Shown one piece after another: positions 1 through 64,000 of a stretch of DNA of 64,000 nt. The translations under genes were made by a program, and so were the position numbers. Position 1 is the first letter of the stretch. The number at the start of each line of letters is the position of its first letter. The DNA lies in contig NZ_CP118527.1 in NCBI RefSeq assembly GCF_028885415.1, positions 5,146,001 through 5,210,000 of the forward strand, in the 5' to 3' direction. Under the pieces are notes generated by a model that did no database searches, was not told where the DNA came from, and saw only the letters and a list, made by a program, of their open reading frames with translations. Origin of the DNA: Streptomyces coeruleorubidus (GTDB lineage Bacteria > Actinomycetota > Actinomycetes > Streptomycetales > Streptomycetaceae).

Positions 1-417
1 TCGCGTGTACTGCTCCACCAGACGCCGGGCCACGGACGGCGCGAGCAGCGAGTCGCCCCGGGCGACCACCCGTACCGCGTGCACGAGGTCGTCCCGGCGG
101 ACGTCCTTGAGCAGGAAGCCGCTCGCGCCCGCGTGCAGCGCGTCGTACACGTACTCGTCGGAGTCGAAGGTCGTGAGCATCACCGTCCGGCAGTCGCTCG
201 CGGCACTGATCGCACGGCAGGCCTCGATCCCGTCCATGCGCGGCATGCGCACATCGAGCAGCGCCACATCGGGGGCGTGCCGCCGCACCGCCTCGACGGC
301 CTCGGCCCCGTCGCCCACCTCCGCGACGACCTCGATGTCCGGCTGGACGTCCAGGATCAGCGCGAAGCCGCTGCGTACCAGCTCCTGGTCGTCGGCGACC
401 ACCACACGGACCGTCAC
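1..417 (-). CDS. NarL/LuxR-type response regulator, receiver domain (3' end outside window)
   Basis: Cytoplasmic two-component response regulator. The visible 139 codons give a complete receiver domain: acidic pocket VVVADDQ at about residues 5-11, phospho-acceptor Asp near residue 54 in LLDVRMPRMDG, the switch Thr in VMLTTFD, and Lys in FLLKD. The C-terminal DNA-binding domain lies beyond the left edge. A LuxR helix-turn-helix is inferred because the partner kinase is of the HisKA_3 class. The GTG start overlaps the kinase stop as GTGA, so the pair is translationally coupled. The effector type is inferred, not seen. Confidence 0.85.
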   Translation of the reverse strand, partial: MTVRVVVADDQELVRSGFALILDVQPDIEVVAEVGDGAEAVEAVRRHAPDVALLDVRMPRMDGIEACRAISAASDCRTVMLTTFDSDEYVYDALHAGASGFLLKDVRRDDLVHAVRVVARGDSLLAPSVARRLVEQYTR

Positions 418-1586
418 CGCCCGGCCTCCATCGCGGCCGGTACGGGAATCCGCACCCGCACCTCGAACCCCCGCCCGTCCTCTCCCCGCCCGGTCACCGC
501 GCTCCCCCCGAGCGCCGCCGCCCGCTCCCGGATCCCGACGAGCCCGTGCCCGCCCCGGCGTCCGACGGCCCCAGCCTGCGGGCCACGCCCGTCATCAGTC
601 ACTCGCACACACAAGTGGCTGTCTCCGTAGGTCAGTTGTACGGTCACGGTACGGGCGCCGGCGTGCCTGACGGTGTTGGTGAGGGCTTCTTGGACCACCC
701 GGAAGACGGTCGCGGCGACCGACCCCGACAGCGGCCGGACGCGCCCCACCGTCCGGTACACGACATCAAGCTCACTGCCGGCCCGCACGCGGTCGAGCAG
801 AGCGGGCAACTCGGCGAGCCCGGGCTGCGGCTCGCGCAGGGGGACACCATCGTTCTCACGCAGCACGCCCAGCATCCGGCGCAACTGCACCATGGCGTCC
901 CGCCCGGTCGCGGAGATGGCGTCGAAGGCGGCCTCGGCCCGCTCCGGCGCGGCACGCACGGCCACCGGCCCGGCCTCCGCCTGCACGATCATCAGGCTCA
1001 CGGCGTGGGAGAGGATGTCGTGCATCTCCCGTGCGATCCGGGCGCGTTCGCGCGCGGCGGCCTGCTCGGCCTCGACGCGGTGGGCCCGCTGACGGGCGTC
1101 GGTGAGCCGCCCGAAGACATAGGCGGCCGCGAGCACGAAGACGGAGAAGGTCAGTTCACGAGCCGACCGGGTGTTGAACCACACTCCCACCGGAACGGCG
1201 ACCAGCAGCACGACCCCGGCGACGAGCCGCCCCCGCGCGGGCGACAGCGCGGCAATCGTGTAGACGACCACAAGCCCGGTGTACGGCAACGGCTGCCCGG
1301 GCCCGTCGACGGTCAGCCGGTACAGCGCGCCCGCAGCCAGCACCGCGAACAGCACGGCGACGGGGGCGCGTCGCCGCCAGACCAGGGGCACCACCGTGAG
1401 CGTGCTGAGCCCGTACGCGGCCCAGGTCGCCGGCGGCGACTCGGCCGCTCGCGGCACGACGAACGGCATGGTCATCGCGCCCTGGACCAGGAGCGCGACA
1501 CCGATGTCGACGACGAGCGGGTTGGCCGCCGCCAACGCCCGACCGCGCTCCCACCACTCCCGTATGTCTCCGCGTAAGCCCCCCAC
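414..1586 (-). CDS. Sensor histidine kinase, HisKA_3/NarX-DesK class
   Basis: Membrane sensor kinase of 390 residues that should phosphorylate the regulator encoded just downstream. The N-terminal half has about five hydrophobic segments and no large extracellular sensor. The dimerisation/phosphoacceptor box AREMHDILSHAV places the His near residue 189. The HATPase N-box EALTNTVRHAG is near residue 304, followed by DDGRG and GHGLVGIRER. The GTG at 1586 was chosen because the longer frame upstream is low-complexity. With this start, codon 4 is TTA (1575-1577), the rare leucine codon read by bldA tRNA. The 3' end overlaps the regulator start. Confidence 0.85.
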   Translation of the reverse strand: MGGLRGDIREWWERGRALAAANPLVVDIGVALLVQGAMTMPFVVPRAAESPPATWAAYGLSTLTVVPLVWRRRAPVAVLFAVLAAGALYRLTVDGPGQPLPYTGLVVVYTIAALSPARGRLVAGVVLLVAVPVGVWFNTRSARELTFSVFVLAAAYVFGRLTDARQRAHRVEAEQAAARERARIAREMHDILSHAVSLMIVQAEAGPVAVRAAPERAEAAFDAISATGRDAMVQLRRMLGVLRENDGVPLREPQPGLAELPALLDRVRAGSELDVVYRTVGRVRPLSGSVAATVFRVVQEALTNTVRHAGARTVTVQLTYGDSHLCVRVTDDGRGPQAGAVGRRGGHGLVGIRERAAALGGSAVTGRGEDGRGFEVRVRIPVPAAMEAGR

Positions 1587-1759
1587 GCCTCCACACGGTA
1601 GTGGCCAGGCAGCATCCGCAGTGCCGGTGGGGTGAAGCCGAGGCGGCATCGGCGCGGCGACAGTGCCGCACTGAGATCTGATCGGAGACGCTGTCCGCCG
1701 GAGAGCGGGTGCCGACGAAAACCGAGCGCATCCCATGGGACTGACAGGGAGATGGCGAC

Positions 1760-2176
1760 GTGTCCGCCGAGACCAATAAGGCGCTGGTACGCCGGTTGTT
1801 CGAGGAAGTGCTCAACGGTCGGCGCATGGAGATCATCGACGAACTGGCCGCGACGGACTACCAGGAGCACGACCCGTTCCCCGGGCAGCGTGAGGGGCGT
1901 GAGGGACTGAAGGATCGAGTGACCATGCTCGTGGAGGGGCTGGCACCCACCTTCAGCATCGACGAGATCATTGCCGAGGGGGACCGCGTCGTCGTCCGTT
2001 GGACCAACAGCGCCACCCACTCCGGAACCTTCCTGGGCATCCCTCCGACGGGACGATCATGCCGCTTCGCCGGAGTCGACTTCTTCCGGCTGGACGGCGG
2101 CAGGCTTGTCGAGCACTGGCACGTTGTCGATCAGCTCTCCATGCTCCAGCAACTGGAGTTGCTCCCGTCATCCTGA
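1760..2176 (+). CDS. SnoaL-like / ester cyclase family protein
   Basis: Small 138-residue protein with the cystatin-like alpha+beta barrel signature of the SnoaL-like family. It has an N-terminal helix NKALVRRLFEEVLNG, then the DYQEHDPFPGQ strand/loop, a VVVRWTNSATHSGTFLGIPP core, and the C-terminal VDFFRLDGGRLVEHWHVVDQ strand with the usual EHW motif. Family members include polyketide cyclases and many uncharacterised hydrolase-like proteins, so the substrate cannot be assigned. The GTG start follows AGGGAGATGGCGAC. It stands alone, divergent from the kinase gene and convergent with the ABC permease gene. Confidence 0.8.
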   Translation: MSAETNKALVRRLFEEVLNGRRMEIIDELAATDYQEHDPFPGQREGREGLKDRVTMLVEGLAPTFSIDEIIAEGDRVVVRWTNSATHSGTFLGIPPTGRSCRFAGVDFFRLDGGRLVEHWHVVDQLSMLQQLELLPSS

Positions 2177-2258
2177 GCCCGAGCCGGCCCCGACGTTACC
2201 GGCGAGGTTGTGGACGCGTCCGCTGCCGAGCCCGCGGCCCTGGTGAATGCGGGTCTCG

Positions 2259-3110
2259 CTAACCGACCCGCTGCATCGCCTTCCGGTGCCGTTCCGCCAT
2301 CGCCGCCCCGGACTCCCGGCGGGCCATCCTGCGCAGGACGGACGGTGCGAGGAGCAGCCCCGCGACCGCCCAGGCACCCAGCACGCCCGCTGTCTCCAGG
2401 TGCCGCCAGGAGGCGTCGATCTCGGCGGCGACCGCTCCGGCCGGCAGCAGAGCGGCCCGCAGGCCGAGGCCGAGCCAGTACACGGGGAAGATCTGCCCGA
2501 CGGTCTGCAGCCACTCGGGCAGCTTCGACAGGGGGGTGTAGATCCCGGAGATCACGACGAGTCCCATCACCGGGAGCATCAGCAACCCGATGGTGCGCGG
2601 ACTGCTGACGAGTGAGCCGATGACGGCGCCGATCGGCAGGGTCGCCAGGAGACCCAGCGGGATCACCCACAGCAGCGTCAGCAGCGCCCCGCCGCCCTGC
2701 CGGGCCACCCCGTCGACCAGGAACACGCCGACGGCGAAGGGGAGGGCCATGGAGACGAGAGCCGTCCCCGACACCATGACGATCTTGCCGACGAGGTGGC
2801 CGACCATGCCGTGCGGCACGGCCTTGGCCCGCAGCAGGGTGCCGTCCTCGCGTTCGGTCGCGAGCAGTTGCGCCGTGGTCGTCATCCCGGTGAACGCGAG
2901 CGTCATGCCCAGCAAGCTCGGCAGTATGAACGCGCCGGTCGAGATGCCGGCGCCCTTCAGCGGGTCGTCCCCGGCCAGGAACAGCGGCACCATGATCAGG
3001 ACCGTCCAGAGCACGTAACCGAACACGTCCTGGCCGGTGGTGAAGGTCTGCCGGAGTTCCGTCCAGCCGCGCCGCACCCCTATTCCCGCCGCGTACCACA
3101 CCGGACTCAT
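2259..3110 (-). CDS. ABC-2 type transporter permease (DrrB-like)
   Basis: Integral membrane subunit of an ABC exporter, 283 residues with six predicted hydrophobic segments, consistent with the ABC-2/DrrB family. A TEREDGTLLRAKA loop after the second segment is typical of this family (EREXGTLXXL-like). Its ATG overlaps the stop of the ATPase gene (ATGA, 3107-3110), so the two are coupled and should form one transporter. The substrate is probably a lipophilic small molecule or lipid by family precedent. Nothing in the sequence fixes it. Confidence 0.88.
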   Translation of the reverse strand: MSPVWYAAGIGVRRGWTELRQTFTTGQDVFGYVLWTVLIMVPLFLAGDDPLKGAGISTGAFILPSLLGMTLAFTGMTTTAQLLATEREDGTLLRAKAVPHGMVGHLVGKIVMVSGTALVSMALPFAVGVFLVDGVARQGGGALLTLLWVIPLGLLATLPIGAVIGSLVSSPRTIGLLMLPVMGLVVISGIYTPLSKLPEWLQTVGQIFPVYWLGLGLRAALLPAGAVAAEIDASWRHLETAGVLGAWAVAGLLLAPSVLRRMARRESGAAMAERHRKAMQRVG

Positions 3111-4078
3111 CGCTTGTCCTCCCCGAAGGCGTGTGCCGCCCGCTCCTCGGGGACGCTCCCCGCCTCCAGCTCCCGCACCATCGTCAGGTAGGTGTCCTCC
3201 AGGCTCGCCCGGCGCACCTCCAGCCCGCCGACCGCATCGCCGTGCTCCTCGAACAGCCGGCGGACGAACCGGGTCGGCTCGGCCGTCGACTCCTCGAAGG
3301 GCCGCCCGTCGAGCGTCCAGCGCACGGTGGCCTCGGCCGATGCCTGCCGGGACAGTTCCTCGGCCGGGCCGTCGGCCACGATCCGGCCACCGGCCAGGAT
3401 GAGGATCCGGTCGGCGAGCTTCTCCGCCTCGGCGAGGTCGTGCGTGGTCAGCAGCACGGTGGTGTTCTCGTCGGCGAGCCCGCGGACCAGGCCGTGGAAC
3501 TCGCTCCTGGCCTCCGGGTCCAGACCCGCCGTCGGCTCGTCCAGGAACAGCAGCTCTGGCCTGCCCACGATGCCGACGGCCACGTCGAAACGCCTGCGCT
3601 GCCCGCCGGACAGGGTTCCGACCCGTTTGTCGGCCTGCTCGGTCAGGCCCACGGCGGCGATGAGCTCGTCGGCGTCCCAGGGCCGCCGTACGAGGTCGGT
3701 GGAGTACGGCGCGTAGTACGAGCCGAGGTGGGCCAGCAGTTCCCGCACCCGCCACTTGCCGTGGTCGCGCCAGGACTGCAACACGATACCCAGGCGCGCC
3801 CGCCACCGTTCGTCCCCGCGAGCCGGATCGGTGCCGAGGACGCTCACGTCACCGGCCGAGCGCATCCGGAAGCCTTCGAGGACTTCGATCGTGGTCGTCT
3901 TGCCCGCGCCGTTCGGTCCGAGCAGCACGACGACTTCGCCTCGCCGGGCCGTGAAGGCGACCCCCTTCAGTACCTCCTGGCTGCGGTAGCGCATCCGCAG
4001 ATCCCGGACGTCGACAACCCTGTCGCTCTCCGGCGGTGGGCTGCTCCCGGCCTCGGATAAGGCGTGAGCGGTTGTCAT
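3107..4078 (-). CDS. ABC transporter ATP-binding protein (DrrA-like)
   Basis: ATPase subunit of 323 residues for the adjacent DrrB-like permease. Motifs in order are Walker A GPNGAGKTT (about residues 55-63), a Q-loop in GIVLQSWRDH, signature LSGGQRRR, Walker B LLFLDEPTAGLD and the switch His in LLTTHD. About 90 C-terminal residues follow the core, as in drug-export ATPases. The ATG at 4078 is preceded by GGGGGAACACGA. A further 18 codons are open upstream but look non-coding. First gene of a two-gene operon that reads away from the phosphotransferase gene. Confidence 0.9.
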   Translation of the reverse strand: MTTAHALSEAGSSPPPESDRVVDVRDLRMRYRSQEVLKGVAFTARRGEVVVLLGPNGAGKTTTIEVLEGFRMRSAGDVSVLGTDPARGDERWRARLGIVLQSWRDHGKWRVRELLAHLGSYYAPYSTDLVRRPWDADELIAAVGLTEQADKRVGTLSGGQRRRFDVAVGIVGRPELLFLDEPTAGLDPEARSEFHGLVRGLADENTTVLLTTHDLAEAEKLADRILILAGGRIVADGPAEELSRQASAEATVRWTLDGRPFEESTAEPTRFVRRLFEEHGDAVGGLEVRRASLEDTYLTMVRELEAGSVPEERAAHAFGEDKR

Positions 4079-4458
4079 TCGTGTTCCCCCGTCTGTCTGG
4101 CAGCAGTCGTTCGGGCTGCCCCGGCCGAACACATTACCGAAGGGTTCAGCGCCGGGCCGGGCCCCGCGGCTGGCTCTTCTCGCCCGCCGGCGCCCCCTCC
4201 GCCCCGTACAGCCTCGCGACGCGGGTGCCGTCCTCGCGCTCGGTCACGAGCAGCTCGCCGCGGCGATGGAGAAGATGAGCAGAGCTTCCGGCTCCTGTGC
4301 GTGCTGCCCGGGCCCTGTGTCGGGGCCCGGGCAGCAACGTCACACTCCGACGAGCTTGGCCAGGAAGTCGGCGTTGGCGGTCACGTGGTGCCCGAGAACC
4401 ACGGCGCACGCGATAAACCCGGCTACGTCGGGGATCATCCCCGGGATACTGGTCGCCC
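4079..4458. other. Intergenic region with possible 3' gene relic
   Basis: 380 bp between divergent genes. On the minus strand a short frame ending at 4146 reads GELLVTEREDGTRVARLYG, which looks like protein sequence but lacks a start, a recognisable domain and any upstream extension. It may be the tail of a lost gene. The region also carries a perfect hairpin (4303-4335). No intact gene was seen. Confidence 0.4.
4303..4335. terminator. Perfect 13-bp GC-rich hairpin
   Basis: Arms GCTGCCCGGGCCC (4303-4315) and its exact complement (4323-4335) enclose a 7-nt loop. There is no T-run, as is common for Streptomyces terminators. No intact gene reads into it, so it is either the terminator of a lost gene or an insulator between the flanking divergent genes. 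Confidence 0.5.
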
Positions 4459-5205
4459 ATGGATGAGGTCAAAGTCGTTGTCGCCCATTCCGAGCGCGCG
4501 ACTCTGCGCGTCGGCGACGTGTTCCTGAAGGTGGACGCCGATCAAGCGCGCATCGACGTCGAGGTCGAGGCGATGTCCCTCGCGCCGGTCCCGACCCCGG
4601 AGGTCCTGTGGCGCCAGCCGCCCGTGCTCGCGATCGCTGCACTCCCGGGGACGACGCTCGGGCGCCTTGGCGGGCCGTCGACCGGGTCGCCGGCGGCGTG
4701 GGCCGCGGCGGGCGCCGCCATCCGGAAGCTGCACGACGCGCCGCTGCCGCCCCGGCCCGGCCGGGCCGGCCGGAGCATCGTCGCGCTGGCGGCGGAACTC
4801 GACGACGAGTGCGAGTTGCTCGTGACGAACGGCCTCCTGCCCGCTGACCTGGTCGCCCACAACCGCCAGGTCGCCGAGGCCGCGCTCCGGCCGTGGACTC
4901 CGGCGTTCATACACGGCGACTTGCAGATCGCGCACGTCTTCGTCGACGGCGACGAGGTCACCGGCATCATCGACTGGTCCGAGGCGGGCCAGGGTGATGC
5001 CCTGTACGACCTCGCCACCTTCACGCTCGGACACGAGGAGCACCTCGACGACGTCGTCGCCGGCTATGGCACCGACATCGACCTCGACGTGATCCACGCG
5101 TGGTGGTCGTTGCGAAGCCTGCTGGCGGTTCGCTGGCTGATCGAGCACGGCTTCGACCCGTTCGCGCCGGGCTGTGAGGTCGACGTGCTGAGAAACCGGA
5201 TGTGA
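4459..5205 (+). CDS. Aminoglycoside phosphotransferase (APH)-fold kinase
   Basis: Cytoplasmic 248-residue protein of the APH/choline-kinase fold. The Brenner-type catalytic loop FIHGDLQIAHVFV (Asp near residue 154) and the metal-binding IIDWSEAGQGDALYDLA segment are both intact. The N-lobe is short (about 85 residues). Actinobacteria carry many paralogues, only some of which inactivate aminoglycosides or macrolides, so the substrate is unknown. The ATG at 4459 has no strong Shine-Dalgarno sequence. The gene stands alone and is convergent with the response regulator gene downstream. Confidence 0.82.
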   Translation: MDEVKVVVAHSERATLRVGDVFLKVDADQARIDVEVEAMSLAPVPTPEVLWRQPPVLAIAALPGTTLGRLGGPSTGSPAAWAAAGAAIRKLHDAPLPPRPGRAGRSIVALAAELDDECELLVTNGLLPADLVAHNRQVAEAALRPWTPAFIHGDLQIAHVFVDGDEVTGIIDWSEAGQGDALYDLATFTLGHEEHLDDVVAGYGTDIDLDVIHAWWSLRSLLAVRWLIEHGFDPFAPGCEVDVLRNRM

Positions 5206-5295
5206 GGCGGGCGGGCTACTGGTGTTCCTGGGGCTGCGCGGGGTGAGGGGGCGGCGGGCGGGGCCACGGCCCTCGACAGGCGGGCCGGTGTGGAG

Positions 5296-5955
5296 TCAGG
5301 CGCGCAGATAGGCCAGTACCGCCAGTACGCGGCGGTGGTCGTCGGGGGCCGACGGGGGCAGGTCCAGTTTCTGGAGGATGCTCGCGATGTGCTTGGCCAC
5401 GGCCGCGTCCGTGACGACCAGGCGGCGGGCGATCGCCGCGTTGGAGCGGCCCTCGGCCATGAGGGCGAGGACCTCGCGTTCGCGGGGCGTGAGCCGGTCC
5501 AGAGGGTCGCGGCGGCGGGCGAGGAGCTGGCGTACGACTTCGGGGTCGACGACCGTCGCCCCGGCGGCGACGCGGGCGACGGCGTCGGCGAACTCCTCGA
5601 CGTCGCCGATGCGTTCCTTGAGGAGGTAGCCCGTTCCGACGCTCGCGCGGCGGTCGTCCAGGAGCTCGTCGGCGAAGGTCTGCTCGACGTACTGGCTGAG
5701 CACGAGGACCGCCAGCCCGGGCTGCTCGGCCTGGAGCCGGCGGGCCGTGCGCAGGCCTTCGTCCGTCTGGCCCGGTGGCATACGGACATCGGTGATCACC
5801 AGGTCGGGGCGGTGCTCCCGGGCGGCGGCGAGCAGGGCGGGGCCGTCGCCCACGGCGGCGAGCACCCGGTGGCCGAAGCGCTCCAGCAGATGGACGAGAC
5901 CTTCCCGCAGGAGGACGGCGTCTTCCGCGAGCACTATGCGCAGGGACTGCCGCAT
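5296..5955 (-). CDS. NarL/LuxR-family response regulator
   Basis: 219-residue two-component regulator. The receiver domain (residues 1-120) has the acidic pair in VLAEDAVLLREG, phospho-acceptor Asp in VITDVRMPP and Lys in YLLKERIGD. The LuxR helix-turn-helix (about 150-210) starts at LTPREREVLALMAEGRSNAAIA. It probably controls the ABC exporter operon divergently placed beyond its kinase, the usual arrangement for this family. It follows the kinase gene by 13 bp, and its Shine-Dalgarno sequence lies in the second copy of a 16-bp repeat (5957-6007). Confidence 0.92.
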   Translation of the reverse strand: MRQSLRIVLAEDAVLLREGLVHLLERFGHRVLAAVGDGPALLAAAREHRPDLVITDVRMPPGQTDEGLRTARRLQAEQPGLAVLVLSQYVEQTFADELLDDRRASVGTGYLLKERIGDVEEFADAVARVAAGATVVDPEVVRQLLARRRDPLDRLTPREREVLALMAEGRSNAAIARRLVVTDAAVAKHIASILQKLDLPPSAPDDHRRVLAVLAYLRA

Positions 5956-5956
5956 C

Positions 5957-6007
5957 GGATCTCCGCTCTCAGGAGGATGGGCCGGCGCACGGGATCTCCG
6001 CTCTCAG
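5957..6007. repeat. 16-bp direct repeat at the kinase/regulator junction
   Basis: GGATCTCCGCTCTCAG occurs at 5957-5972 and again at 5992-6007, spaced 35 bp centre to centre. The copy at 5992-6007 lies inside the 3' end of the kinase gene. The other spans the kinase stop and supplies the GAGCGGAG ribosome-binding site of the regulator. It looks like a small tandem duplication that created or preserved the translation start. Confidence 0.7.
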
Positions 6008-7141
6008 CAGTGTGGGTCCGCCGGGCGGGCTGGACAGGAGCATTCTGCCGTCGGCGGCGGCGATCCGGTCGGCGAGGCCGACGAGGCCCGTGCCGCGAGC
6101 GGGGTCGGCGCCGCCGGAGCCGTTGTCCTCGATGTCGAGGCGGAGCACGCCGTCACGGCAGCGGGCGGTGACACGGCAGCGGTCGGCACCGCTGTGCCGG
6201 GCGATGTTGGTGAGGGCCTCGGCGGTCACGTAGTACGCGGTCTGCTCGACGGTGGCCGGCAGCCGGCCCGGGAGGTCGAGGTCGAGGTCCGCGGGGATCG
6301 GGCAGCGCCCGGCGATGTCCCGTACGGCGGCGGGCAGTCCGCGTTCCGTCAGGATCTGCGGATGGATGCCCCGGATCAGTTCGCGCAGTTCGGTGAGTGC
6401 CTCCTTGGCGAGGGCGTGGGCCTCGCCGACCTGCTTCGCCGCCGCGCTGCCGGGCGGCAGGTCGAGGGTGGCCAGGCCCAGCTTCACGGTGAGGGCGACG
6501 AGCCGTTGCTGGGCACCGTCGTGCAGGTCGCGTTCGATGCGGCGGCGTTCCGTCTCGAAGGCGTCGACGAGGCGGGCCCGGGACCGTACGACCTCGCGCA
6601 GTTCGCGGTCCTTCGGGAAGAGCACGGCACGGCCCACCGCGGCACGGACGGCGGCCCACGCCCCGATGGGATACGCGGCCACGGGCAGCAGCAGTGTGCC
6701 CGCGACCGGGCCCGCCACGGTATGCCAGGGCAGGGCGGTGGGCTGGAAGGGCGTCAGGAGGAGGAAGCCCGGGATGCCGAGCGAGACCAGGGCGACGGCG
6801 AGGTCCAGCCAGCCGACCGCCAGGACCGATACGACGCCGTAGCCGACGGCCCGTGGACCGCCCGACGACTCCGGCCGTTCGCCGGCGTCGACGAGGGCGA
6901 GGCGACGCCGCTCCAGGGGCCCCGCGAGGGCGGCGGCGAAGACCACCACGGCCCCCGCGCAGATCACCCTGGCGAACGTGCCGACGGGCGCGGTGAACAG
7001 CCCGGCCACACCGAGGTAGACACCGGTCGCGAACACCCCGCCGGACAGGAGATACCCCAGTGCGCGCCACGGCCAGACGGTGCGCGGGAATCCCAACGGG
7101 CTGCGGGTGAGAGCCTCCAGGACGGTTCGGGGGGTGGTCAC
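5969..7141 (-). CDS. Sensor histidine kinase, HisKA_3 class
   Basis: 390-residue membrane kinase with about four to five hydrophobic segments before residue 170 and no extracytoplasmic sensor domain. This is typical of intramembrane-sensing kinases that sit next to ABC exporters. The H-box RRRIERDLHDGAQQRLVAL and the HATPase motifs TAEALTNIARHSGA, DNGSGG and GTGLVGLADR are intact. The GTG at 7141 was chosen because the frame further upstream overlaps the divergent ABC gene. The 110-bp gap to that gene must hold both promoters. Confidence 0.88.
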   Translation of the reverse strand: MTTPRTVLEALTRSPLGFPRTVWPWRALGYLLSGGVFATGVYLGVAGLFTAPVGTFARVICAGAVVVFAAALAGPLERRRLALVDAGERPESSGGPRAVGYGVVSVLAVGWLDLAVALVSLGIPGFLLLTPFQPTALPWHTVAGPVAGTLLLPVAAYPIGAWAAVRAAVGRAVLFPKDRELREVVRSRARLVDAFETERRRIERDLHDGAQQRLVALTVKLGLATLDLPPGSAAAKQVGEAHALAKEALTELRELIRGIHPQILTERGLPAAVRDIAGRCPIPADLDLDLPGRLPATVEQTAYYVTAEALTNIARHSGADRCRVTARCRDGVLRLDIEDNGSGGADPARGTGLVGLADRIAAADGRMLLSSPPGGPTLLRAEIPCAGPSS

Positions 7142-7252
7142 GCGGTCGACCGTAGCGGCGCCGGGTGGTGAAGGCAGTAGTGCCAGATGGAGTATCGGCT
7201 CTCGCCCGGGCGGCACTGTGCCGGGCGGTGTTCCCGTCGTTGCCTTGAAGGC

Positions 7253-8026
7253 ATGACCACGACGAACACCCCAACGACGCCAGGCACTTCGGCCCTGCTC
7301 CCCGTCCGACTCCGGTCGCTGACCAAGTACTACGGCACCGGCGACCGCGCCGTGACCGCACTCGACGACGTCACCCTGGACTTCGCGGCCGGGACGATGA
7401 CAGCCGTCATGGGCCCTTCGGGCTCCGGCAAGTCCACCCTGCTGCACTGCGCGGCGGGCATCGACCGGCCGAGCGCCGGCGAGGTGCTGATCGGTGGCAC
7501 GGAACTGGGCGGGCTGGACGAGAACGCGCTCACGGTGCTGCGCCGGGACCGGATCGGATTCGTCTTCCAGGCGTTCAACCTGGTCTCGGCCCTGACCGCC
7601 GCGCAGAACGTCGAACTGCCCCTGAGACTGGCCGGGGCACGCCCCTCGCCGGACGAGGTGCACGCGGCACTCGCCGCGGTCGGGCTCGCGGACCGGCACG
7701 GACACCGGCCGAGCGAACTGTCCGGCGGCCAGCAGCAGCGCGTCGCGATCGCCCGGGCGATGATCGCCCGGCCCGCCGTCCTCTTCGCCGACGAGCCGAC
7801 CGGCGCACTGGACAGCAGCGCCTCCCGGGTCGTGCTGCGGCTGCTGCGGGGCCTGGTGGACAGCCGCGGACAGACGGTCGTGATGGTGACGCACGACCCG
7901 GCCGCCGCGGCATACGCGGACCGGGTGCTGCTGCTGGCCGACGGTCGGCTCGCGGACGAACTGCCGGGCGCCGAGGGCGCCGAGGCGATCGCGGCGCGGA
8001 CGGCCGCCCTGGAGGTGCGGCCGTGA
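7253..8026 (+). CDS. ABC transporter ATP-binding protein, MacB/LolD type
   Basis: 257-residue ATPase of the MacB/LolD/BceA group. It has Walker A GPSGSGKST (about residues 58-66), Q-loop FVFQAFNLVSALTA, signature LSGGQQQR, Walker B VLFADEPTGALD and switch VTHDP. These ATPases power extrusion or removal of membrane-embedded substrates such as antimicrobial peptides or lipoproteins. The ATG at 7253 follows a weak AAGG. Its 3' end overlaps the permease gene by 4 bp (GTGA). It is divergent from a two-component system that probably regulates it. Confidence 0.92.
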   Translation: MTTTNTPTTPGTSALLPVRLRSLTKYYGTGDRAVTALDDVTLDFAAGTMTAVMGPSGSGKSTLLHCAAGIDRPSAGEVLIGGTELGGLDENALTVLRRDRIGFVFQAFNLVSALTAAQNVELPLRLAGARPSPDEVHAALAAVGLADRHGHRPSELSGGQQQRVAIARAMIARPAVLFADEPTGALDSSASRVVLRLLRGLVDSRGQTVVMVTHDPAAAAYADRVLLLADGRLADELPGAEGAEAIAARTAALEVRP

Positions 8027-10404
8027 TCAGCCTGGCGACCGCGAGGGAGCGGTGGACCTCCTTTCTCGGGTCCTTCGTGGCCGTGGCGCTGGGCGTCGCG
8101 GTCGTCACCATGAGCGCGCTGGTGCTGCTGTCGGACGGTACGGGAGTGCCGCAGCGGCTCGCGGGGGCGCCGGTGCTGGTGCGGAGCCCGGCGGGGGCGC
8201 CGACCGCCGGGGTGTTCACGGAGAACCCGCCTTGGGCGCCGGAGCGCGCCGAGGAGCTGCGGCGGGAACTCGGCCGGCTGCCGGGCGTGGCCGCCGCGGT
8301 GGCCGACCGGTCCTTCTACGCGCAGGCGCCCGGCAGCGATCAGCGCACGGGGGAGCGGCAAGGCCACCCCTGGTCGGCCGCGGCGCTCGCCGCGTACGGC
8401 CTGAGCGGGGGCAGACCACCGGCGGCAGACGGCGAGATCGTCGTGGACGACTCCCTCGGGCACCGGCCGGGCGAGCCCCTCACGGTGCTGACGGCACGCG
8501 GCCCGCAGCGCTTCTCGGTGTCCGGCACGATCGACGGCCCCGGCTACTACGTCACCGACCGGCGGGCCGCCGAACTGGCGGGCGGGGTACGGACCATCGG
8601 GCTGGTCCTCGACCCCGGCACCGACCCCGCCCGGGTCGCGGACGCCGCCCGGAACGCCGTCGGCGATGACGGCACCGTCCTGACCGGAGCCTCCCGTGAC
8701 GCGCTCGCGCCGAAGCAGGACGAGATGACCCGCTGGATCGGCGGCCAGGTGCTCACCGCCATGGCGCTGCTCTCCGCGTTCGTCACCGTCTTCAACGTGT
8801 CGTCGACGTTCGCGTTCGCCGTCGCGCAGCGGCGTCGCGAGTTCGGCCTGCTGCGCACGATCGGCGCGACACCGCGGCAGGTGCGGCGGCTGGTGTACGG
8901 GGAGGCCCTGGCGGTGGGCGTCGTCGGCGCCGGGGCGGGGGCGGTCGCGGGAGTCGTCATGGCGCCCGCGATGACCGGGTTGCTGATCGACGCGGGCTTC
9001 CAGCCGGCGGGCTTCGAGGTGAGCATCCGGTGGTGGGTACCGGCCGCCGCCTGGGCCCTGGGCGTGGCCGTGGCACTGGCCGGAGCGGGTGCGGCGGCGC
9101 GTCGGGCCTCCCGGGTGAAGCCGCTGGAGGCGATGCGGGAGGCCGCGGTGGACAGCCGGCCGATGACCCGCCGCCGGTGGGTCACGGGGCTGGCGGCGAC
9201 GGGCCTGGGCGCGGCCTGCTCGGCGGGTACGGCCGTCGCGGGGGCCGACGCCATGGTGCTGCTGGTCCTGGGCGCGGCCATGGGCCTGACCGCCGGACTC
9301 ACCCTCCTCCTGCCGGCGTTGACCCGGCCCGTGATCGGGGCGCTGACCCGGCCGCTCGCCCGGCGCCCCGGTGCCACGGCGGTGCTCGTACGCGAGAACA
9401 TGCGCACCTCGGTGCGCCGCACCTCCGCCACGATCGCCCCGGTGCTGGCGACCGTCGCCTTCGCCGTGCTGATCACCAGCGCCGTGCAGACCACCCAGAG
9501 CGCCGACACCAGCCGGCAGGCCGCGGCCGTACGGACCGAGGCGGCCGTCGTGCCCCGGGGCACACCGGGCCTGTCGGACGCCGCGGTCGACCGGGTCGGG
9601 GGCACGGCGCTGCTGTCGACGACGGTCTACGGCGGCGAGGGCAGGGCGGCCCTGTCGGCGGCCGGGGTGACGCCCGGGTTCGAGCAGACGTACACGGCGC
9701 GGGCACCCCGTGGGAACACCGTCGTCGTCACCGCCGCGGTGGCCGCCGCGCACGGCTGGCGGGAGGGCGGTACCGCCACCCTCACCTTCGAGGACGGCCG
9801 CACCCGGCACCTGCGCGTGAGAGCCGTGCTGGACGACTCGATGCCGTACCAGGTGTTCCTGCCGCGTGAGCTGGTACGCGCCCACGACCCGTCGGCCCTC
9901 GCGGACGTCGTGTACCGCACCACCGCCGCGCCCACGCCGTCCCTCTCGGGCCTCGGCGCCAAGGAGGTCCCGGTGGCGGCGTATGCGGCCTCCGACGACG
10001 CCGAGGAGGACCGGCTGGTGTGGCTGTTCACCCTGATCCTCGTCGCCATCACGGCGGGTTACACCATGATCGCCGTCGCCTCCACCGTGCTGACGGCGAC
10101 CGCGGGCCGGGTGCGGGACCTGCGCGTCCTGCGCCTGTCCGGTGCGACACCGCGCCAGGTGCTGCTGACGCTCGTGGCCGAGACGTGCTGCGTCGTCACG
10201 CTGGGCGCCGTCCTTGGGCTGGCGGTGGCGGCTCCCGCCCTGTTCGGCACGGCCCGGGGACTGCGCCGGGAACTGGGACTGCCGGTCGAGCTGTCGGTGG
10301 CCTGGCCCTGGGGCGCGGGCGTGGTGGCCGGCTGTCTGCTGCTCGGCACGGCGGCCACCGTCCTCCCGGCCCGGGCCGCGCTGCGGCGGATGCGGCGGGC
10401 GTGA
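8023..10404 (+). CDS. FtsX-like ABC permease, duplicated MacB/BceB-type
   Basis: Large 793-residue membrane protein with the actinobacterial double-FtsX layout: one N-terminal membrane segment, an extracytoplasmic domain, three segments (about 240-370), a short cytoplasmic stretch, a central segment pair, a second extracytoplasmic domain (about 490-650) and three C-terminal segments. Both FtsX cores carry the LLRTIGATPRQVRR / VLRLSGATPRQVLL signature. It pairs with the preceding ATPase through a GTGA overlap. The substrate is unknown. It is convergent with the next gene, leaving 25 bp. Confidence 0.92.
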   Translation: MISLATARERWTSFLGSFVAVALGVAVVTMSALVLLSDGTGVPQRLAGAPVLVRSPAGAPTAGVFTENPPWAPERAEELRRELGRLPGVAAAVADRSFYAQAPGSDQRTGERQGHPWSAAALAAYGLSGGRPPAADGEIVVDDSLGHRPGEPLTVLTARGPQRFSVSGTIDGPGYYVTDRRAAELAGGVRTIGLVLDPGTDPARVADAARNAVGDDGTVLTGASRDALAPKQDEMTRWIGGQVLTAMALLSAFVTVFNVSSTFAFAVAQRRREFGLLRTIGATPRQVRRLVYGEALAVGVVGAGAGAVAGVVMAPAMTGLLIDAGFQPAGFEVSIRWWVPAAAWALGVAVALAGAGAAARRASRVKPLEAMREAAVDSRPMTRRRWVTGLAATGLGAACSAGTAVAGADAMVLLVLGAAMGLTAGLTLLLPALTRPVIGALTRPLARRPGATAVLVRENMRTSVRRTSATIAPVLATVAFAVLITSAVQTTQSADTSRQAAAVRTEAAVVPRGTPGLSDAAVDRVGGTALLSTTVYGGEGRAALSAAGVTPGFEQTYTARAPRGNTVVVTAAVAAAHGWREGGTATLTFEDGRTRHLRVRAVLDDSMPYQVFLPRELVRAHDPSALADVVYRTTAAPTPSLSGLGAKEVPVAAYAASDDAEEDRLVWLFTLILVAITAGYTMIAVASTVLTATAGRVRDLRVLRLSGATPRQVLLTLVAETCCVVTLGAVLGLAVAAPALFGTARGLRRELGLPVELSVAWPWGAGVVAGCLLLGTAATVLPARAALRRMRRA

Positions 10405-10429
10405 CCGGCCGGGCCGGGAGAACGGATGG

Positions 10430-11869
10430 TCACCGTCGGACGACCGGGCGGAACGCGTCCCGTACGCCGGACTTGGACGTGGAGACGAACTGGTCGCCCG
10501 GCCCCAGGTCGTACATGTAGTACTCGTAGCGCAGGACGCTCGGGCAGCTTCCGCCGCCGATCTGGACCGAGCGCGGGTCGAGGCGCTTGCCGGTGCGCAG
10601 TTCGTAGACCTTCAGGGGGATCTTGACCTTGTAGAAGGTCACTTGGTGGGGCAGGTACTTCGACTTGTCGTTCTCGTAGGAGCAGGTCTCCACGGCGGCT
10701 CCGTTCTCCGCCGCGTCCGCGCAGACCACGAGCGCGGCCTTGGCCGGGTCGCCGGTGCGCCAGGAGCCGGGGAGCTTGTCGGTGTACTCGGAGTCGCCGA
10801 GGAACAGGGCGCGGTTGGCGCCCTTGCGGTACGGCGGGGCTCCGCTGTACTTGGCGGGCTTGGAGCAGTAGCCGGAGTCGGCGCCGTAGGTGTTGTCGAC
10901 CAGGCCGCGCACGTGGTCCAGTTCGATGGCGAGGGTGGCCTTGCGCACGCCGTCGCGGGCCTCGTCCTTGCGAGCGTCGTCCGGGTAGGTGTCGAGGAGT
11001 TGCTGGTAGTGCGTCCGCGCCTGCTGCCACGCGTCCTCGGTCATCAGGTGGTCGCCGCATCCCACCAGGGCGGCGGGTTCCGTGCGTGCCGCCCTGTCGG
11101 CGGAGCGGTCCAGGACGTCGTGGCTGGGGCCGCGGTCGCGGAGCCAGGCGGTGAGGGCGGCGGTGTCGCAGGAGTCGTCGGTGGGCAGGCCGTCGAGGAA
11201 GGTGTCCAGGACCGTCCTCACGGTCTGCTCGTTGCCGGGCTGGTTGAGGACGCCGGCGAGCGTGCCGAAGCCCCGCCCCAGGTCCTCGGTGCTGCCCCTG
11301 CGCGCGGCGCGGGCCAGGGTTGCCGCCGCCCCGTCCAGCCGGTGGCACGCCTGCACCACCGCGTCGCCGGGTTCCACCACCGGCGCGCCCGCCAGACGGT
11401 GGCCCCACCACACCTCGCCCTGCGCGGCGACGGCCGCCTCGCAGTCGCCGCCATCGCGGGCCTCGGCCACGCGGTTCTCGATGCCGTACGCGTCGGCACG
11501 GAGCAGTACGGCGGTCAGCACCACCGCGAGCGCGAGGCCGAGCGTGCCCGCGCGCTGTCCGCGTCGCACGACGTGCTCCGGGCGGCGGCGGGCCAGGAAC
11601 CAGCCGTGGGCGATGCCGGCCGCCCACCACAGGAGCAGCAGGACCTCGTACAACGTCTCGGCGGTGGAGGCGGTGAGGTCGAGGAGCAGGGCCGTGCCGA
11701 GCACGGCGACAGCGGCCAGTCGCCACTGGCGCAGCAGCAGATAGCCGATGCCGAGCAGCGTGGCGTTGCCGAGGGCCACCGCCCACGGGTCGGCGGGGGC
11801 CGGGGGCCGGGGCGGCTCGGCGGGCTCCGGCGGCAGGGGCGGGCCGGGTTCGTACGTCGGATACGTCAT
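10430..11869 (-). CDS. Membrane protein with Pro-rich N-terminus and TPR-like extracytoplasmic region
   Basis: 479 residues. A Pro-rich cytoplasmic N-terminus is followed by about four hydrophobic segments (roughly residues 30-140), then a long hydrophilic region. That region contains a TPR-like helix pair (AWQQARTHYQQLLDTYPDD), several Cys residues and a C-terminal domain ending in GDQFVSTSKSGVRDAFRP. No catalytic motif is recognised. The ATG overlaps the stop of the GH16 glycosidase gene (ATGA), so the two are coupled. This suggests the protein acts with the secreted glycosidase at the envelope. Function unknown. Confidence 0.75.
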   Translation of the reverse strand: MTYPTYEPGPPLPPEPAEPPRPPAPADPWAVALGNATLLGIGYLLLRQWRLAAVAVLGTALLLDLTASTAETLYEVLLLLWWAAGIAHGWFLARRRPEHVVRRGQRAGTLGLALAVVLTAVLLRADAYGIENRVAEARDGGDCEAAVAAQGEVWWGHRLAGAPVVEPGDAVVQACHRLDGAAATLARAARRGSTEDLGRGFGTLAGVLNQPGNEQTVRTVLDTFLDGLPTDDSCDTAALTAWLRDRGPSHDVLDRSADRAARTEPAALVGCGDHLMTEDAWQQARTHYQQLLDTYPDDARKDEARDGVRKATLAIELDHVRGLVDNTYGADSGYCSKPAKYSGAPPYRKGANRALFLGDSEYTDKLPGSWRTGDPAKAALVVCADAAENGAAVETCSYENDKSKYLPHQVTFYKVKIPLKVYELRTGKRLDPRSVQIGGGSCPSVLRYEYYMYDLGPGDQFVSTSKSGVRDAFRPVVRR

Positions 11870-12705
11870 GAGGCGCCCTCGTCGTCCGGCAGGTCGTAGA
11901 CCCGCGCCCAGTCCACTTCGTAGACGGCGCCCTGGAGGCCGTCCCCGTGGAAGTTGTCGAGCTGGATGGTCTGGTGCATCGACGGGGCGCACTGGATGCA
12001 GTCGCGGTCCGCGTTCGCGCCGCCGGAGAAGCGGAACCACTCCTCGCCGTCGATGAAGCCGCGCAGGTGGTCCGGGGTCCACTCGACGGCCACGTTGTGC
12101 CACTGCGACAGGTCCACCCCGCACTTGCGGGCGTGCTCCTGCTGTACGGGCACGTCCTGCGGGTGCGGATAGTGCAGGAACGCCTCGGCGCACTTCTCGC
12201 CGGGGGCGCCGTTCTCCAGGTAGTCGTACTCGCCGTCCTCGGGATGCTCGTTCGAGTCCGGCCACAGGATCAGCAGCGGGTGGTACTGCCGGCCGTTGTC
12301 GGGGGCGGTGGCCCGGGAGCGCACGCGTGCCTCCCATCTGCCGTACTTCTGGCCGTACTGCGAGGCGAGCCAGCCGGTGTCGCCGTCCGCCTCGCCGGTC
12401 ATGCGCAGGACTCCGCCGACGACGCGGGTGTTGGCGTCGCAGCGGCGGCCGTTGTCGCTGTGGCCCGGCCAGCACTTGCCGGGGCCGCCGCCGGCCAGGC
12501 GCCACTTGGCGCGGTCCGGTACGGCGGGGGCGGCCTCGGAGCCGTAGCCGAACTCGTCCGACCCCGCGGGGAGCGGGTCCCCCCAGCCGTAGCGCTGTGC
12601 CGCGGTGCTCGCGGACTGGGGTGCCGTCGTCGCCGTGAGCGTCATCGTGAGTGCCGCCGCGCCCAGCCCCACGGCGAGGTGACGGGTGCGATGTCGTCCG
12701 TACAT
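11866..12705 (-). CDS. Secreted glycoside hydrolase family 16 protein
   Basis: 279-residue exported hydrolase with an N-terminal signal peptide (MYGRHRTRHLAVGLGAAAL, cleavage after a TAAQ-like stretch). The GH16 catalytic motif is visible as GEYDYLENG, matching the family E-x-D-x-x-E with nucleophile and acid/base Glu. Flanking beta-sandwich blocks include YGRWEARVRS, HNVAVEWTPDHLRGFIDG and VYEVDWARVYD. GH16 enzymes cut beta-1,3/1,4-glucans or galactans, and the substrate is not decided here. An excellent Shine-Dalgarno GGAGGAG precedes the ATG. First gene of a two-gene operon with a structured leader. Confidence 0.9.
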   Translation of the reverse strand: MYGRHRTRHLAVGLGAAALTMTLTATTAPQSASTAAQRYGWGDPLPAGSDEFGYGSEAAPAVPDRAKWRLAGGGPGKCWPGHSDNGRRCDANTRVVGGVLRMTGEADGDTGWLASQYGQKYGRWEARVRSRATAPDNGRQYHPLLILWPDSNEHPEDGEYDYLENGAPGEKCAEAFLHYPHPQDVPVQQEHARKCGVDLSQWHNVAVEWTPDHLRGFIDGEEWFRFSGGANADRDCIQCAPSMHQTIQLDNFHGDGLQGAVYEVDWARVYDLPDDEGAS

Positions 12706-12742
12706 GGCTCTCCTCCAGCTTGTCGCGGGTGTGTGCGGACGC

Positions 12743-12787
12743 GGGGCGGCCCGAGCCCTCCCCTCGCAGGGCTCGGACCGCCGCCCC
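12743..12787 (-). promoter_or_regulatory. Long bulged hairpin in the GH16 leader
   Basis: GGGGCGGC (12743-12750) and CCGAGCCCT (12751-12759) pair exactly with AGGGCTCGG (12768-12776) and GCCGCCCC (12780-12787), with one 3-nt bulge and an 8-nt loop. It lies 38 nt upstream of the GH16 start, so it would form in the mRNA leader. It may be an attenuator or stabiliser. Confidence 0.5.
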
Positions 12788-12831
12788 GTGGCCGTCCCGG
12801 CCGTCCTTCGGCCATTCGACCGCCGTGCGCC

Positions 12832-12866
12832 GTTGTTCGGCTGGCCCTCTCCCGGCACCGAACAAC
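12832..12866. promoter_or_regulatory. Dyad GTTGTTCGG-N17-CCGAACAAC upstream of GH16 gene
   Basis: Perfect 9-bp inverted arms (12832-12840 and 12858-12866) separated by 17 bp. Nearly the same element occurs at 17780-17812 upstream of the lipoprotein gene on the other side of the HTH-STAND-WD40 gene. The element is probably a binding site for a dimeric regulator. The arms are far enough apart for two helical turns. Confidence 0.55.
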
Positions 12867-12987
12867 CCGGAGGCGTGAACCGGACCGTGTGACCTGGAGG
12901 AAGCGTGAGGATCAGGTGAACGCCCGTGTCACGGACGCCGATACGGTCGAAGGTCGTGGAGGGCGTACGAGGTGAGGGGGCCGGGGG

Positions 12988-15900
12988 GTGCCGGGACAAT
13001 CAGGGCCGGGTCGCGCCGAGGGTGAGCTGGATCCGGAGGCCGGGCCGGTGCAGCGGTTCGCCGCCGGGCTGCGTGCGCTGCGCGAGGCCGCGGGCAGGCC
13101 CACCTACCGGGAGATGGCCCGCCGGGCGCGGTACGGGGTGACCACGCTGTCGCAGGCGGCGGCGGGCAAGCAGCTGCCCACCCGCGCGGTGACGCTCGCC
13201 TACGTCAAGGCGTGCGGCGGCGACCCCGCCGAGTGGGAGCGGCGCTGGCGCGAGGCGTCGGACGAACTGGCCGCCGAGACCGCCGCCGAGGACACCGCCC
13301 GGCCGCCCTATCGCGGCCTGACCCGGTTCGAACCGGGTGACGCCGAACTGTTCTTCGGCCGCGACCGGCTCGTGGAGCGGCTCACCGAGCTGAACCGCAA
13401 GCACCGCTTCACCGCCGTCTTCGGCCCCTCCGGCAGCGGCAAGTCGTCGCTGCTGCGGGCGGGCCTGATCCCCCGGCTGCGGGCGGCCGGCGACGATGAC
13501 GTGCCGCCCGCGGCCGTACGGATCCTCACCCCCGGCGCGGACCCGCTGCGCACGCACGCCGAGCGGCTGCAACCCGTACCGGACACCGACGCCGACACCT
13601 GGCTGATCGTCGACCAGTTCGAGGAGCTGTACACCCTCGGCGCCGACCCGGCCGACCGCGACGCCTTCATCGACCGGCTCGTCGCCGCCACCGCCGCCGA
13701 CAGCAGGCTGCGCGTCGTCATCGCGGTGCGGGCCGACTTCCTCGGCCGGTGCGCCGAACACCCCGGGCTCACCGCCGCGTTGCAGGACGCCACGCTGCTC
13801 GCCGGGCCGATGAGCCGGGCGGAACTGCGGGAGGCCATCGTCCGCCCGGCCGCCGCGGCCGGCCTGATCGTCGAACGCGCCCTGACCGACCGCCTCCTGG
13901 ACGAGGTCGAGGACGCCCCCGGCGGACTGCCCCTGATGTCGCACGCCCTGCTGGAGACCTGGCGCCACCGCAGCGGCCGGGCCCTGACCGAGACCGCGTA
14001 CGAGGCGGCAGGCGCACTGCACGGCGCCGTCGTCCGGACGGCCGAGCAGGTGTACGGGGAACTGACTGCGGAGCAAGTTGAGTTGGCCCGCCGTATCCTG
14101 CTGCGTCTCGTTGCGCCAGGCGACGGGAGCGCTGACACCCGCCGCCCCACCGACCACGCGGAACTCGACTTCGGCGACCCCGCCGACACCCGGGTCGTCC
14201 TGGAACGCCTGGCCCGGGCCCGCCTCATCACCTTTGACGACGGCACCGCCGACCTCGCCCACGAGGCCCTCATCACCGCCTGGCCCCGCCTGCGCGCCTG
14301 GATCGACGCGGAACGCGACCGGTTGCGCGTCCACCGCGCGCTCTCCGAGGCGGCCCGCACCTGGCAGGACCTCGGGCAGGAGAACGCCGCGCTCTACGCC
14401 GGCTCCCGGCTGTCGGCCGCCCGCGACGCCTTCCCGTCGGACGGCGCCGCCCCCGGCACCGACGAACTGACCCCGCTGGAACGGCGGTTCCTCACCACCT
14501 CCCTTCGCCGCCGGCAGCGCGCCGTGCTGCTGCGCCGCACGGTCGTGGCCGTACTGGCCGCGCTCGCCCTGCTCGCCACCGGCACCGCCGTCGTCGCCCT
14601 CCAGGCCCGCGAGAGCGCGCAGGCCGAACGGGACGACGCCGTGTTCGGGCAGCTCACCGCCGAGGCCGACCGGGTCCGCGACACCCACGCCGGGCTGGCC
14701 GCCCGGCTCGACGTGGCCGCCTACCGCATGCGCTCCACCCCGGACCTGCGGACCCGGCTCGCCTCGGACGCGGGCCGGGTCCTGGCCACCCGGCTGCCCG
14801 GCCACGACGGGACCGGCAGCTCCGTGGCGTACGCGCCCGACGGCCGGACTCTGGCCGCCGGCGGCCACGACGGCACGGTCCTGCTGTGGGACACCGGCGG
14901 CGGGCCCCTGGGGGAACCGCTGCGGCTCGGGACGGACCGGGTCGGCGCGGTCGCCTTCGCACCGGCGGGCCGCGACCTGCTGGCGGCCACCGGCGAAGGC
15001 GGCGCCATCCGGCTGTGGGACGTACGCGACCGGGAGCACCCCCGCCCCCTCGGCCGGCCGCTGGTGAGCCACGACGAGGAGAACATCGTCTCCGCCGCCT
15101 TCGCCCCCGACGGCCGAGCCCTGGCCACGGCCGGCGACGACGGCACCGTACGCCTGTGGGATCTGACGGACCCGGCCCGCCCCACGCCCCTCGGCAAGCC
15201 CGCCGCGGCCGACGACTCGGAGGACCGCAGCGTCCGCGCGGTCGCGTTCGCCCCGGACGGCAACACCCTGGCGACGGCGGGCTATGACGGCACCGTCCGG
15301 ATGTGGCGGTACGGCGAGGACGACGGGATCGCACCGCTCGGCAAGCCCCTGCGCGCCCATACCGCCCCGGTGTGGACCCTGGCCTTCTCGCCGGACGGCC
15401 GCACGCTGGCCACCGCCGGCTTCGACGAGACCGTACGGCTGTGGGACGCGTCCGACGCCGGCCGGCTCACGTCACTGGGCGAACCGCTGACCGGGCACAC
15501 CGCGCCCGTCATGTCGGTCGCGTTCAGCCCCGACGGGGAGACCCTGGCGAGCGCGGGCGAGGACGACGCGCCGCTGTTGTGGAACGTGGCCAACCCCGCC
15601 TATCCACAGCGGCTCGGGGAGCCGCTGACCGGGCACACGGAGCCCGTGTGGGAGGTCGCCTTCAGCCCCGACGGCCGTACCCTCGCCAGCACCGGCGCCG
15701 ACGGCGGCGTCCTGCTCTGGCACCGGCCACCGACCGTCCTCACGGACTTCACCAACCCGGTGACCGCCGTCGCCTACAGCCCCGACGGCCGCCTGCTCGC
15801 CGCCGCCAGCACCGACGACGGGCTGGTCCGCCTGTGGGACGTACGCCGCCCGGACCGCCCGCGCCGGCTGCCGCGGACCCTCACCCACGAAGACCGGGTG

Positions 15901-16797
15901 CTGGCCGTCGCGTTCGCGCCGGACGGCCGTACGGCGGCCAGCGGCTCCGCGGACGGCACCGTACGCCTGTGGGACGTCTCCACGCCCGACCGCCCCGCGC
16001 CGCTCGGGAAACCCCTGCACGCACACGACGGGGTAGCCGACGCCGTCGCGTTCGCGCCGGACGGCCGCACCCTGGCCACCGGCGGCGAGGACGACACGGT
16101 CCGGCTGTGGGACGTACGGCGACCGGACCGGGCACGGCCGCTCGGCGCACCGCTGCGCGGCCACACGGACGCCGTCACCTCCGTGGCCTTCGCCCGCAGC
16201 GGCCGCCTCCTGGCGAGCGGCGCCGAGGACGCCACGGCCCGCCTGTGGCACGTGGCCGGCGACGGGACGCGGGCCCGGCCCGCGGGCGCCGCCCTCACCG
16301 GACACGACGAGTCGGTCGAAGCGGTGGCCTTCGCCCCGGACGGGAGGACACTTGCGACGGGCAGCGACGACCGTACGGTGCGGCTGTGGGACGTACGGGA
16401 CGTCGAACGGCGGGACCGCGTACGCCCGTTGGGAGAGGAACTGGCCGGACACCGCGCGGCGGTTCGGGCCCTGTCCTTCGCCCCGGACGGCGACACGCTC
16501 GCGACCGGCAGCGGCGACCACACGGTCCGCCTGTGGGACGTGTCCGACCCGGCCCGGGCCGAGCCGTCCGGCCAGGAACTCACCGGCCACCTCGACACCG
16601 TCACCACCGTCGCGTTCAGCCCGCGCGGCGACGCCCTCGCCTCCGCCGGCTACGACCTGACGGCCCGGGTGTGGACGCTGGACGAGGACCGCGCGGCCAA
16701 GTACGTCTGCGAGCACACCGGCGGGATTCTCACCCGGGCCGACTGGGAGGAGCATCTGCCGCAACTCCCCTACAGGGAGGCCTGCGAAGACCGGTAG
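12988..16797 (+). CDS. HTH - STAND NTPase - transmembrane - 14x WD40 regulatory protein
   Basis: 1269-residue multidomain protein. An XRE-like helix-turn-helix (about residues 20-80, with REMARRARYGVTTLSQAAAG) leads into the nSTAND1 NTPase module, which starts at PYRGLTRFEPGDAELFFGRD. It has P-loop GPSGSGKSS (146-154), Walker B LIVDQFEEL and a helical ARC-like region. A strong hydrophobic segment follows at about 513-540 (VVAVLAALALLATGTAVVAL). Then come 14 WD40 repeats (LATGSxDxTVRLWDV type), enough for two seven-blade propellers. The membrane segment would put the propellers outside and the NTPase and HTH inside, so it may be a membrane-tethered signal-transducing regulator. The GTG start follows a GGGGG stretch. 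Confidence 0.9.
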   Translation: MPGQSGPGRAEGELDPEAGPVQRFAAGLRALREAAGRPTYREMARRARYGVTTLSQAAAGKQLPTRAVTLAYVKACGGDPAEWERRWREASDELAAETAAEDTARPPYRGLTRFEPGDAELFFGRDRLVERLTELNRKHRFTAVFGPSGSGKSSLLRAGLIPRLRAAGDDDVPPAAVRILTPGADPLRTHAERLQPVPDTDADTWLIVDQFEELYTLGADPADRDAFIDRLVAATAADSRLRVVIAVRADFLGRCAEHPGLTAALQDATLLAGPMSRAELREAIVRPAAAAGLIVERALTDRLLDEVEDAPGGLPLMSHALLETWRHRSGRALTETAYEAAGALHGAVVRTAEQVYGELTAEQVELARRILLRLVAPGDGSADTRRPTDHAELDFGDPADTRVVLERLARARLITFDDGTADLAHEALITAWPRLRAWIDAERDRLRVHRALSEAARTWQDLGQENAALYAGSRLSAARDAFPSDGAAPGTDELTPLERRFLTTSLRRRQRAVLLRRTVVAVLAALALLATGTAVVALQARESAQAERDDAVFGQLTAEADRVRDTHAGLAARLDVAAYRMRSTPDLRTRLASDAGRVLATRLPGHDGTGSSVAYAPDGRTLAAGGHDGTVLLWDTGGGPLGEPLRLGTDRVGAVAFAPAGRDLLAATGEGGAIRLWDVRDREHPRPLGRPLVSHDEENIVSAAFAPDGRALATAGDDGTVRLWDLTDPARPTPLGKPAAADDSEDRSVRAVAFAPDGNTLATAGYDGTVRMWRYGEDDGIAPLGKPLRAHTAPVWTLAFSPDGRTLATAGFDETVRLWDASDAGRLTSLGEPLTGHTAPVMSVAFSPDGETLASAGEDDAPLLWNVANPAYPQRLGEPLTGHTEPVWEVAFSPDGRTLASTGADGGVLLWHRPPTVLTDFTNPVTAVAYSPDGRLLAAASTDDGLVRLWDVRRPDRPRRLPRTLTHEDRVLAVAFAPDGRTAASGSADGTVRLWDVSTPDRPAPLGKPLHAHDGVADAVAFAPDGRTLATGGEDDTVRLWDVRRPDRARPLGAPLRGHTDAVTSVAFARSGRLLASGAEDATARLWHVAGDGTRARPAGAALTGHDESVEAVAFAPDGRTLATGSDDRTVRLWDVRDVERRDRVRPLGEELAGHRAAVRALSFAPDGDTLATGSGDHTVRLWDVSDPARAEPSGQELTGHLDTVTTVAFSPRGDALASAGYDLTARVWTLDEDRAAKYVCEHTGGILTRADWEEHLPQLPYREACEDR

Positions 16798-16803
16798 CGC
16801 TGC

Positions 16804-17718
16804 CTACGAGCGGGAGAACTCCAGCACGGCACCGTCCTTGTCGTGGGCGACGACGGTCGCCTTCAGGCCGTTGCCGAACCCGGCCACACCGCCCGCGCCG
16901 CCGAACTGCATCACGCCGCCCCCCGACTGGAAGGTGATGGAGTCGTCCGCCACGATGACGTGCACCTTGGTGCCCTTCGCCGTGATGTCCGCCGTGGAGG
17001 TCACCAGGACCTCGCACGCACCGTCCGAGCAGGCCGCGTAGTTCTTGCCGTCCGCCGCCTTCGGCAGCGGTCGGTCGGGCGCGGCCGGGTCCCCCTCCCC
17101 GGACGACCCGTCGGGCTTCCAGCCCGGCGCGCACCTCCCGGCCTGCTCGTACGCCGCCGCGAGCCGCGGAACCTTCTTGGTCAGCGCGGGCAGGTCCGGC
17201 TCGGGCGGTGTGAGGGACTGGACCCGCTTGTCGGCGTCCGCGACAGTGCTCTCGGCGTACTCGAGGCCCACCGCCGGTGACCGGGCCTCGAGCTCGTTCG
17301 CGACACTCCTCACCTTCTTCCGCAGGGCGTCGCGCAGCCGGTCGGCCGCGGGAACGCCCGACGGACCGAGGGCCTCCAGGTCGCCGGCCACGGTCTCCAC
17401 GTCCGCCGGTGTCGTGGAGAGGTAACTGAGGGCGCGGGCGTGGGCGAGCATCCCGGTTTTGTCGTCCGAGTTCCGGATCTCCTTCAGATCCGCGGCGCTC
17501 TCCTTCCGCAGGTTCTCGAGCGCGACCGTCGACTCGCACATGTCGCCGACCCACTCCACGAGGTCGGCCGACGGCGACGGCGACGATGACGGCGACCGGG
17601 TCGGCTTCGGCTCGCCCGACGGCTTGGCGGCCTTCTCGTCCGTCCCGCCGTCCCCGCAACCCCCGACGGCCAGCACCAGCCCGGCGACCACGACCGTGAT
17701 GCCCCTGCTCCTGCCCAT
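16804..17718 (-). CDS. Putative lipoprotein
   Basis: 304-residue lipoprotein with signal MGRSRGITVVVAGLVLAVGGC and lipobox LAVGGC, followed by a Ser/Pro-rich linker (about residues 30-50). The mature part has two helical stretches with a VGDMCESTVALENLR start, a central Cys pair and a C-terminal beta domain rich in Gly (ITFQSGGGVMQFGGAGG). No known domain was recognised. The ATG at 17718 has GGAGAGGGG upstream. An ATG at 17736, with GGGAAGGG, is equally possible. It is convergent with the WD40 gene at 6 bp and shares its upstream dyad with the GH16 gene. Confidence 0.75.
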   Translation of the reverse strand: MGRSRGITVVVAGLVLAVGGCGDGGTDEKAAKPSGEPKPTRSPSSSPSPSADLVEWVGDMCESTVALENLRKESAADLKEIRNSDDKTGMLAHARALSYLSTTPADVETVAGDLEALGPSGVPAADRLRDALRKKVRSVANELEARSPAVGLEYAESTVADADKRVQSLTPPEPDLPALTKKVPRLAAAYEQAGRCAPGWKPDGSSGEGDPAAPDRPLPKAADGKNYAACSDGACEVLVTSTADITAKGTKVHVIVADDSITFQSGGGVMQFGGAGGVAGFGNGLKATVVAHDKDGAVLEFSRS

Positions 17719-17779
17719 CCGACGACCCCTCTCCATGCTGCGGCCCTTCCCGGCGAGCCCAGTCCAGTCGCGGCACGGA

Positions 17780-17812
17780 TTGTTCGGCCACCCGGCCCGC
17801 GGGCTGAACAAC
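17780..17812. promoter_or_regulatory. Dyad TTGTTCGG-N16-CTGAACAAC upstream of lipoprotein gene
   Basis: TTGTTCGG (17780-17787) and CTGAACAAC (17804-17812) form an inverted repeat with one G.T mismatch, 45-60 bp upstream of the lipoprotein start. It matches the GH16-upstream dyad at 12832-12866 in arm sequence and spacing. This suggests a shared regulator. Confidence 0.55.
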
Positions 17813-17850
17813 GCGTCCGGGCGGTCGTCGGTGGCGGTTCTCGCGTCGGC

Positions 17851-18231
17851 TCAGGGCGTGTCCGGGGTCCACGCCGCCACCAGATCCAACAGGCCGGGGA
17901 AACGGGCGTCGAGATCGGCGACGCGGACGTGGCTGCGGCGTTCCAGGCCGTACTGGCGCTGACGGGTGATGCCGGCCTCGCGCAGGGCCTTGAAGTGGTG
18001 GGTGAGGGAGGACTTGGGGCGGTCGAGGCCGAACCAGCCGCAGGTGTGGTCGAACGCCTCCGACTCAAGGAGGAGCTTGCGCACGATCGTCAGGCGCAGC
18101 GGGTCGCTCAGCGCGCCCAGCACCGTCTCCAGGCGCAGCTCCTCGACCGCCGGCTCGGGCAGCGGTTCCGGCAGGTTCTCCGGCTCCGGCACCACCTTGA
18201 TGACCGGCACGTCGTGAGCCGTCGCGGGCAT
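17851..18231 (-). CDS. ArsR/HTH_20-type transcriptional repressor
   Basis: 126-residue winged-helix regulator. An acidic Pro/Glu-rich N-terminus is followed by ETVLGALSDPLRLTIVRKLL, the hallmark ArsR-family first helices. The recognition helix is in KSSLTHHFKALREAGITRQR and the wing ends in LERRSHVRVADLDARFPGLL. It has one Cys (CGWF), so a metal site is not evident and it more likely senses a small molecule. The ATG at 18231 follows AGGGAGCTGCCC. It is divergent from an MFS exporter with a strong dyad between, so it most probably represses that exporter and itself. Confidence 0.88.
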   Translation of the reverse strand: MPATAHDVPVIKVVPEPENLPEPLPEPAVEELRLETVLGALSDPLRLTIVRKLLLESEAFDHTCGWFGLDRPKSSLTHHFKALREAGITRQRQYGLERRSHVRVADLDARFPGLLDLVAAWTPDTP

Positions 18232-18259
18232 GGGCAGCTCCCTGTCATCCGAATCGCTT

Positions 18260-18305
18260 GTACGAGTTTCATCGTACTGCATGCTAGGTTCGAAAAAACT
18301 CGTAC
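18260..18305. promoter_or_regulatory. Putative operator of the ArsR/MFS divergon
   Basis: GTACGAGTTT (18260-18269) is repeated inverted as AAACTCGTAC (18296-18305), perfect over 10 bp with a 26-bp spacer. A third CGTAC half-site lies at 18273-18277. It is placed between the repressor start (18231) and the exporter start (18329), where both promoters must lie. Confidence 0.65.
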
Positions 18306-18328
18306 TGAGCTCGTCGGAGGGACCAACC

Positions 18329-19534
18329 ATGCCGGAAAGTCAGGCCGCACCCCGTACCCCCACCCGATGGGTGTGGCTGGCGGCGTGGCCGGTCACCGCC
18401 GTCTTCGTGCTGTCCAACGCGGCGACCCCGCTGTACGTGCTGTGGCAGCGCGACATCGGGTTCTCCAAGGGCACCCTGACCGTCGTCTTCGCCTTCTACA
18501 TCGTCGGGCTGCTCGGCTCGCTGCTCGTCTCGGGCGTGGTCTCGGACCGGCTGGGACGCAAGCCCGTGCTGCTGCCCGCCCTCGCCCTGGCGCTCACCGC
18601 CTGTGCGATCTTCGCGACGGCCACGACGGTCACCGCGCTGATCGTCGCCCGGCTGTTCACCGGGATCGCCGTCGGCGCCGTCGTCTCCGCGGGCATGGCC
18701 GCCGTGACGGACGTGGCGGGCCCGGAGCGCAGGCGACTGGCCGCGCTGCTCGCGTCCTGCGCGATGGTCTTCGGGGCCGGCCTCGGTCCGCTGCTCGCCG
18801 GCCTGCTGTCCGAGACGCTGCCCGCGCCCACCGTGACCGTCTTCGCCCTCGAGGCGGTGCTGCTGGCCACGGCCGTCCTCGCCGTGCTGCGCATGCCCGT
18901 ACGCCGTCCCACCGCGCCCGGTGAGGGCGCCTGGGTGCGCGTGCCCGGCGTGCCGCGCGGCAACGGCGTCCCTCTGGCCCTGGGCATCGCGGTGTTCGCG
19001 CCCGGCATCACCGCCACGTCCTTCGTGCTGTCGCTCGGCCCCACCCTGCTGACCGAACTGCTCGGCACCACCAGCCGGATCGTCTCCGGGGCGATGGCGT
19101 TCGCGATGTTCCTCGCCGCGACCGGCGTCCAGTTCGCCGTGCGGAAGCTGCCCCGGCACACCATCCTGACCGCCGGCGCGATCAGCACCACCCTCGGCAT
19201 GGCCGCGCTGATCGCCGCCGTGCGCGGCTCCTCGGTCGACCTGCTCGCCGCCTCCGCCCTGCTCGCCGGGGCCGGCCAGGGCATGGGCCAGCTCGGCGGC
19301 CTGTCCCTGCTCAACTCCACCGTCCCGCCGCAGCGCTTCGCCGAGGCCAACGCCGCGCTGAACGTGGGCGGTTACCTCCCGGCCGGTCTCCTGCCGGTGT
19401 CCACTGGCTACCTCATGGACGCGGTGGGCTTGCCCGCCGGGGCGACCGTCTTCGGCAGCGTCCTGGCGGGCCTGGCGGTCGTCGGGGCACTGGTCGTCGT
19501 CGCGGGCCACCGCAGGGTGCCCGAACCCGCGTGA
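18329..19534 (+). CDS. MFS transporter (drug/sugar exporter type)
   Basis: 401-residue major-facilitator protein with twelve predicted membrane segments. The loop 2-3 signature GVVSDRLGRKPVLL (about residues 73-86) and the half-repeat symmetry are clear. The sequence GFSKGTLTVVFAFYIVGLLGSLL resembles actinobacterial exporters controlled by ArsR/MarR repressors. The substrate is unknown. The ATG at 18329 has GGAGGGACCAACC in front. Divergent from the repressor gene. Confidence 0.92.
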   Translation: MPESQAAPRTPTRWVWLAAWPVTAVFVLSNAATPLYVLWQRDIGFSKGTLTVVFAFYIVGLLGSLLVSGVVSDRLGRKPVLLPALALALTACAIFATATTVTALIVARLFTGIAVGAVVSAGMAAVTDVAGPERRRLAALLASCAMVFGAGLGPLLAGLLSETLPAPTVTVFALEAVLLATAVLAVLRMPVRRPTAPGEGAWVRVPGVPRGNGVPLALGIAVFAPGITATSFVLSLGPTLLTELLGTTSRIVSGAMAFAMFLAATGVQFAVRKLPRHTILTAGAISTTLGMAALIAAVRGSSVDLLAASALLAGAGQGMGQLGGLSLLNSTVPPQRFAEANAALNVGGYLPAGLLPVSTGYLMDAVGLPAGATVFGSVLAGLAVVGALVVVAGHRRVPEPA

Positions 19535-19731
19535 CTGTCAGGCATCCGCGCCTGCCCCACGTACCTTCGCGCGGCGGTGCTGAGACCAGGCGTCGGCAGG
19601 ACCGGTCCCTGGCCTGTTCGAGCAGCCCGTGCAGCTCCAGCGCCCCGGCGTGGCGCCAGGCCCGGACGACGGCCTCCAGCAAGGACCTGTGCGACCGGCA
19701 TTACGGCGCCTCACACCTCGTCACGTGTTCC

Positions 19732-19773
19732 GCGTCCCATGGCACCGCGACCACCGGCGGTGCCATGGGACGC
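19732..19773. terminator. Perfect 17-bp stem terminator
   Basis: GCGTCCCATGGCACCGC (19732-19748) and its exact complement (19757-19773) surround an 8-nt loop. It ends 9 bp past the stop of the minus-strand DUF4232 gene and should terminate it. It may serve as a bidirectional barrier to the MFS transcript. Confidence 0.8.
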
Positions 19774-19781
19774 CGGACGGC

Positions 19782-20336
19782 TCAGCCGAACAGCGCGTCG
19801 TACACGTCGCTCTGCCAGTACGTGACGAAATTGGCGCTGTTGAAGTACACGCCGCCGTTGGGCAGCGGCAGCGTCGCGCCCTTGCCGAGCGAGCCGTTCA
19901 GGTCCTTGTTCGAGAAGTCCACACCAAGGGTCGCGGCGACGTGGCCCCCGTAGCCGTCGGGGCTGGAGGTCCCGATGCCGGCGTACCCGGACTCGCCGGG
20001 AGCCAGGGTCACCACGGCCTGAGGCTTGCCGGAGTCCAGCCACGGGACGGGAGCCTGGGCGCCGGCGCCGGCGGCCAGGTAGGGCGCGCCGTAGAGGTTG
20101 CAGGGCTTGGTGCCGGTGTTGGTGGCCGTGAGCAGCAGGGTGTTGATGGGCCGGGAGACCTTGTCGACGGTCAGCTTGGTGTTCGCCGCGGTGCAGTCGA
20201 CGGTCGCGGCGGCCTTCTGCGGGGTGGCGGCGGAGGCCGTCTGGCCCGCGGCCTGGACACCGACGAGAGCGAAAGCGGCGGCAGCGACCAGGGAGGAGGC
20301 GGCCACGCGGGTGGTGAAGCGCTGTGCGATACGCAT
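19782..20336 (-). CDS. Secreted DUF4232 protein
   Basis: 184 residues with a signal peptide (MRIAQRFTTRVAASSLVAAA, cleavage near SASA-A). The DUF4232 beta-sandwich follows: CTAANTKLTVDKVSRPINTLLLTATNTGTKPCNLYGAPYL is its N-terminal part, with the two conserved Cys about 30 residues apart. The C-terminal part reads VVTLAPGESGYAGI and ends in WQSDVYDALFG. These proteins are abundant exported Streptomyces proteins of unknown role. Ends at a perfect hairpin. The Shine-Dalgarno sequence is weak (GAGAAAG, distant). Divergent from the oxidase operon. Confidence 0.88.
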   Translation of the reverse strand: MRIAQRFTTRVAASSLVAAAAFALVGVQAAGQTASAATPQKAAATVDCTAANTKLTVDKVSRPINTLLLTATNTGTKPCNLYGAPYLAAGAGAQAPVPWLDSGKPQAVVTLAPGESGYAGIGTSSPDGYGGHVAATLGVDFSNKDLNGSLGKGATLPLPNGGVYFNSANFVTYWQSDVYDALFG

Positions 20337-20865
20337 GCGTTGAACTGCTTTCTCTGAGTTTCGGGTTTCCTGGGTTCCGAATTTCCGGAACGGAATCTCC
20401 CGGTTCATGGATACCGGCCGTACAGATGTGCGGCCGAGACGGGAAGTTGGATCGGCGTCACCACCCTCGAAGGGGGCGGCGTGCTTCGATGACCCAACCT
20501 TGCGCCACCTTCCGTCCCACCCGCCATTCCGGTCGGCCCTTTTGGAACGCTGGGATGGCAGCACTGGCTCTGGCCAGGGGGAACGTCCCGCCCGTGGGAT
20601 GCCGAACGGGATGGAGGACTGGTGGGGGCGGCTGAGGAGATGCGCTGCGGGCGCCGCCGGTCCCGGGATTTCCGAATTCTCGTATTCCGTAAGTAAATTT
20701 CCTGTCCGGTGTGATCCGTATCCCCTTCCGCCCCTGCCGGATCTTCCGTATTCGAAAGGGGGTGCGGGCAAGCTCAAATTGCGCCAAGCGGTGCGATCGC
20801 TGCTTTCAGGACTTTGTTCGCGGTGAAACCGCGAAATCGTTCCGGCATATCTACGATCGAAAGCT
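20337..20865. promoter_or_regulatory. 529-bp divergent regulatory region
   Basis: No gene seen. It contains local A+T-rich patches unusual for the window (near 20670-20700 and 20735-20760). TTCCG half-sites recur (20375, 20383, 20670, 20685, 20726, 20744; CGGAA at 20391), and the heptamer TTCCGTA occurs at 20685 and 20744. A hairpin lies at 20817-20835. The length suggests complex control of the amino-acid-oxidase operon. Confidence 0.5.
20817..20835. promoter_or_regulatory. Dyad in the oxidase leader
   Basis: TTCGCGGT-GAA-ACCGCGAA, a perfect 8-bp stem with a 3-nt loop, 31 bp upstream of the oxidase ATG. Could be an operator or a leader hairpin. Confidence 0.5.
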
Positions 20866-22920
20866 ATGACCGACTTACCTCGGGACGACTCCGCCACCCG
20901 TGCCCGCTGGCAGACCTGCCTCAGGCTCGCCCGCGAACTCCTCCTCGTCGGGCCGGACGGCACCGACCTCAAACTCCACTATCTGCACACGCTGATAGAC
21001 ACGGGCCGCCTCGGCCCCACCCACCACCCGCGCAAGAAGATCCTCGTCATCGGCGCCGGCATCACCGGCCTCGTCGCCGGCCGGCTGCTCAAGGACGCCG
21101 GACACGACGTCACCGTCCTGGAGGCCAACGCCAGCCGGGTCGGCGGGCGCATCAAGACCTTCCGGGCCACCAAACACGACCAGCCGTTCGACGACCCGGC
21201 CCAGTACGCCGAGGCCGGTGCCATGCGGCTGCCCGACTTCCACCCGCTGGTCCTCGCCCTGGTCGACAAACTCGGGCTCGGCCGCCGCCAGTTCTACAAC
21301 GTGGACGTGGCCCCCGGCACCGGCAGCGGCCCCGACGTCCCCGTGCCCCCGGTGACGTACACCTCGTTCACCGGCCGGACCTGGAGCTACGGCGACGACA
21401 GCCCCGACTTCCGCGAACCCGACAAGCGGGGCAACTCCTGGATCCGCGCCAACCGCACCCAGGTGCGGCGGGCCGACTACGCCGCCGGCCCCGAGCGGAT
21501 CAACGAGGGCTTCCACCTCACCGGCGACGAGGTCCGCGCCCCCGTCGTGAAGATGGTCGACGACGCGCTGGAGAGCGTGCGCGACTACTACTCCGACGTC
21601 GTCGACGGCAAGCGCGTCAACAAGCCCCTCGAGGAGTGGGTCGAGGGCTGGGCGCGGGTGATCCGCGACTTCGACGGCTACTCGATGGGCGGCTTCCTGC
21701 GCGACCACGCCGGACTCAGCGACGAGGCGATCGAGGCCGTCGGCACGCTGGAGAACATGTCCTCGCGGCTGCATCTCTCGTTCTTCCACAGCTTCCTGAG
21801 CCGCAGCGACATCAACCCGGGCGTCCGCTACTGGGAGATACCCGGCGGCAGCTGGCGCCTGCCGCACGCCCTCCACCAGGGCCTGCGCGACGAGGTGCGG
21901 CTCGGCCACCGCATGATCCGCCTGGAGTTCCACGACCCCAGCCGCGACACCGACCCCGAGGGCACCGGCGCGGTCGGACCCGACGGGTGGGGCGTGGCCG
22001 TGCAGACCGTCGCCGAGAACGATCCACAGGCCCCGCCGCGCCTGTGGACGGCCGATCTGGCGATCGTCACCATCCCGTTCTCCGCCCTGCGCTTCGTGGA
22101 GATCGTCCCGTCGATGTCGTACAAGAAGCGCCGCGCGATCATCGAGACCCACTACGACCAGGCCACCAAGGTGCTGCTGGAGTTCAGCCACCGGTGGTGG
22201 GAGTTCACCGAGGACGACTGGCGCGAGGAGCTCGACCGCATCGCACCCGGCCTGTACGAGTACTACCAGCTGGGCGGCGAGCAGGGCACCGGCGAGGCCC
22301 TCTCGCTCGCCGAGGCGGGGGCTGCCCCGACGGGCAGCGGCCTGCTCGGTGCCGCGGTCAAGGACAGCAGCGTCACCGAGGAGATGCGGCAGCTCAACAG
22401 CACCATGCCGCTGCGCGGTCCCGCGCTCCGCCCCGCCACCCACTGCTTCGGAGGCGGCTCGGCCACCGACAACCCCAACAGGTTCATGTACTACCCCTCG
22501 CACCGGGTCGAGGGCAGCACCGGCGGCGTCGTGCTCGCCTCGTACTGCTGGTCCGACGACGCCGCCCGCTGGGACTCCATGCGCGACGCGGAACGCTACG
22601 TCTACGCCCTGCGCAACCTCCAGGCCCTGCACGGCCCCCGCATCGAGGTGTTCTTCACCGGACGCGGCGCCACCAAGAGCTGGGCCCGCGACCCGTACGC
22701 CTTCGGCGAGGCCGCCATCTACACCGCGCACCAGATGACCAGCTTCCACCTGGACGTCTCCCGGCCCGAAGGCCCCGTGCACTTCGCCGGGGAGCACACC
22801 TCCCTCAAGCACGCCTGGATCGAGGGCGCCCTGGAGAGCGCCGTGCGTGCGGCCCTCGCCGTCCACCAGGCCCCGCCGGTCACCACCCCGGGCGCGGACC
22901 GGGAGGGGGACCGCTCATGA
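20866..22920 (+). CDS. Flavin L-amino-acid oxidase, L-glutamate oxidase-like
   Basis: 684-residue FAD flavoprotein expected to oxidise an L-amino acid to the 2-oxo acid, releasing NH3 and H2O2. The dinucleotide fold is [15 protein letters not shown] at 62-76, ending in VLEAN, then GGRIKTF. By recall it aligns closely along its length with Streptomyces sp. X-119-6 L-glutamate oxidase. It keeps equivalents of substrate-site Arg124 (here R121 in AGAMRLP), Arg305 (R301 in SSRLHLSFF), His312 (H308) and Trp653 (W651 in LKHAWIEG). Unlike the secreted enzyme, no export signal is evident. Its stop overlaps the ThDP-enzyme start (ATGA). L-Glu is the leading substrate guess. Confidence 0.88.
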
Positions 22921-24755
22921 CCGCGATCATCCCCGAATGCACAGTCGCCCGCTATCTCGCCCTGCGCCTGGCCGAGTTGGGCATCACCCACCTCTTCGGT
23001 GTCCCCGGCAACCACCTCGGCCCGTTCCTGACCACCCTGCGGGCCGAGGGCGACATCGAGTGGGTCGGCACCCCCACCGAGGGCGGCGCGGGCCAGGCCG
23101 CCGACGCCTACGCCCGCATCCACGGCATCGGCGCGGCCGCCGTCACCTACAGCGTCGGCGCCTTCAACCTGCTCAACGCGTGCGGCGGCGCCTACGTCGA
23201 ACAGGTCCCGCTCGTCGCCGTCAACGCCTCCCCGCCCTACGAGCAGTGGCAGAACTACCGGGCGGTCGGCCTGCTCACCTCGCACATGAGCCCCCGCCCG
23301 GAGAGCAACCTGGACGTCTACCGGCAGGTCACCGTGGACGCGCAGGTCATCTCCAACCCGGGTCTCGCCCCCGGCCAGATCGACGCCGCGCTCACCGCGT
23401 GCCTGTCCGAGCGCCGGCCGGTCTACCTGGAGGTCATGGAGGACCTCTGGGACGAGCCCTGCCCCGAGCCGGAGGCACCGATCGTCCCCCGGGAGCGGCC
23501 GTTCAGCGCGCGCAACCAGCCCATGCTGGACAAGGCCGTGCAGGCGGCCCTCACCCTGGTCGAGGAGCACCCCGGCCCGGACGGCAGGCCCCGGCCGATC
23601 GTCTGGGCCGGCGAGGAGATCGACCGGTTCCGCCTGGGCGGGCAGCTCATCGACCTGGTCGAGGCGACGGGCGTGCCGTTCTGCACCACCGTCGGCGCCA
23701 AGGCCGTCGTCGACGAGGACCTGCCGCAGTTCCACGGCGTCTACAACGGCGGCGCCAGCCACCCGGACGTGCATGCCGTATTCAAGGACTGGGCCACCTG
23801 CCGCATCGGGCTCGGCGCCTGGTCCACGTCGAAGAACCTCGGCGGGGAGCAGTGCGTCGGCGACGACTGGGTGATGGCCGCGCACGGCGGAGTCGGCGTC
23901 GGCACCTCCTACTTCCCCGACGTCCAGCTCACACAGTTGCTGCCCGCACTCCAGGACGCGCTGGTGAAGGCCTACGGCTCGGGGGGCCTGGCCGCCGACT
24001 ACTACGCGGAGGCCTACGCCCACCACGGCTCGCGCGAGGACCGCCCGGCGGGCCTGGAACACCACCGAGCCTCACTGCACAGCAGCCGCTCGCCCCACCG
24101 GCGGGCCGAACGCCTCACCTACGACGCCGTGTTCGACCGGCTCAACCACTTCCTGAACCACGAGACGCGAGAGGACTGGACGGTCGTCTCCGACGCCGCG
24201 TTCTCCCTCATCGGCTCGATGAACCTGTCCCTGCCGGCAGGCGGGTTCCTGTCGCAGGTCAGCTGGCTCTCCATCGGCTGGTCGGTCTGCGCGGCCACCG
24301 GCGCCGCGCTCGCCCCCGAGCGCGGCGACGCCCGCCCGATGGTGTTCGTCGGCGACGGCGCCTTCCAGGAGACCTGCCAGGAACTGTCCACGCACACCAG
24401 GCACGGGCTGCGGTCGGTGGTGTTCGTCATGGACAACGGCCACTTCTACGGCGTCGAGCAGATGCTGGTGCATCCGGCGTACTACGCGGACCAGGACGCG
24501 GCCGACCCGGACTTCTACAACGTCCTCCACCCCTGGCACTACGACCGCCTCGCGGCCGTCTTCGCCGGCAAGCACACCCCGGCGAACGGCGTCAGCGTCG
24601 CGCACACCGCGGAACTCGACGACCTCCTGGACCGCCTCACCGACCCGGCCGACCCGCTGAACGCCGGACCGCTCCTGGTCCGCGTCCGCCTGCACCGCCA
24701 CGACTACCCACGGGCGATGGCGTACCAGGTGAAGAAGTCCTCCAACATCAGGTAA
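22917..24755 (+). CDS. Thiamine-diphosphate enzyme, 2-oxo-acid decarboxylase-like
   Basis: 612-residue ThDP-dependent enzyme. The PYR domain has [12 protein letters not shown] and the cofactor-activating Glu (E55 in [17 protein letters not shown]). The PP domain has [20 protein letters not shown] then [12 protein letters not shown], close to pyruvate/indolepyruvate decarboxylases. However, the His-His motif of that group near residue 113 is not present (GLLTSHMSP instead), so carboligation or oxidation is possible. Translationally coupled to the amino-acid oxidase, it probably acts on the 2-oxo acid that enzyme makes, for example 2-oxoglutarate to a semialdehyde. Its C-terminus (residues about 380-430) has a hydrophilic linker unusual for the family. 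Confidence 0.85.
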
Positions 24756-24922
24756 GTCCCGCTCAGCCGGATGCCCCGAACGGTGTTGGGCACCCTGGCA
24801 CCCTGGCCCCCCCGCGTTCGCTCCGCATCCGGCGCGCACGGATCGTGTCCGTGGTCCGGGAACGCGAGGGCGGGATTCCTCACGCCTCTGAGCGCCCGGT
24901 CCGGCCTGGACGGTCCGATGCC

Positions 24923-24947
24923 CGCACCCATCGCTCCGGTGGGTGCG
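24923..24947. terminator. Candidate hairpin between convergent genes
   Basis: CGCACCCA (24923-24930), a 9-nt loop and TGGGTGCG (24940-24947), between the ThDP gene (ends 24755) and the ComB-like gene (ends 25006). A modest stem. It may terminate either transcript. The rest of 24756-25005 shows no gene. Confidence 0.35.
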
Positions 24948-25005
24948 CGGCGGTGCCGTCCGTCGCCGGATCGGGTGCTGATGCTCTCGCCCTCGACAGG
25001 CGGGG

Positions 25006-25704
25006 TCAGGAAATCGGCGAAGGCGTCGCGCGTGGACGCAGGACCATGAGCGAGCCTTCCAAGGTCGCCACCATGGCGAAGGGGAACCGGTCGACCTCGA
25101 GACAGAGCGCAATGTCATCGGGATGGACTCCTTGACGCACCCCCTCCGCCAGTTCCGCGGCGGCGCGCGACTCGGCGGCGCGGCTGATGAACTCGGCGGC
25201 ATCCGTCCCGGCCTCGGTGGCCCTGCGGGCGATGTACTGAGCACACGCCAGATCTTCATCGGCCTGCCCGTCCTCGCCCGTGACCACGAACGTGACACTG
25301 TCACTCCCGCGCGTCCGCAAGAGCTGGGCCGTTGCCTCCGCCACCACGAAGCCGGCGCACAGCACCAGCGGCGCATCCTTGACCGCGAGGGCGCCGACCG
25401 TCCCTGCCGTGGTCTTCTGCACAACGGTCCGTCCGCCGAGGTCGACAGACCGCAGCAGGCCCGGGGAGTTGACGGTGTCGAACCCGGGCGCGGGCGGACC
25501 GTCCTTGATCGCCACCCAATCCGGGTGGCGAGCCTTGAGCCCCAGGGCTTCGTCCAGCGACTCGGCAAGAACGATCTTCTCCGCCCCCTGGGCAAAGGCC
25601 CAGGCAGCCACGGTGAAAGCACGCATGACGTCGACCACGACCGCCACGGACGGGGTTTCGGCCAGATCAGGTATGCCAAGGAAGCGAGCGTCCATTCCGA
25701 TCAT
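25006..25704 (-). CDS. ComB-like 2-phosphosulfolactate phosphatase family protein
   Basis: 232-residue protein of the ComB family, Mg-dependent phosphatases acting on 2-phosphosulfolactate in coenzyme M and sulfolactate metabolism. Visible family blocks are [48 protein letters not shown] and [14 protein letters not shown]. Streptomyces do not make coenzyme M, so the physiological substrate here is unknown. ATG at 25704, with an alternative at 25695. Neither has a strong Shine-Dalgarno sequence. Convergent with the ThDP gene and divergent from the LysR gene. Confidence 0.8.
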
Positions 25705-25805
25705 GATTCCGCATGCCCGATCCGAAGCATCCTGAAGGTGATGAGCGTCACATCGACGGTCCCGGAACGCAACATCTCCGGCTACGCACCGTTAGGGTGA
25801 GCCGA

Positions 25806-26717
25806 GTGGAGCTCCTGCACCTGCGCTATTTCGTCGCCGTCGCCCAAGAACTGAACTTCTCCACCGCGGCCCGCAAACTGCACATGGCGGCATCCCCGTT
25901 GAGCCGGCGGATCAAGGATCTCGAGAGCGAACTCGGACACCGGCTGTTCGACCGCGACACCCATCATGTGCGGCTCACCCCGGCCGGCAGCGCGCTGCTG
26001 CCGATCGCCCGCGGTGTCCTGGAGCAGGTCGATTCCATCCAGTGGCGGCTGGACGAGACGACCCGGCCGCGGCGGACCACCCTGCTGCTCGGCGTCCCCA
26101 GCGGCATCCATCCGGACCTGCGGGAGCGGATGGACGCCCTCGCCGAGCGGGTCGGCGACCGGTTCGAGATCAAACGCTGGCCGGGTGGCACCGAGCGGCT
26201 GGTCGACGCGGTGTGCGACGGCAGACTGGCGCTCACCCTCGCCCGGCTCCCGGTCGGCGGCGACCCGGCCCTGGAGCAGCTGCCGGTGATGTCGGAGCGG
26301 CTCGGCGCGGTCGTGCCCAGGGACCGGTTCCCGGGGCGGGAGTCGATCTCCTTGGCGGAACTGTCCGGACTAGCCTACGCGGGCTCGCCCACGGCCGTGA
26401 CCAACGCGTATTTCCGCGGTCTCGACCAGCAGCTGGCCGAGCTCGGCATCAGGAAACGGATCGAAATCGGCAGCGCGACTTTCGACGGTGTTTCCGAGAT
26501 AGTCTCCAGTGGTCTGGCGTTCTCCATTTCCATGCTGGATCCGCGAAGCCCCGTGCAGAATTACCGTCTCGACAATGTGACCGTCCTGCCCTTCTCGGAT
26601 TTCCATCCCCGGCTCGAGACCGGTCTGCTGTGGCGCAAGGACCGGGCGCACGGCGGTGACCTGGAGGAAGTCGTGACCGCGGCCCGCGAGGTGTTCGCCG
26701 AGCCGCTCCGCTCCTGA
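25806..26717 (+). CDS. LysR-family transcriptional regulator
   Basis: 303-residue LysR protein. The N-terminal winged HTH is LLHLRYFVAVAQELNFSTAARKLHMAASPLSRRIKDLE (given here as a domain, residues about 3-40), followed by LGHRLFDRDTHHVRLTPAG and a periplasmic-binding-protein-like effector domain (90-295). The GTG at 25806 is preferred because AGGGTGA lies 5 nt upstream. The GTG at 25797 is the alternative. It is followed by a strong terminator, then by the five-gene CoA operon, which it is the obvious candidate to control. The effector is unknown. Confidence 0.9.
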   Translation: MELLHLRYFVAVAQELNFSTAARKLHMAASPLSRRIKDLESELGHRLFDRDTHHVRLTPAGSALLPIARGVLEQVDSIQWRLDETTRPRRTTLLLGVPSGIHPDLRERMDALAERVGDRFEIKRWPGGTERLVDAVCDGRLALTLARLPVGGDPALEQLPVMSERLGAVVPRDRFPGRESISLAELSGLAYAGSPTAVTNAYFRGLDQQLAELGIRKRIEIGSATFDGVSEIVSSGLAFSISMLDPRSPVQNYRLDNVTVLPFSDFHPRLETGLLWRKDRAHGGDLEEVVTAAREVFAEPLRS

Positions 26718-26751
26718 TTCTCCGAAAACCTCTTAAAGACCCCTTGAAGAG

Positions 26752-26782
26752 GCGGTATGACCACTGTGGTCATGCCGCTTTT
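26752..26782 (+). terminator. Rho-independent terminator after the LysR gene
   Basis: GCGGTATGACCAC pairs with GTGGTCATGCCGC (one G.U) across a minimal loop and is followed by TTTT. A smaller CCTCTT/AAGAGG dyad precedes it. It separates the regulator from the downstream CoA operon, which therefore needs its own promoter in 26783-26872. Confidence 0.8.
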
Positions 26783-26872
26783 CGTTATTCGGTCATTCCA
26801 CTCTCCGACCACGCTTGCTAACTTAGTTGCCAGATACACGTACATTGTGAAGCGAGGAGTGAAGGAAAAACG

Positions 26873-28042
26873 ATGACCGACATCGAGGACACCGTCGCCG
26901 GCCCCCTGGAAGGCGTCCGCGTGATCGACCTCTCGACCGTGGTGATGGGCCCCTACGCGGCACAGATCCTCGGCGACCTGGGCGCCGACGTGATCAAGAT
27001 CGAGTCGCCCGCCGACACCGTGCGCGTGGGCCACTACCGCACCACGCCGGGCATGACCCCGCTGAACCTCAACGTCAACCGCAACAAGCGCAGCGTGGCC
27101 CTCAACCTCAAGGAGGAGACGGACCGGGAGCGGGCGCTCAAGCTGATCGACACCGCGGACGTGCTCATCACCAACATGCGGCCGGGCGCACTGCACCGCC
27201 TCGGCCTGTCCCACGACGACATCGCTGCCCGTAACCCGGGCCTCGTCTACGCGCACGCCCAGGGCTTCCGCAGCGACTCGGACCGGGCGGGCAACGCCGC
27301 CTACGACGAGACCGTGCAGGCCGCGTCCGGCCTGGTCGACATCGCCGACCGCGCGCTGGGCGAGCCCGTCTACCTGCCGACCATCATCGGCGACAAGGTC
27401 TCCTCCCTGACCATCGCCTACAGCGTGCTCGCCGCCCTGCTGCACCGGAACAGGACCGGGCAGGGCCAGCTCGTCGAGATCCCGATGACGGACACCCTGA
27501 TCGCCTTCAACCTCGTCGAGCACCTGGCGGGACACACCCACGTGCCCGAGACCGGCTCCACCGGCTTCCCGCTGTCGATGCTGAAGGGCCACAAGGCGGT
27601 GCGCACCAAGGACGGCCTGGCCTGCGTCATCCCCTACAACCCGCGCAACTACCGGGACTTCTTCACCGCCGCCGGACGCCCGGACCTCGCCGAGGACCCG
27701 CGTGTGAACGGGGACGCCATCGACAGCGCCGACCACGAGGACCTGGCCGCGCTCCTGGAGGCCTGCGCCCCGGCGCTGACCACCGAGGAGTGGGCGGAGG
27801 TGTGCGCCAAGCACAGCATCCCGATGGCCCCGGTGCTGGAACTGGACCGCGCCCACGAGGACCCCTACGTCCAGGGCGGCCACCTGCTCGACACCGTCGA
27901 GCACCCGACCGAGGGCACCGTCCGCACCATCGGCATCCCGCTGCGCTTCTCCGCGACGCCCGGCTCGATCCGCCGTCTGGCGCCGGTCGCCGGCCAGGAC
28001 ACCGAGGACGTCCTCGCCGAGCTCGACGCCGCCGCCCGCTGA
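26873..28042 (+). CDS. CaiB/BaiF family (class III) CoA-transferase
   Basis: 389-residue family III CoA-transferase that would load CoA onto a carboxylic acid from an acyl-CoA donor. Hallmarks are LEGVRVIDLSTVVMGPYAAQ at the N-terminus, LGADVIKIESP, NRNKRSVALNLK, and the nucleophilic Asp in the AAYDETVQAASG segment near residue 145, with IIGDKVSSLTIAYSVLAALL after it. The C-terminus has the IPMAPVLELDRAHEDP block. First gene of the operon, with AGGAGTGAAGGAAAAACG before the ATG. The substrate acid is not identifiable from sequence. Confidence 0.9.
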   Translation: MTDIEDTVAGPLEGVRVIDLSTVVMGPYAAQILGDLGADVIKIESPADTVRVGHYRTTPGMTPLNLNVNRNKRSVALNLKEETDRERALKLIDTADVLITNMRPGALHRLGLSHDDIAARNPGLVYAHAQGFRSDSDRAGNAAYDETVQAASGLVDIADRALGEPVYLPTIIGDKVSSLTIAYSVLAALLHRNRTGQGQLVEIPMTDTLIAFNLVEHLAGHTHVPETGSTGFPLSMLKGHKAVRTKDGLACVIPYNPRNYRDFFTAAGRPDLAEDPRVNGDAIDSADHEDLAALLEACAPALTTEEWAEVCAKHSIPMAPVLELDRAHEDPYVQGGHLLDTVEHPTEGTVRTIGIPLRFSATPGSIRRLAPVAGQDTEDVLAELDAAAR

Positions 28043-28061
28043 CCGTCACAGGAGGACAGCC

Positions 28062-28835
28062 ATGAGCACTCCCACAACTCCCGTACGCACGGAACGGATC
28101 GGCTCCACCCTGCTGATCACCCTCGACCGCCCCGAGGCCCGCAACGCCGTGAACGCCGCGGTCGCCGCCGGCCTGGCCGCCGCCCTGGACGAACTGGAGG
28201 CCGATCCCGAGCTGCGGGTCGGCGTCCTGACCGGCGAGGGCGGCACGTTCAGCGCCGGCATGGACCTCAAGGCCGCGCTGCGCGGCGAGTCGCCCGAGGT
28301 CGAAGGCCGCGGCTTCGGCGGCCTGACCGAGGCCGAACCGGTCAAGCCCCTGATCGCCGCCGTGGAGGGCCATGCCATGGGCGGCGGATTCGAACTGGCC
28401 CTGGCCTGCGACCTGATCGTCGCGGCCGAGGACGCCCGGTTCGGGCTGCCCGAGGTCAAGCGCGGGCTGATCGCAGCGGGCGGCGGCGTGATCCGGCTGC
28501 CCAAGCGCGTCCCGCACCACCTGGCCATGGAACTGCTGCTGACCGGCGAGCCCGTCGACGGCCGCCGCGCCGGCGAACTGGGCCTGGCGGGCCGGGTCAC
28601 CGCCACCGGCCAGGCCGTCACCGAGGCGCTCCGCCTCGCCGAACGGCTCGCGGAGAACGCCCCGCTGGCGCTGGCGGCCGTCAAGCGCGTCGTCCGCGCC
28701 GCCGACGGTGCGCCCGACGCCGACGCCTTCGCCTTCCAGCGCGGGGAGATGAAGACCCTGATGGCCTCCGCCGACGTACGCGAGGGCATGACCGCCTTCG
28801 CCGAGCGCCGCCCCGCGCGGTGGACGGGACGGTGA
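28062..28835 (+). CDS. Enoyl-CoA hydratase/isomerase (crotonase) family protein
   Basis: 257-residue crotonase-fold protein. The oxyanion-hole blocks are GGTFSAGMDLKA and HAMGGGFELALACDLIVA. The catalytic-region Glu is present in FGLPEVKRGL (Glu equivalent to hydratase Glu144/164 positions needs alignment). The start RPEARNAVNAAV is standard. It could hydrate, isomerise or hydrolyse the CoA ester made by the upstream transferase. It lies 19 bp after that gene with an AGGAGG site, and 6 bp before the next. Confidence 0.9.
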   Translation: MSTPTTPVRTERIGSTLLITLDRPEARNAVNAAVAAGLAAALDELEADPELRVGVLTGEGGTFSAGMDLKAALRGESPEVEGRGFGGLTEAEPVKPLIAAVEGHAMGGGFELALACDLIVAAEDARFGLPEVKRGLIAAGGGVIRLPKRVPHHLAMELLLTGEPVDGRRAGELGLAGRVTATGQAVTEALRLAERLAENAPLALAAVKRVVRAADGAPDADAFAFQRGEMKTLMASADVREGMTAFAERRPARWTGR

Positions 28836-28841
28836 GGCGCC

Positions 28842-29588
28842 ATGCAGACCGAGGACGTACGACAGCACCTCACCACCCCGCTCACCAGCCCGGCGTACCC
28901 GCCGACGGTCCCGCGGTTCACCGACCGCGAGTACCTCAACGTCGTCTACCGCACCGACCCCGAGGCGCTGCGGGCCGTCGTCCCCGAACCGCTGCGGATC
29001 GGTGAACCCCTGGTCCGGTTCGAGGTCATGAAGATGGGCGACGTCAGCGGATACGGCCCCTACACGGAGGCCGGCCAGGCGATCCCCGTCGGCTTCGAGG
29101 GCGAGCACGGCGAGTACCTGCACGCCATGTACCTCGACAACTTCCCGGCGACCGCCTCCGGCCGCGAGGTCTCCGCCTACCCGAAGGTGCTCGGCTCCCC
29201 GTCGCTCACCGTCGACTCCGGCGCGCTCGTCGGCACCCTCGACCACGGCAGCCTGCGGGTCGCCACCGCGACGATGGGCTACAAGCACCACGAGCTGGAC
29301 CGGCGCGAGGCCCGGGCACAGATCACCGTGCCGACCTTCATGCTCAAGACCGTTCCCGGCTACGACGGTTCGCCGCGGGTGCAGGAACTCGTCCGCACGC
29401 GCATCACCGACGTCACCGTCAAGGAGGCGTGGACCGGCCCGGCCCGGCTCCAGCTGTTCCAGCACGTGCTCGCCCCGCTGGCCGACCTGCCGGTGCTTCA
29501 GGTCGTCTCCGCCAGTCACATCCTCACCGACCTGACGCTGTCCGGCGCCGAGCCGGTCCACGACTACCTGAAGGGAGCCGCGTCATGA
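28842..29588 (+). CDS. Acetoacetate decarboxylase family protein
   Basis: 248-residue ADC-fold protein. The Schiff-base Lys of Clostridium acetobutylicum ADC (Lys115) is matched exactly by K115 in GREVSAYPKVLGSP, and the conserved Glu/Arg region FEVMKMGDVSGYGPY is present. The neighbouring Lys116 of the clostridial enzyme is Val here. ADC-superfamily members can decarboxylate 3-oxo acids or perform aldol/dehydration chemistry, so the reaction is open. In this operon it could remove CO2 from a 3-oxo acid produced by the next gene's dehydrogenase. Stop overlaps the next ATG. Confidence 0.85.
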   Translation: MQTEDVRQHLTTPLTSPAYPPTVPRFTDREYLNVVYRTDPEALRAVVPEPLRIGEPLVRFEVMKMGDVSGYGPYTEAGQAIPVGFEGEHGEYLHAMYLDNFPATASGREVSAYPKVLGSPSLTVDSGALVGTLDHGSLRVATATMGYKHHELDRREARAQITVPTFMLKTVPGYDGSPRVQELVRTRITDVTVKEAWTGPARLQLFQHVLAPLADLPVLQVVSASHILTDLTLSGAEPVHDYLKGAAS

Positions 29589-30535
29589 CCCGCACCTTCC
29601 GTACGGCCGCGGTGATCGGCGCCGGGACCATCGGACTGTCCTGGACGGCGCTGTTCGCCGCGCACGGCCTGACGGTCGAGGTGAGCGACCCGCGACCGGA
29701 CCTCGCCGAAGCCGTGGACGAGGCCCTGGCGCGGTCCGCCCCGCACCTGGCCGCCCGCGGCCTGGACGTGACGGGCCTCGCCGGCCGGGTGCACATCGCC
29801 ACCGACGTCACCGAGGCGGTCCGGGACGCGGACGTCGTACAGGAGAACGGCCCCGAGCGCGTCGAGTTCAAGCAGGACCTGTTCGCCGGCCTGGCCCGCG
29901 AAGCACCCGATCACGCGCTGCTGCTCAGCTCCTCGTCGGCCATCCCGTCGACCGAGTTCACCAAGGAGCTGGCGGACGGTGCCGCCGCCCGCGTCCTGAT
30001 CGGCCACCCCTTCAACCCGCCGCACCTGGTCCCGCTCGTCGAGGTCGTGCCCGGCGAGCGCACCGGCGAGGACGCCGTACAGGCCGCCGTCGACTTCTAC
30101 ACCTCGGTCGGCCGAACCCCGGTCGTCGAGCGCAAGGAGATCCCCGGCTTCGTCGGGAACCGGCTGCAGAACGCCCTCAGCCGCGAGGCCGTGTACCTCG
30201 TCGAGCTGGGCGTGGTGACGCCCGAGGAGCTCGACACGGTGATGACCAACTCGCTGGGGCTGCGCTGGGCCACGGTCGGGCCGTTCCTCGGCTCGCACCT
30301 GGGCGGCGGCCCCGGCGGCTACCGGCACATGGCCGAGCACATCGGCGCCTCGATGAAGCAGATGTGGGCGGACCTCGGCACCCCGTCGCACAACGACGAA
30401 CAACAGCAACGGCTCATCGCAGCCGTGGAACAGGCCTACGGCTCCTCCACGTACCCGGAACTCACCGAGACGCGCGACCGCAGGCAACTCGCCGTCCTGT
30501 CCGCCCTGGACGGCGCCGACAAGGAGGAGAACTGA
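29585..30535 (+). CDS. 3-hydroxyacyl-CoA / L-carnitine / L-gulonate-type dehydrogenase
   Basis: 316-residue NAD-dependent dehydrogenase. The Rossmann motif is VIGAGTIGLSW, followed by VQENGPERVEFKQDLFA, LLSSSSAIPST and the catalytic-His region IGHPFNPPHLVPLVEVVPG. The C-terminal dimerisation domain starts at GFVGNRLQNALSREA. The VQENGPE and HPFNPPHLVPLVE wording is closer to carnitine dehydrogenase and lambda-crystallin/gulonate dehydrogenase than to FadB. A free short-chain 3-hydroxy acid is therefore as likely a substrate as a CoA ester. ATGA overlap with the ADC-like gene. Confidence 0.87.
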   Translation: MTRTFRTAAVIGAGTIGLSWTALFAAHGLTVEVSDPRPDLAEAVDEALARSAPHLAARGLDVTGLAGRVHIATDVTEAVRDADVVQENGPERVEFKQDLFAGLAREAPDHALLLSSSSAIPSTEFTKELADGAAARVLIGHPFNPPHLVPLVEVVPGERTGEDAVQAAVDFYTSVGRTPVVERKEIPGFVGNRLQNALSREAVYLVELGVVTPEELDTVMTNSLGLRWATVGPFLGSHLGGGPGGYRHMAEHIGASMKQMWADLGTPSHNDEQQQRLIAAVEQAYGSSTYPELTETRDRRQLAVLSALDGADKEEN

Positions 30536-30536
30536 G

Positions 30537-31739
30537 ATGACCACCACCATGCAGCCGCTGGAAGACCAGCTCACCGCGGACTTCTACGCCTACGAGACGC
30601 TGCTGCCGGACGAGGAGCGGGGGATCCTCCTCAAGGCCCGCGCCCTCATGCGCGACGAGATCAAGCCGCTGGTCAACGGCAACTGGGCCAAGGGCGAGTT
30701 CCCCCGGGAGCTCATCGGCATCTTCCGCGACAGCGGCCTGGCCGGCCTGCCCTACGAGGGCTACGGCGAGCACCGGCCCGCCGTCAGCAACCTGCTCAGC
30801 GGCATGCTCGCGATGGAACTGAGCCGCACCGACGCCTCGGTGGCCACGTTCTTCGGCGTCCACAACGGCCTCGCGATGTACTCCGTCCACTCCGGCGGGG
30901 ACCAGGAGCAGCGCGACCGCTGGCTGCCCCGGATGGCCGCGATGGACAAGATCGGCGCCTTCGCCATGACCGAGCCGCTCGGCGGCTCCGACGTCGCGGG
31001 TGGCATGCGCACCACCGCCCGGCGCGAGGGCGACACCTGGGTCCTGAACGGCGCCAAGAAGTGGATCGGCAACGCGACCTTCGCCGACTACGTCGTGGTG
31101 TGGGCGCGGGACGTCGACGACAACCACGTCAAGGGCTTCGTCGTCGAGAAGGGCACCCCCGGCTTCGAACCGGCGAAGATCGAGGGCAAGACCGCCTTCC
31201 GGATCGTCGAGAACGCCGAGATCACCCTGACCGACGTCCGGGTACCGGAGGCGAACCGCCTGCAGAACATCAACTCCTTCCGTGATGTCGCCGAGATCCT
31301 GCGCGCCACCCGCGGCGGGGTGGCCTGGCAGGCGCTGGGCGTCATGGCCGGCGCCTACGAACTGGCCCTCGACTACGCCCGGCAGCGCAGTCAGTTCGGC
31401 CGTCCGATCGGCGGTTTCCAGCTTGTGCAGGACCTGCTGGTCAAGAGCCTGGGCGACATCACCGCGTCGTGGGGCATGCTGGTGCAGCTCGCCCGGCTGC
31501 AGGACGCCGGCGTCTTCCGCGACGAACACTCCGCCCTGGCCAAGGCGTTCGTCACCGCGCGGATGCGGGAGGTCGTGGCCCGGAGCCGGGAGATCTTCGG
31601 CGGCAACGGAATCCTCCTGGACCACGACATCGCCAGGTTCTTCGCCGACGCCGAGGCGATCTACTCCTTCGAGGGCACCCGCGAGATGAACACCCTGATC
31701 GTCGGCAAGGCGATCACGGGCCAGAGCGCCTTCGTGTGA
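30537..31739 (+). CDS. Acyl-CoA dehydrogenase family protein
   Basis: 400-residue FAD enzyme of the acyl-CoA dehydrogenase family. Visible blocks are FAMTEPLGGSDVAGGMRTTARREGD (middle-domain FAD contact, residues about 141-165), WIGNATFADYVVVWA, ARQRSQFGRPIGGFQL, and the C-terminal EIFGGNGILLDHDIARFFADAEAIYSFEGT region. The catalytic base is expected in the EGT-containing segment, as in glutaryl-CoA or isobutyryl-type members. Last gene of the CoA operon, 1 bp after the dehydrogenase stop. It resembles CaiA/glutaryl-CoA dehydrogenase in general build. Confidence 0.9.
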   Translation: MTTTMQPLEDQLTADFYAYETLLPDEERGILLKARALMRDEIKPLVNGNWAKGEFPRELIGIFRDSGLAGLPYEGYGEHRPAVSNLLSGMLAMELSRTDASVATFFGVHNGLAMYSVHSGGDQEQRDRWLPRMAAMDKIGAFAMTEPLGGSDVAGGMRTTARREGDTWVLNGAKKWIGNATFADYVVVWARDVDDNHVKGFVVEKGTPGFEPAKIEGKTAFRIVENAEITLTDVRVPEANRLQNINSFRDVAEILRATRGGVAWQALGVMAGAYELALDYARQRSQFGRPIGGFQLVQDLLVKSLGDITASWGMLVQLARLQDAGVFRDEHSALAKAFVTARMREVVARSREIFGGNGILLDHDIARFFADAEAIYSFEGTREMNTLIVGKAITGQSAFV

Positions 31740-31839
31740 CCCCCCGCCGGGCGTCGTCCGGCTGTCCGGTTCGGCTGTTCCACTGAACAGGAGTTGATGG
31801 GACCCTGACGATCACCCTCGGGGAAGGAGAAGCGTCGGC

Positions 31840-32283
31840 GTGATCGAGTGGAGGCCGCTGGGCACCGGAGCCAGGCCCGTTCCGCAGCCTGTGGCGACGC
31901 CGCTGGTCTGGGCGGGGGCCTTCGGCGGCGCACTGCTGCTGGTGGCACTCCTCAACGCCGTGGTGGGGCCCGACCGTCCGCAACTGGCCCTGCTCGCGCT
32001 GTGCCTGCTGGCCGCCGTGCTGGGCCTGTGCGCACGGTTCACCGCGGCCCCCGGCACGGCCGTCCTGTGCTGGCTGTTCCTCAACGGCTTCGCCATTCCG
32101 CCCGCGGGCACCCTCACCTGGGCCGTCCCCCGCGACACCACATGGCTCGCCTGCCTGCTCACCGCCACCCTCGTCGGCACGTCCCTGGCCCGCCTCACCC
32201 ACGCCCGCGCCGCCTACCGCCGCCTGGCACCCGGGCGCGCCCGGCACGACGGCGGGCGCGGCGACGGACCGTACGGCTCCTGA
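31840..32283 (+). CDS. Small four-helix membrane protein
   Basis: 147 residues with four predicted membrane segments (about 20-40, 48-66, 70-90 and 102-120) and a basic C-terminal tail. The segment AVLCWLFLNGFAIPPAGTLTW resembles small Streptomyces membrane proteins of the DUF4118-less KdpD-relic type, but no domain can be assigned. The GTG start has GGAAGGAG 12 nt upstream. It stands 100 bp after the CoA operon and is convergent with the deiminase gene. Confidence 0.7.
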   Translation: MIEWRPLGTGARPVPQPVATPLVWAGAFGGALLLVALLNAVVGPDRPQLALLALCLLAAVLGLCARFTAAPGTAVLCWLFLNGFAIPPAGTLTWAVPRDTTWLACLLTATLVGTSLARLTHARAAYRRLAPGRARHDGGRGDGPYGS

Positions 32284-32288
32284 CCGTC

Positions 32289-32318
32289 CGGTTCCGCCGC
32301 CTCGGGCCGACGGAACCG
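32289..32318. terminator. Weak hairpin between convergent genes
   Basis: CGGTTCCG (32289-32296) and CGGAACCG (32311-32318) form an 8-bp stem with a 14-nt loop between the membrane-protein gene and the deiminase gene. Confidence 0.4.
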
Positions 32319-32348
32319 AACCACCCACCACCTACTCCCCGTTACGGC

Positions 32349-34349
32349 TCACCGCGCCGGGCGCTGCCACCACGCGGCCGTCGCGTCCCGCAGGGTGTTG
32401 GTGCCGCAGTGCACCTCGCCCAGGCCGAGGTGGTACGTGTACCAGTCGTCGATGTACGACACCTTCAGGCCGACCCGCTGGTAGGCGGCGGTGACGGCCT
32501 GCGTGAAGATGTCCTTGCCGCCGATGACGGGCCCCCACTGGCGCGGGGCGAGGTAGCGGTCGCGCGCCAGGAGCACGCCGTTGACCGCTCCGGGAACGTA
32601 CGCGCTGGTCATCACCGTCGCCCGAGCCGCCGGAGTCGCCGGAGCCGCCGCACGCGAGCCGGCCGGGTTCTCGGCGAGCCACTTCTGCTGGCCGTGGTCC
32701 CCGAGGCTGTCCACCAGGTCGGAGCCGGCGCCCATGCGCGTCAGACGCGGCACGGGAATCTCCTGCCCCTCGGCGGTCAGAGCCTCCGAGTCACGGGTGT
32801 ACAGCGCGGGCACCCGCACGATCTCCCCGTCGGTGACCCCCGTCTCGCGCTTGAGGATCTCCAGGTTGGCCGCGATGCGCCGCGCCGCCATCTCGTTGTC
32901 GGCCACCAGGTGACGGGTGGCGAGCGCCTGGTCGATGGTCTCCTTGGGCGCCGGACTGTCCGTCCGGCCCGGGACGGAGAACATCTTCGTCTTGCCGTGG
33001 CCGTCGCGCTTGGCGTCGCGCAGCAGCCGCAGCCCCGCCTGCGGGTCGGCGACGCCGATGCGCCAGCCGCGCGGAGTGTCGGCGGGCAGGAACTGCACGA
33101 ACTCGTCGACGTGCCCCACGCCCAGCCAGGAGGTGTCCAGCAGCAGCGGGTCCTGCAACCCCTGCGACTTCAGCAGCGTCCGCACCACCTTCGACGGGCG
33201 CGCCCCGCTGTCCTTGCGCTCGCCCATGATGATCCGCCCGGCCGGGAACGAGCGCCCGCCGTGCGCGTAGGGCGGGATGGTCTCCAGGTTCCCCATGGAG
33301 TTGAGCGACCAGTCGTCGGGCTCGGCCCGGTCGGTCACCTGCACGACACCGACGTCCCGGCCGCGCACCCTCTCGAACAGCTCCCGGCCCGCGTCCCGGT
33401 CCGGCTGGGCGGAACGCAGCATCACGCGCATCACCTGCCGCTGACCGCCCGGCCCGGTCATGCTGACGTAGGCCGGTTCGACGAAGTCCTGGGCCCAGGG
33501 GTCGGCGTACTTCTCGAAGGTGATCAGCGGCTTGGTGACACCGGCCTTCTTGACCTCCTTCCCGAGTTCGGCGACGAACTTCTGCTGAAGACGGCTGTAC
33601 TCGCCCTCACCCTGGACCTCGGTCACCATCACCTGCTGGGTGTTCTGAAGGTGATGGTGGGTCAGGAGCGGCGCGACGCGCAGGGTCACGGCGTCGGAGG
33701 TGGACTTCTGCCCGGACGTCACCGTCAGCCGGACCACCGCACGGCCGTCCCACTTCGCGCTGTCCCGGACGACATCGGTGCCCTCGACACCGAACTCCAC
33801 ACCGGAACGCAGCTCGGCGGCGGTCAGCCGGGTCTTGGACGTGACCAGGACCCACTTCCCGGAACGCTTGACGAAGAGACGAGCGTGCTTGCCTCCCGTG
33901 GTGACCTTCAGACTGCCCTGGGCGTCCTTGCGCAGACCCGGCATGGGGACGGAACGGACCCGGGCGAGGTCGGCGGCGTCCGCGCTGCCGTTGACCTTCA
34001 TGTCGGAGCCGTCGTTGCACGCGGCCAGCTTGGCGTCGGACAGCGGCTTGCCACCCGGCCCGGTCACCGGACACCGCTTGGTGTCGTCGTCGATGTTGGG
34101 CAGATAGACGGCTCCACGCCCGACGGACCAGCTGTCCTCACCCTTCTTGTCGCTGCCACCGGTGACATCGACCCGTCCGTCGCGGTTCACATCCGCCCGC
34201 AGATCGGCACGAATGCCCGACTCGGCGGCGGAGGCGGAGCCGGCCGGCCCGGCCAGCACGGACCCCGCGGCGGCGAGAGCCAGGACGACCGACCCGGCCG
34301 GGTACAGGCGCGAAGGTCTACGTGTACGTATACGCGTACGTGAACGCAC
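32349..34349 (-). CDS. Secreted protein-arginine deiminase (PAD family)
   Basis: 666-residue exported enzyme expected to convert peptidyl-arginine to citrulline, Ca2+-dependent in vertebrate homologues. The basic signal region ends near SASA-A (about residue 42). A dockerin/EF-hand-like segment DVNRDGRVDV follows. The C-terminal PAD domain keeps all four catalytic residues of PAD4: Asp350 (D288 in DPWAQDFVE), His471 and Asp473 (H413 and D415 in GVGHVDEFVQF) and Cys645 (C648 in EVHCGTN). The GTG at 34349 has AGAGGAA upstream; an ATG at 34412 gives a longer form. It neighbours a transposase relic. Substrate proteins are unknown. Confidence 0.9.
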   Translation of the reverse strand: MRSRTRIRTRRPSRLYPAGSVVLALAAAGSVLAGPAGSASAAESGIRADLRADVNRDGRVDVTGGSDKKGEDSWSVGRGAVYLPNIDDDTKRCPVTGPGGKPLSDAKLAACNDGSDMKVNGSADAADLARVRSVPMPGLRKDAQGSLKVTTGGKHARLFVKRSGKWVLVTSKTRLTAAELRSGVEFGVEGTDVVRDSAKWDGRAVVRLTVTSGQKSTSDAVTLRVAPLLTHHHLQNTQQVMVTEVQGEGEYSRLQQKFVAELGKEVKKAGVTKPLITFEKYADPWAQDFVEPAYVSMTGPGGQRQVMRVMLRSAQPDRDAGRELFERVRGRDVGVVQVTDRAEPDDWSLNSMGNLETIPPYAHGGRSFPAGRIIMGERKDSGARPSKVVRTLLKSQGLQDPLLLDTSWLGVGHVDEFVQFLPADTPRGWRIGVADPQAGLRLLRDAKRDGHGKTKMFSVPGRTDSPAPKETIDQALATRHLVADNEMAARRIAANLEILKRETGVTDGEIVRVPALYTRDSEALTAEGQEIPVPRLTRMGAGSDLVDSLGDHGQQKWLAENPAGSRAAAPATPAARATVMTSAYVPGAVNGVLLARDRYLAPRQWGPVIGGKDIFTQAVTAAYQRVGLKVSYIDDWYTYHLGLGEVHCGTNTLRDATAAWWQRPAR
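34319..34342. other. 24-bp perfect alternating pyrimidine-purine tract
   Basis: TACGTG-TACGTA-TACGCG-TACGTG alternates pyrimidine and purine without a break, a sequence class able to adopt Z-DNA. It lies in codons 3-10 of the deiminase signal region, where it encodes RTRIRTR. Confidence 0.6.
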
Positions 34350-34421
34350 AGCATGTTCCTCTCGGTTGGGGGGTTCGCTGTGCAAGAGGAGGAACAGCGG
34401 CTGTGCGTTCACTGAGCTCTT

Positions 34422-34554
34422 TCAGCGTTGCCGCTCCAGGGTGAGGATGGCGGCGGAGAGTGAGGCGTGCGACGCCGCGCTCGACTGGTGCCCGTGCTGC
34501 GGACAGCGCTCGGTTGACGGTTTGCTGGGTTGGTGTGAGGTCGCGGCCGGGCAA
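34422..34554 (-). pseudogene. Relic of an IS5-type DDE transposase C-terminus
   Basis: Two adjoining minus-strand frames carry the two conserved pieces of an actinobacterial IS transposase C-terminus. One frame reads LTPTQQTVNRALSAARAPVE then RGVARL. The other reads SAAILTLERQR and a stop at 34422. The usual basic Trp-rich block between them is missing, so the relic has both a frameshift and an internal deletion. No terminal inverted repeats were found nearby. It marks a past insertion between the deiminase gene and the DUF2690 gene. Confidence 0.7.
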
Positions 34555-34578
34555 GGTCCTGCTGACGCACTCTCCGGG

Positions 34579-35133
34579 TCACCGCCAGGCAGTCGCCTCG
34601 GTCGCGTGGATGCAGTAGCGCTGGTACGTGCTCTCACCACCGGCCCTGGGGACCGCACAGGCGGTGACCTGGAACTCGTCGTTGCCCACCCTCACCATGC
34701 TGGTGAACTTGTCGTCTCCGTACTCGATCTCGGCAGTGCGCTTCGCTCCCCCAGTGACCTCTGCCGTAACGAGGTCTCCTGGGCTCCCCCGCTCGATCCG
34801 CGCCCATACGGCCTGGCAGTTCTCGCTGTAGCGGAGCTGAAGGAGAGCGGGGTTACCGATGGCGGGCTTGAAGGTGCGCGCGTCCTCGTTGCATCCCTGA
34901 TTCTGCGGGTTCTTCCCCTCGCAGGCTTCACCCGGACAAGTCGGCTCGTCGAGGAAGGCCTTTATCACGTGCTCTCCGAGCGGGGTCAGGACGGCAGCCG
35001 CCACGGCGCCGACGATCGCCGCGGCGCAGGCCAGTGTCGTCGAGCTGATGCGTCTGCTCCGCCCGCCTGCGGGCGGTTGTGACTCAGGCTCGGGGGACGT
35101 TGCGGAGTTGTCGCTGGTGCTGCTTGTCGTCAC
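34579..35133 (-). CDS. DUF2690 membrane-anchored protein
   Basis: 184 residues. A Ser/Pro-rich cytoplasmic N-terminus (about 30 residues) leads to one membrane segment (LACAAAIVGAVAAAVLTPLG). An external DUF2690 domain has four Cys (TCPGEACEGK, QGCNEDA) and the characteristic VWARIERGSPGDLVTAEV strand. DUF2690 is often fused to XRE regulators in Streptomyces; here it stands alone. The GTG at 35133 has GAGGTGG. Codon use is less GC3-biased than in most neighbours. Confidence 0.78.
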   Translation of the reverse strand: MTTSSTSDNSATSPEPESQPPAGGRSRRISSTTLACAAAIVGAVAAAVLTPLGEHVIKAFLDEPTCPGEACEGKNPQNQGCNEDARTFKPAIGNPALLQLRYSENCQAVWARIERGSPGDLVTAEVTGGAKRTAEIEYGDDKFTSMVRVGNDEFQVTACAVPRAGGESTYQRYCIHATEATAWR

Positions 35134-35410
35134 GGGGACCACCTCGGTGTGCTGACCGGGAGAGATAGAATCCACCCCTGTTGTCACAGAGGAAAGGCGC
35201 ACGTCGGAAGCACAGAAGGCATGCAAGCCCCCTCCTCATGCGCCCCTCGCTCGGGCAACGACAACACCCGCAACCAGCGCTACATGTCCGCCTGCTGTGC
35301 TGTACGAGCGGACTCCCGAAACGAACAGGGCGCCCGGCGTTCAGCAGTGACAGTCCCATTTGATCAACCCGGGGCGGAGCCCTGGGACCGAAACAACAGA
35401 GGCCTCGGAA
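35134..35410. other. Intergenic region without recognised gene
   Basis: 277 bp between two minus-strand genes, with lower GC than the surroundings. Short frames exist on both strands but lack start signals and similarity. Nothing functional recognised. Confidence 0.4.
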
Positions 35411-36040
35411 TTACTGCGTATCGAGTTGGACGCTCAGCTCCGTGACGAGGTGGTAGCCCCCGGCAAGATCGATGTCGGTCCGTTCCCTGAGCAGTTTGAT
35501 CGCGGAGTCGCGATGGCCGCTGCTGAGCAGGTCAGTCATCTCGGCGACCAGCGGGGCATCGAGTTGCCGTAGGGCATCCAGCGCTTGGCTGTACGTGGTG
35601 GGCAATGTGTGCCCCTGCGTGAGCAGGTCCAATGCCACGGGGGCCGTGCCCAGCCCGAGGCCCGAATCCTTGCGCAATCGACGGATGGCTTTGGCGGTAC
35701 GCCCTTCACCTGCCAACGCCTTTGCCTCGTCCTGGGCTCCCAGCTCGATGGGCGTGATCAGTGCGGTTGTACGTGCCTTGGTGCTCGTCATAACGCTCCG
35801 GCACTCCCCATATCGGCAGTTCTTCTTGATCCCGTCGAACCCAAGTGCCACCGAGGCAAGGCCGCCGAGCGTGGCACCCAGTTCGCTGATCTTCTCCTCA
35901 CCCTTGGAGACGCGGATGAGGAGGTAGGCGGCTTCCTCGTAAGCCTGGACCGCTGCCTCTCCCTGCTGCTCGACGCTGTCGGGGATCTCCGCGATCACCT
36001 TCAGCATGGCGAGGAGCTTCTGCCCTTCAGCAGAGTCCAT
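35411..36040 (-). CDS. Hypothetical protein with two L7/L12-C-like repeats
   Basis: 209 residues. The N-terminal helical region (MDSAEGQKLLAMLKVIAEIP) includes one weakly hydrophobic glycine-rich stretch (LGATLGGLASVALGFDG) and a CRYGEC motif. The C-terminal half holds two copies of a helix-turn motif, AKAIRRLRKDSGLGLGTAPV and DSAIKLLRERTDIDLAGGYH. Their pattern (A-x-K-x-[LY]-R-E-x-T-G-x-x-L) resembles the ribosomal L7/L12 C-terminal domain reused in Streptomyces small proteins. Function unknown. The ATG at 36040 has GGGCGGGG. Atypical codon use; possible transferred segment with the DUF2690 gene. Confidence 0.65.
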   Translation of the reverse strand: MDSAEGQKLLAMLKVIAEIPDSVEQQGEAAVQAYEEAAYLLIRVSKGEEKISELGATLGGLASVALGFDGIKKNCRYGECRSVMTSTKARTTALITPIELGAQDEAKALAGEGRTAKAIRRLRKDSGLGLGTAPVALDLLTQGHTLPTTYSQALDALRQLDAPLVAEMTDLLSSGHRDSAIKLLRERTDIDLAGGYHLVTELSVQLDTQ

Positions 36041-36110
36041 GGCCCCGCCCTCGGACCGCTGTTGACCGAGGCTGCCAGCTCTCCAGGGCACCGGTTCATG
36101 GCGTGTGGGG

Positions 36111-37451
36111 TCACCACCCCGTCAGCAGCAAATGGTTGAGCAGCAACGCCAGCACCACCTGCCCGGTGAGCCACGCGCGCGGATGGGACAGGAGCGCGCA
36201 GGACGGGAGCAGCCACACCGCGAAAGGCAACCAGATGCGTTCCGTCTCCGCCTTGCTCATGCCGGACAGGTCGGCGACCAGCAGGGCGAGGAGGGCGGCG
36301 GAGACGAGGAGCGCGAGGCGGGTCTCGGCGGCGCGGCCGGGGGTGTCGGCGCGGCGGTGGCGCAGCGCCGTGCCCGTCCGGCGCAGGCCCGCCGCCGTCG
36401 CCAGGCCCGTGATCAGCACGGTGCAGGCCAGGTTGGCCCACACCCAGTAGCCGTAGGGGCGGATGCCGCCCGCGCCCTGGTGGTAGCGCGTCACCAGCAG
36501 GTGGTACGCCTCCCACCAGTCGAACCCGGCGAGCGTGAACGCCGCCGGGACCACGGCCAGTCCGGCGAGCAGCGGCACCAGCAGGGCGGGGCGTTCCCGG
36601 ATCCCGTGCCGGCCGAGCACCAGGAACGCCGCCGCGATCAGCGCGATGAGCGTGAGGCCGTAGGAGAGGTAGCAGGTCAGACCGAAGAGGAGGCCGGACG
36701 CCCCCGCCCACCACAGCGACCGTCTCGTGACCGCCAGGGCCAGCAGCGCCACCGCCCACGCCGCCACCGCCGCGAAGTAGGCGTCGGCCGAGGTGCCCAT
36801 CCACACGGCGGCCGGGGCCAGCACGAGGAAGGGGGCCGCCCGGCGCGCGAGGGACTCGTCGGCCAGGGCGCGGATCGTGACCAGCACGGCGACGCAGGCC
36901 GTCGCCCCGACGGTGATGCACCACATGCCCGCCCAGCCGCCGCCCCGCAGCCCGATCCGGTCGAGCAGGACGAAGGTGAGCGTGGCCGCGGGCGGGTGGC
37001 CGGCGATGTGGGCGGGCCAGTTGTCGGGCGACTCCAGGAGGATGTGCTGGGTGAAGTCCCGTAGCGCCGCCGGGATGTCGTCGAAGCGGTCGATGACCTG
37101 GAGGTACTCGTAGCGGGTGGTGAGCCGGCGCGCGATGCCCCGGTCCCAGCCGTCGATCAGGGCCAGGGAGCAGATCCACGCCATGGCCGTGCCCCAGGTC
37201 AGGGGGAGGAGGGTCCGCCAGGGGAGCCTGGCCGCGAGGGCGGGGCCGTACGCCACGGTGGCGGTGGCCAGGAGTAGCGCCGCCGGAGTGCCGGGGCCCA
37301 GGTGGGGGCCCCAGGACGCCAGCAGCGGGGGCCAGTCGACGAACAGCGTACGGCTGGTGTCCTCGATGCGGCGGCCGACCAGGACGGCCGCCGTCACGAG
37401 CAGCACGGCGGCCCCGGCGGCGTACAGGTCACGGCGGAGGGAGCGGGTCAC
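36111..37451 (-). CDS. Polytopic membrane protein, GT-C mannosyltransferase-like
   Basis: 446 residues with about eleven membrane segments. An acidic/aromatic extracytoplasmic loop after segment 1-2 (DTSRTLFVDWPPLL) and RYEYLQVIDRFDDIPAALRDF followed by WPAHIAGHPPAATL fit the first large loop of GT-C lipid-linked-sugar transferases. The usual DE/DD motif is not certain. It is divergent from a membrane molybdopterin oxidoreductase and belongs to a run of envelope-glycan genes, so a role in cell-surface glycosylation is inferred. The GTG at 37451 lacks a clear Shine-Dalgarno sequence. Confidence 0.7.
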   Translation of the reverse strand: MTRSLRRDLYAAGAAVLLVTAAVLVGRRIEDTSRTLFVDWPPLLASWGPHLGPGTPAALLLATATVAYGPALAARLPWRTLLPLTWGTAMAWICSLALIDGWDRGIARRLTTRYEYLQVIDRFDDIPAALRDFTQHILLESPDNWPAHIAGHPPAATLTFVLLDRIGLRGGGWAGMWCITVGATACVAVLVTIRALADESLARRAAPFLVLAPAAVWMGTSADAYFAAVAAWAVALLALAVTRRSLWWAGASGLLFGLTCYLSYGLTLIALIAAAFLVLGRHGIRERPALLVPLLAGLAVVPAAFTLAGFDWWEAYHLLVTRYHQGAGGIRPYGYWVWANLACTVLITGLATAAGLRRTGTALRHRRADTPGRAAETRLALLVSAALLALLVADLSGMSKAETERIWLPFAVWLLPSCALLSHPRAWLTGQVVLALLLNHLLLTGW

Positions 37452-37565
37452 GGTCGGAACGCTAGGCCGACAGAGCGGGCGAGGACCGCCGTCCGGGCCG
37501 GACGTCAGCGTTTCGTCATGGGTTGCGCACCCTTTCCCGGGGTGTTCCAGGCCTACGGTCGGGCC

Positions 37566-38798
37566 ATGCGAGACGACCCACGGCTTCCCTCCTCGCCCGG
37601 CTTCTGGCGCAGCCCCCTGCGCGGCCCCCGGTTCACCTCCGTGCTCGGCCTCGTCCTGCTCGCCGGCATCACCGTGCTGTTCGTGACGGGCCTGGTCTCG
37701 TACGCCGCCTACAACCCGGGCCTGTCGCCGGTGAACGACAAGACCCCGGACAAGGGGATCCTCGGCTTCTACCTCTTCGCCTGGCCGACGAACCCGCACT
37801 GGCTGTACCGGCTCAACCAGGGCGTCCACGTCACCCTCGGCATCACCCTGATCCCCGTCCTGCTCGCCAAGCTGTGGTCCGTGATCCCGAGGCTGTTCGC
37901 GCTGCCGCCGGCCCGCTCGCTCGCGCACGCCCTGGAGCGGATCTCGCTGCTGCTCCTGGTGGGCGGTGCGCTGTTCGAGTTCGTGACGGGGGTGCTCAAC
38001 GTCCAGCTCGACTACGTCTTCCCCGGTTCCTTCTACCCGCTGCACTTCTACGGAGCGTGGGTGTTCTTCGCCGCCTTCGTCGCCCACGCGCTGCTGAAGA
38101 TGCCCACGGCGCTGCGCAATCTGCGGCACCTGCGGGAGGAGCGGAACGACCTCGTGCCGCCCCGCCCCGCCGAGCCGACCGTCTCCCGCCGGGGTGCCCT
38201 GTGGTTCGTCGGGGGCGGCTCGCTGCTGCTGTTCGCGACGACGGCGGGGCAGAACTTCGACGGGCCCCTGCGGCGCACCGCCCTCCTCGCACCGCACGGC
38301 GGCGGCGATCCCGGCAGCGGCCCGAACGGCTTCCAGATCAACAAGACCGCCGCGTACGCCGGGATCGACACGGCCGAGACGGGCGAGGACGCCTGGCGGC
38401 TCGTCGTCACGGGGCCTGCGGGCACCGTCCGCCTCAGTCGGGCCAGGCTTGCCCAACTCCCTTTGCACAGTGCGGCGTTGCCCATCGCCTGTGTGGAGGG
38501 CTGGTCGACGTCGGACCAGTGGTGGCGCGGGGTACGGCTGCGCGATCTCGCGGCGCTCGTCGGGTACGACGACGACCCGCCGGACGTGTTCGTCGAGTCC
38601 CTCCAGCGGCGCGGCGCCTTCCGCAGCGCCGCCCTGCGCGCCAACCAGGTGGCCGACCCGCGTTCCCTGCTCGCCCTGTACGTCAACGGCGAGGAGCTGT
38701 CCCCCGACCACGGCCACCCGGCGCGGATCATCGTGCCCGCCGCACCCGGTGTGCTGAACACCAAGTGGGTGGCCCGGATGACGTTCGGAGACCTGTGA
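37566..38798 (+). CDS. Membrane-anchored molybdopterin-dependent oxidoreductase
   Basis: 410 residues in two parts. Residues 1-200 hold four to five membrane segments with cytochrome b561-like His positions (NQGVHVTLGITL, FYPLHFYGAWVFF, FVAHALLKM). Residues 225-410 form a sulfite-oxidase-type Moco domain with TRLSRARLAQLP, the molybdenum-ligand Cys in LPIACVEGWST (near residue 309), and GHPARIIVPAAPGVLNTKWV. It resembles a YedYZ-like reductase in one chain, probably moving electrons from membrane haem to an extracytoplasmic Moco site. The substrate is unknown. The stop overlaps the next gene start (TGATG). Confidence 0.88.
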   Translation: MRDDPRLPSSPGFWRSPLRGPRFTSVLGLVLLAGITVLFVTGLVSYAAYNPGLSPVNDKTPDKGILGFYLFAWPTNPHWLYRLNQGVHVTLGITLIPVLLAKLWSVIPRLFALPPARSLAHALERISLLLLVGGALFEFVTGVLNVQLDYVFPGSFYPLHFYGAWVFFAAFVAHALLKMPTALRNLRHLREERNDLVPPRPAEPTVSRRGALWFVGGGSLLLFATTAGQNFDGPLRRTALLAPHGGGDPGSGPNGFQINKTAAYAGIDTAETGEDAWRLVVTGPAGTVRLSRARLAQLPLHSAALPIACVEGWSTSDQWWRGVRLRDLAALVGYDDDPPDVFVESLQRRGAFRSAALRANQVADPRSLLALYVNGEELSPDHGHPARIIVPAAPGVLNTKWVARMTFGDL

Positions 38799-39283
38799 TG
38801 CGACGGCCTGTGATGCGCAAGCCGCGGATCCGCGTCGGGAGCCCCTTCCGGCTTCTCCTCCTCGTCGGCTCGTTCGCGCTCGCCGCCTATGCGGGCGTAC
38901 GGCTGCTCGCCGGTGACTGGCTCGGCGTGGCGCTGTGGTTCGTGGGCGCGGCGCTGCTGCACGACCTGGTGCTGCTGCCGTTGTACGCGGCCCTGGACCG
39001 GGCGGTCGTACGGGGGCTCGGCGCGGTCCGGCGCCAGGAGTGGGTGCCGTACGTGCGCGTACCGGCGGCCCTCTCCGGGCTGCTGCTCCTGGTGTGGTTC
39101 CCGCTGATCAGCGGCATGGTGGAGCGGCGCTACCGGTCCGCCACCGGGCTGCCGGCGGATGTGTTCCTCGCCCGCTGGCTGCTGATCACCGCCGTCCTCT
39201 TCGGCGGCTCGGCGCTGCTGCTGGCGGTGCGCCTGCTGCGGGTGCGCAGGGCGGCGAAGCGGCGCCCGTCGGCCGTCCACTGA
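38798..39283 (+). CDS. Small membrane protein coupled to the Moco oxidoreductase
   Basis: 161 residues with four hydrophobic segments (about 18-36, 41-60, 88-107 and 125-148) and basic termini. No known domain. The tight TGATG coupling to the oxidoreductase gene suggests an accessory or assembly subunit. ATG at 38798; a second in-frame ATG at 38813 is possible. Its last 154 bp overlap, antisense, the 3' end of the convergent methyltransferase gene. Confidence 0.78.
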   Translation: MRRPVMRKPRIRVGSPFRLLLLVGSFALAAYAGVRLLAGDWLGVALWFVGAALLHDLVLLPLYAALDRAVVRGLGAVRRQEWVPYVRVPAALSGLLLLVWFPLISGMVERRYRSATGLPADVFLARWLLITAVLFGGSALLLAVRLLRVRRAAKRRPSAVH

Positions 39284-39894
39284 CCGGCCCGCGTCCAGCT
39301 GTGTGCGTACCGGAGCAGGGCGGGCGTGCCGAGCCGGGCCCAGGGGAAGGGATCACCGGCACCGTGCGCGTCCGTGAGGCCGACGACCCGCACCTGGGCG
39401 CGTTCGTCGATGTCCCCCGGCGAGGTCTCGGCGATCAACAGGCCGCCGGGGCGCAGGAGCCGGGCCATCCGGTCCAGCAGGGCGCGCGGGTCGCCGCCGA
39501 TGCCGATGTTGCCGTCCATGAGCAGGACGGTGCCCCAGCGGCCCTCGCCGGGCAGCGGCTCGAACACCGAGCGCCGCAGCGCCTGGCCTCCCATCCGCAC
39601 GGTGTGGTCGACGGCGGCGGCGCTGACGTCGATGCCGAGGACGGCCCGGCCCCGGGCGGCGAGCTCGGCCACCAGCCGGCCGGGCCCGCATCCCACGTCC
39701 AGCACGGTCCCCTCACACCGGTCCAGCACGTCCCGGTCCACCGCATCCGCCCGAGCACACCACCGCTCCACCTCCAGCGGCAGCAGCCAGCCGTCGGCCC
39801 GCCGCAGGAACAGCGGCCCGTGACCGGCACGCAGGGCATCGGCGTAGGGATCGGCGGCTGCCCAGGCGACGGCGGTCGTGGGCGGGGCGCTCAT
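39130..39894 (-). CDS. Class I SAM-dependent methyltransferase with C-terminal extension
   Basis: 254 residues. The SAM-binding motif I is GTVLDVGCGPGRLVAEL (about 63-79), followed by LGIDVSAAAVDH and LLMDGNIGIGGDPRALLDRMARLLRPGG. The recognisable enzyme ends near residue 212 at GRRFAAL. About 42 further basic/Ser-rich residues are translated from DNA antisense to the neighbouring membrane gene, which suggests loss of an ancestral stop codon. ATG at 39894 overlaps the DUF2064 gene stop. Third gene of a GT2-DUF2064-methyltransferase operon. The acceptor is unknown. Confidence 0.85.
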   Translation of the reverse strand: MSAPPTTAVAWAAADPYADALRAGHGPLFLRRADGWLLPLEVERWCARADAVDRDVLDRCEGTVLDVGCGPGRLVAELAARGRAVLGIDVSAAAVDHTVRMGGQALRRSVFEPLPGEGRWGTVLLMDGNIGIGGDPRALLDRMARLLRPGGLLIAETSPGDIDERAQVRVVGLTDAHGAGDPFPWARLGTPALLRYAHSWTRAGQWTADGRRFAALRTRSRRTASSSAEPPKRTAVISSQRARNTSAGSPVADR

Positions 39895-40697
39895 CGGGGC
39901 ACGGCCGGACGGGAGGCAGGCGCGGTGGCCGGTCGGAAGTCGGGGAAGTGGCCGGCTTGCGGCGTGTCCGCACCGGCCGGCCGACCGGTCTCCGGCCCGG
40001 GTTCCACACCGGCCGGCGGACCGGGTTCCGCACCGGCCGGTGGCCCGGACTCCGCACCCTCCGACCAACCGGACTCCCCACCGGCCCACCCCCTCGCCGT
40101 GCACCGAGCCAGCCGCGCCGCGAACCGCCCGCCCGGAGCCAGCGCGGCGACAGCGTGGGCGTCGGCCTCCGTGTCGATGTCGCGCAGGCGGGGCAGGTCG
40201 CGGACGCGCAGGCCCGCCGCGACGAGCCGGTCCCGCTGGACCGCCCCCGTCGCGGAGGTCGACATGGGCACGCCCCGCAGCAGGGCGGGGTCCGGGCGGG
40301 CCAGGCCGAGGGCCCAGAAGCCGCCGTCCTCGGCCGGGCCGAACCAGGCGTCGCAGCCGGCGAAGTCCACGGTGAGCAGCTCCGGCGTCACCTGCGGGGT
40401 GTCCATGCCGATGAGCAGGGCCGGGCCGGCGCAGCGCGCGAAGGCGTCCGCCAGCCGCTCGTCGAGACCGCCCGCGCACTGCGGTACGACGTCGAAGCCG
40501 GGCGGCAGCCACGGGCCGGGCTCCCCGTCGAGGACGAGGACCTTGCGGCCGGCCGGGGTCGCCGCGACCGCGTCCAGGGTGTCGGCGAGGGACGCCTCGG
40601 CGAGGGACGCGGCCTGGCGGGGCGTGAACGGCGGGGTGAGCCGGGTTTTGACCCGGCCGGGGCGCGGCTCCTTGGCGATGACGAGGAGTGCGGTCAC
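39891..40697 (-). CDS. TIGR04282/DUF2064 glycosyltransferase-like protein
   Basis: 268 residues. The nucleotide-diphospho-sugar-transferase-like core has VIAKEPRPGRVKTRLTPPFT, then LIGMDTPQVTPELL and GPAEDGGFWALGL, all typical of the DUF2064 family. After residue about 215 there is a low-complexity Gly/Pro/Ala/Glu tail (repeated GPPAGAEP-like units) not found in the family core. The GTG at 40697 overlaps the GT2 stop (GTGA). Function is probably sugar-nucleotide handling with the adjacent GT2, by co-occurrence only. Confidence 0.83.
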   Translation of the reverse strand: MTALLVIAKEPRPGRVKTRLTPPFTPRQAASLAEASLADTLDAVAATPAGRKVLVLDGEPGPWLPPGFDVVPQCAGGLDERLADAFARCAGPALLIGMDTPQVTPELLTVDFAGCDAWFGPAEDGGFWALGLARPDPALLRGVPMSTSATGAVQRDRLVAAGLRVRDLPRLRDIDTEADAHAVAALAPGGRFAARLARCTARGWAGGESGWSEGAESGPPAGAEPGPPAGVEPGPETGRPAGADTPQAGHFPDFRPATAPASRPAVPR

Positions 40698-41401
40698 CGT
40701 ACGCCCCTCTCGACGGCCGGAGCAGCCTCGCCGGGGGCTTCGCCCAGCACGCGGCCCATGTCTCGTACGGCCTGGAAGGTGCCGCGCCACGTGCCCGTCA
40801 CCTTCGAGGCCCCGGTGCGCGGCAGATACGGCACGTCGTACTCGGCGATCCGCCAGCCGGCGTCGGCCGCGCGCACCACCATCTGGAGCGGATAGCCGCT
40901 GCGCCGGTCGGTGAGACCGAGGGCGAGCAGCGGCTCGCGGCGGGCGGCGCGCAGGGGGCCGAGGTCGTGCAGCCGCAGCCCGGTGCGGCGGCGCAGCATC
41001 CGCGCGAGCGCGAGGTTCCCGGCACGGGCGTGCGCGGGCCACGCGCCCCGGCCCTGCGGACGCCGCCGCCCGAGGACCAGGTCGGCCTCGCCGTCGCGCA
41101 CCTCGCGCACGAAGGGGACGAGGAGCGACGGATCGAGGGAGGCGTCGCAGTCGCAGAAGCACACCACGTCGGCGGTGGCCGCGGTCAGCCCGGCGTGGCA
41201 GGCCGCGCCGAAGCCCCGGCGCGGCTCGTGCACGACGGTCGCGCCGAACGCACGGGCGACCCGGTCCGAGCCGTCGGTGGAACCGTTGTCGACGACGAGT
41301 GCGCGCCAGCCCGGCGGGATCCGTTCGAGCACCCAGGGCAGGGCCTCGGCCTCGTTCAGGCAGGGCAGCACCACGTCGACGTCGGAAGAAGTCGTCGTCA
41401 C
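40694..41401 (-). CDS. Family 2 glycosyltransferase
   Basis: 235 residues of GT2/GT-A fold. VDVVLPCLNEAEALPWVLERI begins the domain, VVDNGSTDGS is the nucleotide-binding block and FCDCDASLDP supplies the DxD-like metal motif, followed by DLVLGRRR. The C-terminal portion RSGYPLQMVVRAADAGWRIAEYDVPYLPR is like dolichyl-phosphate-glucose synthase types, but no membrane segments are present. First gene of a three-gene operon. It is divergent from the OmpR-type regulator with 123 bp between them. Confidence 0.9.
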   Translation of the reverse strand: MTTTSSDVDVVLPCLNEAEALPWVLERIPPGWRALVVDNGSTDGSDRVARAFGATVVHEPRRGFGAACHAGLTAATADVVCFCDCDASLDPSLLVPFVREVRDGEADLVLGRRRPQGRGAWPAHARAGNLALARMLRRRTGLRLHDLGPLRAARREPLLALGLTDRRSGYPLQMVVRAADAGWRIAEYDVPYLPRTGASKVTGTWRGTFQAVRDMGRVLGEAPGEAAPAVERGVR

Positions 41402-41524
41402 GGTTTCACCCTACGAACACGAATCAGGCATAACGGACTTCGGCTTCTTACGAAACGCGGACGTCGGCGGCCGAGGAGGCCTCCGGACAAGCCCCCGCGG
41501 GCCGTCCGGTGCGAGGCTGGAGCC

Positions 41525-42252
<728 letters not shown>

Positions 42253-42256
<4 letters not shown>

Positions 42257-43365
42257 ACGACACCCTCCTCATCGCCCTGTACGCCTTCGCCGGTGCCGCG
42301 GCCACCGGCCTGGCGGGAGCCGGTGCGCTGCGCCTGATCCGGCGCCGCTCGCTCACCGCCTCGCTCGCCGTCGTCGCGGCGGTCGGCGTCGTCGCGATGC
42401 TCGCGGGGACGCTCGCCGTCGCCTGGGCGATGTTCCTGTCGCCGCACGACCTGTCCGTCGTCACGACCGTCGTCGCCATGGCGGCCGTCGTCTCCCTGGC
42501 GACCGCGCTGCTGCTGGGCCGCTGGGTCGTCGCCCGCAGCCGTGAACTCGCCATGGCCGCACGCTCCTTCGGCGACGGCGGGGACTTCGCCGCCCCCGAC
42601 GGCCCGACGACCGCCGAACTGCACCACCTCAGCCGCGAACTGGCCGCGACCAGCGCCAGACTCGCCGAATCCCGGGAGCGGGAACGCGCGTTGGAGACCT
42701 CCCGGCGCGAACTCGTCGCCTGGATCTCGCACGACCTGCGCACCCCGCTGGCCGGCCTGCGCGCCATGTCGGAGGCCCTGGAGGACGGCGTCGCAGCCGA
42801 CCCCGACCGCTACCTGAAGCAGATCCGCACCGAGGTCGAACGCCTCAACGACATGGTCGGCGACCTCTTCGAACTCTCCCGCATCCACGCCGGCACGCTG
42901 CCCCTGGCCCCCACCCGGATCTCCCTGTACGACCTGGTCGGCGACGCGCTGGCGGGAGCCGACCCGCTCGCCCGGGAACACGGGGTACGGCTGGTGGGCG
43001 GCCGTATCGAGCCGGTGCCGGTGGAGGTGGACGGCAAGGAGATGAGCCGGGTGCTGGGCAACCTGCTGGTCAACGCCATCCGCCGGACCCCGGCCGACGG
43101 CACGGTCGCCGTGACCGCGGAGCGCTCCACCGAGGGCGTGGTGCTGTCGGTGACGGACGGCTGCGGCGGCATCCCCGAGGAGGACCTGCCGCGCGTCTTC
43201 GACACCGGCTGGCGCGGCACGCACGCCCGGACGCCTCCCGCCGGCGCGGGCCTCGGCCTCGCCATCGTCCGGGGCATCGTGGAGGCGCACCAGGGCCGGG
43301 CCACCGTACGGAACATCCCCGGCGGCTGCCGTTTCGAGGTGGTGCTGCCCGCCGCCGCTTCGTAA
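42253..43365 (+). CDS. Sensor histidine kinase (HisKA/OmpR-class partner)
   Basis: 370 residues with three N-terminal membrane segments (about 5-25, 38-62 and 72-92), no large external domain, a HAMP-like linker, and phosphoacceptor His in VAWISHDLRTPLAGLRAM (about residue 160). HATPase motifs are VLGNLLVNAIRRTP (N-box; the last canonical H is R), VTDGCGGI and AGLGLAIVRGIVEAHQG. Coupled to the preceding regulator. GTG start within the regulator stop. Confidence 0.92.
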
Positions 43366-43420
43366 CACGGGCAGCACCACCGGTCTTTCGCGAGCCGGAC
43401 CCAGGGGAGGGCGACAGCTC

Positions 43421-44422
43421 CTACGCGTCCCGCATCCCGGCCCGCGCGAACTCCGCCATGCCTTCCTCGAACCCGACCTCCGGCTTCCACCCCGACTCAC
43501 TGCGCAGCCGCGCGGAGTCGGCGGTGATGTGCCGTACGTCCCCGAGCCGGTACTCGCCGGTCACGACGGGCTCGGGCCCGCCGTACGCGGCGGCCAGCGC
43601 CCGGGCCATCTCGCCGACGGTGTGCGGGTCGCCGCTGCCGGTGTTGTACGCCGTGAGCACACCCGGGGCGGCCTCCGCCTCCAGCGCCACGGCATTGGCC
43701 TGAGCCACGTCCCGGACGTGCACGAAGTCCCTGCGCTGCCGCCCGTCCTCGAACACGCGCGGTGCCTCGCCCCGGGCGAGCGCCGAACGGAAGAAGGAGG
43801 CGACACCGGCGTACGGGGTGTCGCGGGGCATACCGGGCCCGTACACGTTGTGGTAGCGCAGCGACACCGCCGACCCGCCCGTGCAGCGGGCCCAGGCGGC
43901 GGCCAGGTGCTCCTGGGCCAGCTTGGTCGTCGCGTACACGTTCCGTGGATCGGCCGGGGCGTCCTCGCCGACCAGCCCGGGGACGAGGTCGGCCCCGCAC
44001 ACCGGGCACGGCGGCTCGAACCGGCCGGCGTCGAGGTCGGTGACGGCACGCGGCCCGGGCCGTACGACGCCGTGCCGGGGGCACTCGTACCGCCCCTCCC
44101 CGTAGATCACCATCGACCCGGCCAGGACGAGACGCCGTACCCCCGCCTCCGCCATGGCGGCGAGCAGCACGGCGGCCCCGAGGTCGTTGTGGGAGACGTA
44201 CTCCGCCGCGTCGGCGACCCCGTCGCCGAGCCCGACCCGCGCGGCCTGGTGACACACGGCGTCCACACCGGCCAGGGCGCGGCCGACGGTCGCCGGGTCC
44301 CGCACGTCGGCGCCGGCGTCCTCCCGCACGTCGAACACGACCGCCTCGTGCCCGCGCTCGCGCAGGGCGGCGACCACATGGGACCCGATGAACCCGGCAC
44401 CGCCGGTGACCAGTACGCGCAT
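43421..44422 (-). CDS. NAD-dependent epimerase/dehydratase, rhamnose-4-epimerase-like
   Basis: 333-residue extended SDR. NAD motif GGAGFIGSH (7-15), catalytic Ser in LAGSMVIYGEG and Tyr/Lys in VYATTK (Y163, K167). Between them is an insert with a zinc-knuckle-like set, C114-x2-H117 and C139-x2-C142 (YECPRHG, CPVCGADL). By recall this insert occurs in dTDP-L-rhamnose 4-epimerase-type enzymes. It probably makes a nucleotide sugar for the nearby glycosyltransferases. Convergent with the kinase gene. ATG directly at MRVLVTGGAG. Confidence 0.85.
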   Translation of the reverse strand: MRVLVTGGAGFIGSHVVAALRERGHEAVVFDVREDAGADVRDPATVGRALAGVDAVCHQAARVGLGDGVADAAEYVSHNDLGAAVLLAAMAEAGVRRLVLAGSMVIYGEGRYECPRHGVVRPGPRAVTDLDAGRFEPPCPVCGADLVPGLVGEDAPADPRNVYATTKLAQEHLAAAWARCTGGSAVSLRYHNVYGPGMPRDTPYAGVASFFRSALARGEAPRVFEDGRQRRDFVHVRDVAQANAVALEAEAAPGVLTAYNTGSGDPHTVGEMARALAAAYGGPEPVVTGEYRLGDVRHITADSARLRSESGWKPEVGFEEGMAEFARAGMRDA

Positions 44423-44500
44423 ACGGCCACGCTAGGCCCGCGACCTCGCCGCACCACGAGACCGCGCCCGCACGTCACGACTCCGTAAGATCGCGCCCGC

Positions 44501-45127
44501 TCACAACGACGCGGTCTGTGACGCGGTCGCCCACGCGAACCCGTCCGGGTCGGTGAAGGGCCCGGCGTCGCCGTTGATCGTGAGCCGGTGCGATCCGGTG
44601 CCGTCGGGAGAGACACCGACGAGCTTGGCCAGGCCCCGGCGCTTGTACAGCGCCAGCTTGACGGAGCCCGACCCGGTGTCGAACTCGACGTACTTGCTGC
44701 CGAAGCTCTTCGCCACGGGGAGGCCGTGCTCGGCGTAGAACCGCTTGCTCCCGGCCATGTCCGCGACACCCAGCAGGAGCACGATCTCGTCGATCCGCCG
44801 GGTGGCCGGCCCGGTGTCCTTCTTCGACGACGACGCGACCTGCCAGATCGTCCCGTCCGGCGCTCGCACGACACCCCCGTAACCCCACAGCGACTTGGCG
44901 GCGGGCTTCAGCGTCGCGCCACCGGCTTCCACGGCGGCGCCGACGAGGGCGTCGACATCGGCCGGCTGGGACACCACGAGCGACAGCGTGAACCCCCGAA
45001 AGCCGGTAGTCGGCGTCTCCGAGGGCCGCACGCGTACCTGACCGCCCAGTCCGAACGCACTGGTGTAGAAGCGGCGGGCGGCGGCGGGGTCGTCCACGTC
45101 GAGGGTGACGGATTCGATGGAAGTCAT
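44501..45127 (-). CDS. VOC-family (glyoxalase/dioxygenase-fold) protein
   Basis: 208 residues with two vicinal-oxygen-chelate modules. The first is SIESVTLDVDDPAAARRFYTSAFG through GYGGVVRAPDGTIWQVA. The second is IDEIVLLLGVADMAGSKRFYAEHG through LTINGDAGPFTDPDGFAWA. Metal-ligand His residues are largely absent at the usual first positions, so catalysis is uncertain and a binding or resistance role is possible. ATG at 45127 with no clear Shine-Dalgarno sequence. Confidence 0.8.
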   Translation of the reverse strand: MTSIESVTLDVDDPAAARRFYTSAFGLGGQVRVRPSETPTTGFRGFTLSLVVSQPADVDALVGAAVEAGGATLKPAAKSLWGYGGVVRAPDGTIWQVASSSKKDTGPATRRIDEIVLLLGVADMAGSKRFYAEHGLPVAKSFGSKYVEFDTGSGSVKLALYKRRGLAKLVGVSPDGTGSHRLTINGDAGPFTDPDGFAWATASQTASL

Positions 45128-45921
45128 GATGCCGACGCTAGGCGCGGCACGAGACATGCGCTTCTCGAATCCTGACCGGAACGAGGAACTCACCAGGGCC
45201 CTGGAGACACCGACACCTTCTCGGGCAACGTGGAGACCGCCCCCGGCTCACTTGCCGGCTTCGGGGCCGTACCACTGGAGTGCCTGGCCGGTGACGGCGG
45301 CGATGCACTCGAAGTCCCGGTCGCGATGGAGCAGCGTCAGCCCTTGCAGCTCGGCCGTGGCGGCCACCACGAGATCGACGGCCCCGTCGCTGCGGTGCTG
45401 TCCGCGCTGGGTGAGGATCTCCTGCTGCTCGCTCGTCCGGGGCACGCACTGGCCGGCGACGAGACCCGTGCTTGAACGAGCTGGATCGCGCGCGAGCGCT
45501 TCTGGCTCACGACGACGCCCTGAGTCACGGCCCCGTACTCGGACCCACGAATCTCGCCGATCCCGTTTCCATGGTGACGGGTTGGTGCCTTCATGAGACC
45601 GGACGTCGGGCCCCGAACGAGGTGCCGGCCGCAGAGGTCGAGGATGGACCACCCGATCCACTCCTCCAGGAGGCCGCTCCAACCTTCTTCGATGGTCAGG
45701 TCCTGCAGGTCAGCACGATGTCGATGGCGCTCGCACAACAGGCGCACGGGGAGCGGCTGGGCGCCGTGGCTCAGCGCCTCGGACTGATGCGGCACGTCCC
45801 TGTCGGGTGCGCAAGGAAGGGCGCGTCTATGTAGTCGGTCTCCATGACTTCGAAGCGGGAGCCCGACTCGCCGACGGCGGTAGCGACCTCTAGAGGCAGC
45901 CCGGTCGCACGTCTGCCGCCG
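45128..45921. other. 794-bp degenerate region
   Basis: Holds the VapC-like relic (45248-45436) and otherwise only short, mutually overlapping frames without start signals. A minus-strand stretch near 45790-45880 reads SRFEVMETDYIDAPFL before running into a stop and looks like decayed coding sequence. No intact gene seen. Confidence 0.5.
45248..45436 (-). pseudogene. Relic of a VapC-type PIN-domain toxin
   Basis: The minus-strand frame ending at 45248 carries the last third of a PIN-domain ribonuclease toxin: LTQRGQHRSDGAVDLVVAAT with the conserved Asp, then LTLLHRDRDFECIAAVTGQA with the C-terminal acidic residues. The N-terminal two thirds (including the first Asp) and any VapB antitoxin gene cannot be found intact upstream in any frame. 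The system is therefore dead. Confidence 0.7.
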
Positions 45922-46092
45922 TCAGCGCACAGGCCGCCGCCCCGCACGTCGGGACAGCCGTACCGCGAAGAAGATCACGTCGACGCCGAGAAGGACGATG
46001 CCGATGGCCAGGAGATAACCGAGGCCCTCCGCTGCCACACCGATGATTCCCAGTACGACGGCCACGAGGACGACCAGAAGGAAGAGTGCCAT
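45922..46092 (-). CDS. Small two-helix membrane protein
   Basis: 56 residues, nearly all hydrophobic: two membrane segments (residues about 3-22 and 28-46) and a basic C-terminus RLSRRAGRRPVR. It resembles the short hydrophobic DUF6131-type actinobacterial proteins that accompany stress genes. The ATG at 46092 has AGGAGAGG about 12 nt upstream. In-frame GTG codons at 46095 and 46119 are alternatives. It reads in the same direction as, and 37 bp after, the PRC-barrel gene. Confidence 0.65.
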   Translation of the reverse strand: MALFLLVVLVAVVLGIIGVAAEGLGYLLAIGIVLLGVDVIFFAVRLSRRAGRRPVR

Positions 46093-46129
46093 CACCGCGG
46101 ACCACCTCTCCTGTGCCACGTGCCTACGG

Positions 46130-46486
46130 TCACCGGCGGGCGAGCCGGCGCTCGCCCCCTGCTCCCGACCGGTACGCCATGCCGTAGTGCTGGAAGACCT
46201 CCTCCTCCTGCTCGGCCGGCAGGACGTCGTCGGTCCCGATCGAGGGGGCTTTGCGCACCTGGCCCCTGGTGTAGGAGACCTTGACGTAGCCCGGTCCGAG
46301 AACGGCGTCGTCGAGGGGGACGAAGATCAGGCGCCGGCGGGTGGGCAGCCCGGTCCGGACGGTGGCCATGGCCGGTTCGTCGGTGGCCGTGTCCACGTAG
46401 ACCGCTTCGAGCATGCCGATCCTGCGCTGCTTCGGATCGACCACGTCACGGTCGCGCCATTCGCGGATGTCGGCTGAACGGATCAT
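46130..46486 (-). CDS. PRC-barrel domain protein
   Basis: 118 residues with an N-terminal PRC-barrel (IREWRDRDVVDPKQRRIGMLEAVYVDTATDEPAMATVRTG as strands, residues about 7-46). A PLDDAVLGPGYVKVSYTRGQVRKAP strand set follows, then a helical tail with EEEVFQHYGM. PRC-barrels act as protein-interaction or RNA-maturation modules. In Streptomyces such small forms are stress-associated. The ATG has a near-perfect AGGGAG 6 nt upstream. A perfect 32-bp palindrome lies 29 bp in front of the start. Confidence 0.85.
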   Translation of the reverse strand: MIRSADIREWRDRDVVDPKQRRIGMLEAVYVDTATDEPAMATVRTGLPTRRRLIFVPLDDAVLGPGYVKVSYTRGQVRKAPSIGTDDVLPAEQEEEVFQHYGMAYRSGAGGERRLARR

Positions 46487-46515
46487 GCCGTGCTCCCTGT
46501 TTGGTCCCGCCATTT

Positions 46516-46547
46516 CACCGTACTCCGGCCCGGGCCGGAGTACGGTG
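46516..46547. promoter_or_regulatory. Perfect 32-bp palindrome upstream of PRC-barrel gene
   Basis: CACCGTACTCCGGCCC followed directly by its exact complement, with no spacer. It sits between divergent genes, so it is not a normal terminator. It would be an operator or, if transcribed with the PRC gene, a leader hairpin ending 29 nt before the start codon. Confidence 0.6.
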
Positions 46548-46677
46548 GGGAGAACGAGGACTTTCCGTATGCCGGAATATCTGACCGGCTCCGGACATCG
46601 CGCACCACTCACCCGTCCTCGCATGGGCAGCCCGTGACCCCGGCCGCGCCATCCGCATCCAGGCCGAGGAGCCACGC

Positions 46678-47694
46678 ATGCCACCGCCTCACATTCCGGA
46701 CACGTCCACGACGGTCGCACCGTCGGGCCCCGCCCCGTCGCCCCCGTCGCCCCAGGGCTACGACGGGACGTCTCCGTTCCCGCCGGACGGCCCGGCGCCC
46801 GCCCGCGACGGCGGTGAGCGGCTGTACGTCGCGGTGACGGGCGTGATCGTCGTCCTGCCGTTCGTGGCGATCGCGCTCGCCGGCTGGCTGCTGTGGGGGA
46901 GTCTCATCCACCCCACCGACATCGTGCTCGCCCTCGTCCTGTACACGATCACGGGTCTCGGCGTCACGGTCGGCTTCCACCGCGGCCTCACCCACGGCGG
47001 CTACCGGGCCGCCCGCCCCGTGCGCATCGCGCTCGCGGTGGCCGGGTCGATGAGTTTCCAGGGCGACGTCATCGGCTGGGTCGCCACCCACCGCCGCCAC
47101 CACGCCTTCACCGACCGGCCGGGTGACCCGCACTCCCCGTACCGCTACGGCACCCATCTGCGAGGCCAGTTGCGCGGGCTGCTGCACGCGCACGTGGGCT
47201 GGCTGTTCCGCAACGACCGTACGCCGCCGGAGCGCTATGCCCCCGACCTGCTGGCCGACCGCGACATCCGCGCGGTCGCCCGCGCCTTCCCGGCCCTGTG
47301 CGTCCTCACGCTCGCCCTGCCGTTCGCGGTGGGCTGGGCCATCGGCGGCACGTGGCTGTACGGCGTGACCGCCCTGCTGTGGGCGGGACTCGTGCGCATC
47401 GCGCTGCTCCACCACGTCACCTGGAGCGTGAACTCCCTCTGCCACCTGATCGGTGAGCGCCCGTTCCGCACCCGCCGCCACGACCGGGCCACCAACCTGT
47501 GGCCGCTGGCCCTGCTCTCGTTCGGCGAGAGCTGGCACAACCTCCACCACGCCGACCCCACCAGCGCCCGCCACGGCGTCGACCGAGGTCAGGTGGACCC
47601 CTCCGCCGCCGTCATCCGCCTCCTCGAACGCCTCGGCTGGGTGCACGACGTGCGCTGGCCGACCGCGGAACGGGTCGCGGCCCGTCGCGTCTGA
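46678..47694 (+). CDS. Membrane fatty-acid (acyl-CoA delta-9) desaturase
   Basis: 338-residue di-iron desaturase. A Pro-rich N-terminus (about 45 residues) precedes four membrane segments. The three His boxes are complete: HRGLTH (101-106), HRRHH (138-142) and HNLHH in SFGESWHNLHHAD. The block VIGWVATHRRHHAFTD is typical of acyl-CoA or acyl-lipid delta-9 desaturases, which adjust membrane fluidity. The ATG has GAGGAGCCACGC. Divergent from the PRC-barrel gene, with the palindrome in between. Confidence 0.92.
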   Translation: MPPPHIPDTSTTVAPSGPAPSPPSPQGYDGTSPFPPDGPAPARDGGERLYVAVTGVIVVLPFVAIALAGWLLWGSLIHPTDIVLALVLYTITGLGVTVGFHRGLTHGGYRAARPVRIALAVAGSMSFQGDVIGWVATHRRHHAFTDRPGDPHSPYRYGTHLRGQLRGLLHAHVGWLFRNDRTPPERYAPDLLADRDIRAVARAFPALCVLTLALPFAVGWAIGGTWLYGVTALLWAGLVRIALLHHVTWSVNSLCHLIGERPFRTRRHDRATNLWPLALLSFGESWHNLHHADPTSARHGVDRGQVDPSAAVIRLLERLGWVHDVRWPTAERVAARRV

Positions 47695-47735
47695 CACCGA
47701 CCACCCGACCCTCACGACCGTCGGCAGGAGCCCTC

Positions 47736-48134
47736 ATGAGCACCGCGCTACAGCCCCCGCTTCCCTCCGACCCGGTGCTCCGGATGCGTCTCGCACCCCG
47801 CAGCGGCATGCCCCGGCCCATCGACGGAGCGTGGTGGCCCCGCTCGTACGACCTGCCGGCGGAACTCCCGACGCTGCTGGCCGGGTTGCCGCGGGCGTGG
47901 GGCCACATCACCAGCGTCACCGTCAACGGGGCGACGTGGTCCGCGGTACCCGGCCGGATGCTCGTCTTCAACCAGGTCGTACAACTGCACAGGGCTCTCG
48001 CGGCGTCCACCCCGCACACCGTCGTCCTGCTCGCCCCCGGGCGGGGCCGCTGGGACCTGCTGGTCGTGCCGCCGGATACGACCGAGGAGGCCGCGGAACC
48101 GCTGATGGCGGCCGCGGCGAGCGATCAGGTGTGA
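47736..48134 (+). CDS. DUF5994 family protein
   Basis: 132-residue cytoplasmic protein. The family block is IDGAWWPRSYDLPAELPTLLAGL, followed by TSVTVNGATWSAVPGRM and a C-terminal LLVVPPDTTEEAAEPLM helix. Function unknown. A paralogue lies at 48569. The ATG has GGCAGGAG. Located 41 bp after the desaturase gene, so possibly in its operon. Confidence 0.8.
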   Translation: MSTALQPPLPSDPVLRMRLAPRSGMPRPIDGAWWPRSYDLPAELPTLLAGLPRAWGHITSVTVNGATWSAVPGRMLVFNQVVQLHRALAASTPHTVVLLAPGRGRWDLLVVPPDTTEEAAEPLMAAAASDQV

Positions 48135-48186
48135 CCGGGACACCGAGCATCGTCACACTTCCGTCGGGCACTCACCGGACACCGTC

Positions 48187-48438
48187 TCACTGCCGCCGGT
48201 GGCCGTCCTCCATGGACTGGCTGGTCTCCAGCCAGGACCGTGCGGGTTCTGCCGCGCGGGTGGTGTCCACGGTGAGGTCGAGGCGGGTTCCTCCGTCGGG
48301 GCCCGCGGGGTAGCTGCGCTGCTCGGTGGCGGCGAAGCAATGGCGGAGAACCTCCGCGACCCGGCGGGCGACCTCGGGCGAGGCGGCGACGATGCGGACC
48401 TCGGCGTGCCCGTCCGAGGGTGGTTCCGTGAACTGCAT
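48187..48438 (-). CDS. Small hypothetical protein
   Basis: 83 residues with beta-alpha pattern HAEVRIVAASPEVARRVAEVLRHCF and then DGGTRLDLTVDTT, like small Streptomyces proteins found beside DUF5994 genes. Not recognised further. The start at 48438 has GAGGTCGCC. It lies between two plus-strand DUF5994 paralogues on the opposite strand. Confidence 0.65.
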   Translation of the reverse strand: MQFTEPPSDGHAEVRIVAASPEVARRVAEVLRHCFAATEQRSYPAGPDGGTRLDLTVDTTRAAEPARSWLETSQSMEDGHRRQ

Positions 48439-48568
48439 GGCGACCTCGGAGTTCGATGTCCCGGTGTGAGACGGGCCTGATCTCTCACTTCCGGAGAGTA
48501 CCGTGAAACGAGGAGGCCACTCGGCTTCCTCATTCCCCGGCCGGATTCCCGGCAGGCAGGCGAGAGCG

Positions 48569-49075
48569 ATGTCCGACTCCGACCCCCCGCGTGTGACCAG
48601 GCTCCTGCCGGACGCCGTCCACCAGGCCGTGCGGCCCGGAACGGCTGTCGTACGGCTGGAGACGACCCACGACCGGCAGGGCGTGCTCGACGGGGCGTGG
48701 TGGCCGCGCTCCCGCGACATCGCCGCCGAGCTCCCCGGCCTGATCAGCGCGCTGACGGAGTACCTCGGGCCCATCACCCGTGTCGGCCTGGACGCCGGCG
48801 CCTGGGATGAGCTGCCGACGCGGATGACCATCGACGACCGTGTCGTCCACATCGACTCCTCCCCGATCGGCGACGACACCGTCCTCGTCACCCGGGGCGG
48901 GCAGGATCTCTTCTCCCTCCTCGTTGTCCCGCCGCACGCGACGCCCGACGCCGCGCGCGCCGCCATGGCCGAGGCCGTCCGCGCCGACAGCGTGACGCAG
49001 GCCGGACAGATCCTCATCGACACCGGCACCGAGCGCGAGTCCGGGCGCCACGGAACTCCCGAGCGCCCCTGGTGA
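48569..49075 (+). CDS. DUF5994 family protein (second paralogue)
   Basis: 168 residues. It has the same DUF5994 core as the gene at 47736, VLDGAWWPRSRDIAAELPGLISAL and LLVVPPHATPDAARAAM, with longer termini (an N-terminal AVHQAVRPGTAVVRLE strand and a polar C-terminal tail). ATG at 48569 with GGCGAGAG. Function unknown. It is convergent with the truncated ANTAR gene. Confidence 0.8.
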   Translation: MSDSDPPRVTRLLPDAVHQAVRPGTAVVRLETTHDRQGVLDGAWWPRSRDIAAELPGLISALTEYLGPITRVGLDAGAWDELPTRMTIDDRVVHIDSSPIGDDTVLVTRGGQDLFSLLVVPPHATPDAARAAMAEAVRADSVTQAGQILIDTGTERESGRHGTPERPW

Positions 49076-49096
49076 ACGGCCGGGAAGCACCGCCGG

Positions 49097-49822
49097 TCAG
49101 CGGCGGCGGTCCTCGGGGCTGACCGGCGCCGGTAGCGGGATGTCCGCGGTGTCGAAGTCACCCGAGACGATCCGCGTGGCCAGATCCGACAGGCGCAGGT
49201 GACGGGCGCGCGCGTACGACCGGAACGCGGCGAAGGCGTCGTCGACGGACGTGCTCCAGCGCTCCGCCAGCACGCCCTTGGCCTGCTCGACCAGGACGCG
49301 GCTGGTCAGCGCGGTCTCCAGCCGGCTGTTGACGACCTGCGACTGTTGCAGCGTGCGCTGCTGGAGGATCGCGATGGTGGCCACGTCGGCGAGTGCCTGG
49401 GCGAGCGCGATGTCGTCGTCGCCGAGGCGGTGCGGTGCGCTCTGGAACAGGCTGAGCGCGCCGATGACGCGGCTGCGCAAACGGAGCGGGAGGGCGTGCG
49501 TGCTCACGTATCCCGTCTCGCGTGCCCGCGCGGCGAAGTGCGGCCGGCCGTCGGCGGGCTCCGGCCGCGTCAGCTCGATGTTCGTCCGGGCGGCGCCGGT
49601 GCGGTAGCACTCCACGCACGGCCCCTGGTGGTGCTGGAGCGCGAAGAGTTCCAGCAGGCGGGCGCGCTCGTCCGAGTCGCAGGGACAGGATGGCAGGACC
49701 TCGGGACGATCCGCCGACCGCCGGATCCCACGGTCCTCCGTCCGACGGCCCCCGCTCCGCTGCGGGCCCTGGTCCTTCCCATCGGCCCACGCACGACTGC
49801 CCGCACGGACGGCCCCCCACAC
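49097..49822 (-). CDS. GAF-ANTAR regulator, probably 5'-truncated
   Basis: The C-terminal part is a normal GAF-ANTAR RNA-binding antiterminator. The second half of a GAF domain is DERARLLELFALQHHQGPCV to ALPLRLRSRVIGALSLFQS, and the ANTAR helices are LTSRVLVEQAKGVLAERW then DDAFAAFRSYARARHLRLSDLA. The first half of the GAF domain (about 60 residues in relatives) is missing. The 50 codons before DERARLL are low-complexity and unlike a protein, so the frame's GTG at 49822 may not be real. Likely a decaying gene. Confidence 0.6.
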   Translation of the reverse strand: MWGAVRAGSRAWADGKDQGPQRSGGRRTEDRGIRRSADRPEVLPSCPCDSDERARLLELFALQHHQGPCVECYRTGAARTNIELTRPEPADGRPHFAARARETGYVSTHALPLRLRSRVIGALSLFQSAPHRLGDDDIALAQALADVATIAILQQRTLQQSQVVNSRLETALTSRVLVEQAKGVLAERWSTSVDDAFAAFRSYARARHLRLSDLATRIVSGDFDTADIPLPAPVSPEDRRR

Positions 49823-49913
49823 GGGAACCGCACCCGACGGCCCGGCTGACGGCCGACGCGTGTCCTGGGCGGGGAAGGGGTCCCGACGCGCCCTCGCACG
49901 CCGGAGTCGGACG

Positions 49914-50885
49914 TCAGGTCGCCGCCCGCGTCTCGCGCGTGCGGTACTCGCGCGGGCTGATGCCGTGTTCCCGCTTGAACGCGGCGCTGAAGGCGAAGGC
50001 GTTGGCGAACCCGACGCGGTCCGCCACCACGGCGAGCGTCGTGTCCGGTTCGCGCAGCAGCTCGGCGGCCAAGGCGAGGCGCTGTTCCCGTAGGTACGTC
50101 ATGGGCGGCCGGCCGACCAGGGCCGCGAAGCGCCGGGCGAGGTTGGCCCGGGACACTCCGGTCCTCGCCGCCAGAGCCGGCAGGGTCCACGGGTGGGCGG
50201 GATCGCTGTGCAGCATGCGCAGGGCGGGGCCGACCACGGGGTCGCTGCGGGCTCGGTACCAGGCGGGGACCCGGGCACCGGGGCGGGTGAACCAGGCGCG
50301 CAGGGCGGTGATGAGCATCAGGTCCAGCGCCCGGTCCAGGAGAAGCCGCTGCCCGGGCTCCTCGCGGATGATCTCCTCGAACATCGTCCGGCTGACCGGG
50401 CAGCTGCCCACGTCCGCCTCGATGACGGCCAGGGGCGGCAGCGCGGCCAGCAGCCGGCCCGGGGTGCCGCTGTCCACGGTGCAGAGCCCGCTGAGCAGGA
50501 GCGTGCCGTTGGTCCCTCCCGCGTCCCAGGAGCCGGCATCCGGTATCCGGGGGCGGGCCAGCTCCTCGCCCTGCGGGGTCGTGCAGCGGCCCCCGTGGCG
50601 GATCACCAGCTCCGGTTCGGTGCCGGGGTCGTCCGCGATCACGTACGGCGCGCCGCCGCACAGCACCGCGACGTCTCCGGGGCCGATCCGCACCGGGTCG
50701 CCGCCCTGGGGAGTGATCCAGGCGGAGCCGCGCACGAGGACCGCGAGCGCCAGCGGCGAGCCGTCCTCGAAGCGTGCCGCCCAGGAGCCGGTCAGGGAGG
50801 ACTGGTGGAAGACGGCGCCACTGGTCCGCACCCCGTTCAGCAGGTCCGTCAGCGGATCCGTGCTGGTCAGCCCCATGGGATCCAT
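49914..50885 (-). CDS. AraC-family transcriptional regulator (cupin sensor)
   Basis: 323 residues. An N-terminal AraC_binding-type cupin (about 20-190, with SLTGSWAARFEDGSPLALAV and RIGPGDVAVLCGGAPY) precedes the C-terminal HTH_18 double helix-turn-helix. The latter contains WTLPALAARTGVSRANLARRF and VADRVGFANAFAFSAAFKREHGISPREYR. ATG at 50885; the in-frame ATG at 50876 is possible. It is divergent from the NmrA-like oxidoreductase gene at 83 bp, which it probably regulates. Confidence 0.9.
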   Translation of the reverse strand: MDPMGLTSTDPLTDLLNGVRTSGAVFHQSSLTGSWAARFEDGSPLALAVLVRGSAWITPQGGDPVRIGPGDVAVLCGGAPYVIADDPGTEPELVIRHGGRCTTPQGEELARPRIPDAGSWDAGGTNGTLLLSGLCTVDSGTPGRLLAALPPLAVIEADVGSCPVSRTMFEEIIREEPGQRLLLDRALDLMLITALRAWFTRPGARVPAWYRARSDPVVGPALRMLHSDPAHPWTLPALAARTGVSRANLARRFAALVGRPPMTYLREQRLALAAELLREPDTTLAVVADRVGFANAFAFSAAFKREHGISPREYRTRETRAAT

Positions 50886-50967
50886 GCCGGTCAGCGTAGA
50901 CGAACGCGTATGGACGTGAGTCCGCACGGCATGTCCCGGGCGGACGGCGACTGGTTCGCTTGAGGCC

Positions 50968-51807
50968 ATGAGCGACGAGATGATCCTGGTGACAGCGGCC
51001 ACGGGAAAGACGGGCCGCCGGGTGGCGCGGCTGCTTCGGGAGCGGGGCGTGCCGGTCCGCGCGGCGTCCCGTTCCGCCACGCAGCCCTTCGACTGGACGG
51101 ACCGCGGCACCTGGGAGGCAGCCCTGCGCGGGGTGACGGGGACGTACGTCGTGCACCCCGACCTGGGCAGCCCGCAGGCCGCCGACGATGTCGCCGCGTT
51201 CGCCCGGCAGGCCGCGGCTGCCGGAGCCCGTCACGCGGTGCTGCTGTCCACGCCGTCCGATGCCTGGGGCCCTGCCCAGGAACACGTCCTGGCCGCGGAG
51301 CGGGCCCTCGAGCACGCGGGTCTGGACTGGACCGTGCTGCGGGTGCGGTGGTTCTTCCAGAACTTCAGCGAGGACTTCCTCCACGACCCCGTCCTGAGCG
51401 GTGAGATACGGCTGCCGGCCGGCGACGGCAAGGAGGCGTTCATCGACGCCGAGGACATCGCCGAGGTGGCGGTCGCGGCCCTGACGGAGGCCGGGCACGC
51501 CGGATGGCACTACGAGCTCAGCGGCCCCCGGCTGATGACCTTCGCCGACGCCGTCGCGGAGATCGCCCGGGCCACCGGCCGTGACCTCCGGTACGTCCCG
51601 CTGACGCCGGAGGCGTACGCCGAGGAGCAGCGGGCGCAGGGTGTGCCCGAGGAGTGGGTGCAACTGACGGTCGGCCTGTACGACCACGTCCGCTCAGGCG
51701 GTCTCGCCTCGCTCAGCGACGGCGTCCAGAAGGCACTGGGCCGGGCTCCCCGGGACTTCTCCGAGTACGCCGACACCACCGCCCGACAGGGTGTCTGGAA
51801 CAGCTGA
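50968..51807 (+). CDS. NmrA-like NAD(P)-binding protein
   Basis: 279-residue atypical SDR. ILVTAATGKTGRRVARLL (6-23) is the NAD(P) glycine motif in the TGxxG form of NmrA/ergot-alkaloid AgnC-type proteins. RWFFQNFSEDFL and FIDAEDIAEVAVAAL are family blocks. The Ser-Tyr-Lys triad is not intact, so it may be a redox sensor or a quinone/azo reductase. Partner to the divergent AraC regulator. Confidence 0.87.
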   Translation: MSDEMILVTAATGKTGRRVARLLRERGVPVRAASRSATQPFDWTDRGTWEAALRGVTGTYVVHPDLGSPQAADDVAAFARQAAAAGARHAVLLSTPSDAWGPAQEHVLAAERALEHAGLDWTVLRVRWFFQNFSEDFLHDPVLSGEIRLPAGDGKEAFIDAEDIAEVAVAALTEAGHAGWHYELSGPRLMTFADAVAEIARATGRDLRYVPLTPEAYAEEQRAQGVPEEWVQLTVGLYDHVRSGGLASLSDGVQKALGRAPRDFSEYADTTARQGVWNS

Positions 51808-51833
51808 CCCCGCCCTGACCGGGACTCATCCGT

Positions 51834-52406
51834 ATGGACAGCCGACACCGCGCCGTCCTCCTCACCGTCAGCGCGATCAGCGTCGCCTGGCTCGCCGGCC
51901 AGTGGGCGTACCACGTCTACCAGGACCGTGAGCGCGAGGCGGCGGCAGCGAGGCCACAGGTGTCCGGCGAAAGGGTCTGGGACGCCGGCACGCTCGGGTA
52001 CGACCACGTGGAAGGCGACGTCCGCCATCCCATGACCCCGCCCGTCGGTGGAGCCCATGACAAAACGTGGATGACCTGCGACGGCACCGTCTACACCGAG
52101 ACGATCCGCGACGAGAACGCCGTGCACTCCCTGGAGCACGGTGCCGTCTGGATCACGTACAACGGGACGGCGACTGCCACCGACCTCAAGCGGCTCGCCG
52201 GCAAGGTGGCCCGGACGCCCTACACGCTGATGAGCCCCGTCACCCGGCAGTCCGGGACGATCATGCTCTCCGCGTGGGGCCACCAACTCAGTGTGGAAAC
52301 GGCATCCGACCCGCGCGTCGAGCAGTTCATCACCGCCTACGTCCAGGGGCCCCAGACTCCGGAACCGGGCGCTCCCTGTACTGGGGGCCTCACCGCGCCC
52401 AGATGA
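51834..52406 (+). CDS. DUF3105 family membrane-anchored protein
   Basis: 190 residues: an N-terminal membrane anchor (RAVLLTVSAISVAWLAGQWA), then an external DUF3105 domain with the His-rich MTPPVGGAHDKTWMTCDG and HSLEHGAVWITYNG motifs and two Cys. Family function is unknown; the His/Cys pattern suggests metal binding. Its TGA stop (52404-52406) directly abuts the MerR gene's stop on the other strand, leaving no intergenic base. Confidence 0.88.
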   Translation: MDSRHRAVLLTVSAISVAWLAGQWAYHVYQDREREAAAARPQVSGERVWDAGTLGYDHVEGDVRHPMTPPVGGAHDKTWMTCDGTVYTETIRDENAVHSLEHGAVWITYNGTATATDLKRLAGKVARTPYTLMSPVTRQSGTIMLSAWGHQLSVETASDPRVEQFITAYVQGPQTPEPGAPCTGGLTAPR

Positions 52407-52760
52407 TCAGCCGGAATCGGCGACGGAGCCTTCGGGCGCCTCGTGCCCGGCACGGCGGCGGTACTCGGCGTTGATGCGCTGAGCTTCCTCGAGCTGGTCC
52501 TCGAGGATGACGATGCGGCACGCGGCCTCGATCGGCGTGCCCCTGTCGACGAGCTCGCGGGCGCGCGCCGCGACGCGCAGCTGGTAGCGGGAGTACCGGC
52601 GGTGTCCGCCCTCCGAGCGCAGCGGAGTGATCAGACGAGCCTCACCGATGGCTCGGAGGAAGGCCGGGGTGGTGCCGAGCATCTCGGCGGCCCGCCCCAT
52701 GGTGTACGCGGGGTAGTCGTCGTCGTCCAGACGATCGCTGAGTGGGGTATCTGCTGTCAT
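52407..52760 (-). CDS. MerR-family transcriptional regulator
   Basis: 117 residues. The winged HTH has [26 protein letters not shown] and [19 protein letters not shown], and the helical dimerisation region is [21 protein letters not shown]. No effector Cys residues, so it resembles HspR-like or stress MerR proteins rather than metal sensors. ATG with GAGGTGAC in front. A perfect 32-bp palindrome ends 25 bp before its start. Confidence 0.9.
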
Positions 52761-52785
52761 GTCACCTCGTAGTACAACGCGTCGA

Positions 52786-52817
52786 GGGGCCCTGGTGCCG
52801 TACGGCACCAGGGCCCC
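52786..52817. promoter_or_regulatory. Perfect 32-bp palindrome upstream of MerR gene
   Basis: GGGGCCCTGGTGCCGT followed directly by its exact complement. It begins 25 bp upstream of the MerR start. Likely autoregulatory operator or leader hairpin. Its size and position match the palindrome before the PRC-barrel gene, though the sequence differs. Confidence 0.6.
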
Positions 52818-53068
52818 GAAGGAAATTGAACACCATCTGTCGGCCCTAATGCTCTGCCGACCTTCTGTTTCCGCTCCCGGTCCTGCAGACGGGGGGATGC
52901 GGGGATCGCGGCTGCGTGACCGGGGACCACCTTCCAATCCGGGGTCTTGCGGTACCCGGGCCGAGCGCTGCTCGGGCCGGGCGATCCTGATGGCGTCTGC
53001 TCCTCCGTTCTCCTCTGCTCACTGATCTGTGTCAACGAGAAAAAGGTTAACTGCGCCGGAGCCCAATG

Positions 53069-53088
53069 TCTACTCTGGCAAGAGTAGA
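53069..53088. promoter_or_regulatory. Inverted repeat TCTACTCT-GGCA-AGAGTAGA
   Basis: Perfect 8-bp arms with a 4-nt loop, followed on the plus strand by TTTTATT. It could act as a plus-strand intrinsic terminator, but no plus gene reads into it. An operator in the MerR upstream region is at least as likely. Confidence 0.45.
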
Positions 53089-53135
53089 TTTTATTCTCTG
53101 GGGGCGCAGACAGCCTGGGGCGGCGAGACGACGAC

Positions 53136-53169
53136 GAGGGCCCTGCCGACGCGCGTCGGCAGGGCCCTC
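53136..53169. terminator. Perfect 34-bp palindromic terminator
   Basis: GAGGGCCCTGCCGACGC followed directly by its exact complement, 35 bp beyond the stop of the SCO5918-family gene. Should end the cold-adaptation transcript. Confidence 0.75.
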
Positions 53170-53203
53170 ATCGGGATCGGGGTGGGCGGTTGTCCGCCCT
53201 TCC

Positions 53204-53515
53204 TCATGCGTCCAGGGGCGCGGCGCCGAGCAGTTCCGACGCGGTCTGGAGCGGAGTGGGGACGCGCACGGGCGCGGCCTCGGGGTGGGCGTGGCAGGTG
53301 AAGCCGAGGCGGGTCATGGCCCGGATGACTTCGCTGCCGGTGAAGTCGCGGCGGTCCTGTCGGGTGACGACCTGGCCCACCTGCTTGACGGGGTAGCGGC
53401 GGCGGCCGATGGTCACGGACTCACCTGTGACGATCTCGGGCGTGACGCCCTTCATCGAGGCCAGCACCCCGCTCTTGGTCAGGTCGAACGGGTACCGGGC
53501 GATGACACAGCGCAT
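53204..53515 (-). CDS. SCO5918-family protein
   Basis: 103 residues, compact and basic, with MRCVIARYPFDLTKSGVLASMKG at the start, ESVTIGRRRYPVKQVGQVVTRQDRRDFTG in the middle and AMTRLGFTCHAHPE. This matches the SCO5918 family of S. coelicolor, found with the DEAD-box helicase and cold-shock genes. It may be RNA-related by context. Function unknown. ATG at 53515. Last gene before the terminator at 53136. Confidence 0.82.
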   Translation of the reverse strand: MRCVIARYPFDLTKSGVLASMKGVTPEIVTGESVTIGRRRYPVKQVGQVVTRQDRRDFTGSEVIRAMTRLGFTCHAHPEAAPVRVPTPLQTASELLGAAPLDA

Positions 53516-53563
53516 GATGCCCCCACGGGGAGAAGGAGAGAACGGCTGACCGGGCGAGGCGGA

Positions 53564-53923
53564 TCAGCAGGACAGGGCGAGGACGCCCGGGGCCCGGCCG
53601 GGCTCGCCGACGGCGGCGGTCCGGGGGAGGGGTGAGCCGAACGGTCCGTCGAGGACGTCCCGCAGTCGGGTCCGGTCCGTGTACGTGGAACTGCCGCGGT
53701 GAACGGCGAGTTCGGCCCGGGTGACCGAGCCCGTGCACTGGTCGTCCCCGTCACACAGGAGGAGGTACTCGACACGGGCACCGGCCATGACGGACAGGGC
53801 GACCTCGACGGTCATGTCGTCCCGGACCCGGGGGCCGGACGTGTCCATGGCGTCCACCATGGACACGAGAGAGGGATCCGCCTGCTGGCCCTGCGTCTGA
53901 ACCGGTGTCAAAGCTGCCTCCAC
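53564..53923 (-). CDS. CBS-domain-like protein
   Basis: 119 residues with one CBS-pair half visible: GPRVRDDMTVEVALSVMAGARVEYLLLCDGDDQCTGSVTRAEL (residues about 32-75), then a strand/helix TRLRDVLDGPFGS. These modules bind adenine nucleotides or RNA-like ligands. The GTG at 53923 was chosen as the only start giving the full N-terminus; its Shine-Dalgarno sequence is weak. It lies between the helicase and SCO5918-family genes, all on the same strand. Confidence 0.75.
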   Translation of the reverse strand: MEAALTPVQTQGQQADPSLVSMVDAMDTSGPRVRDDMTVEVALSVMAGARVEYLLLCDGDDQCTGSVTRAELAVHRGSSTYTDRTRLRDVLDGPFGSPLPRTAAVGEPGRAPGVLALSC

Positions 53924-53957
53924 GGAGATGGGTGAGCTGAGGATCGACGCAACAGGC

Positions 53958-55448
53958 CTAGGCCGCCGGGTCGTAGGCGGGCCGCTGCGCCCTGCGCCGT
54001 CCCGCCTGTCCGGTGGGGCGCCCCTGGACGGGGCGGTTGCGGCGGCCCCGGGACGAGGGGGCCCCGGAAGACGCGGCACGGCGGGGATGCGCCGGGGCCG
54101 GTGCGGCGATGACGACAGGCACACCGGACGGGGTCTGGGCGCCTGTGATGCGGCTCAGTTCCGCTTCTCCCGAACGCACCGGGGTGACCTGGGGGGTGAT
54201 GGCGGCCGAAGCCATCAGCCGGTTCATGCCGCGGCGCTGGCCGGGTGTCACGAGGGTGACGACGCTGCCTGACTCGCCGGCGCGGGCGGTACGGCCGCCG
54301 CGGTGCAGGTAGTCCTTGTGGTCGGTGGGCGGATCGACGTTGACGACCAGGTCGAGGTTGTCGACGTGGATGCCGCGGGCCGCGACGTTGGTCGCCACCA
54401 GCACCGTCACATGGCCGGTCTTGAACTGGGCGAGGGTGCGCGTGCGCTGGGGCTGGGACTTGCCGCCGTGCAGAGCCGCGGCGCGGACGCCGTTGTTCAG
54501 CAGGTGCTCGGTCAGCCGGTCCACGGCGCGCTTGGTGTCCAGGAACATGATCACCCGGCCGTCCCGCGCCGCGATCTCGGTCGTCGTACGGTGCTTGTCC
54601 GCTTCGTGCACGTGCAGCACGTGGTGCTCCATCGTGGTGACCGCACCCGCCGACGGGTCGACGGAGTGGACCACCGGGTCCGTCAGATAGCGGCGGACGA
54701 GCAGGTCGACGTTGCGGTCCAGGGTGGCGGAGAAGAGCATCCGCTGCCCCTCGGGGCGCACCTGGTCGAGCAGGGCGGTGACCTGGGGCATGAAGCCCAT
54801 GTCGGCCATCTGGTCGGCCTCGTCGAGGACGGTGATGGCGACGTCGTCCAGTCGGCAGTCACCACGGTCGATGAGGTCCTTGAGCCGCCCCGGCGTCGCG
54901 ACGACGACCTCGGCACCGGACCGCAGCGCACCCGCCTGCCGGCCGATCGACATGCCGCCGACCACGGTGGCCAGCTTCAGCCGCACGGAGCGGGCGTACG
55001 GGGTGAGCGCGTCGGTCACCTGCTGGGCGAGCTCGCGGGTGGGGACCAGGATCAGGGCGAGCGGCTGCCGTGCCGCCGCGCGCCGGCCTGCCGTACGGGC
55101 CAGCAGTGCGAGGCCGAAGGCGAGGGTCTTGCCCGACCCGGTACGGCCGCGGCCGAGCACGTCACGCCCGGCGAGGGAGTTCGGCAGGGTCGCCCCCTGG
55201 ATGGGGAACGGCACGGTCACGCCCTCGTGGCCGAGCGCGGCCAGCAGCGGCGCGGGCAGGGCGAGGTCGGCGAACGCCTCGACGGCGGGCAGCGCGGGCG
55301 TGGTCGTCACCGGCAGCGCGAACTCCCCCTGGGGAGCGGCCGGTCGGCGCTCGTAGCCCTTGGAGCGTCGCGGAGCCCCCGAGCCCTTGGCGGCACCCCG
55401 GGAGCGGTCGTAGGTGCGGGTCGGACGGGCGGTGCGTGCGCGGTTCAA
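53958..55448 (-). CDS. DEAD-box RNA helicase
   Basis: 496-residue ATP-dependent RNA helicase. All motifs are present: Q-motif region VPFPIQGATLPNSLAGRD, I GRTGSGKT, Ia PTRELAQQV, Ib TPGR, II VLDEADQM (DEAD), III SAT, IV VIMFLDTKRAVDRL, V ATNVAARGIHV and VI HRGGRTARAG. Basic low-complexity tails flank the core. The start is TTG at 55448, with a clear GAGGAAGG 6 nt upstream. The in-frame ATG at 55481 has no such site. It lies downstream of the cold-shock gene but past its terminator. Probably unwinds RNA at low temperature. Confidence 0.93.
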   Translation of the reverse strand: MNRARTARPTRTYDRSRGAAKGSGAPRRSKGYERRPAAPQGEFALPVTTTPALPAVEAFADLALPAPLLAALGHEGVTVPFPIQGATLPNSLAGRDVLGRGRTGSGKTLAFGLALLARTAGRRAAARQPLALILVPTRELAQQVTDALTPYARSVRLKLATVVGGMSIGRQAGALRSGAEVVVATPGRLKDLIDRGDCRLDDVAITVLDEADQMADMGFMPQVTALLDQVRPEGQRMLFSATLDRNVDLLVRRYLTDPVVHSVDPSAGAVTTMEHHVLHVHEADKHRTTTEIAARDGRVIMFLDTKRAVDRLTEHLLNNGVRAAALHGGKSQPQRTRTLAQFKTGHVTVLVATNVAARGIHVDNLDLVVNVDPPTDHKDYLHRGGRTARAGESGSVVTLVTPGQRRGMNRLMASAAITPQVTPVRSGEAELSRITGAQTPSGVPVVIAAPAPAHPRRAASSGAPSSRGRRNRPVQGRPTGQAGRRRAQRPAYDPAA

Positions 55449-55584
55449 GCGGAACCTTCCTCGATGTGAGCTGGTAGGCACGTAGCAAGGAATTTCCGCA
55501 GCAAAATGAACGGCGCAGAGAATCGCGAGAACGAGCCTGAGATGTTGGACGCGGCCTTATTGTCACGCGCCCTGAAAAGCAGCG

Positions 55585-55620
55585 AGCTGGGGCCCGCACC
55601 CCAAGGTGCGGGCCCCAGCT
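55585..55620 (-). terminator. Intrinsic terminator of the cold-shock gene
   Basis: Perfect 16-bp stem (55585-55600 with 55605-55620) and a 4-nt loop, followed on the minus strand by CGCTGCTTTT. It lies 26 bp past the csp stop and so separates csp from the helicase gene. Confidence 0.88.
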
Positions 55621-55646
55621 GCGAAATATGCGTTACTGCCGCGATG

Positions 55647-55850
55647 TCAGGCGGGAACGATGTTCTCGGCCGTCGGGCCCTTCTGGCCCTGCGCGATGTC
55701 GAAGGACACCTTCTGGCCTTCCAGCAGCTCACGGAAGCCCTGGGCAGCGATGTTGGAGTAGTGGGCGAAGACGTCGGCGCCGCCGCCGTCCTGCTCGATG
55801 AAGCCGAAGCCCTTTTCCGCGTTGAACCACTTCACGGTGCCAGTAGCCAT
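55647..55850 (-). CDS. Cold-shock protein, CspA family
   Basis: 67-residue cold-shock domain protein, an RNA chaperone. [20 protein letters not shown] carries RNP1 (KGFGFI), DVFAHYSNI carries RNP2, and [20 protein letters not shown] closes the barrel. Excellent GAAGGAG 8 nt before the ATG. Single-gene transcript with its own terminator. The A+T-richer leader upstream (55851-55960) is in keeping with csp 5' UTR control, but no specific thermosensor fold was established. Confidence 0.95.
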
Positions 55851-56282
55851 GTTAATTCTCCTTCGGAGACGATGTTCGGAATTCGCCCTGTGCGGATTCC
55901 GCGTCGCCGTGCTGATTACCCCGTAGGAAAATGAACCTTCTGGCAACCACACCTGCAACTGAGATCGACAGTAGCATGGCGCGGCCGGCGCCGTGCGGAT
56001 CGATAATTCCGCCCCGGCAGGCGGTCGAGGAATACTCGCCGTGTGCCGCGCCAATTTCTCATCTCGCAAAAACAGATATTGGTCCCGCGCGGACGCACTG
56101 TTCCTGTCGGTGCTTCCGGCCGCAGCGCCATGACCTCCCGTGATGATCCCTGGGCCGCGGCCGCCGCCACCAGCCGGCGGGACCACGACGAACGCGCCGG
56201 GACCCCGCGATCGCGATGAAGGTCACATCGGCAAACGGGTGACCCGCCGGAGGACCCGGCGGCGGAGAAGCGGGCGGGACGG
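55851..56282. other. 432-bp csp leader and intergenic DNA
   Basis: No gene supported. The csp promoter and leader must lie in the part next to 55850. There are A+T-richer patches near 55910-55945 and 56050-56080 and CGGAAT/ATTCCG inverted half-sites at 55876 and 55890. A 70-codon plus-strand frame here has no ribosome-binding site or recognisable sequence. Confidence 0.5.
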
Positions 56283-57113
56283 TCAGCGAGTGCCGTCCAG
56301 CAGATCGCTGATCTGTTCGTGGAGTTCGTGCGGCAGGCGGATGGTCCAGCGATCGGCCGCCTCGGCGGCCAGGTCCCGGCTCCAGCGCCAGCTGTCGGAC
56401 GCCGCCGTTCGCACCTCGGGCCGACGGGCGGCGGCGGTGGTGGCGGTGTAGCGGTCCCGGTCGGCGGCGGGCAGGTCCTGTTCCAGCGCGCGGCTGGGGG
56501 TGAGCCAGTGGGCCGTGCTGTCGCGCAGGAGGCGGCAGAGCTGGAGCTGCTGCGGCGCGATGACGGTGTGCAACAGGGCATGGGCCCGGGCGGTCTCGCC
56601 GCGGGCCAGGACGTGGGCGAGCATGAGCGTCCAGTTGGCCAGCTCGTCGATGAGCTGCCGGGCCGTCGCCGCGGGCTCGGGCGGGCGGAACTCGGCCAGT
56701 TGCCGGGCGGCGCGGGTCAGCCGGCCGGTGCGGTCGAGCAGGACGGCGTCGTCGGGGCGGGGAAGGTGCACCATCCCCTGCCACGTCGGTACTTCGTCGA
56801 TGCCGGGGCCCGCGGCGGTGAGGTGGAACTCGCCGCGCATCAGGTCGTCGAAGACGACCGCGAGGATGCCGTACATGTTGGTGTACGCCAGCTTGAGCGG
56901 GGCGAGTTGTGCCAGGAAGGCGAGGCCGTCGAAGTCGGCGACGTGGTCGTCCTGGATGTAGAGGTAGGCCTCGATGTCGGAATGGGCGTCGGCCTCGCCC
57001 AGGGTCCACGAGCCGTAGAGCAGCACGCCCTCCAGACGGGAGTCGGCGTGGGCGAGCTGCCGCAGGCGGGCGATGCGGTCATCCAGGGCGGGGCAGGCGG
57101 AACGCTTGTCCAT
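56283..57113 (-). CDS. Lincosamide nucleotidyltransferase-like (Lnu(B/F)-type) protein
   Basis: 276-residue nucleotidyltransferase. The Pol-beta-fold motif LLYGSWTLGEADAHSDIEAY (GS at 34-35, DxE at 46/48) and the block YTNMYGILAVVFDDLMRGEFHL (about residues 77-98) match, by recall, the corresponding segments of LnuB/LnuF lincosamide nucleotidyltransferases over the same total length. A C-terminal helical domain follows. It may inactivate a lincosamide or another hydroxylated antibiotic by adenylylation, though a native substrate is equally possible. ATG at 57113. Single gene. Confidence 0.82.
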   Translation of the reverse strand: MDKRSACPALDDRIARLRQLAHADSRLEGVLLYGSWTLGEADAHSDIEAYLYIQDDHVADFDGLAFLAQLAPLKLAYTNMYGILAVVFDDLMRGEFHLTAAGPGIDEVPTWQGMVHLPRPDDAVLLDRTGRLTRAARQLAEFRPPEPAATARQLIDELANWTLMLAHVLARGETARAHALLHTVIAPQQLQLCRLLRDSTAHWLTPSRALEQDLPAADRDRYTATTAAARRPEVRTAASDSWRWSRDLAAEAADRWTIRLPHELHEQISDLLDGTR

Positions 57114-57451
57114 GACGGGGTGGGTTCCCTCAGGTGAGCGTGCGGGCAGGCTGACGGAGCCCGGCGTCAGCCGGGCGGATGCCGGTGGACCGTGCCGGTC
57201 CGCTCAGATGAAGTTGGCCATGATCGGGAGCATAGTGGACCCCCTCGGCCGCCGACCCGCCGATCCGGCGTGGGGGCTCGGCCCGGATATTCGCATGGCC
57301 GCTGCCGCCGGCTACTCGGCGTCCAGCCCTTGCCTCACGCCGGCGGCCCCGGGCCGGTCATGTCCGCCGCCCGCGACCATCTCCACTCCCTCAACGCCGA
57401 ACTCGCCGAGCAGTACTGGGGCGTCCCGCCCGGATCGGGGCGCTGCCGAAG
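57114..57451. other. 338-bp intergenic region, possible 5' gene relic
   Basis: On the plus strand, an ATG at about 57359 opens MSAARDHLHSLNAELAEQYW, which looks like a real N-terminus. The frame runs out after some 35 codons into the 3' end of the phosphatase gene. It is probably a truncated relic. Nothing else recognised. Confidence 0.4.
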
Positions 57452-58693
57452 TCAGTCGAGGACGGCCAGGTGATCGGCATCGCCGCCTCGCCACTCGACG
57501 AGGAAGATGGTCGCGTCGTCGCTGGTGGTGCCGCCACGCTCGTGTTTCAGGGCGTGGGAGAGCGCTCGCACCACCGCCCGTGCATCGGTGCGGTCGCGGA
57601 GGATCCGGTCGGTCCACTCGATGAGCTGCTCCTCACCGAACTGTTCCCCGCCGGGCTGGCGCTCCTCGATCAGGCCGTCGGTGAAGCACAGCAACCGGTC
57701 CCCGGGCCGCAGCAGCCGCTCGCTGACCACCGGCTCCTCACCGCCGAAGCCGACCGGCAACGTGGTCGGGCTCTCCAGCCGGTCCACCACGGCGCGGTCG
57801 CGGATCAGGAGCGGAGCCGGGTGGCCGGCGTTGACCCAGTGCAGCCGGCCTGTGGCGATGTTCAGCACCATCATCTGCGCGGTGACGAAGTGGTCGTGGC
57901 CGAACTGCTCGTTGATGGCCCTGTCCATGTACGCGTACACCTGCGACAGATCGGTATGGGCCCGTCGCGTGTGGCGATAGGCACCGACGGCCACCGTCGC
58001 CATGGTCGCCGCATCCAGCCCGTGGCCCATCGCGTCGAGCATGGCCACGTGAAGGATGTCGCCGTTGAGGGCGTAGTCGAAGCTGTCGCCTGCCACGTCG
58101 TAGGCGGGCTCCAGGATCCCGGCCACCTCGACCTGCGGAACAGTCATCGACAGCGGGGGCAGCAACGACCACTGGATCTCCGCGGCCACGCTCATCGGGG
58201 CGCTGCGGCGGGCCTGGAAGAACTGGTCGGTGTAGGCGTCCTTGGTGACGATCATGTCCGCGACCAGACCGGCGAGTCTGCGGAGCAACCGCCGGTCGTC
58301 GTCATCGACCCTGTCCAGGGTGACGGCCACCACCCCGATCTGGTCGCTGCCGTCCAGCAGCGGCAGGTACATCCGCACACTGTCGCCCTGCGGCACCTCT
58401 ACCGTTCTGCGGCTGAGGAACGCCTCGCCGGCGGGGGAGTCCTCGACCGGCTCGGGGCCGCCGACCTTCAGCCTCCGGCCCGGCAGTGGCACCAGCAGTA
58501 CCTGTTCGTAGTCCTGCAGGAGGATGGAGACCTCCCGCCCCCCGACCCTGGCCACCTCTTCCGCGATCAGCGGGGCGATCAACTCCGGCGGCATCTCGTG
58601 GGCCCGGTCCAGCAGCACCCCCAGCAGCCGTTCGCCGAACCCCTCCGACCGGTCCACCCCGATCCTGTCCCGCTCCCGCCCACCGTCCGTCAT
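57452..58693 (-). CDS. GAF-PP2C (SpoIIE-type) serine phosphatase
   Basis: 413 residues. An N-terminal GAF-like sensor (about 25-155) precedes a PP2C/SpoIIE phosphatase domain (175-400). Metal-binding acidic motifs are present: AYDVAGDSFDYAL, LDAMGHGLDAA, and TDGLIEER with the final SDDATIFLVEW. In Streptomyces such phosphatases reverse phosphorylation of anti-anti-sigma factors. The target is not encoded nearby. The ATG is close to the ABM-like gene (21 bp), so both may be cotranscribed. Confidence 0.9.
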   Translation of the reverse strand: MTDGGRERDRIGVDRSEGFGERLLGVLLDRAHEMPPELIAPLIAEEVARVGGREVSILLQDYEQVLLVPLPGRRLKVGGPEPVEDSPAGEAFLSRRTVEVPQGDSVRMYLPLLDGSDQIGVVAVTLDRVDDDDRRLLRRLAGLVADMIVTKDAYTDQFFQARRSAPMSVAAEIQWSLLPPLSMTVPQVEVAGILEPAYDVAGDSFDYALNGDILHVAMLDAMGHGLDAATMATVAVGAYRHTRRAHTDLSQVYAYMDRAINEQFGHDHFVTAQMMVLNIATGRLHWVNAGHPAPLLIRDRAVVDRLESPTTLPVGFGGEEPVVSERLLRPGDRLLCFTDGLIEERQPGGEQFGEEQLIEWTDRILRDRTDARAVVRALSHALKHERGGTTSDDATIFLVEWRGGDADHLAVLD

Positions 58694-58714
58694 CGCCGTT
58701 CGCTGACGCGGGCG

Positions 58715-59017
58715 TCAGGCAGCGCCGCTGACGCCCGGAGCGACGAAGCGCCTGTGGAGAGGGAAGAACTCCGGCTGGGGGTCGCTCTTCACCCCAAGCT
58801 CGCCCTTGAGCACAGGTTCGATCCTGCCGGCGATGAACCGGGCGAAGTGCTCCTCCGATTCCCAGATGTCGAGCACGTTCAGGCCGTCGGCGGTGAACCA
58901 CGCCGCGTGCAGCACGCACCCGTCCGGGGACTCCTCTTCCCAGCGCACCCTCTGGCGCACCGCGTCGTACAACTCGGGCGTGATCTCGGGCCAGACGAAG
59001 GTCATCACGACTGCCAT
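58715..59017 (-). CDS. Small antibiotic-biosynthesis-monooxygenase (ABM)-like protein
   Basis: 100 residues with a dimeric alpha-beta-barrel pattern: ELYDAVRQRVRWEEESPDG, LHAAWFTADGLNVLDIWESEEHFARFIAGR and a C-terminal FFPLHRRFVAPG strand. Members may be monooxygenases or haem-degrading enzymes, but most are uncharacterised. The start at 59017 has GAGAGG. ATG at 59005 is the alternative. Confidence 0.8.
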   Translation of the reverse strand: MAVVMTFVWPEITPELYDAVRQRVRWEEESPDGCVLHAAWFTADGLNVLDIWESEEHFARFIAGRIEPVLKGELGVKSDPQPEFFPLHRRFVAPGVSGAA

Positions 59018-59137
59018 GGACGTGCCTCTCAATCGCCTCGGCGCGACGCGGCGCGGCGCGGTCTGCGCGGGGTACGTACGACGACGCTAAGCAGCCCGGG
59101 CCTACGAGGCACTTCTGGGCGGGCCATTCGGCGGTCG

Positions 59138-59563
<426 letters not shown>

Positions 59564-59611
59564 GACTCGTCGCCTGACGCGCTTCCGCCGTCGGGCAGAG
59601 GGTGATCGCTC

Positions 59612-60052
59612 CTAACCGGCGCCTGCGGCGGTCCAGGTGATGTGAGGGGGCTCGACGCGTGCGCACAGGGGTCCGCCCTGCGCGTCGGTCAGGCCGAGGC
59701 GTCCGACCAGCAGTCCGTCGCGTGCGGCGGTGGTGAGTACGTCGGCGGGGATGACGTCGAGCATCAGCTTGGCGCGGCGGAACATCGTGAAGAGGCCCGA
59801 CTCGTCGACCGTGCCCCACGACAGGTAGATGAACCGCCGGCCCAGACGGTCCTGCACGTAGGGGCCTTTGATCTCGATGCCGGTCGGCGAGGTGCTCGTG
59901 GTGCACTCCAGGGTCCATGTCGCGGACGGTGCGTCGCCGGGCTGTGGCTCGAGGAGTTCGGCCGGGCGGTCGCGGCGTTGTACGGCGACGTGGAGGTCGC
60001 CGTACGCGGGGAGCTTGCCGGGCAGGTCGACGGCGTCGATGCGGATGCGCAT
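59612..60052 (-). CDS. DUF5990 family protein
   Basis: 146 residues. It opens with the family-typical MRIRIDAVDLPGKLP, then AVQRRDRPAELLEPQPGD, WTLECTTSTSPTGIEIKGPYVQDRLGRRFIYLSWG (strands) and a C-terminal GRLGLTDAQGGPLCARVEPPHITW. Unknown role. ATG at 60052 was chosen from family length; ATGs at 60061 (other frame) and 60064 are also near. Single gene. Confidence 0.82.
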   Translation of the reverse strand: MRIRIDAVDLPGKLPAYGDLHVAVQRRDRPAELLEPQPGDAPSATWTLECTTSTSPTGIEIKGPYVQDRLGRRFIYLSWGTVDESGLFTMFRRAKLMLDVIPADVLTTAARDGLLVGRLGLTDAQGGPLCARVEPPHITWTAAGAG

Positions 60053-60095
60053 GGCAGCCATCATGCCGCCATCGTCCGAGCAGAGGTCATGCGGC

Positions 60096-60887
60096 TCAGT
60101 GGTCGTCGCGGAGGGTGGTCGCGATGCCGTTGCTGATCACGACCTCGGCGGTGAAGCCCTTCTTGGCGGCCGTCTCCAGTTCGGCCTCGGTGCACTCGGT
60201 GCCGCCCTGGCCGCCCTCACCCGTGTTCGTGTCACCGCAGATGTCGCCGTAGCCCCAGATCTCGGTGTCCTCGGCGACGAGGAACTGCTGCTCGACGCCC
60301 TTCATGTCGGAGACCGTGTACTTGCCCGGCGCCAGGTACGAGACGTTGCCGAACCAGGTTCCGCTGACTCCCTTGCCCTCGTCGATGCCCTCGACGACGG
60401 TCTCGCGAGAGCCGGAGCCGGAGCCGGAGCCGGCCTCCTGCTGAGCGGCACGCCGCTCGGTCACCAGCGTCGCGATGCCGTTCTGCATCTCCACGTCGGC
60501 GCCCACGGCGTCCTTCTTCGTGGCCGCCTCCAGCTGGTCCGGCGTGCACGGCGCGTCCACCTTGGACCCCGCTTCGCCGCATATCGTGCCGACGCCGTAG
60601 ACCTCGGTGTCGTCGGCGACCAGGAACTGCTGGTCGCCCTTGCCCGGCACGGACACGATGTACTTGCCCGGGGCGAGGTAGCTGACCTCGCCGTTCTTGA
60701 ACGAGCCGCTGACGCCCTTCGCCTTCGAGCCCGGCTTTAAGTCCGACGCCTTCTCCGCGACCGCCGCCGCGCCCGCTGCGCTCTTGCCCGACGAACTGTC
60801 GCCGGTGCCGTTCTGGCACGCCGCCATCAGCAGCCCGGCGGTGATCGCGGCGGTGGCGACGGCGGCCTTGCGCAAGTGGCGGTTCAT
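60096..60887 (-). CDS. Lipoprotein with an internally duplicated domain
   Basis: 263 residues. Signal MNRHLRKAAVATAAITAGLL ending in lipobox LMAAC, then two copies of an approximately 88-residue domain. Copy 1 (about 57-145) reads KGVSGSFKNGEVSYLAPGKY, QQFLVADDTEVYG, CTPDQLEAATKK and NGIATLV. Copy 2 (about 170-258) reads KGVSGTWFGNVSYLAPGKYT, QQFLVAEDTEIWG, CTEAELETAAKK and NGIATTL. Each has a Cys pair. They are joined by a GSGSGSG linker. ATG with GGAAGGAACC. No known family recognised. Envelope ligand binding is a guess. Confidence 0.8.
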   Translation of the reverse strand: MNRHLRKAAVATAAITAGLLMAACQNGTGDSSSGKSAAGAAAVAEKASDLKPGSKAKGVSGSFKNGEVSYLAPGKYIVSVPGKGDQQFLVADDTEVYGVGTICGEAGSKVDAPCTPDQLEAATKKDAVGADVEMQNGIATLVTERRAAQQEAGSGSGSGSRETVVEGIDEGKGVSGTWFGNVSYLAPGKYTVSDMKGVEQQFLVAEDTEIWGYGDICGDTNTGEGGQGGTECTEAELETAAKKGFTAEVVISNGIATTLRDDH

Positions 60888-61106
60888 CACGGAGGTTCCT
60901 TCCGAAGTGGGGAGTGGTAGGGAGCCGGCGGCTCTGCGCCGGGTTCCCGCTCTGTGCTGACTATGAGGAGCCCCGGAGCCCTCAGGTCGCGCCCGTCTTC
61001 TCTTCAGGACACCGCCGTGACACAGCAACACATCGGCTGTGGACGGCGGTTCGTCGACGCGCCGCCTTGCGTCAGTCGGCCGTGCGTCAGTCGGCCGTGT
61101 GTCCTG

Positions 61107-62651
61107 TCACCGGCTGTTGCCCGGGCTGTAGGGCTGGAGGAGCTGGTCGACGGGTGCGTAGTCGTCGGTGAGCGGTTGGGCGTCGCCGATCCAGGACGTG
61201 AGGTCGTCACCGGTGGCGATCTTCCAGCCGGTCTGCCGGGCGTCCAGCGCTTCCTGGGTCGCGCGCAGGTCGACCGGCCGGTCGGAGGCGATCACCACCA
61301 GATTGCCGCCCAGGGCTGTGGCGGTCGGGTCGAGGCCGATGTCGGGGGGTTCGCCGACGAGGGCGACGTGCTCGAAGATCTCGCTGAGGGTGGCTGCTTC
61401 GGCACGTGCGAAGGCCATGCCGCCGTGGTCGATGAGGTTGGCGACGTACAGGCCGTCCTCGTCGAGCACCCGCCGTACGTCGGTCATCGCTTCCACCGTG
61501 GTGAGGTGCCACGGCACGCTGACGCCCCCGAAGGCGTCGCCGACGACGAGGTCACGGCTGTCGGTCCCCAGTCGCCGCAGGCCGAGCCTGCCGTCCTCGA
61601 CGCGTACGTCGATACCGGATCCCGCTCTCAGGCCGAGTTGGTCGCGGTCGATGCGCACGACCCCATTGTCGATCTCGGATACGAGGCTGCGTGTCCCGGG
61701 CCGCGTGGCCGCGAGGTAACGGGGAAAGGTGAGCCCGCCGCCGCCCACGTGGTGGGCAGCGAGTGGCTCGCCTTCGGGAAAGGCGGCGTCGACCACCGAC
61801 GCGATGGCGCGCACGTACTCGAACTCGAGGAAGGTCGGGTCGTCGATGTCGACGTAGGAGTGCCGCAGGCCGTCCAGGACGAGGGTGCGGCCGCTGTCCC
61901 GGTCGGGGTCCGCCACGACCCGTGCGCAGTGGTACCTGGTCTCCGTGTCGCAGCCACCGGGCGCGACCGTGGTGGCGAGGCCGCCGGCGACGACCACGAG
62001 TGTCAGGGCAGGGGTGCCGCTCCACCCGCGCCTGCGCCACTCGACCAGCGCAGAGCCGGCCACCAGCAGCGTGCCGAGGCCGATCAGTATGCCGCTGACC
62101 GGCAACCGCGAGACGAGGACGAAGCCGGTGAGCACGGTGCCGACGATGGCTCCGACGGTGCCGACGCCGGACAGCCGGCCGACAACCGTTCCGGTCTCGG
62201 CGAGGCTGGTGAGCCGCAACTTGGTCACGATCGGCGTCACCGCCGAGAGCAGCGTGCCCGGCACGAGGATGGTCAGCGACGCGATCAGCAAGAGCAACGC
62301 CGGCGCCCACTCCGCGGTGCTGCGCAGCACGGCGGGGGTGAGCGCCACGACCGCTCCCGACACCCCGAGCGAGGGGCCCAGGAGCCGGCGTGGATCGACC
62401 TGGTCGGCGATGCGCCCACCCATCCAGGAGCCGACGGCGATCGCGGTGAGGGCGATGCCGATCACCATGGTGCTGGTCTCGAGGGTGAGGCCGAGGTAGG
62501 GAGCCAGCAGCCGCAGAGCGACGATCTCCACCACCAGGACCGCGGCCGAGGACCCGAACACCAGCACCGCGGCGGTACGGGATCCCAGGCCGTCGTTGTG
62601 CGGCGTGCCCTCGGCGACAGGCGAGGAAGACGATCCGGTCACGGGCGACAT
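61107..62651 (-). CDS. Membrane-fused spermidine synthase-like protein
   Basis: 514 residues. Seven to eight N-terminal membrane segments (about 25-230, starting AAVLVFGSSAAVLVVEIVAL) are fused to a SAM/polyamine-synthase-like Rossmann domain (about 245-500). That domain has HHVGGGGLTFPRYLA (motif I), SEIDNGVVRID, VEDGRL and VVGDAFGG. The aminopropyltransferase acidic pair is only partly conserved, so a methyltransferase or other role is possible. Start at 62651 is ATG with weak GCAAGG; GTG at 62690 is the alternative. Divergent from the aldehyde-oxidase genes. Confidence 0.82.
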   Translation of the reverse strand: MSPVTGSSSSPVAEGTPHNDGLGSRTAAVLVFGSSAAVLVVEIVALRLLAPYLGLTLETSTMVIGIALTAIAVGSWMGGRIADQVDPRRLLGPSLGVSGAVVALTPAVLRSTAEWAPALLLLIASLTILVPGTLLSAVTPIVTKLRLTSLAETGTVVGRLSGVGTVGAIVGTVLTGFVLVSRLPVSGILIGLGTLLVAGSALVEWRRRGWSGTPALTLVVVAGGLATTVAPGGCDTETRYHCARVVADPDRDSGRTLVLDGLRHSYVDIDDPTFLEFEYVRAIASVVDAAFPEGEPLAAHHVGGGGLTFPRYLAATRPGTRSLVSEIDNGVVRIDRDQLGLRAGSGIDVRVEDGRLGLRRLGTDSRDLVVGDAFGGVSVPWHLTTVEAMTDVRRVLDEDGLYVANLIDHGGMAFARAEAATLSEIFEHVALVGEPPDIGLDPTATALGGNLVVIASDRPVDLRATQEALDARQTGWKIATGDDLTSWIGDAQPLTDDYAPVDQLLQPYSPGNSR

Positions 62652-62897
62652 CCTTGCATGCGGCTCATCGGACACCCTCACCGCCGACACCGGTCAGGAG
62701 CTGCCCGCGTCCCGGCCGCTCACAAAAGCAAGGGGGGACAAAACTCTCCCAGTCACAGGCGCTGCTCGCGATGCCAGACTCCCCACATGGACGGCCGCGG
62801 CAAGGCGTGCGGTCGCCCAGGTCTGCGGTGACAACGATCCCGTCTCCTGCCGTGCCGCTCTGTACGGCCGATCCGTCCGTGATGCGAAGGCGTATCC

Positions 62898-63536
62898 ATG
62901 TCCATTGACCTCCCTGAATCTGCTGTTCCGCCCCCCACCGGATCCGGCGAGTCCTCCTCGGCGCCCAGCCGGCGCACCTTCATCGCCACGAGTGCCGCGG
63001 TCGGCGGCGCCGTCGTGGCCGGAGGGACGTTCCTCGCGGGCCCGGAAGAAGCCACCGCCGCGGGACCGGTGCCCTCCAGCCGCGTCTCCCTGACGGTCAA
63101 CGGCACCCGCCGGACCGTGACGGTCGACAACCGCACCTCGCTGCTGGACCTGTTGCGCGAGCACCTCGGCCTGACCGGCTCGAAGAAGGGCTGCAACGCC
63201 GGGGCCTGCGGGGCGTGCACCGTGCTGGTCGACGGCCACCGGGTCAACTCCTGCCTGACGCTGGCCGTCCGGCTGGAGGGCGCCGAGGTCACCACCGTCG
63301 AGGGCCTGGCCGAGGGCGACCGACTGCACCCGCTGCAGCAGGCGTTCATCGACGAGGACGCCTTCCAGTGCGGCTACTGCACCCCGGGGCAGATCGTCTC
63401 GGGCGTCGGCTGCATCCAGGAGGGCCACACCGGTTCGCCGGAGGAGATCCGGGAGTGGATGAGCGGCAACATCTGCCGCTGCGGCTGCTACGTCAAGATC
63501 GTGCGCGCGGTCGAGCAGACCGCGGGCCGGAAGTAA
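62898..63536 (+). CDS. PaoA-like [2Fe-2S] subunit of periplasmic aldehyde oxidoreductase
   Basis: 212 residues. A Tat signal ([20 protein letters not shown], residues about 24-43) precedes a [2Fe-2S] xanthine-oxidase-family small subunit. The plant-type cluster is [12 protein letters not shown] with a fourth Cys in NSCLTL. The helical-bundle cluster is CGYCTPGQ and CRCGCY. It matches E. coli PaoA (YagT) in architecture. First visible gene of a paoABC-type operon. The large MoCo subunit should lie past the right edge. ATG at 62898. Confidence 0.92.
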
Positions 63537-63549
63537 GGAGCGGCCCGCC

Positions 63550-64000
63550 ATGCATCCCTTCTCCTACACCCGTGTCTCCGACACCCGCGAGGCCCTCGAC
63601 GCCGGTCGCCGAGGCGGCCGTTACATCGCCGGCGGCACCACGCTCGTCGACCTGATGCGCGAGACCGTCGAGCGCCCCGAGACGCTGGTCGACATCTCCG
63701 GCCTGCCGTTGCGGGAGATCCTCGTCACCAAGGAGGGCGGCCTGCGCATCGGCGCCCTGGTGCGGATGGCAGAGGCCGCCGCCCACCCCGCGGTGCGCGC
63801 CGCCTACCCGGTCGTCTCCCGGGCGCTGGAACTGAGCGCCTCGGCCCAGCTGCGCAACATGGCCACCATCGGCGGCAACATCATGCAGCGCACCCGCTGC
63901 ACGTACTTCCGTGACGTGACCGCCGACTGCAACAAGCGCGAGCCGGGCTCCGGTTGCGCGGCGCTGCACGGCATCAACCGCTCGCACGCGATCCTCGGCA
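63550..64000 (+). CDS. PaoB-like FAD/[4Fe-4S] subunit of aldehyde oxidoreductase (3' end outside window)
   Basis: 150 residues visible. FAD-binding motifs [14 protein letters not shown] (about residues 25-38) and [18 protein letters not shown] are followed by [20 protein letters not shown], whose Cys spacing matches the [4Fe-4S]-binding insert known from E. coli PaoB. It would pass electrons between the MoCo and PaoA-like subunits. ATG 13 bp after the PaoA-like stop, same operon. Cut by the window end. Confidence 0.92.

Follow-up and report, generated by a model that had tools for sequence, protein, structure and literature searches.

The L-glutamate oxidase (LGOX) of Streptomyces is in wide use in glutamate biosensors. 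Its Arg305 is reportedly crucial in substrate recognition (so the title of a 2012 paper by Utsumi is said to state), and we take R124, H312, Y562, W564 and W653 to be further substrate-pocket positions of the solved enzyme. The titles and abstract openings of the listed papers on LGOX deal with sensors, assays and catalysis; among them we found none on the role of the enzyme in its own organism. Open-licence literature, as represented by titles and abstract openings, gave no description of LGOX paired with a ThDP enzyme (absence in print is unproven by such a search), and the portions searched, including those of PMC13026155, PMC9060813 and PMC11694665, make no mention of a ThDP partner. To that extent the literature bears out a sequence-only reading of the locus described here, which knew of no pathway built from this pair. 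For the ThDP enzyme, the described systems used for comparison are the pyruvate, branched-chain and indolepyruvate decarboxylases (PDB 1zpd, 2vbf and 1ovm).

The window is the whole stretch of 64,000 nucleotides analysed, taken from a Streptomyces coeruleorubidus genome of 9.4 Mb in a single contig. The LGOX-like gene and the ThDP enzyme gene lie in it with the following features.

20866..22920, + strand: L-glutamate oxidase-like flavoenzyme (LGOX, P0001, 684 aa); intact ORF, assigned by Pfam and homology; no Tat-like motif
21052..21069, + strand: FAD-binding GxGxxG motif of LGOX, residues 63-68, from the sequence
21766..21768, + strand: LGOX R301, aligned equivalent of Arg305 (substrate recognition)
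22917..22920, + strand: ATGA stop/start overlap of the LGOX and ThDP enzyme genes, from the sequence
22917..24755, + strand: ThDP enzyme, pyruvate/2-oxo-acid decarboxylase family (P0002, 612 aa); intact ORF, assigned by profiles and fold
23280..23285, + strand: Ser122-His123 of the ThDP enzyme, aligned with the His-His pair of decarboxylases
23832..23834, + strand: Lys306 of the ThDP enzyme, beside the predicted substrate pocket by alignment; candidate carboxylate binder
24351..24437, + strand: ThDP/Mg GDG...N motif of the ThDP enzyme, residues 479-507, from the sequence
24738..25780, no strand: roughly 1 kb unmatched in the best relative (L068), where relatives have pixA, by DNA comparison
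25006-25647, - strand: 2-phosphosulpholactate phosphatase-like gene within the unmatched stretch

Both reading frames are intact and share the ATGA overlap at 22917-22920, as the sequence-only reading had reported. The FAD and ThDP motifs that it called intact were found at LGOX residues 63-68 and ThDP enzyme residues 479-507, and the Pfam domains agree (Amino_oxidase, 5.2e-48, for LGOX; TPP_enzyme_N, _M and _C for the ThDP enzyme). G63, G65 and G68 of LGOX are invariant in an alignment of 12 sequences; G479, D480, G481 and N507 of the ThDP enzyme are invariant in an alignment of 18. Scanning for promoters and terminators gave no signal exceeding that of shuffled sequences.

Relationship to solved L-glutamate oxidases

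The closest solved structures to the window LGOX are Streptomyces L-glutamate oxidases (E 1.9e-282), and the alignment to 7e0c scores 942 bits across residues 17-674, near full length. Position 305 of the X-119-6-type precursor aligns with R301. The six residues R121, R301, H308, Y560, W562 and W651 of the window protein recur unchanged in all of the paired LGOX proteins compared (49 of 49), and the Arg/His/Trp pocket positions named in the sequence-only reading agree with those of the solved enzymes. The L-glutamate-oxidase-like identity given in the sequence-only reading is upheld by this comparison, and the similarity argues strongly for assigning the window protein as a close L-glutamate oxidase. 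It resembles the X-119-6 enzyme (PDB 2e1m, 8jpw, 7e0c) in family over nearly the full length and in the six pocket residues, but it falls in a different clade (clade A, see below) and the linker and C-terminus differ. Its identity to six aligned clade-B members is 61-66%.

One clade-B protein (locus L027, 701 aa) shows 13 differences from the X-119-6 chain 7e0c over 686 aligned positions (98% identity). One of the 13 is at position 305, which is Glu in 7e0c and Arg in the two other solved chains aligned. The L027 gene overlaps a ThDP enzyme gene by ATGA, as in the window. Since this copy is 98% identical, the well-known LGOX probably belongs to a ThDP-paired system.

Paired LGOX proteins form a clade of their own (50 of 50, support 1.0), within which clade A (33 proteins) is one group with support 0.84 and clade B (17 proteins) another with 0.90. 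The ThDP enzyme tree shows the same split: clade A (40) has support 1.0, clade B (19) has 0.92, and L120 stands next to A. Loci were sorted by identity to the window ThDP enzyme, and those above 70% were counted as clade A (39 of 57 loci, leaving 18 others).

Solo Streptomyces LGOX-like proteins (46-49% identity by tblastn) were examined in 17 fetched loci out of 56 solo matches. All 17 carry the same six pocket residues, but 15 have a twin-arginine N-terminus, [S/T]RRx[F/L] and then an Ala-rich stretch, and they lie away from a ThDP gene and outside the paired clade. Of the remaining two, one has a related DRRAF and the other (L058) was unassigned. Their placement, N-termini and tree position led us to reject the solo proteins as members of the module. 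A motif search (not a dedicated predictor) found a Tat-like motif in the first 60 residues of none of 49 paired LGOX proteins; the most hydrophobic 15-residue window within their first 45 residues averages at most 0.81, a value computed for the paired proteins only. The LGOX-ThDP module is probably cytosolic, judging from these N-termini. The window genome also contains a fragment that matches the C-terminal part of LGOX at 55% identity and is interrupted by stop codons within the match (L036, G000:C1:8644003-8644392).

Conservation of the gene pair

ThDP enzyme loci were collected from 57 places in genome contigs (54 Streptomyces, two Embleya and one Actinokineospora), a set from which the window's own genome is possibly absent. 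LGOX was called directly upstream of the ThDP gene in 47 of the 57, and 45 of these 47 show the 4-bp overlap. The other two (L095 and L111) have LGOX upstream without a called overlap, and their ThDP start is perhaps called too late. Sorting the 57 loci by at least two common flanking genes gives 31 groups (largest 21), and sorting them by one common gene gives 14 (largest 42). Chance adjacency of the two genes was ruled out, because the pair recurs across many genomes with differing flanking genes.

The second survey covered 199 genomes of the genus Streptomyces; it is not independent of the 57 loci, because some contigs come from the same genomes. At a threshold of E 1e-40 the ThDP enzyme was matched in 19 genomes, 14 of them close (window genome included) and five distant (31-38% identity), and no LGOX lies within the fetched flank in those five. 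The reverse search gave 69 LGOX-like matches in 67 genomes. LGOX of the paired type (at least 64% identity) occurs in 13 genomes and all 13 carry the ThDP gene; the 14th ThDP genome (G141) has an LGOX remnant. Weaker matches may be missed in these counts, because five to six candidates were scored per genome. In a class-wide search of 394 genomes, the ThDP enzyme was found in four, all Streptomyces: the window genome, G440 and G551 have LGOX alongside, and G094 has the distant type.

The sequence-only reading had proposed a neighbourhood search and would have given up the pair if the genes were not found together in other genomes; the pairing in 47 of 57 loci across many genomes sustains it. 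We conclude that LGOX and the ThDP enzyme form a genuine conserved two-enzyme module which, as far as we have searched, is apparently undescribed. The genes flanking it in the window (MFS transporter, LysR, and CoA-transferase/hydratase/acyl-CoA dehydrogenase genes) were rejected as parts of the module, because they are found in only a minority of loci and the pair also stands in many other settings.

Other genes of the window are recorded here for completeness. At 25806-31739 (+) a LysR gene is followed by genes for CoA-transferase III, enoyl-CoA hydratase, an acetoacetate decarboxylase-like protein, 3-hydroxyacyl-CoA dehydrogenase and acyl-CoA dehydrogenase, a probable catabolic cluster common to some close kin. 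A 1249-aa nSTAND1 NTPase with WD40 repeats is encoded at 13048-16797 (+), and at 32349-34259 (-) a 636-aa protein whose protein-arginine deiminase domain (PF03068, E 3.7e-116) is complete.

Loss of LGOX

Ten loci depart from the intact pair. In four (L077, L086, L102 and L116) an in-frame LGOX remnant stands upstream of an intact ThDP gene, with the start, the end and the ThDP overlap kept; these are internal in-frame deletions whose junctions are unlike among all four. LGOX is split over two frames in L094, and both genes are decayed in L124. No adjacent LGOX was found in L088, L099, L113 and L120, where ThDP is intact; in L120 another amine oxidase stands beside it. The coupling proposed in the sequence-only reading therefore stands as conserved pairing and fails as a strict rule: it is not obligatory, because 8 of the 57 loci have an intact ThDP gene without an intact adjacent LGOX. 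The ThDP enzyme in these loci must work without LGOX or serve another purpose.

The dN/dS ratio was computed for chosen pairs, seven of them intact and 13 involving a locus without intact LGOX, and ranged over 0.16-0.29 for LGOX, 0.22-0.54 for ThDP and 0.02-0.37 for PixA. For ThDP it was 0.25-0.54 in the 13 comparisons with LGOX-lacking loci, still under 1, vs 0.22-0.44 in the intact pairs. These observations argue that the function of the ThDP enzyme is not strictly tied to LGOX.

Partner genes

PixA (PF12306, three proteins tested) was called directly downstream of ThDP in 36 of 39 clade-A loci and in none of the 18 others; as called, it is short in three of the 36 (L071, L094 and L101). Among the 199 Streptomyces genomes PF12306 (E 1e-10) was found in seven, which are the seven clade-A genomes besides the window's, and always at the operon. 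A search of the whole window genome for the family gave no matches. We considered whether PixA had been missed or frame-shifted in the window and rejected this after tblastn with seven PixA proteins (best E 0.31) and DNA comparison with kin. The window operon has lost PixA, and other DNA of about 1 kb is in its place.

Seven of the 57 loci, all among the 18 outside clade A, have a DyP peroxidase gene (one protein tested) upstream of LGOX at a distance of 5-16 bp. The same holds for both plasmids opened, out of ten Streptomyces plasmids matched. In five of the 18 a second amine oxidase adjoins ThDP. The unit is larger than the sequence-only reading saw, with PixA in clade A and, in some of the other loci, DyP or a second amine oxidase. 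A ferritin-like gene occurs near the module in three loci, with PF12902 tested in two and the third recognized by similarity (L104:4948-6033 and L121:4926-6020 in clade-B Streptomyces, L113:11880-12968 in Actinokineospora); we take these proteins to be VioB-like.

The ThDP enzyme

By profile and fold the enzyme is a member of the pyruvate/2-oxo-acid decarboxylase family. The profile for pyruvate and other 2-oxo-acid decarboxylases scores 229 bits vs 87 bits for the acetolactate synthase profile listed; the NCBIfam indolepyruvate decarboxylase equivalog cut-off is not reached (178.7 bits vs 946), and the Foldseek hits, at 22-26% identity, add no more than a confirmation of the pyruvate decarboxylase family. 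Three TPP domains, the cofactor Glu55 and the GDG...N motif are present. Loops 109-130 and 446-456 are modelled by AlphaFold with low confidence, so the residue roles below are read from the sequence alignment alone.

The enzyme shares fold, domain order, Glu55, GDG...N and E514 with 1zpd, 2vbf and 1ovm. It differs from them, at 22-26% identity, in Lys306 and in having Ser or Thr where the His-His pair begins, and most homologues have Asn32-His33 where the three have Asp-Tyr. The first His is Ser in 56 and Thr in three of 59 ThDP homologues, and the second is kept in all 59. The His-His motif reported as lacking is thus half lost: the first His is replaced (Ser122), but the second (His123) is kept. 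At position 32, the place of the catalytic Asp, 46 of the 59 have Asn and 12 have Asp; L095, whose start is probably miscalled, has Arg. His33 is present in 57 of 59, with Leu in both Embleya loci. E514, which we take to be the equivalent of PDC Glu473, is kept in 58 of 58 homologues reaching that position.

Of the 59 homologues, 58 have Lys306, which presumably adjoins the site of Tyr290 of the Zymomonas enzyme and would fit a dicarboxylic substrate. The exception is L120, which has no LGOX and the other amine oxidase adjoining. Lys306 does not simply track LGOX, because of the eight loci with intact ThDP and no intact LGOX all seven others keep it. A distant ThDP decarboxylase (about 36% identical) in L033 and L034 has the His-His pair intact and no LGOX nearby; its gene is downstream of a common set of six genes.

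Possible pathway

With moderate confidence, we lean towards a translationally coupled module that would turn cytosolic glutamate into 2-oxoglutarate and H2O2 and then carry out ThDP chemistry on 2-oxoglutarate. The first step is well supported by homology: LGOX would oxidize L-glutamate via the imine to 2-oxoglutarate, NH3 and H2O2. In the second, decarboxylation of 2-oxoglutarate by the ThDP enzyme may give a ThDP-bound C4 acyl-anion/enamine, which could leave as succinic semialdehyde or be ligated to an acceptor. In a third step, accessory genes might handle H2O2 or the product, DyP in part of clade B and PixA in clade A. The window locus would keep the first two steps, with PixA lost. We infer both the hand-over of 2-oxoglutarate from LGOX to the ThDP enzyme and the ThDP product.

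Release of the aldehyde without any carboligation would amount to plain catabolism, from glutamate through 2-oxoglutarate to succinic semialdehyde by non-oxidative decarboxylation, as an Ehrlich-like or GABA-shunt bypass. This account is plausible, and we would put it somewhat short of an even chance: it fits the preference for decarboxylase over acetolactate synthase profiles and the retention of E514 and H123, but the first catalytic His is replaced by Ser or Thr in every homologue and the catalytic Asp by Asn in most. Carboligation is a serious option because the acid-base residues are altered: Ser122 replaces the first His, and position 32 is Asn or, in fewer homologues, Asp, with His33 next to it. 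We know of no 2-oxoglutarate-using carboligase in the pyruvate decarboxylase family. That the ThDP enzyme is a carboligase of this family, fed by a cytosolic glutamate oxidase and using 2-oxoglutarate as C4 acyl donor, is offered as a tentative proposal, on balance rather unlikely.

Co-regulation alone, in which the ThDP enzyme would use another 2-oxo acid from general metabolism, seems unlikely to us. Intact ThDP at the eight loci with an LGOX remnant or no adjacent LGOX, and beside a different amine oxidase in L120, would suit it, but the start/stop overlap, called in 45 of the 47 loci where LGOX is upstream, and the ThDP gene in all 13 genomes with paired-type LGOX count against it. More doubtful still is that LGOX serves mainly as an H2O2 generator in stress or antagonism, the ThDP enzyme only clearing the keto-acid product: part of clade B has a directly linked DyP peroxidase, and PixA-family proteins of other bacteria are tied to stationary phase and host interaction (PMC9060813), but paired LGOX has no Tat-like signal (vs 15 of 17 solo proteins), internal H2O2 would serve antagonism poorly, and ThDP outlives LGOX in several genomes.

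Returning to the coupled module, the ThDP enzyme to which the LGOX gene is tied in many genomes has a non-canonical active site, and this tie provides a directly testable partner for the role of LGOX. The module points to an undescribed pathway around a biosensor-type glutamate oxidase. If the carboligase proposal is true, the operon would make a novel glutamate-derived metabolite, with PixA, DyP or the second amine oxidase as lineage-specific additions.
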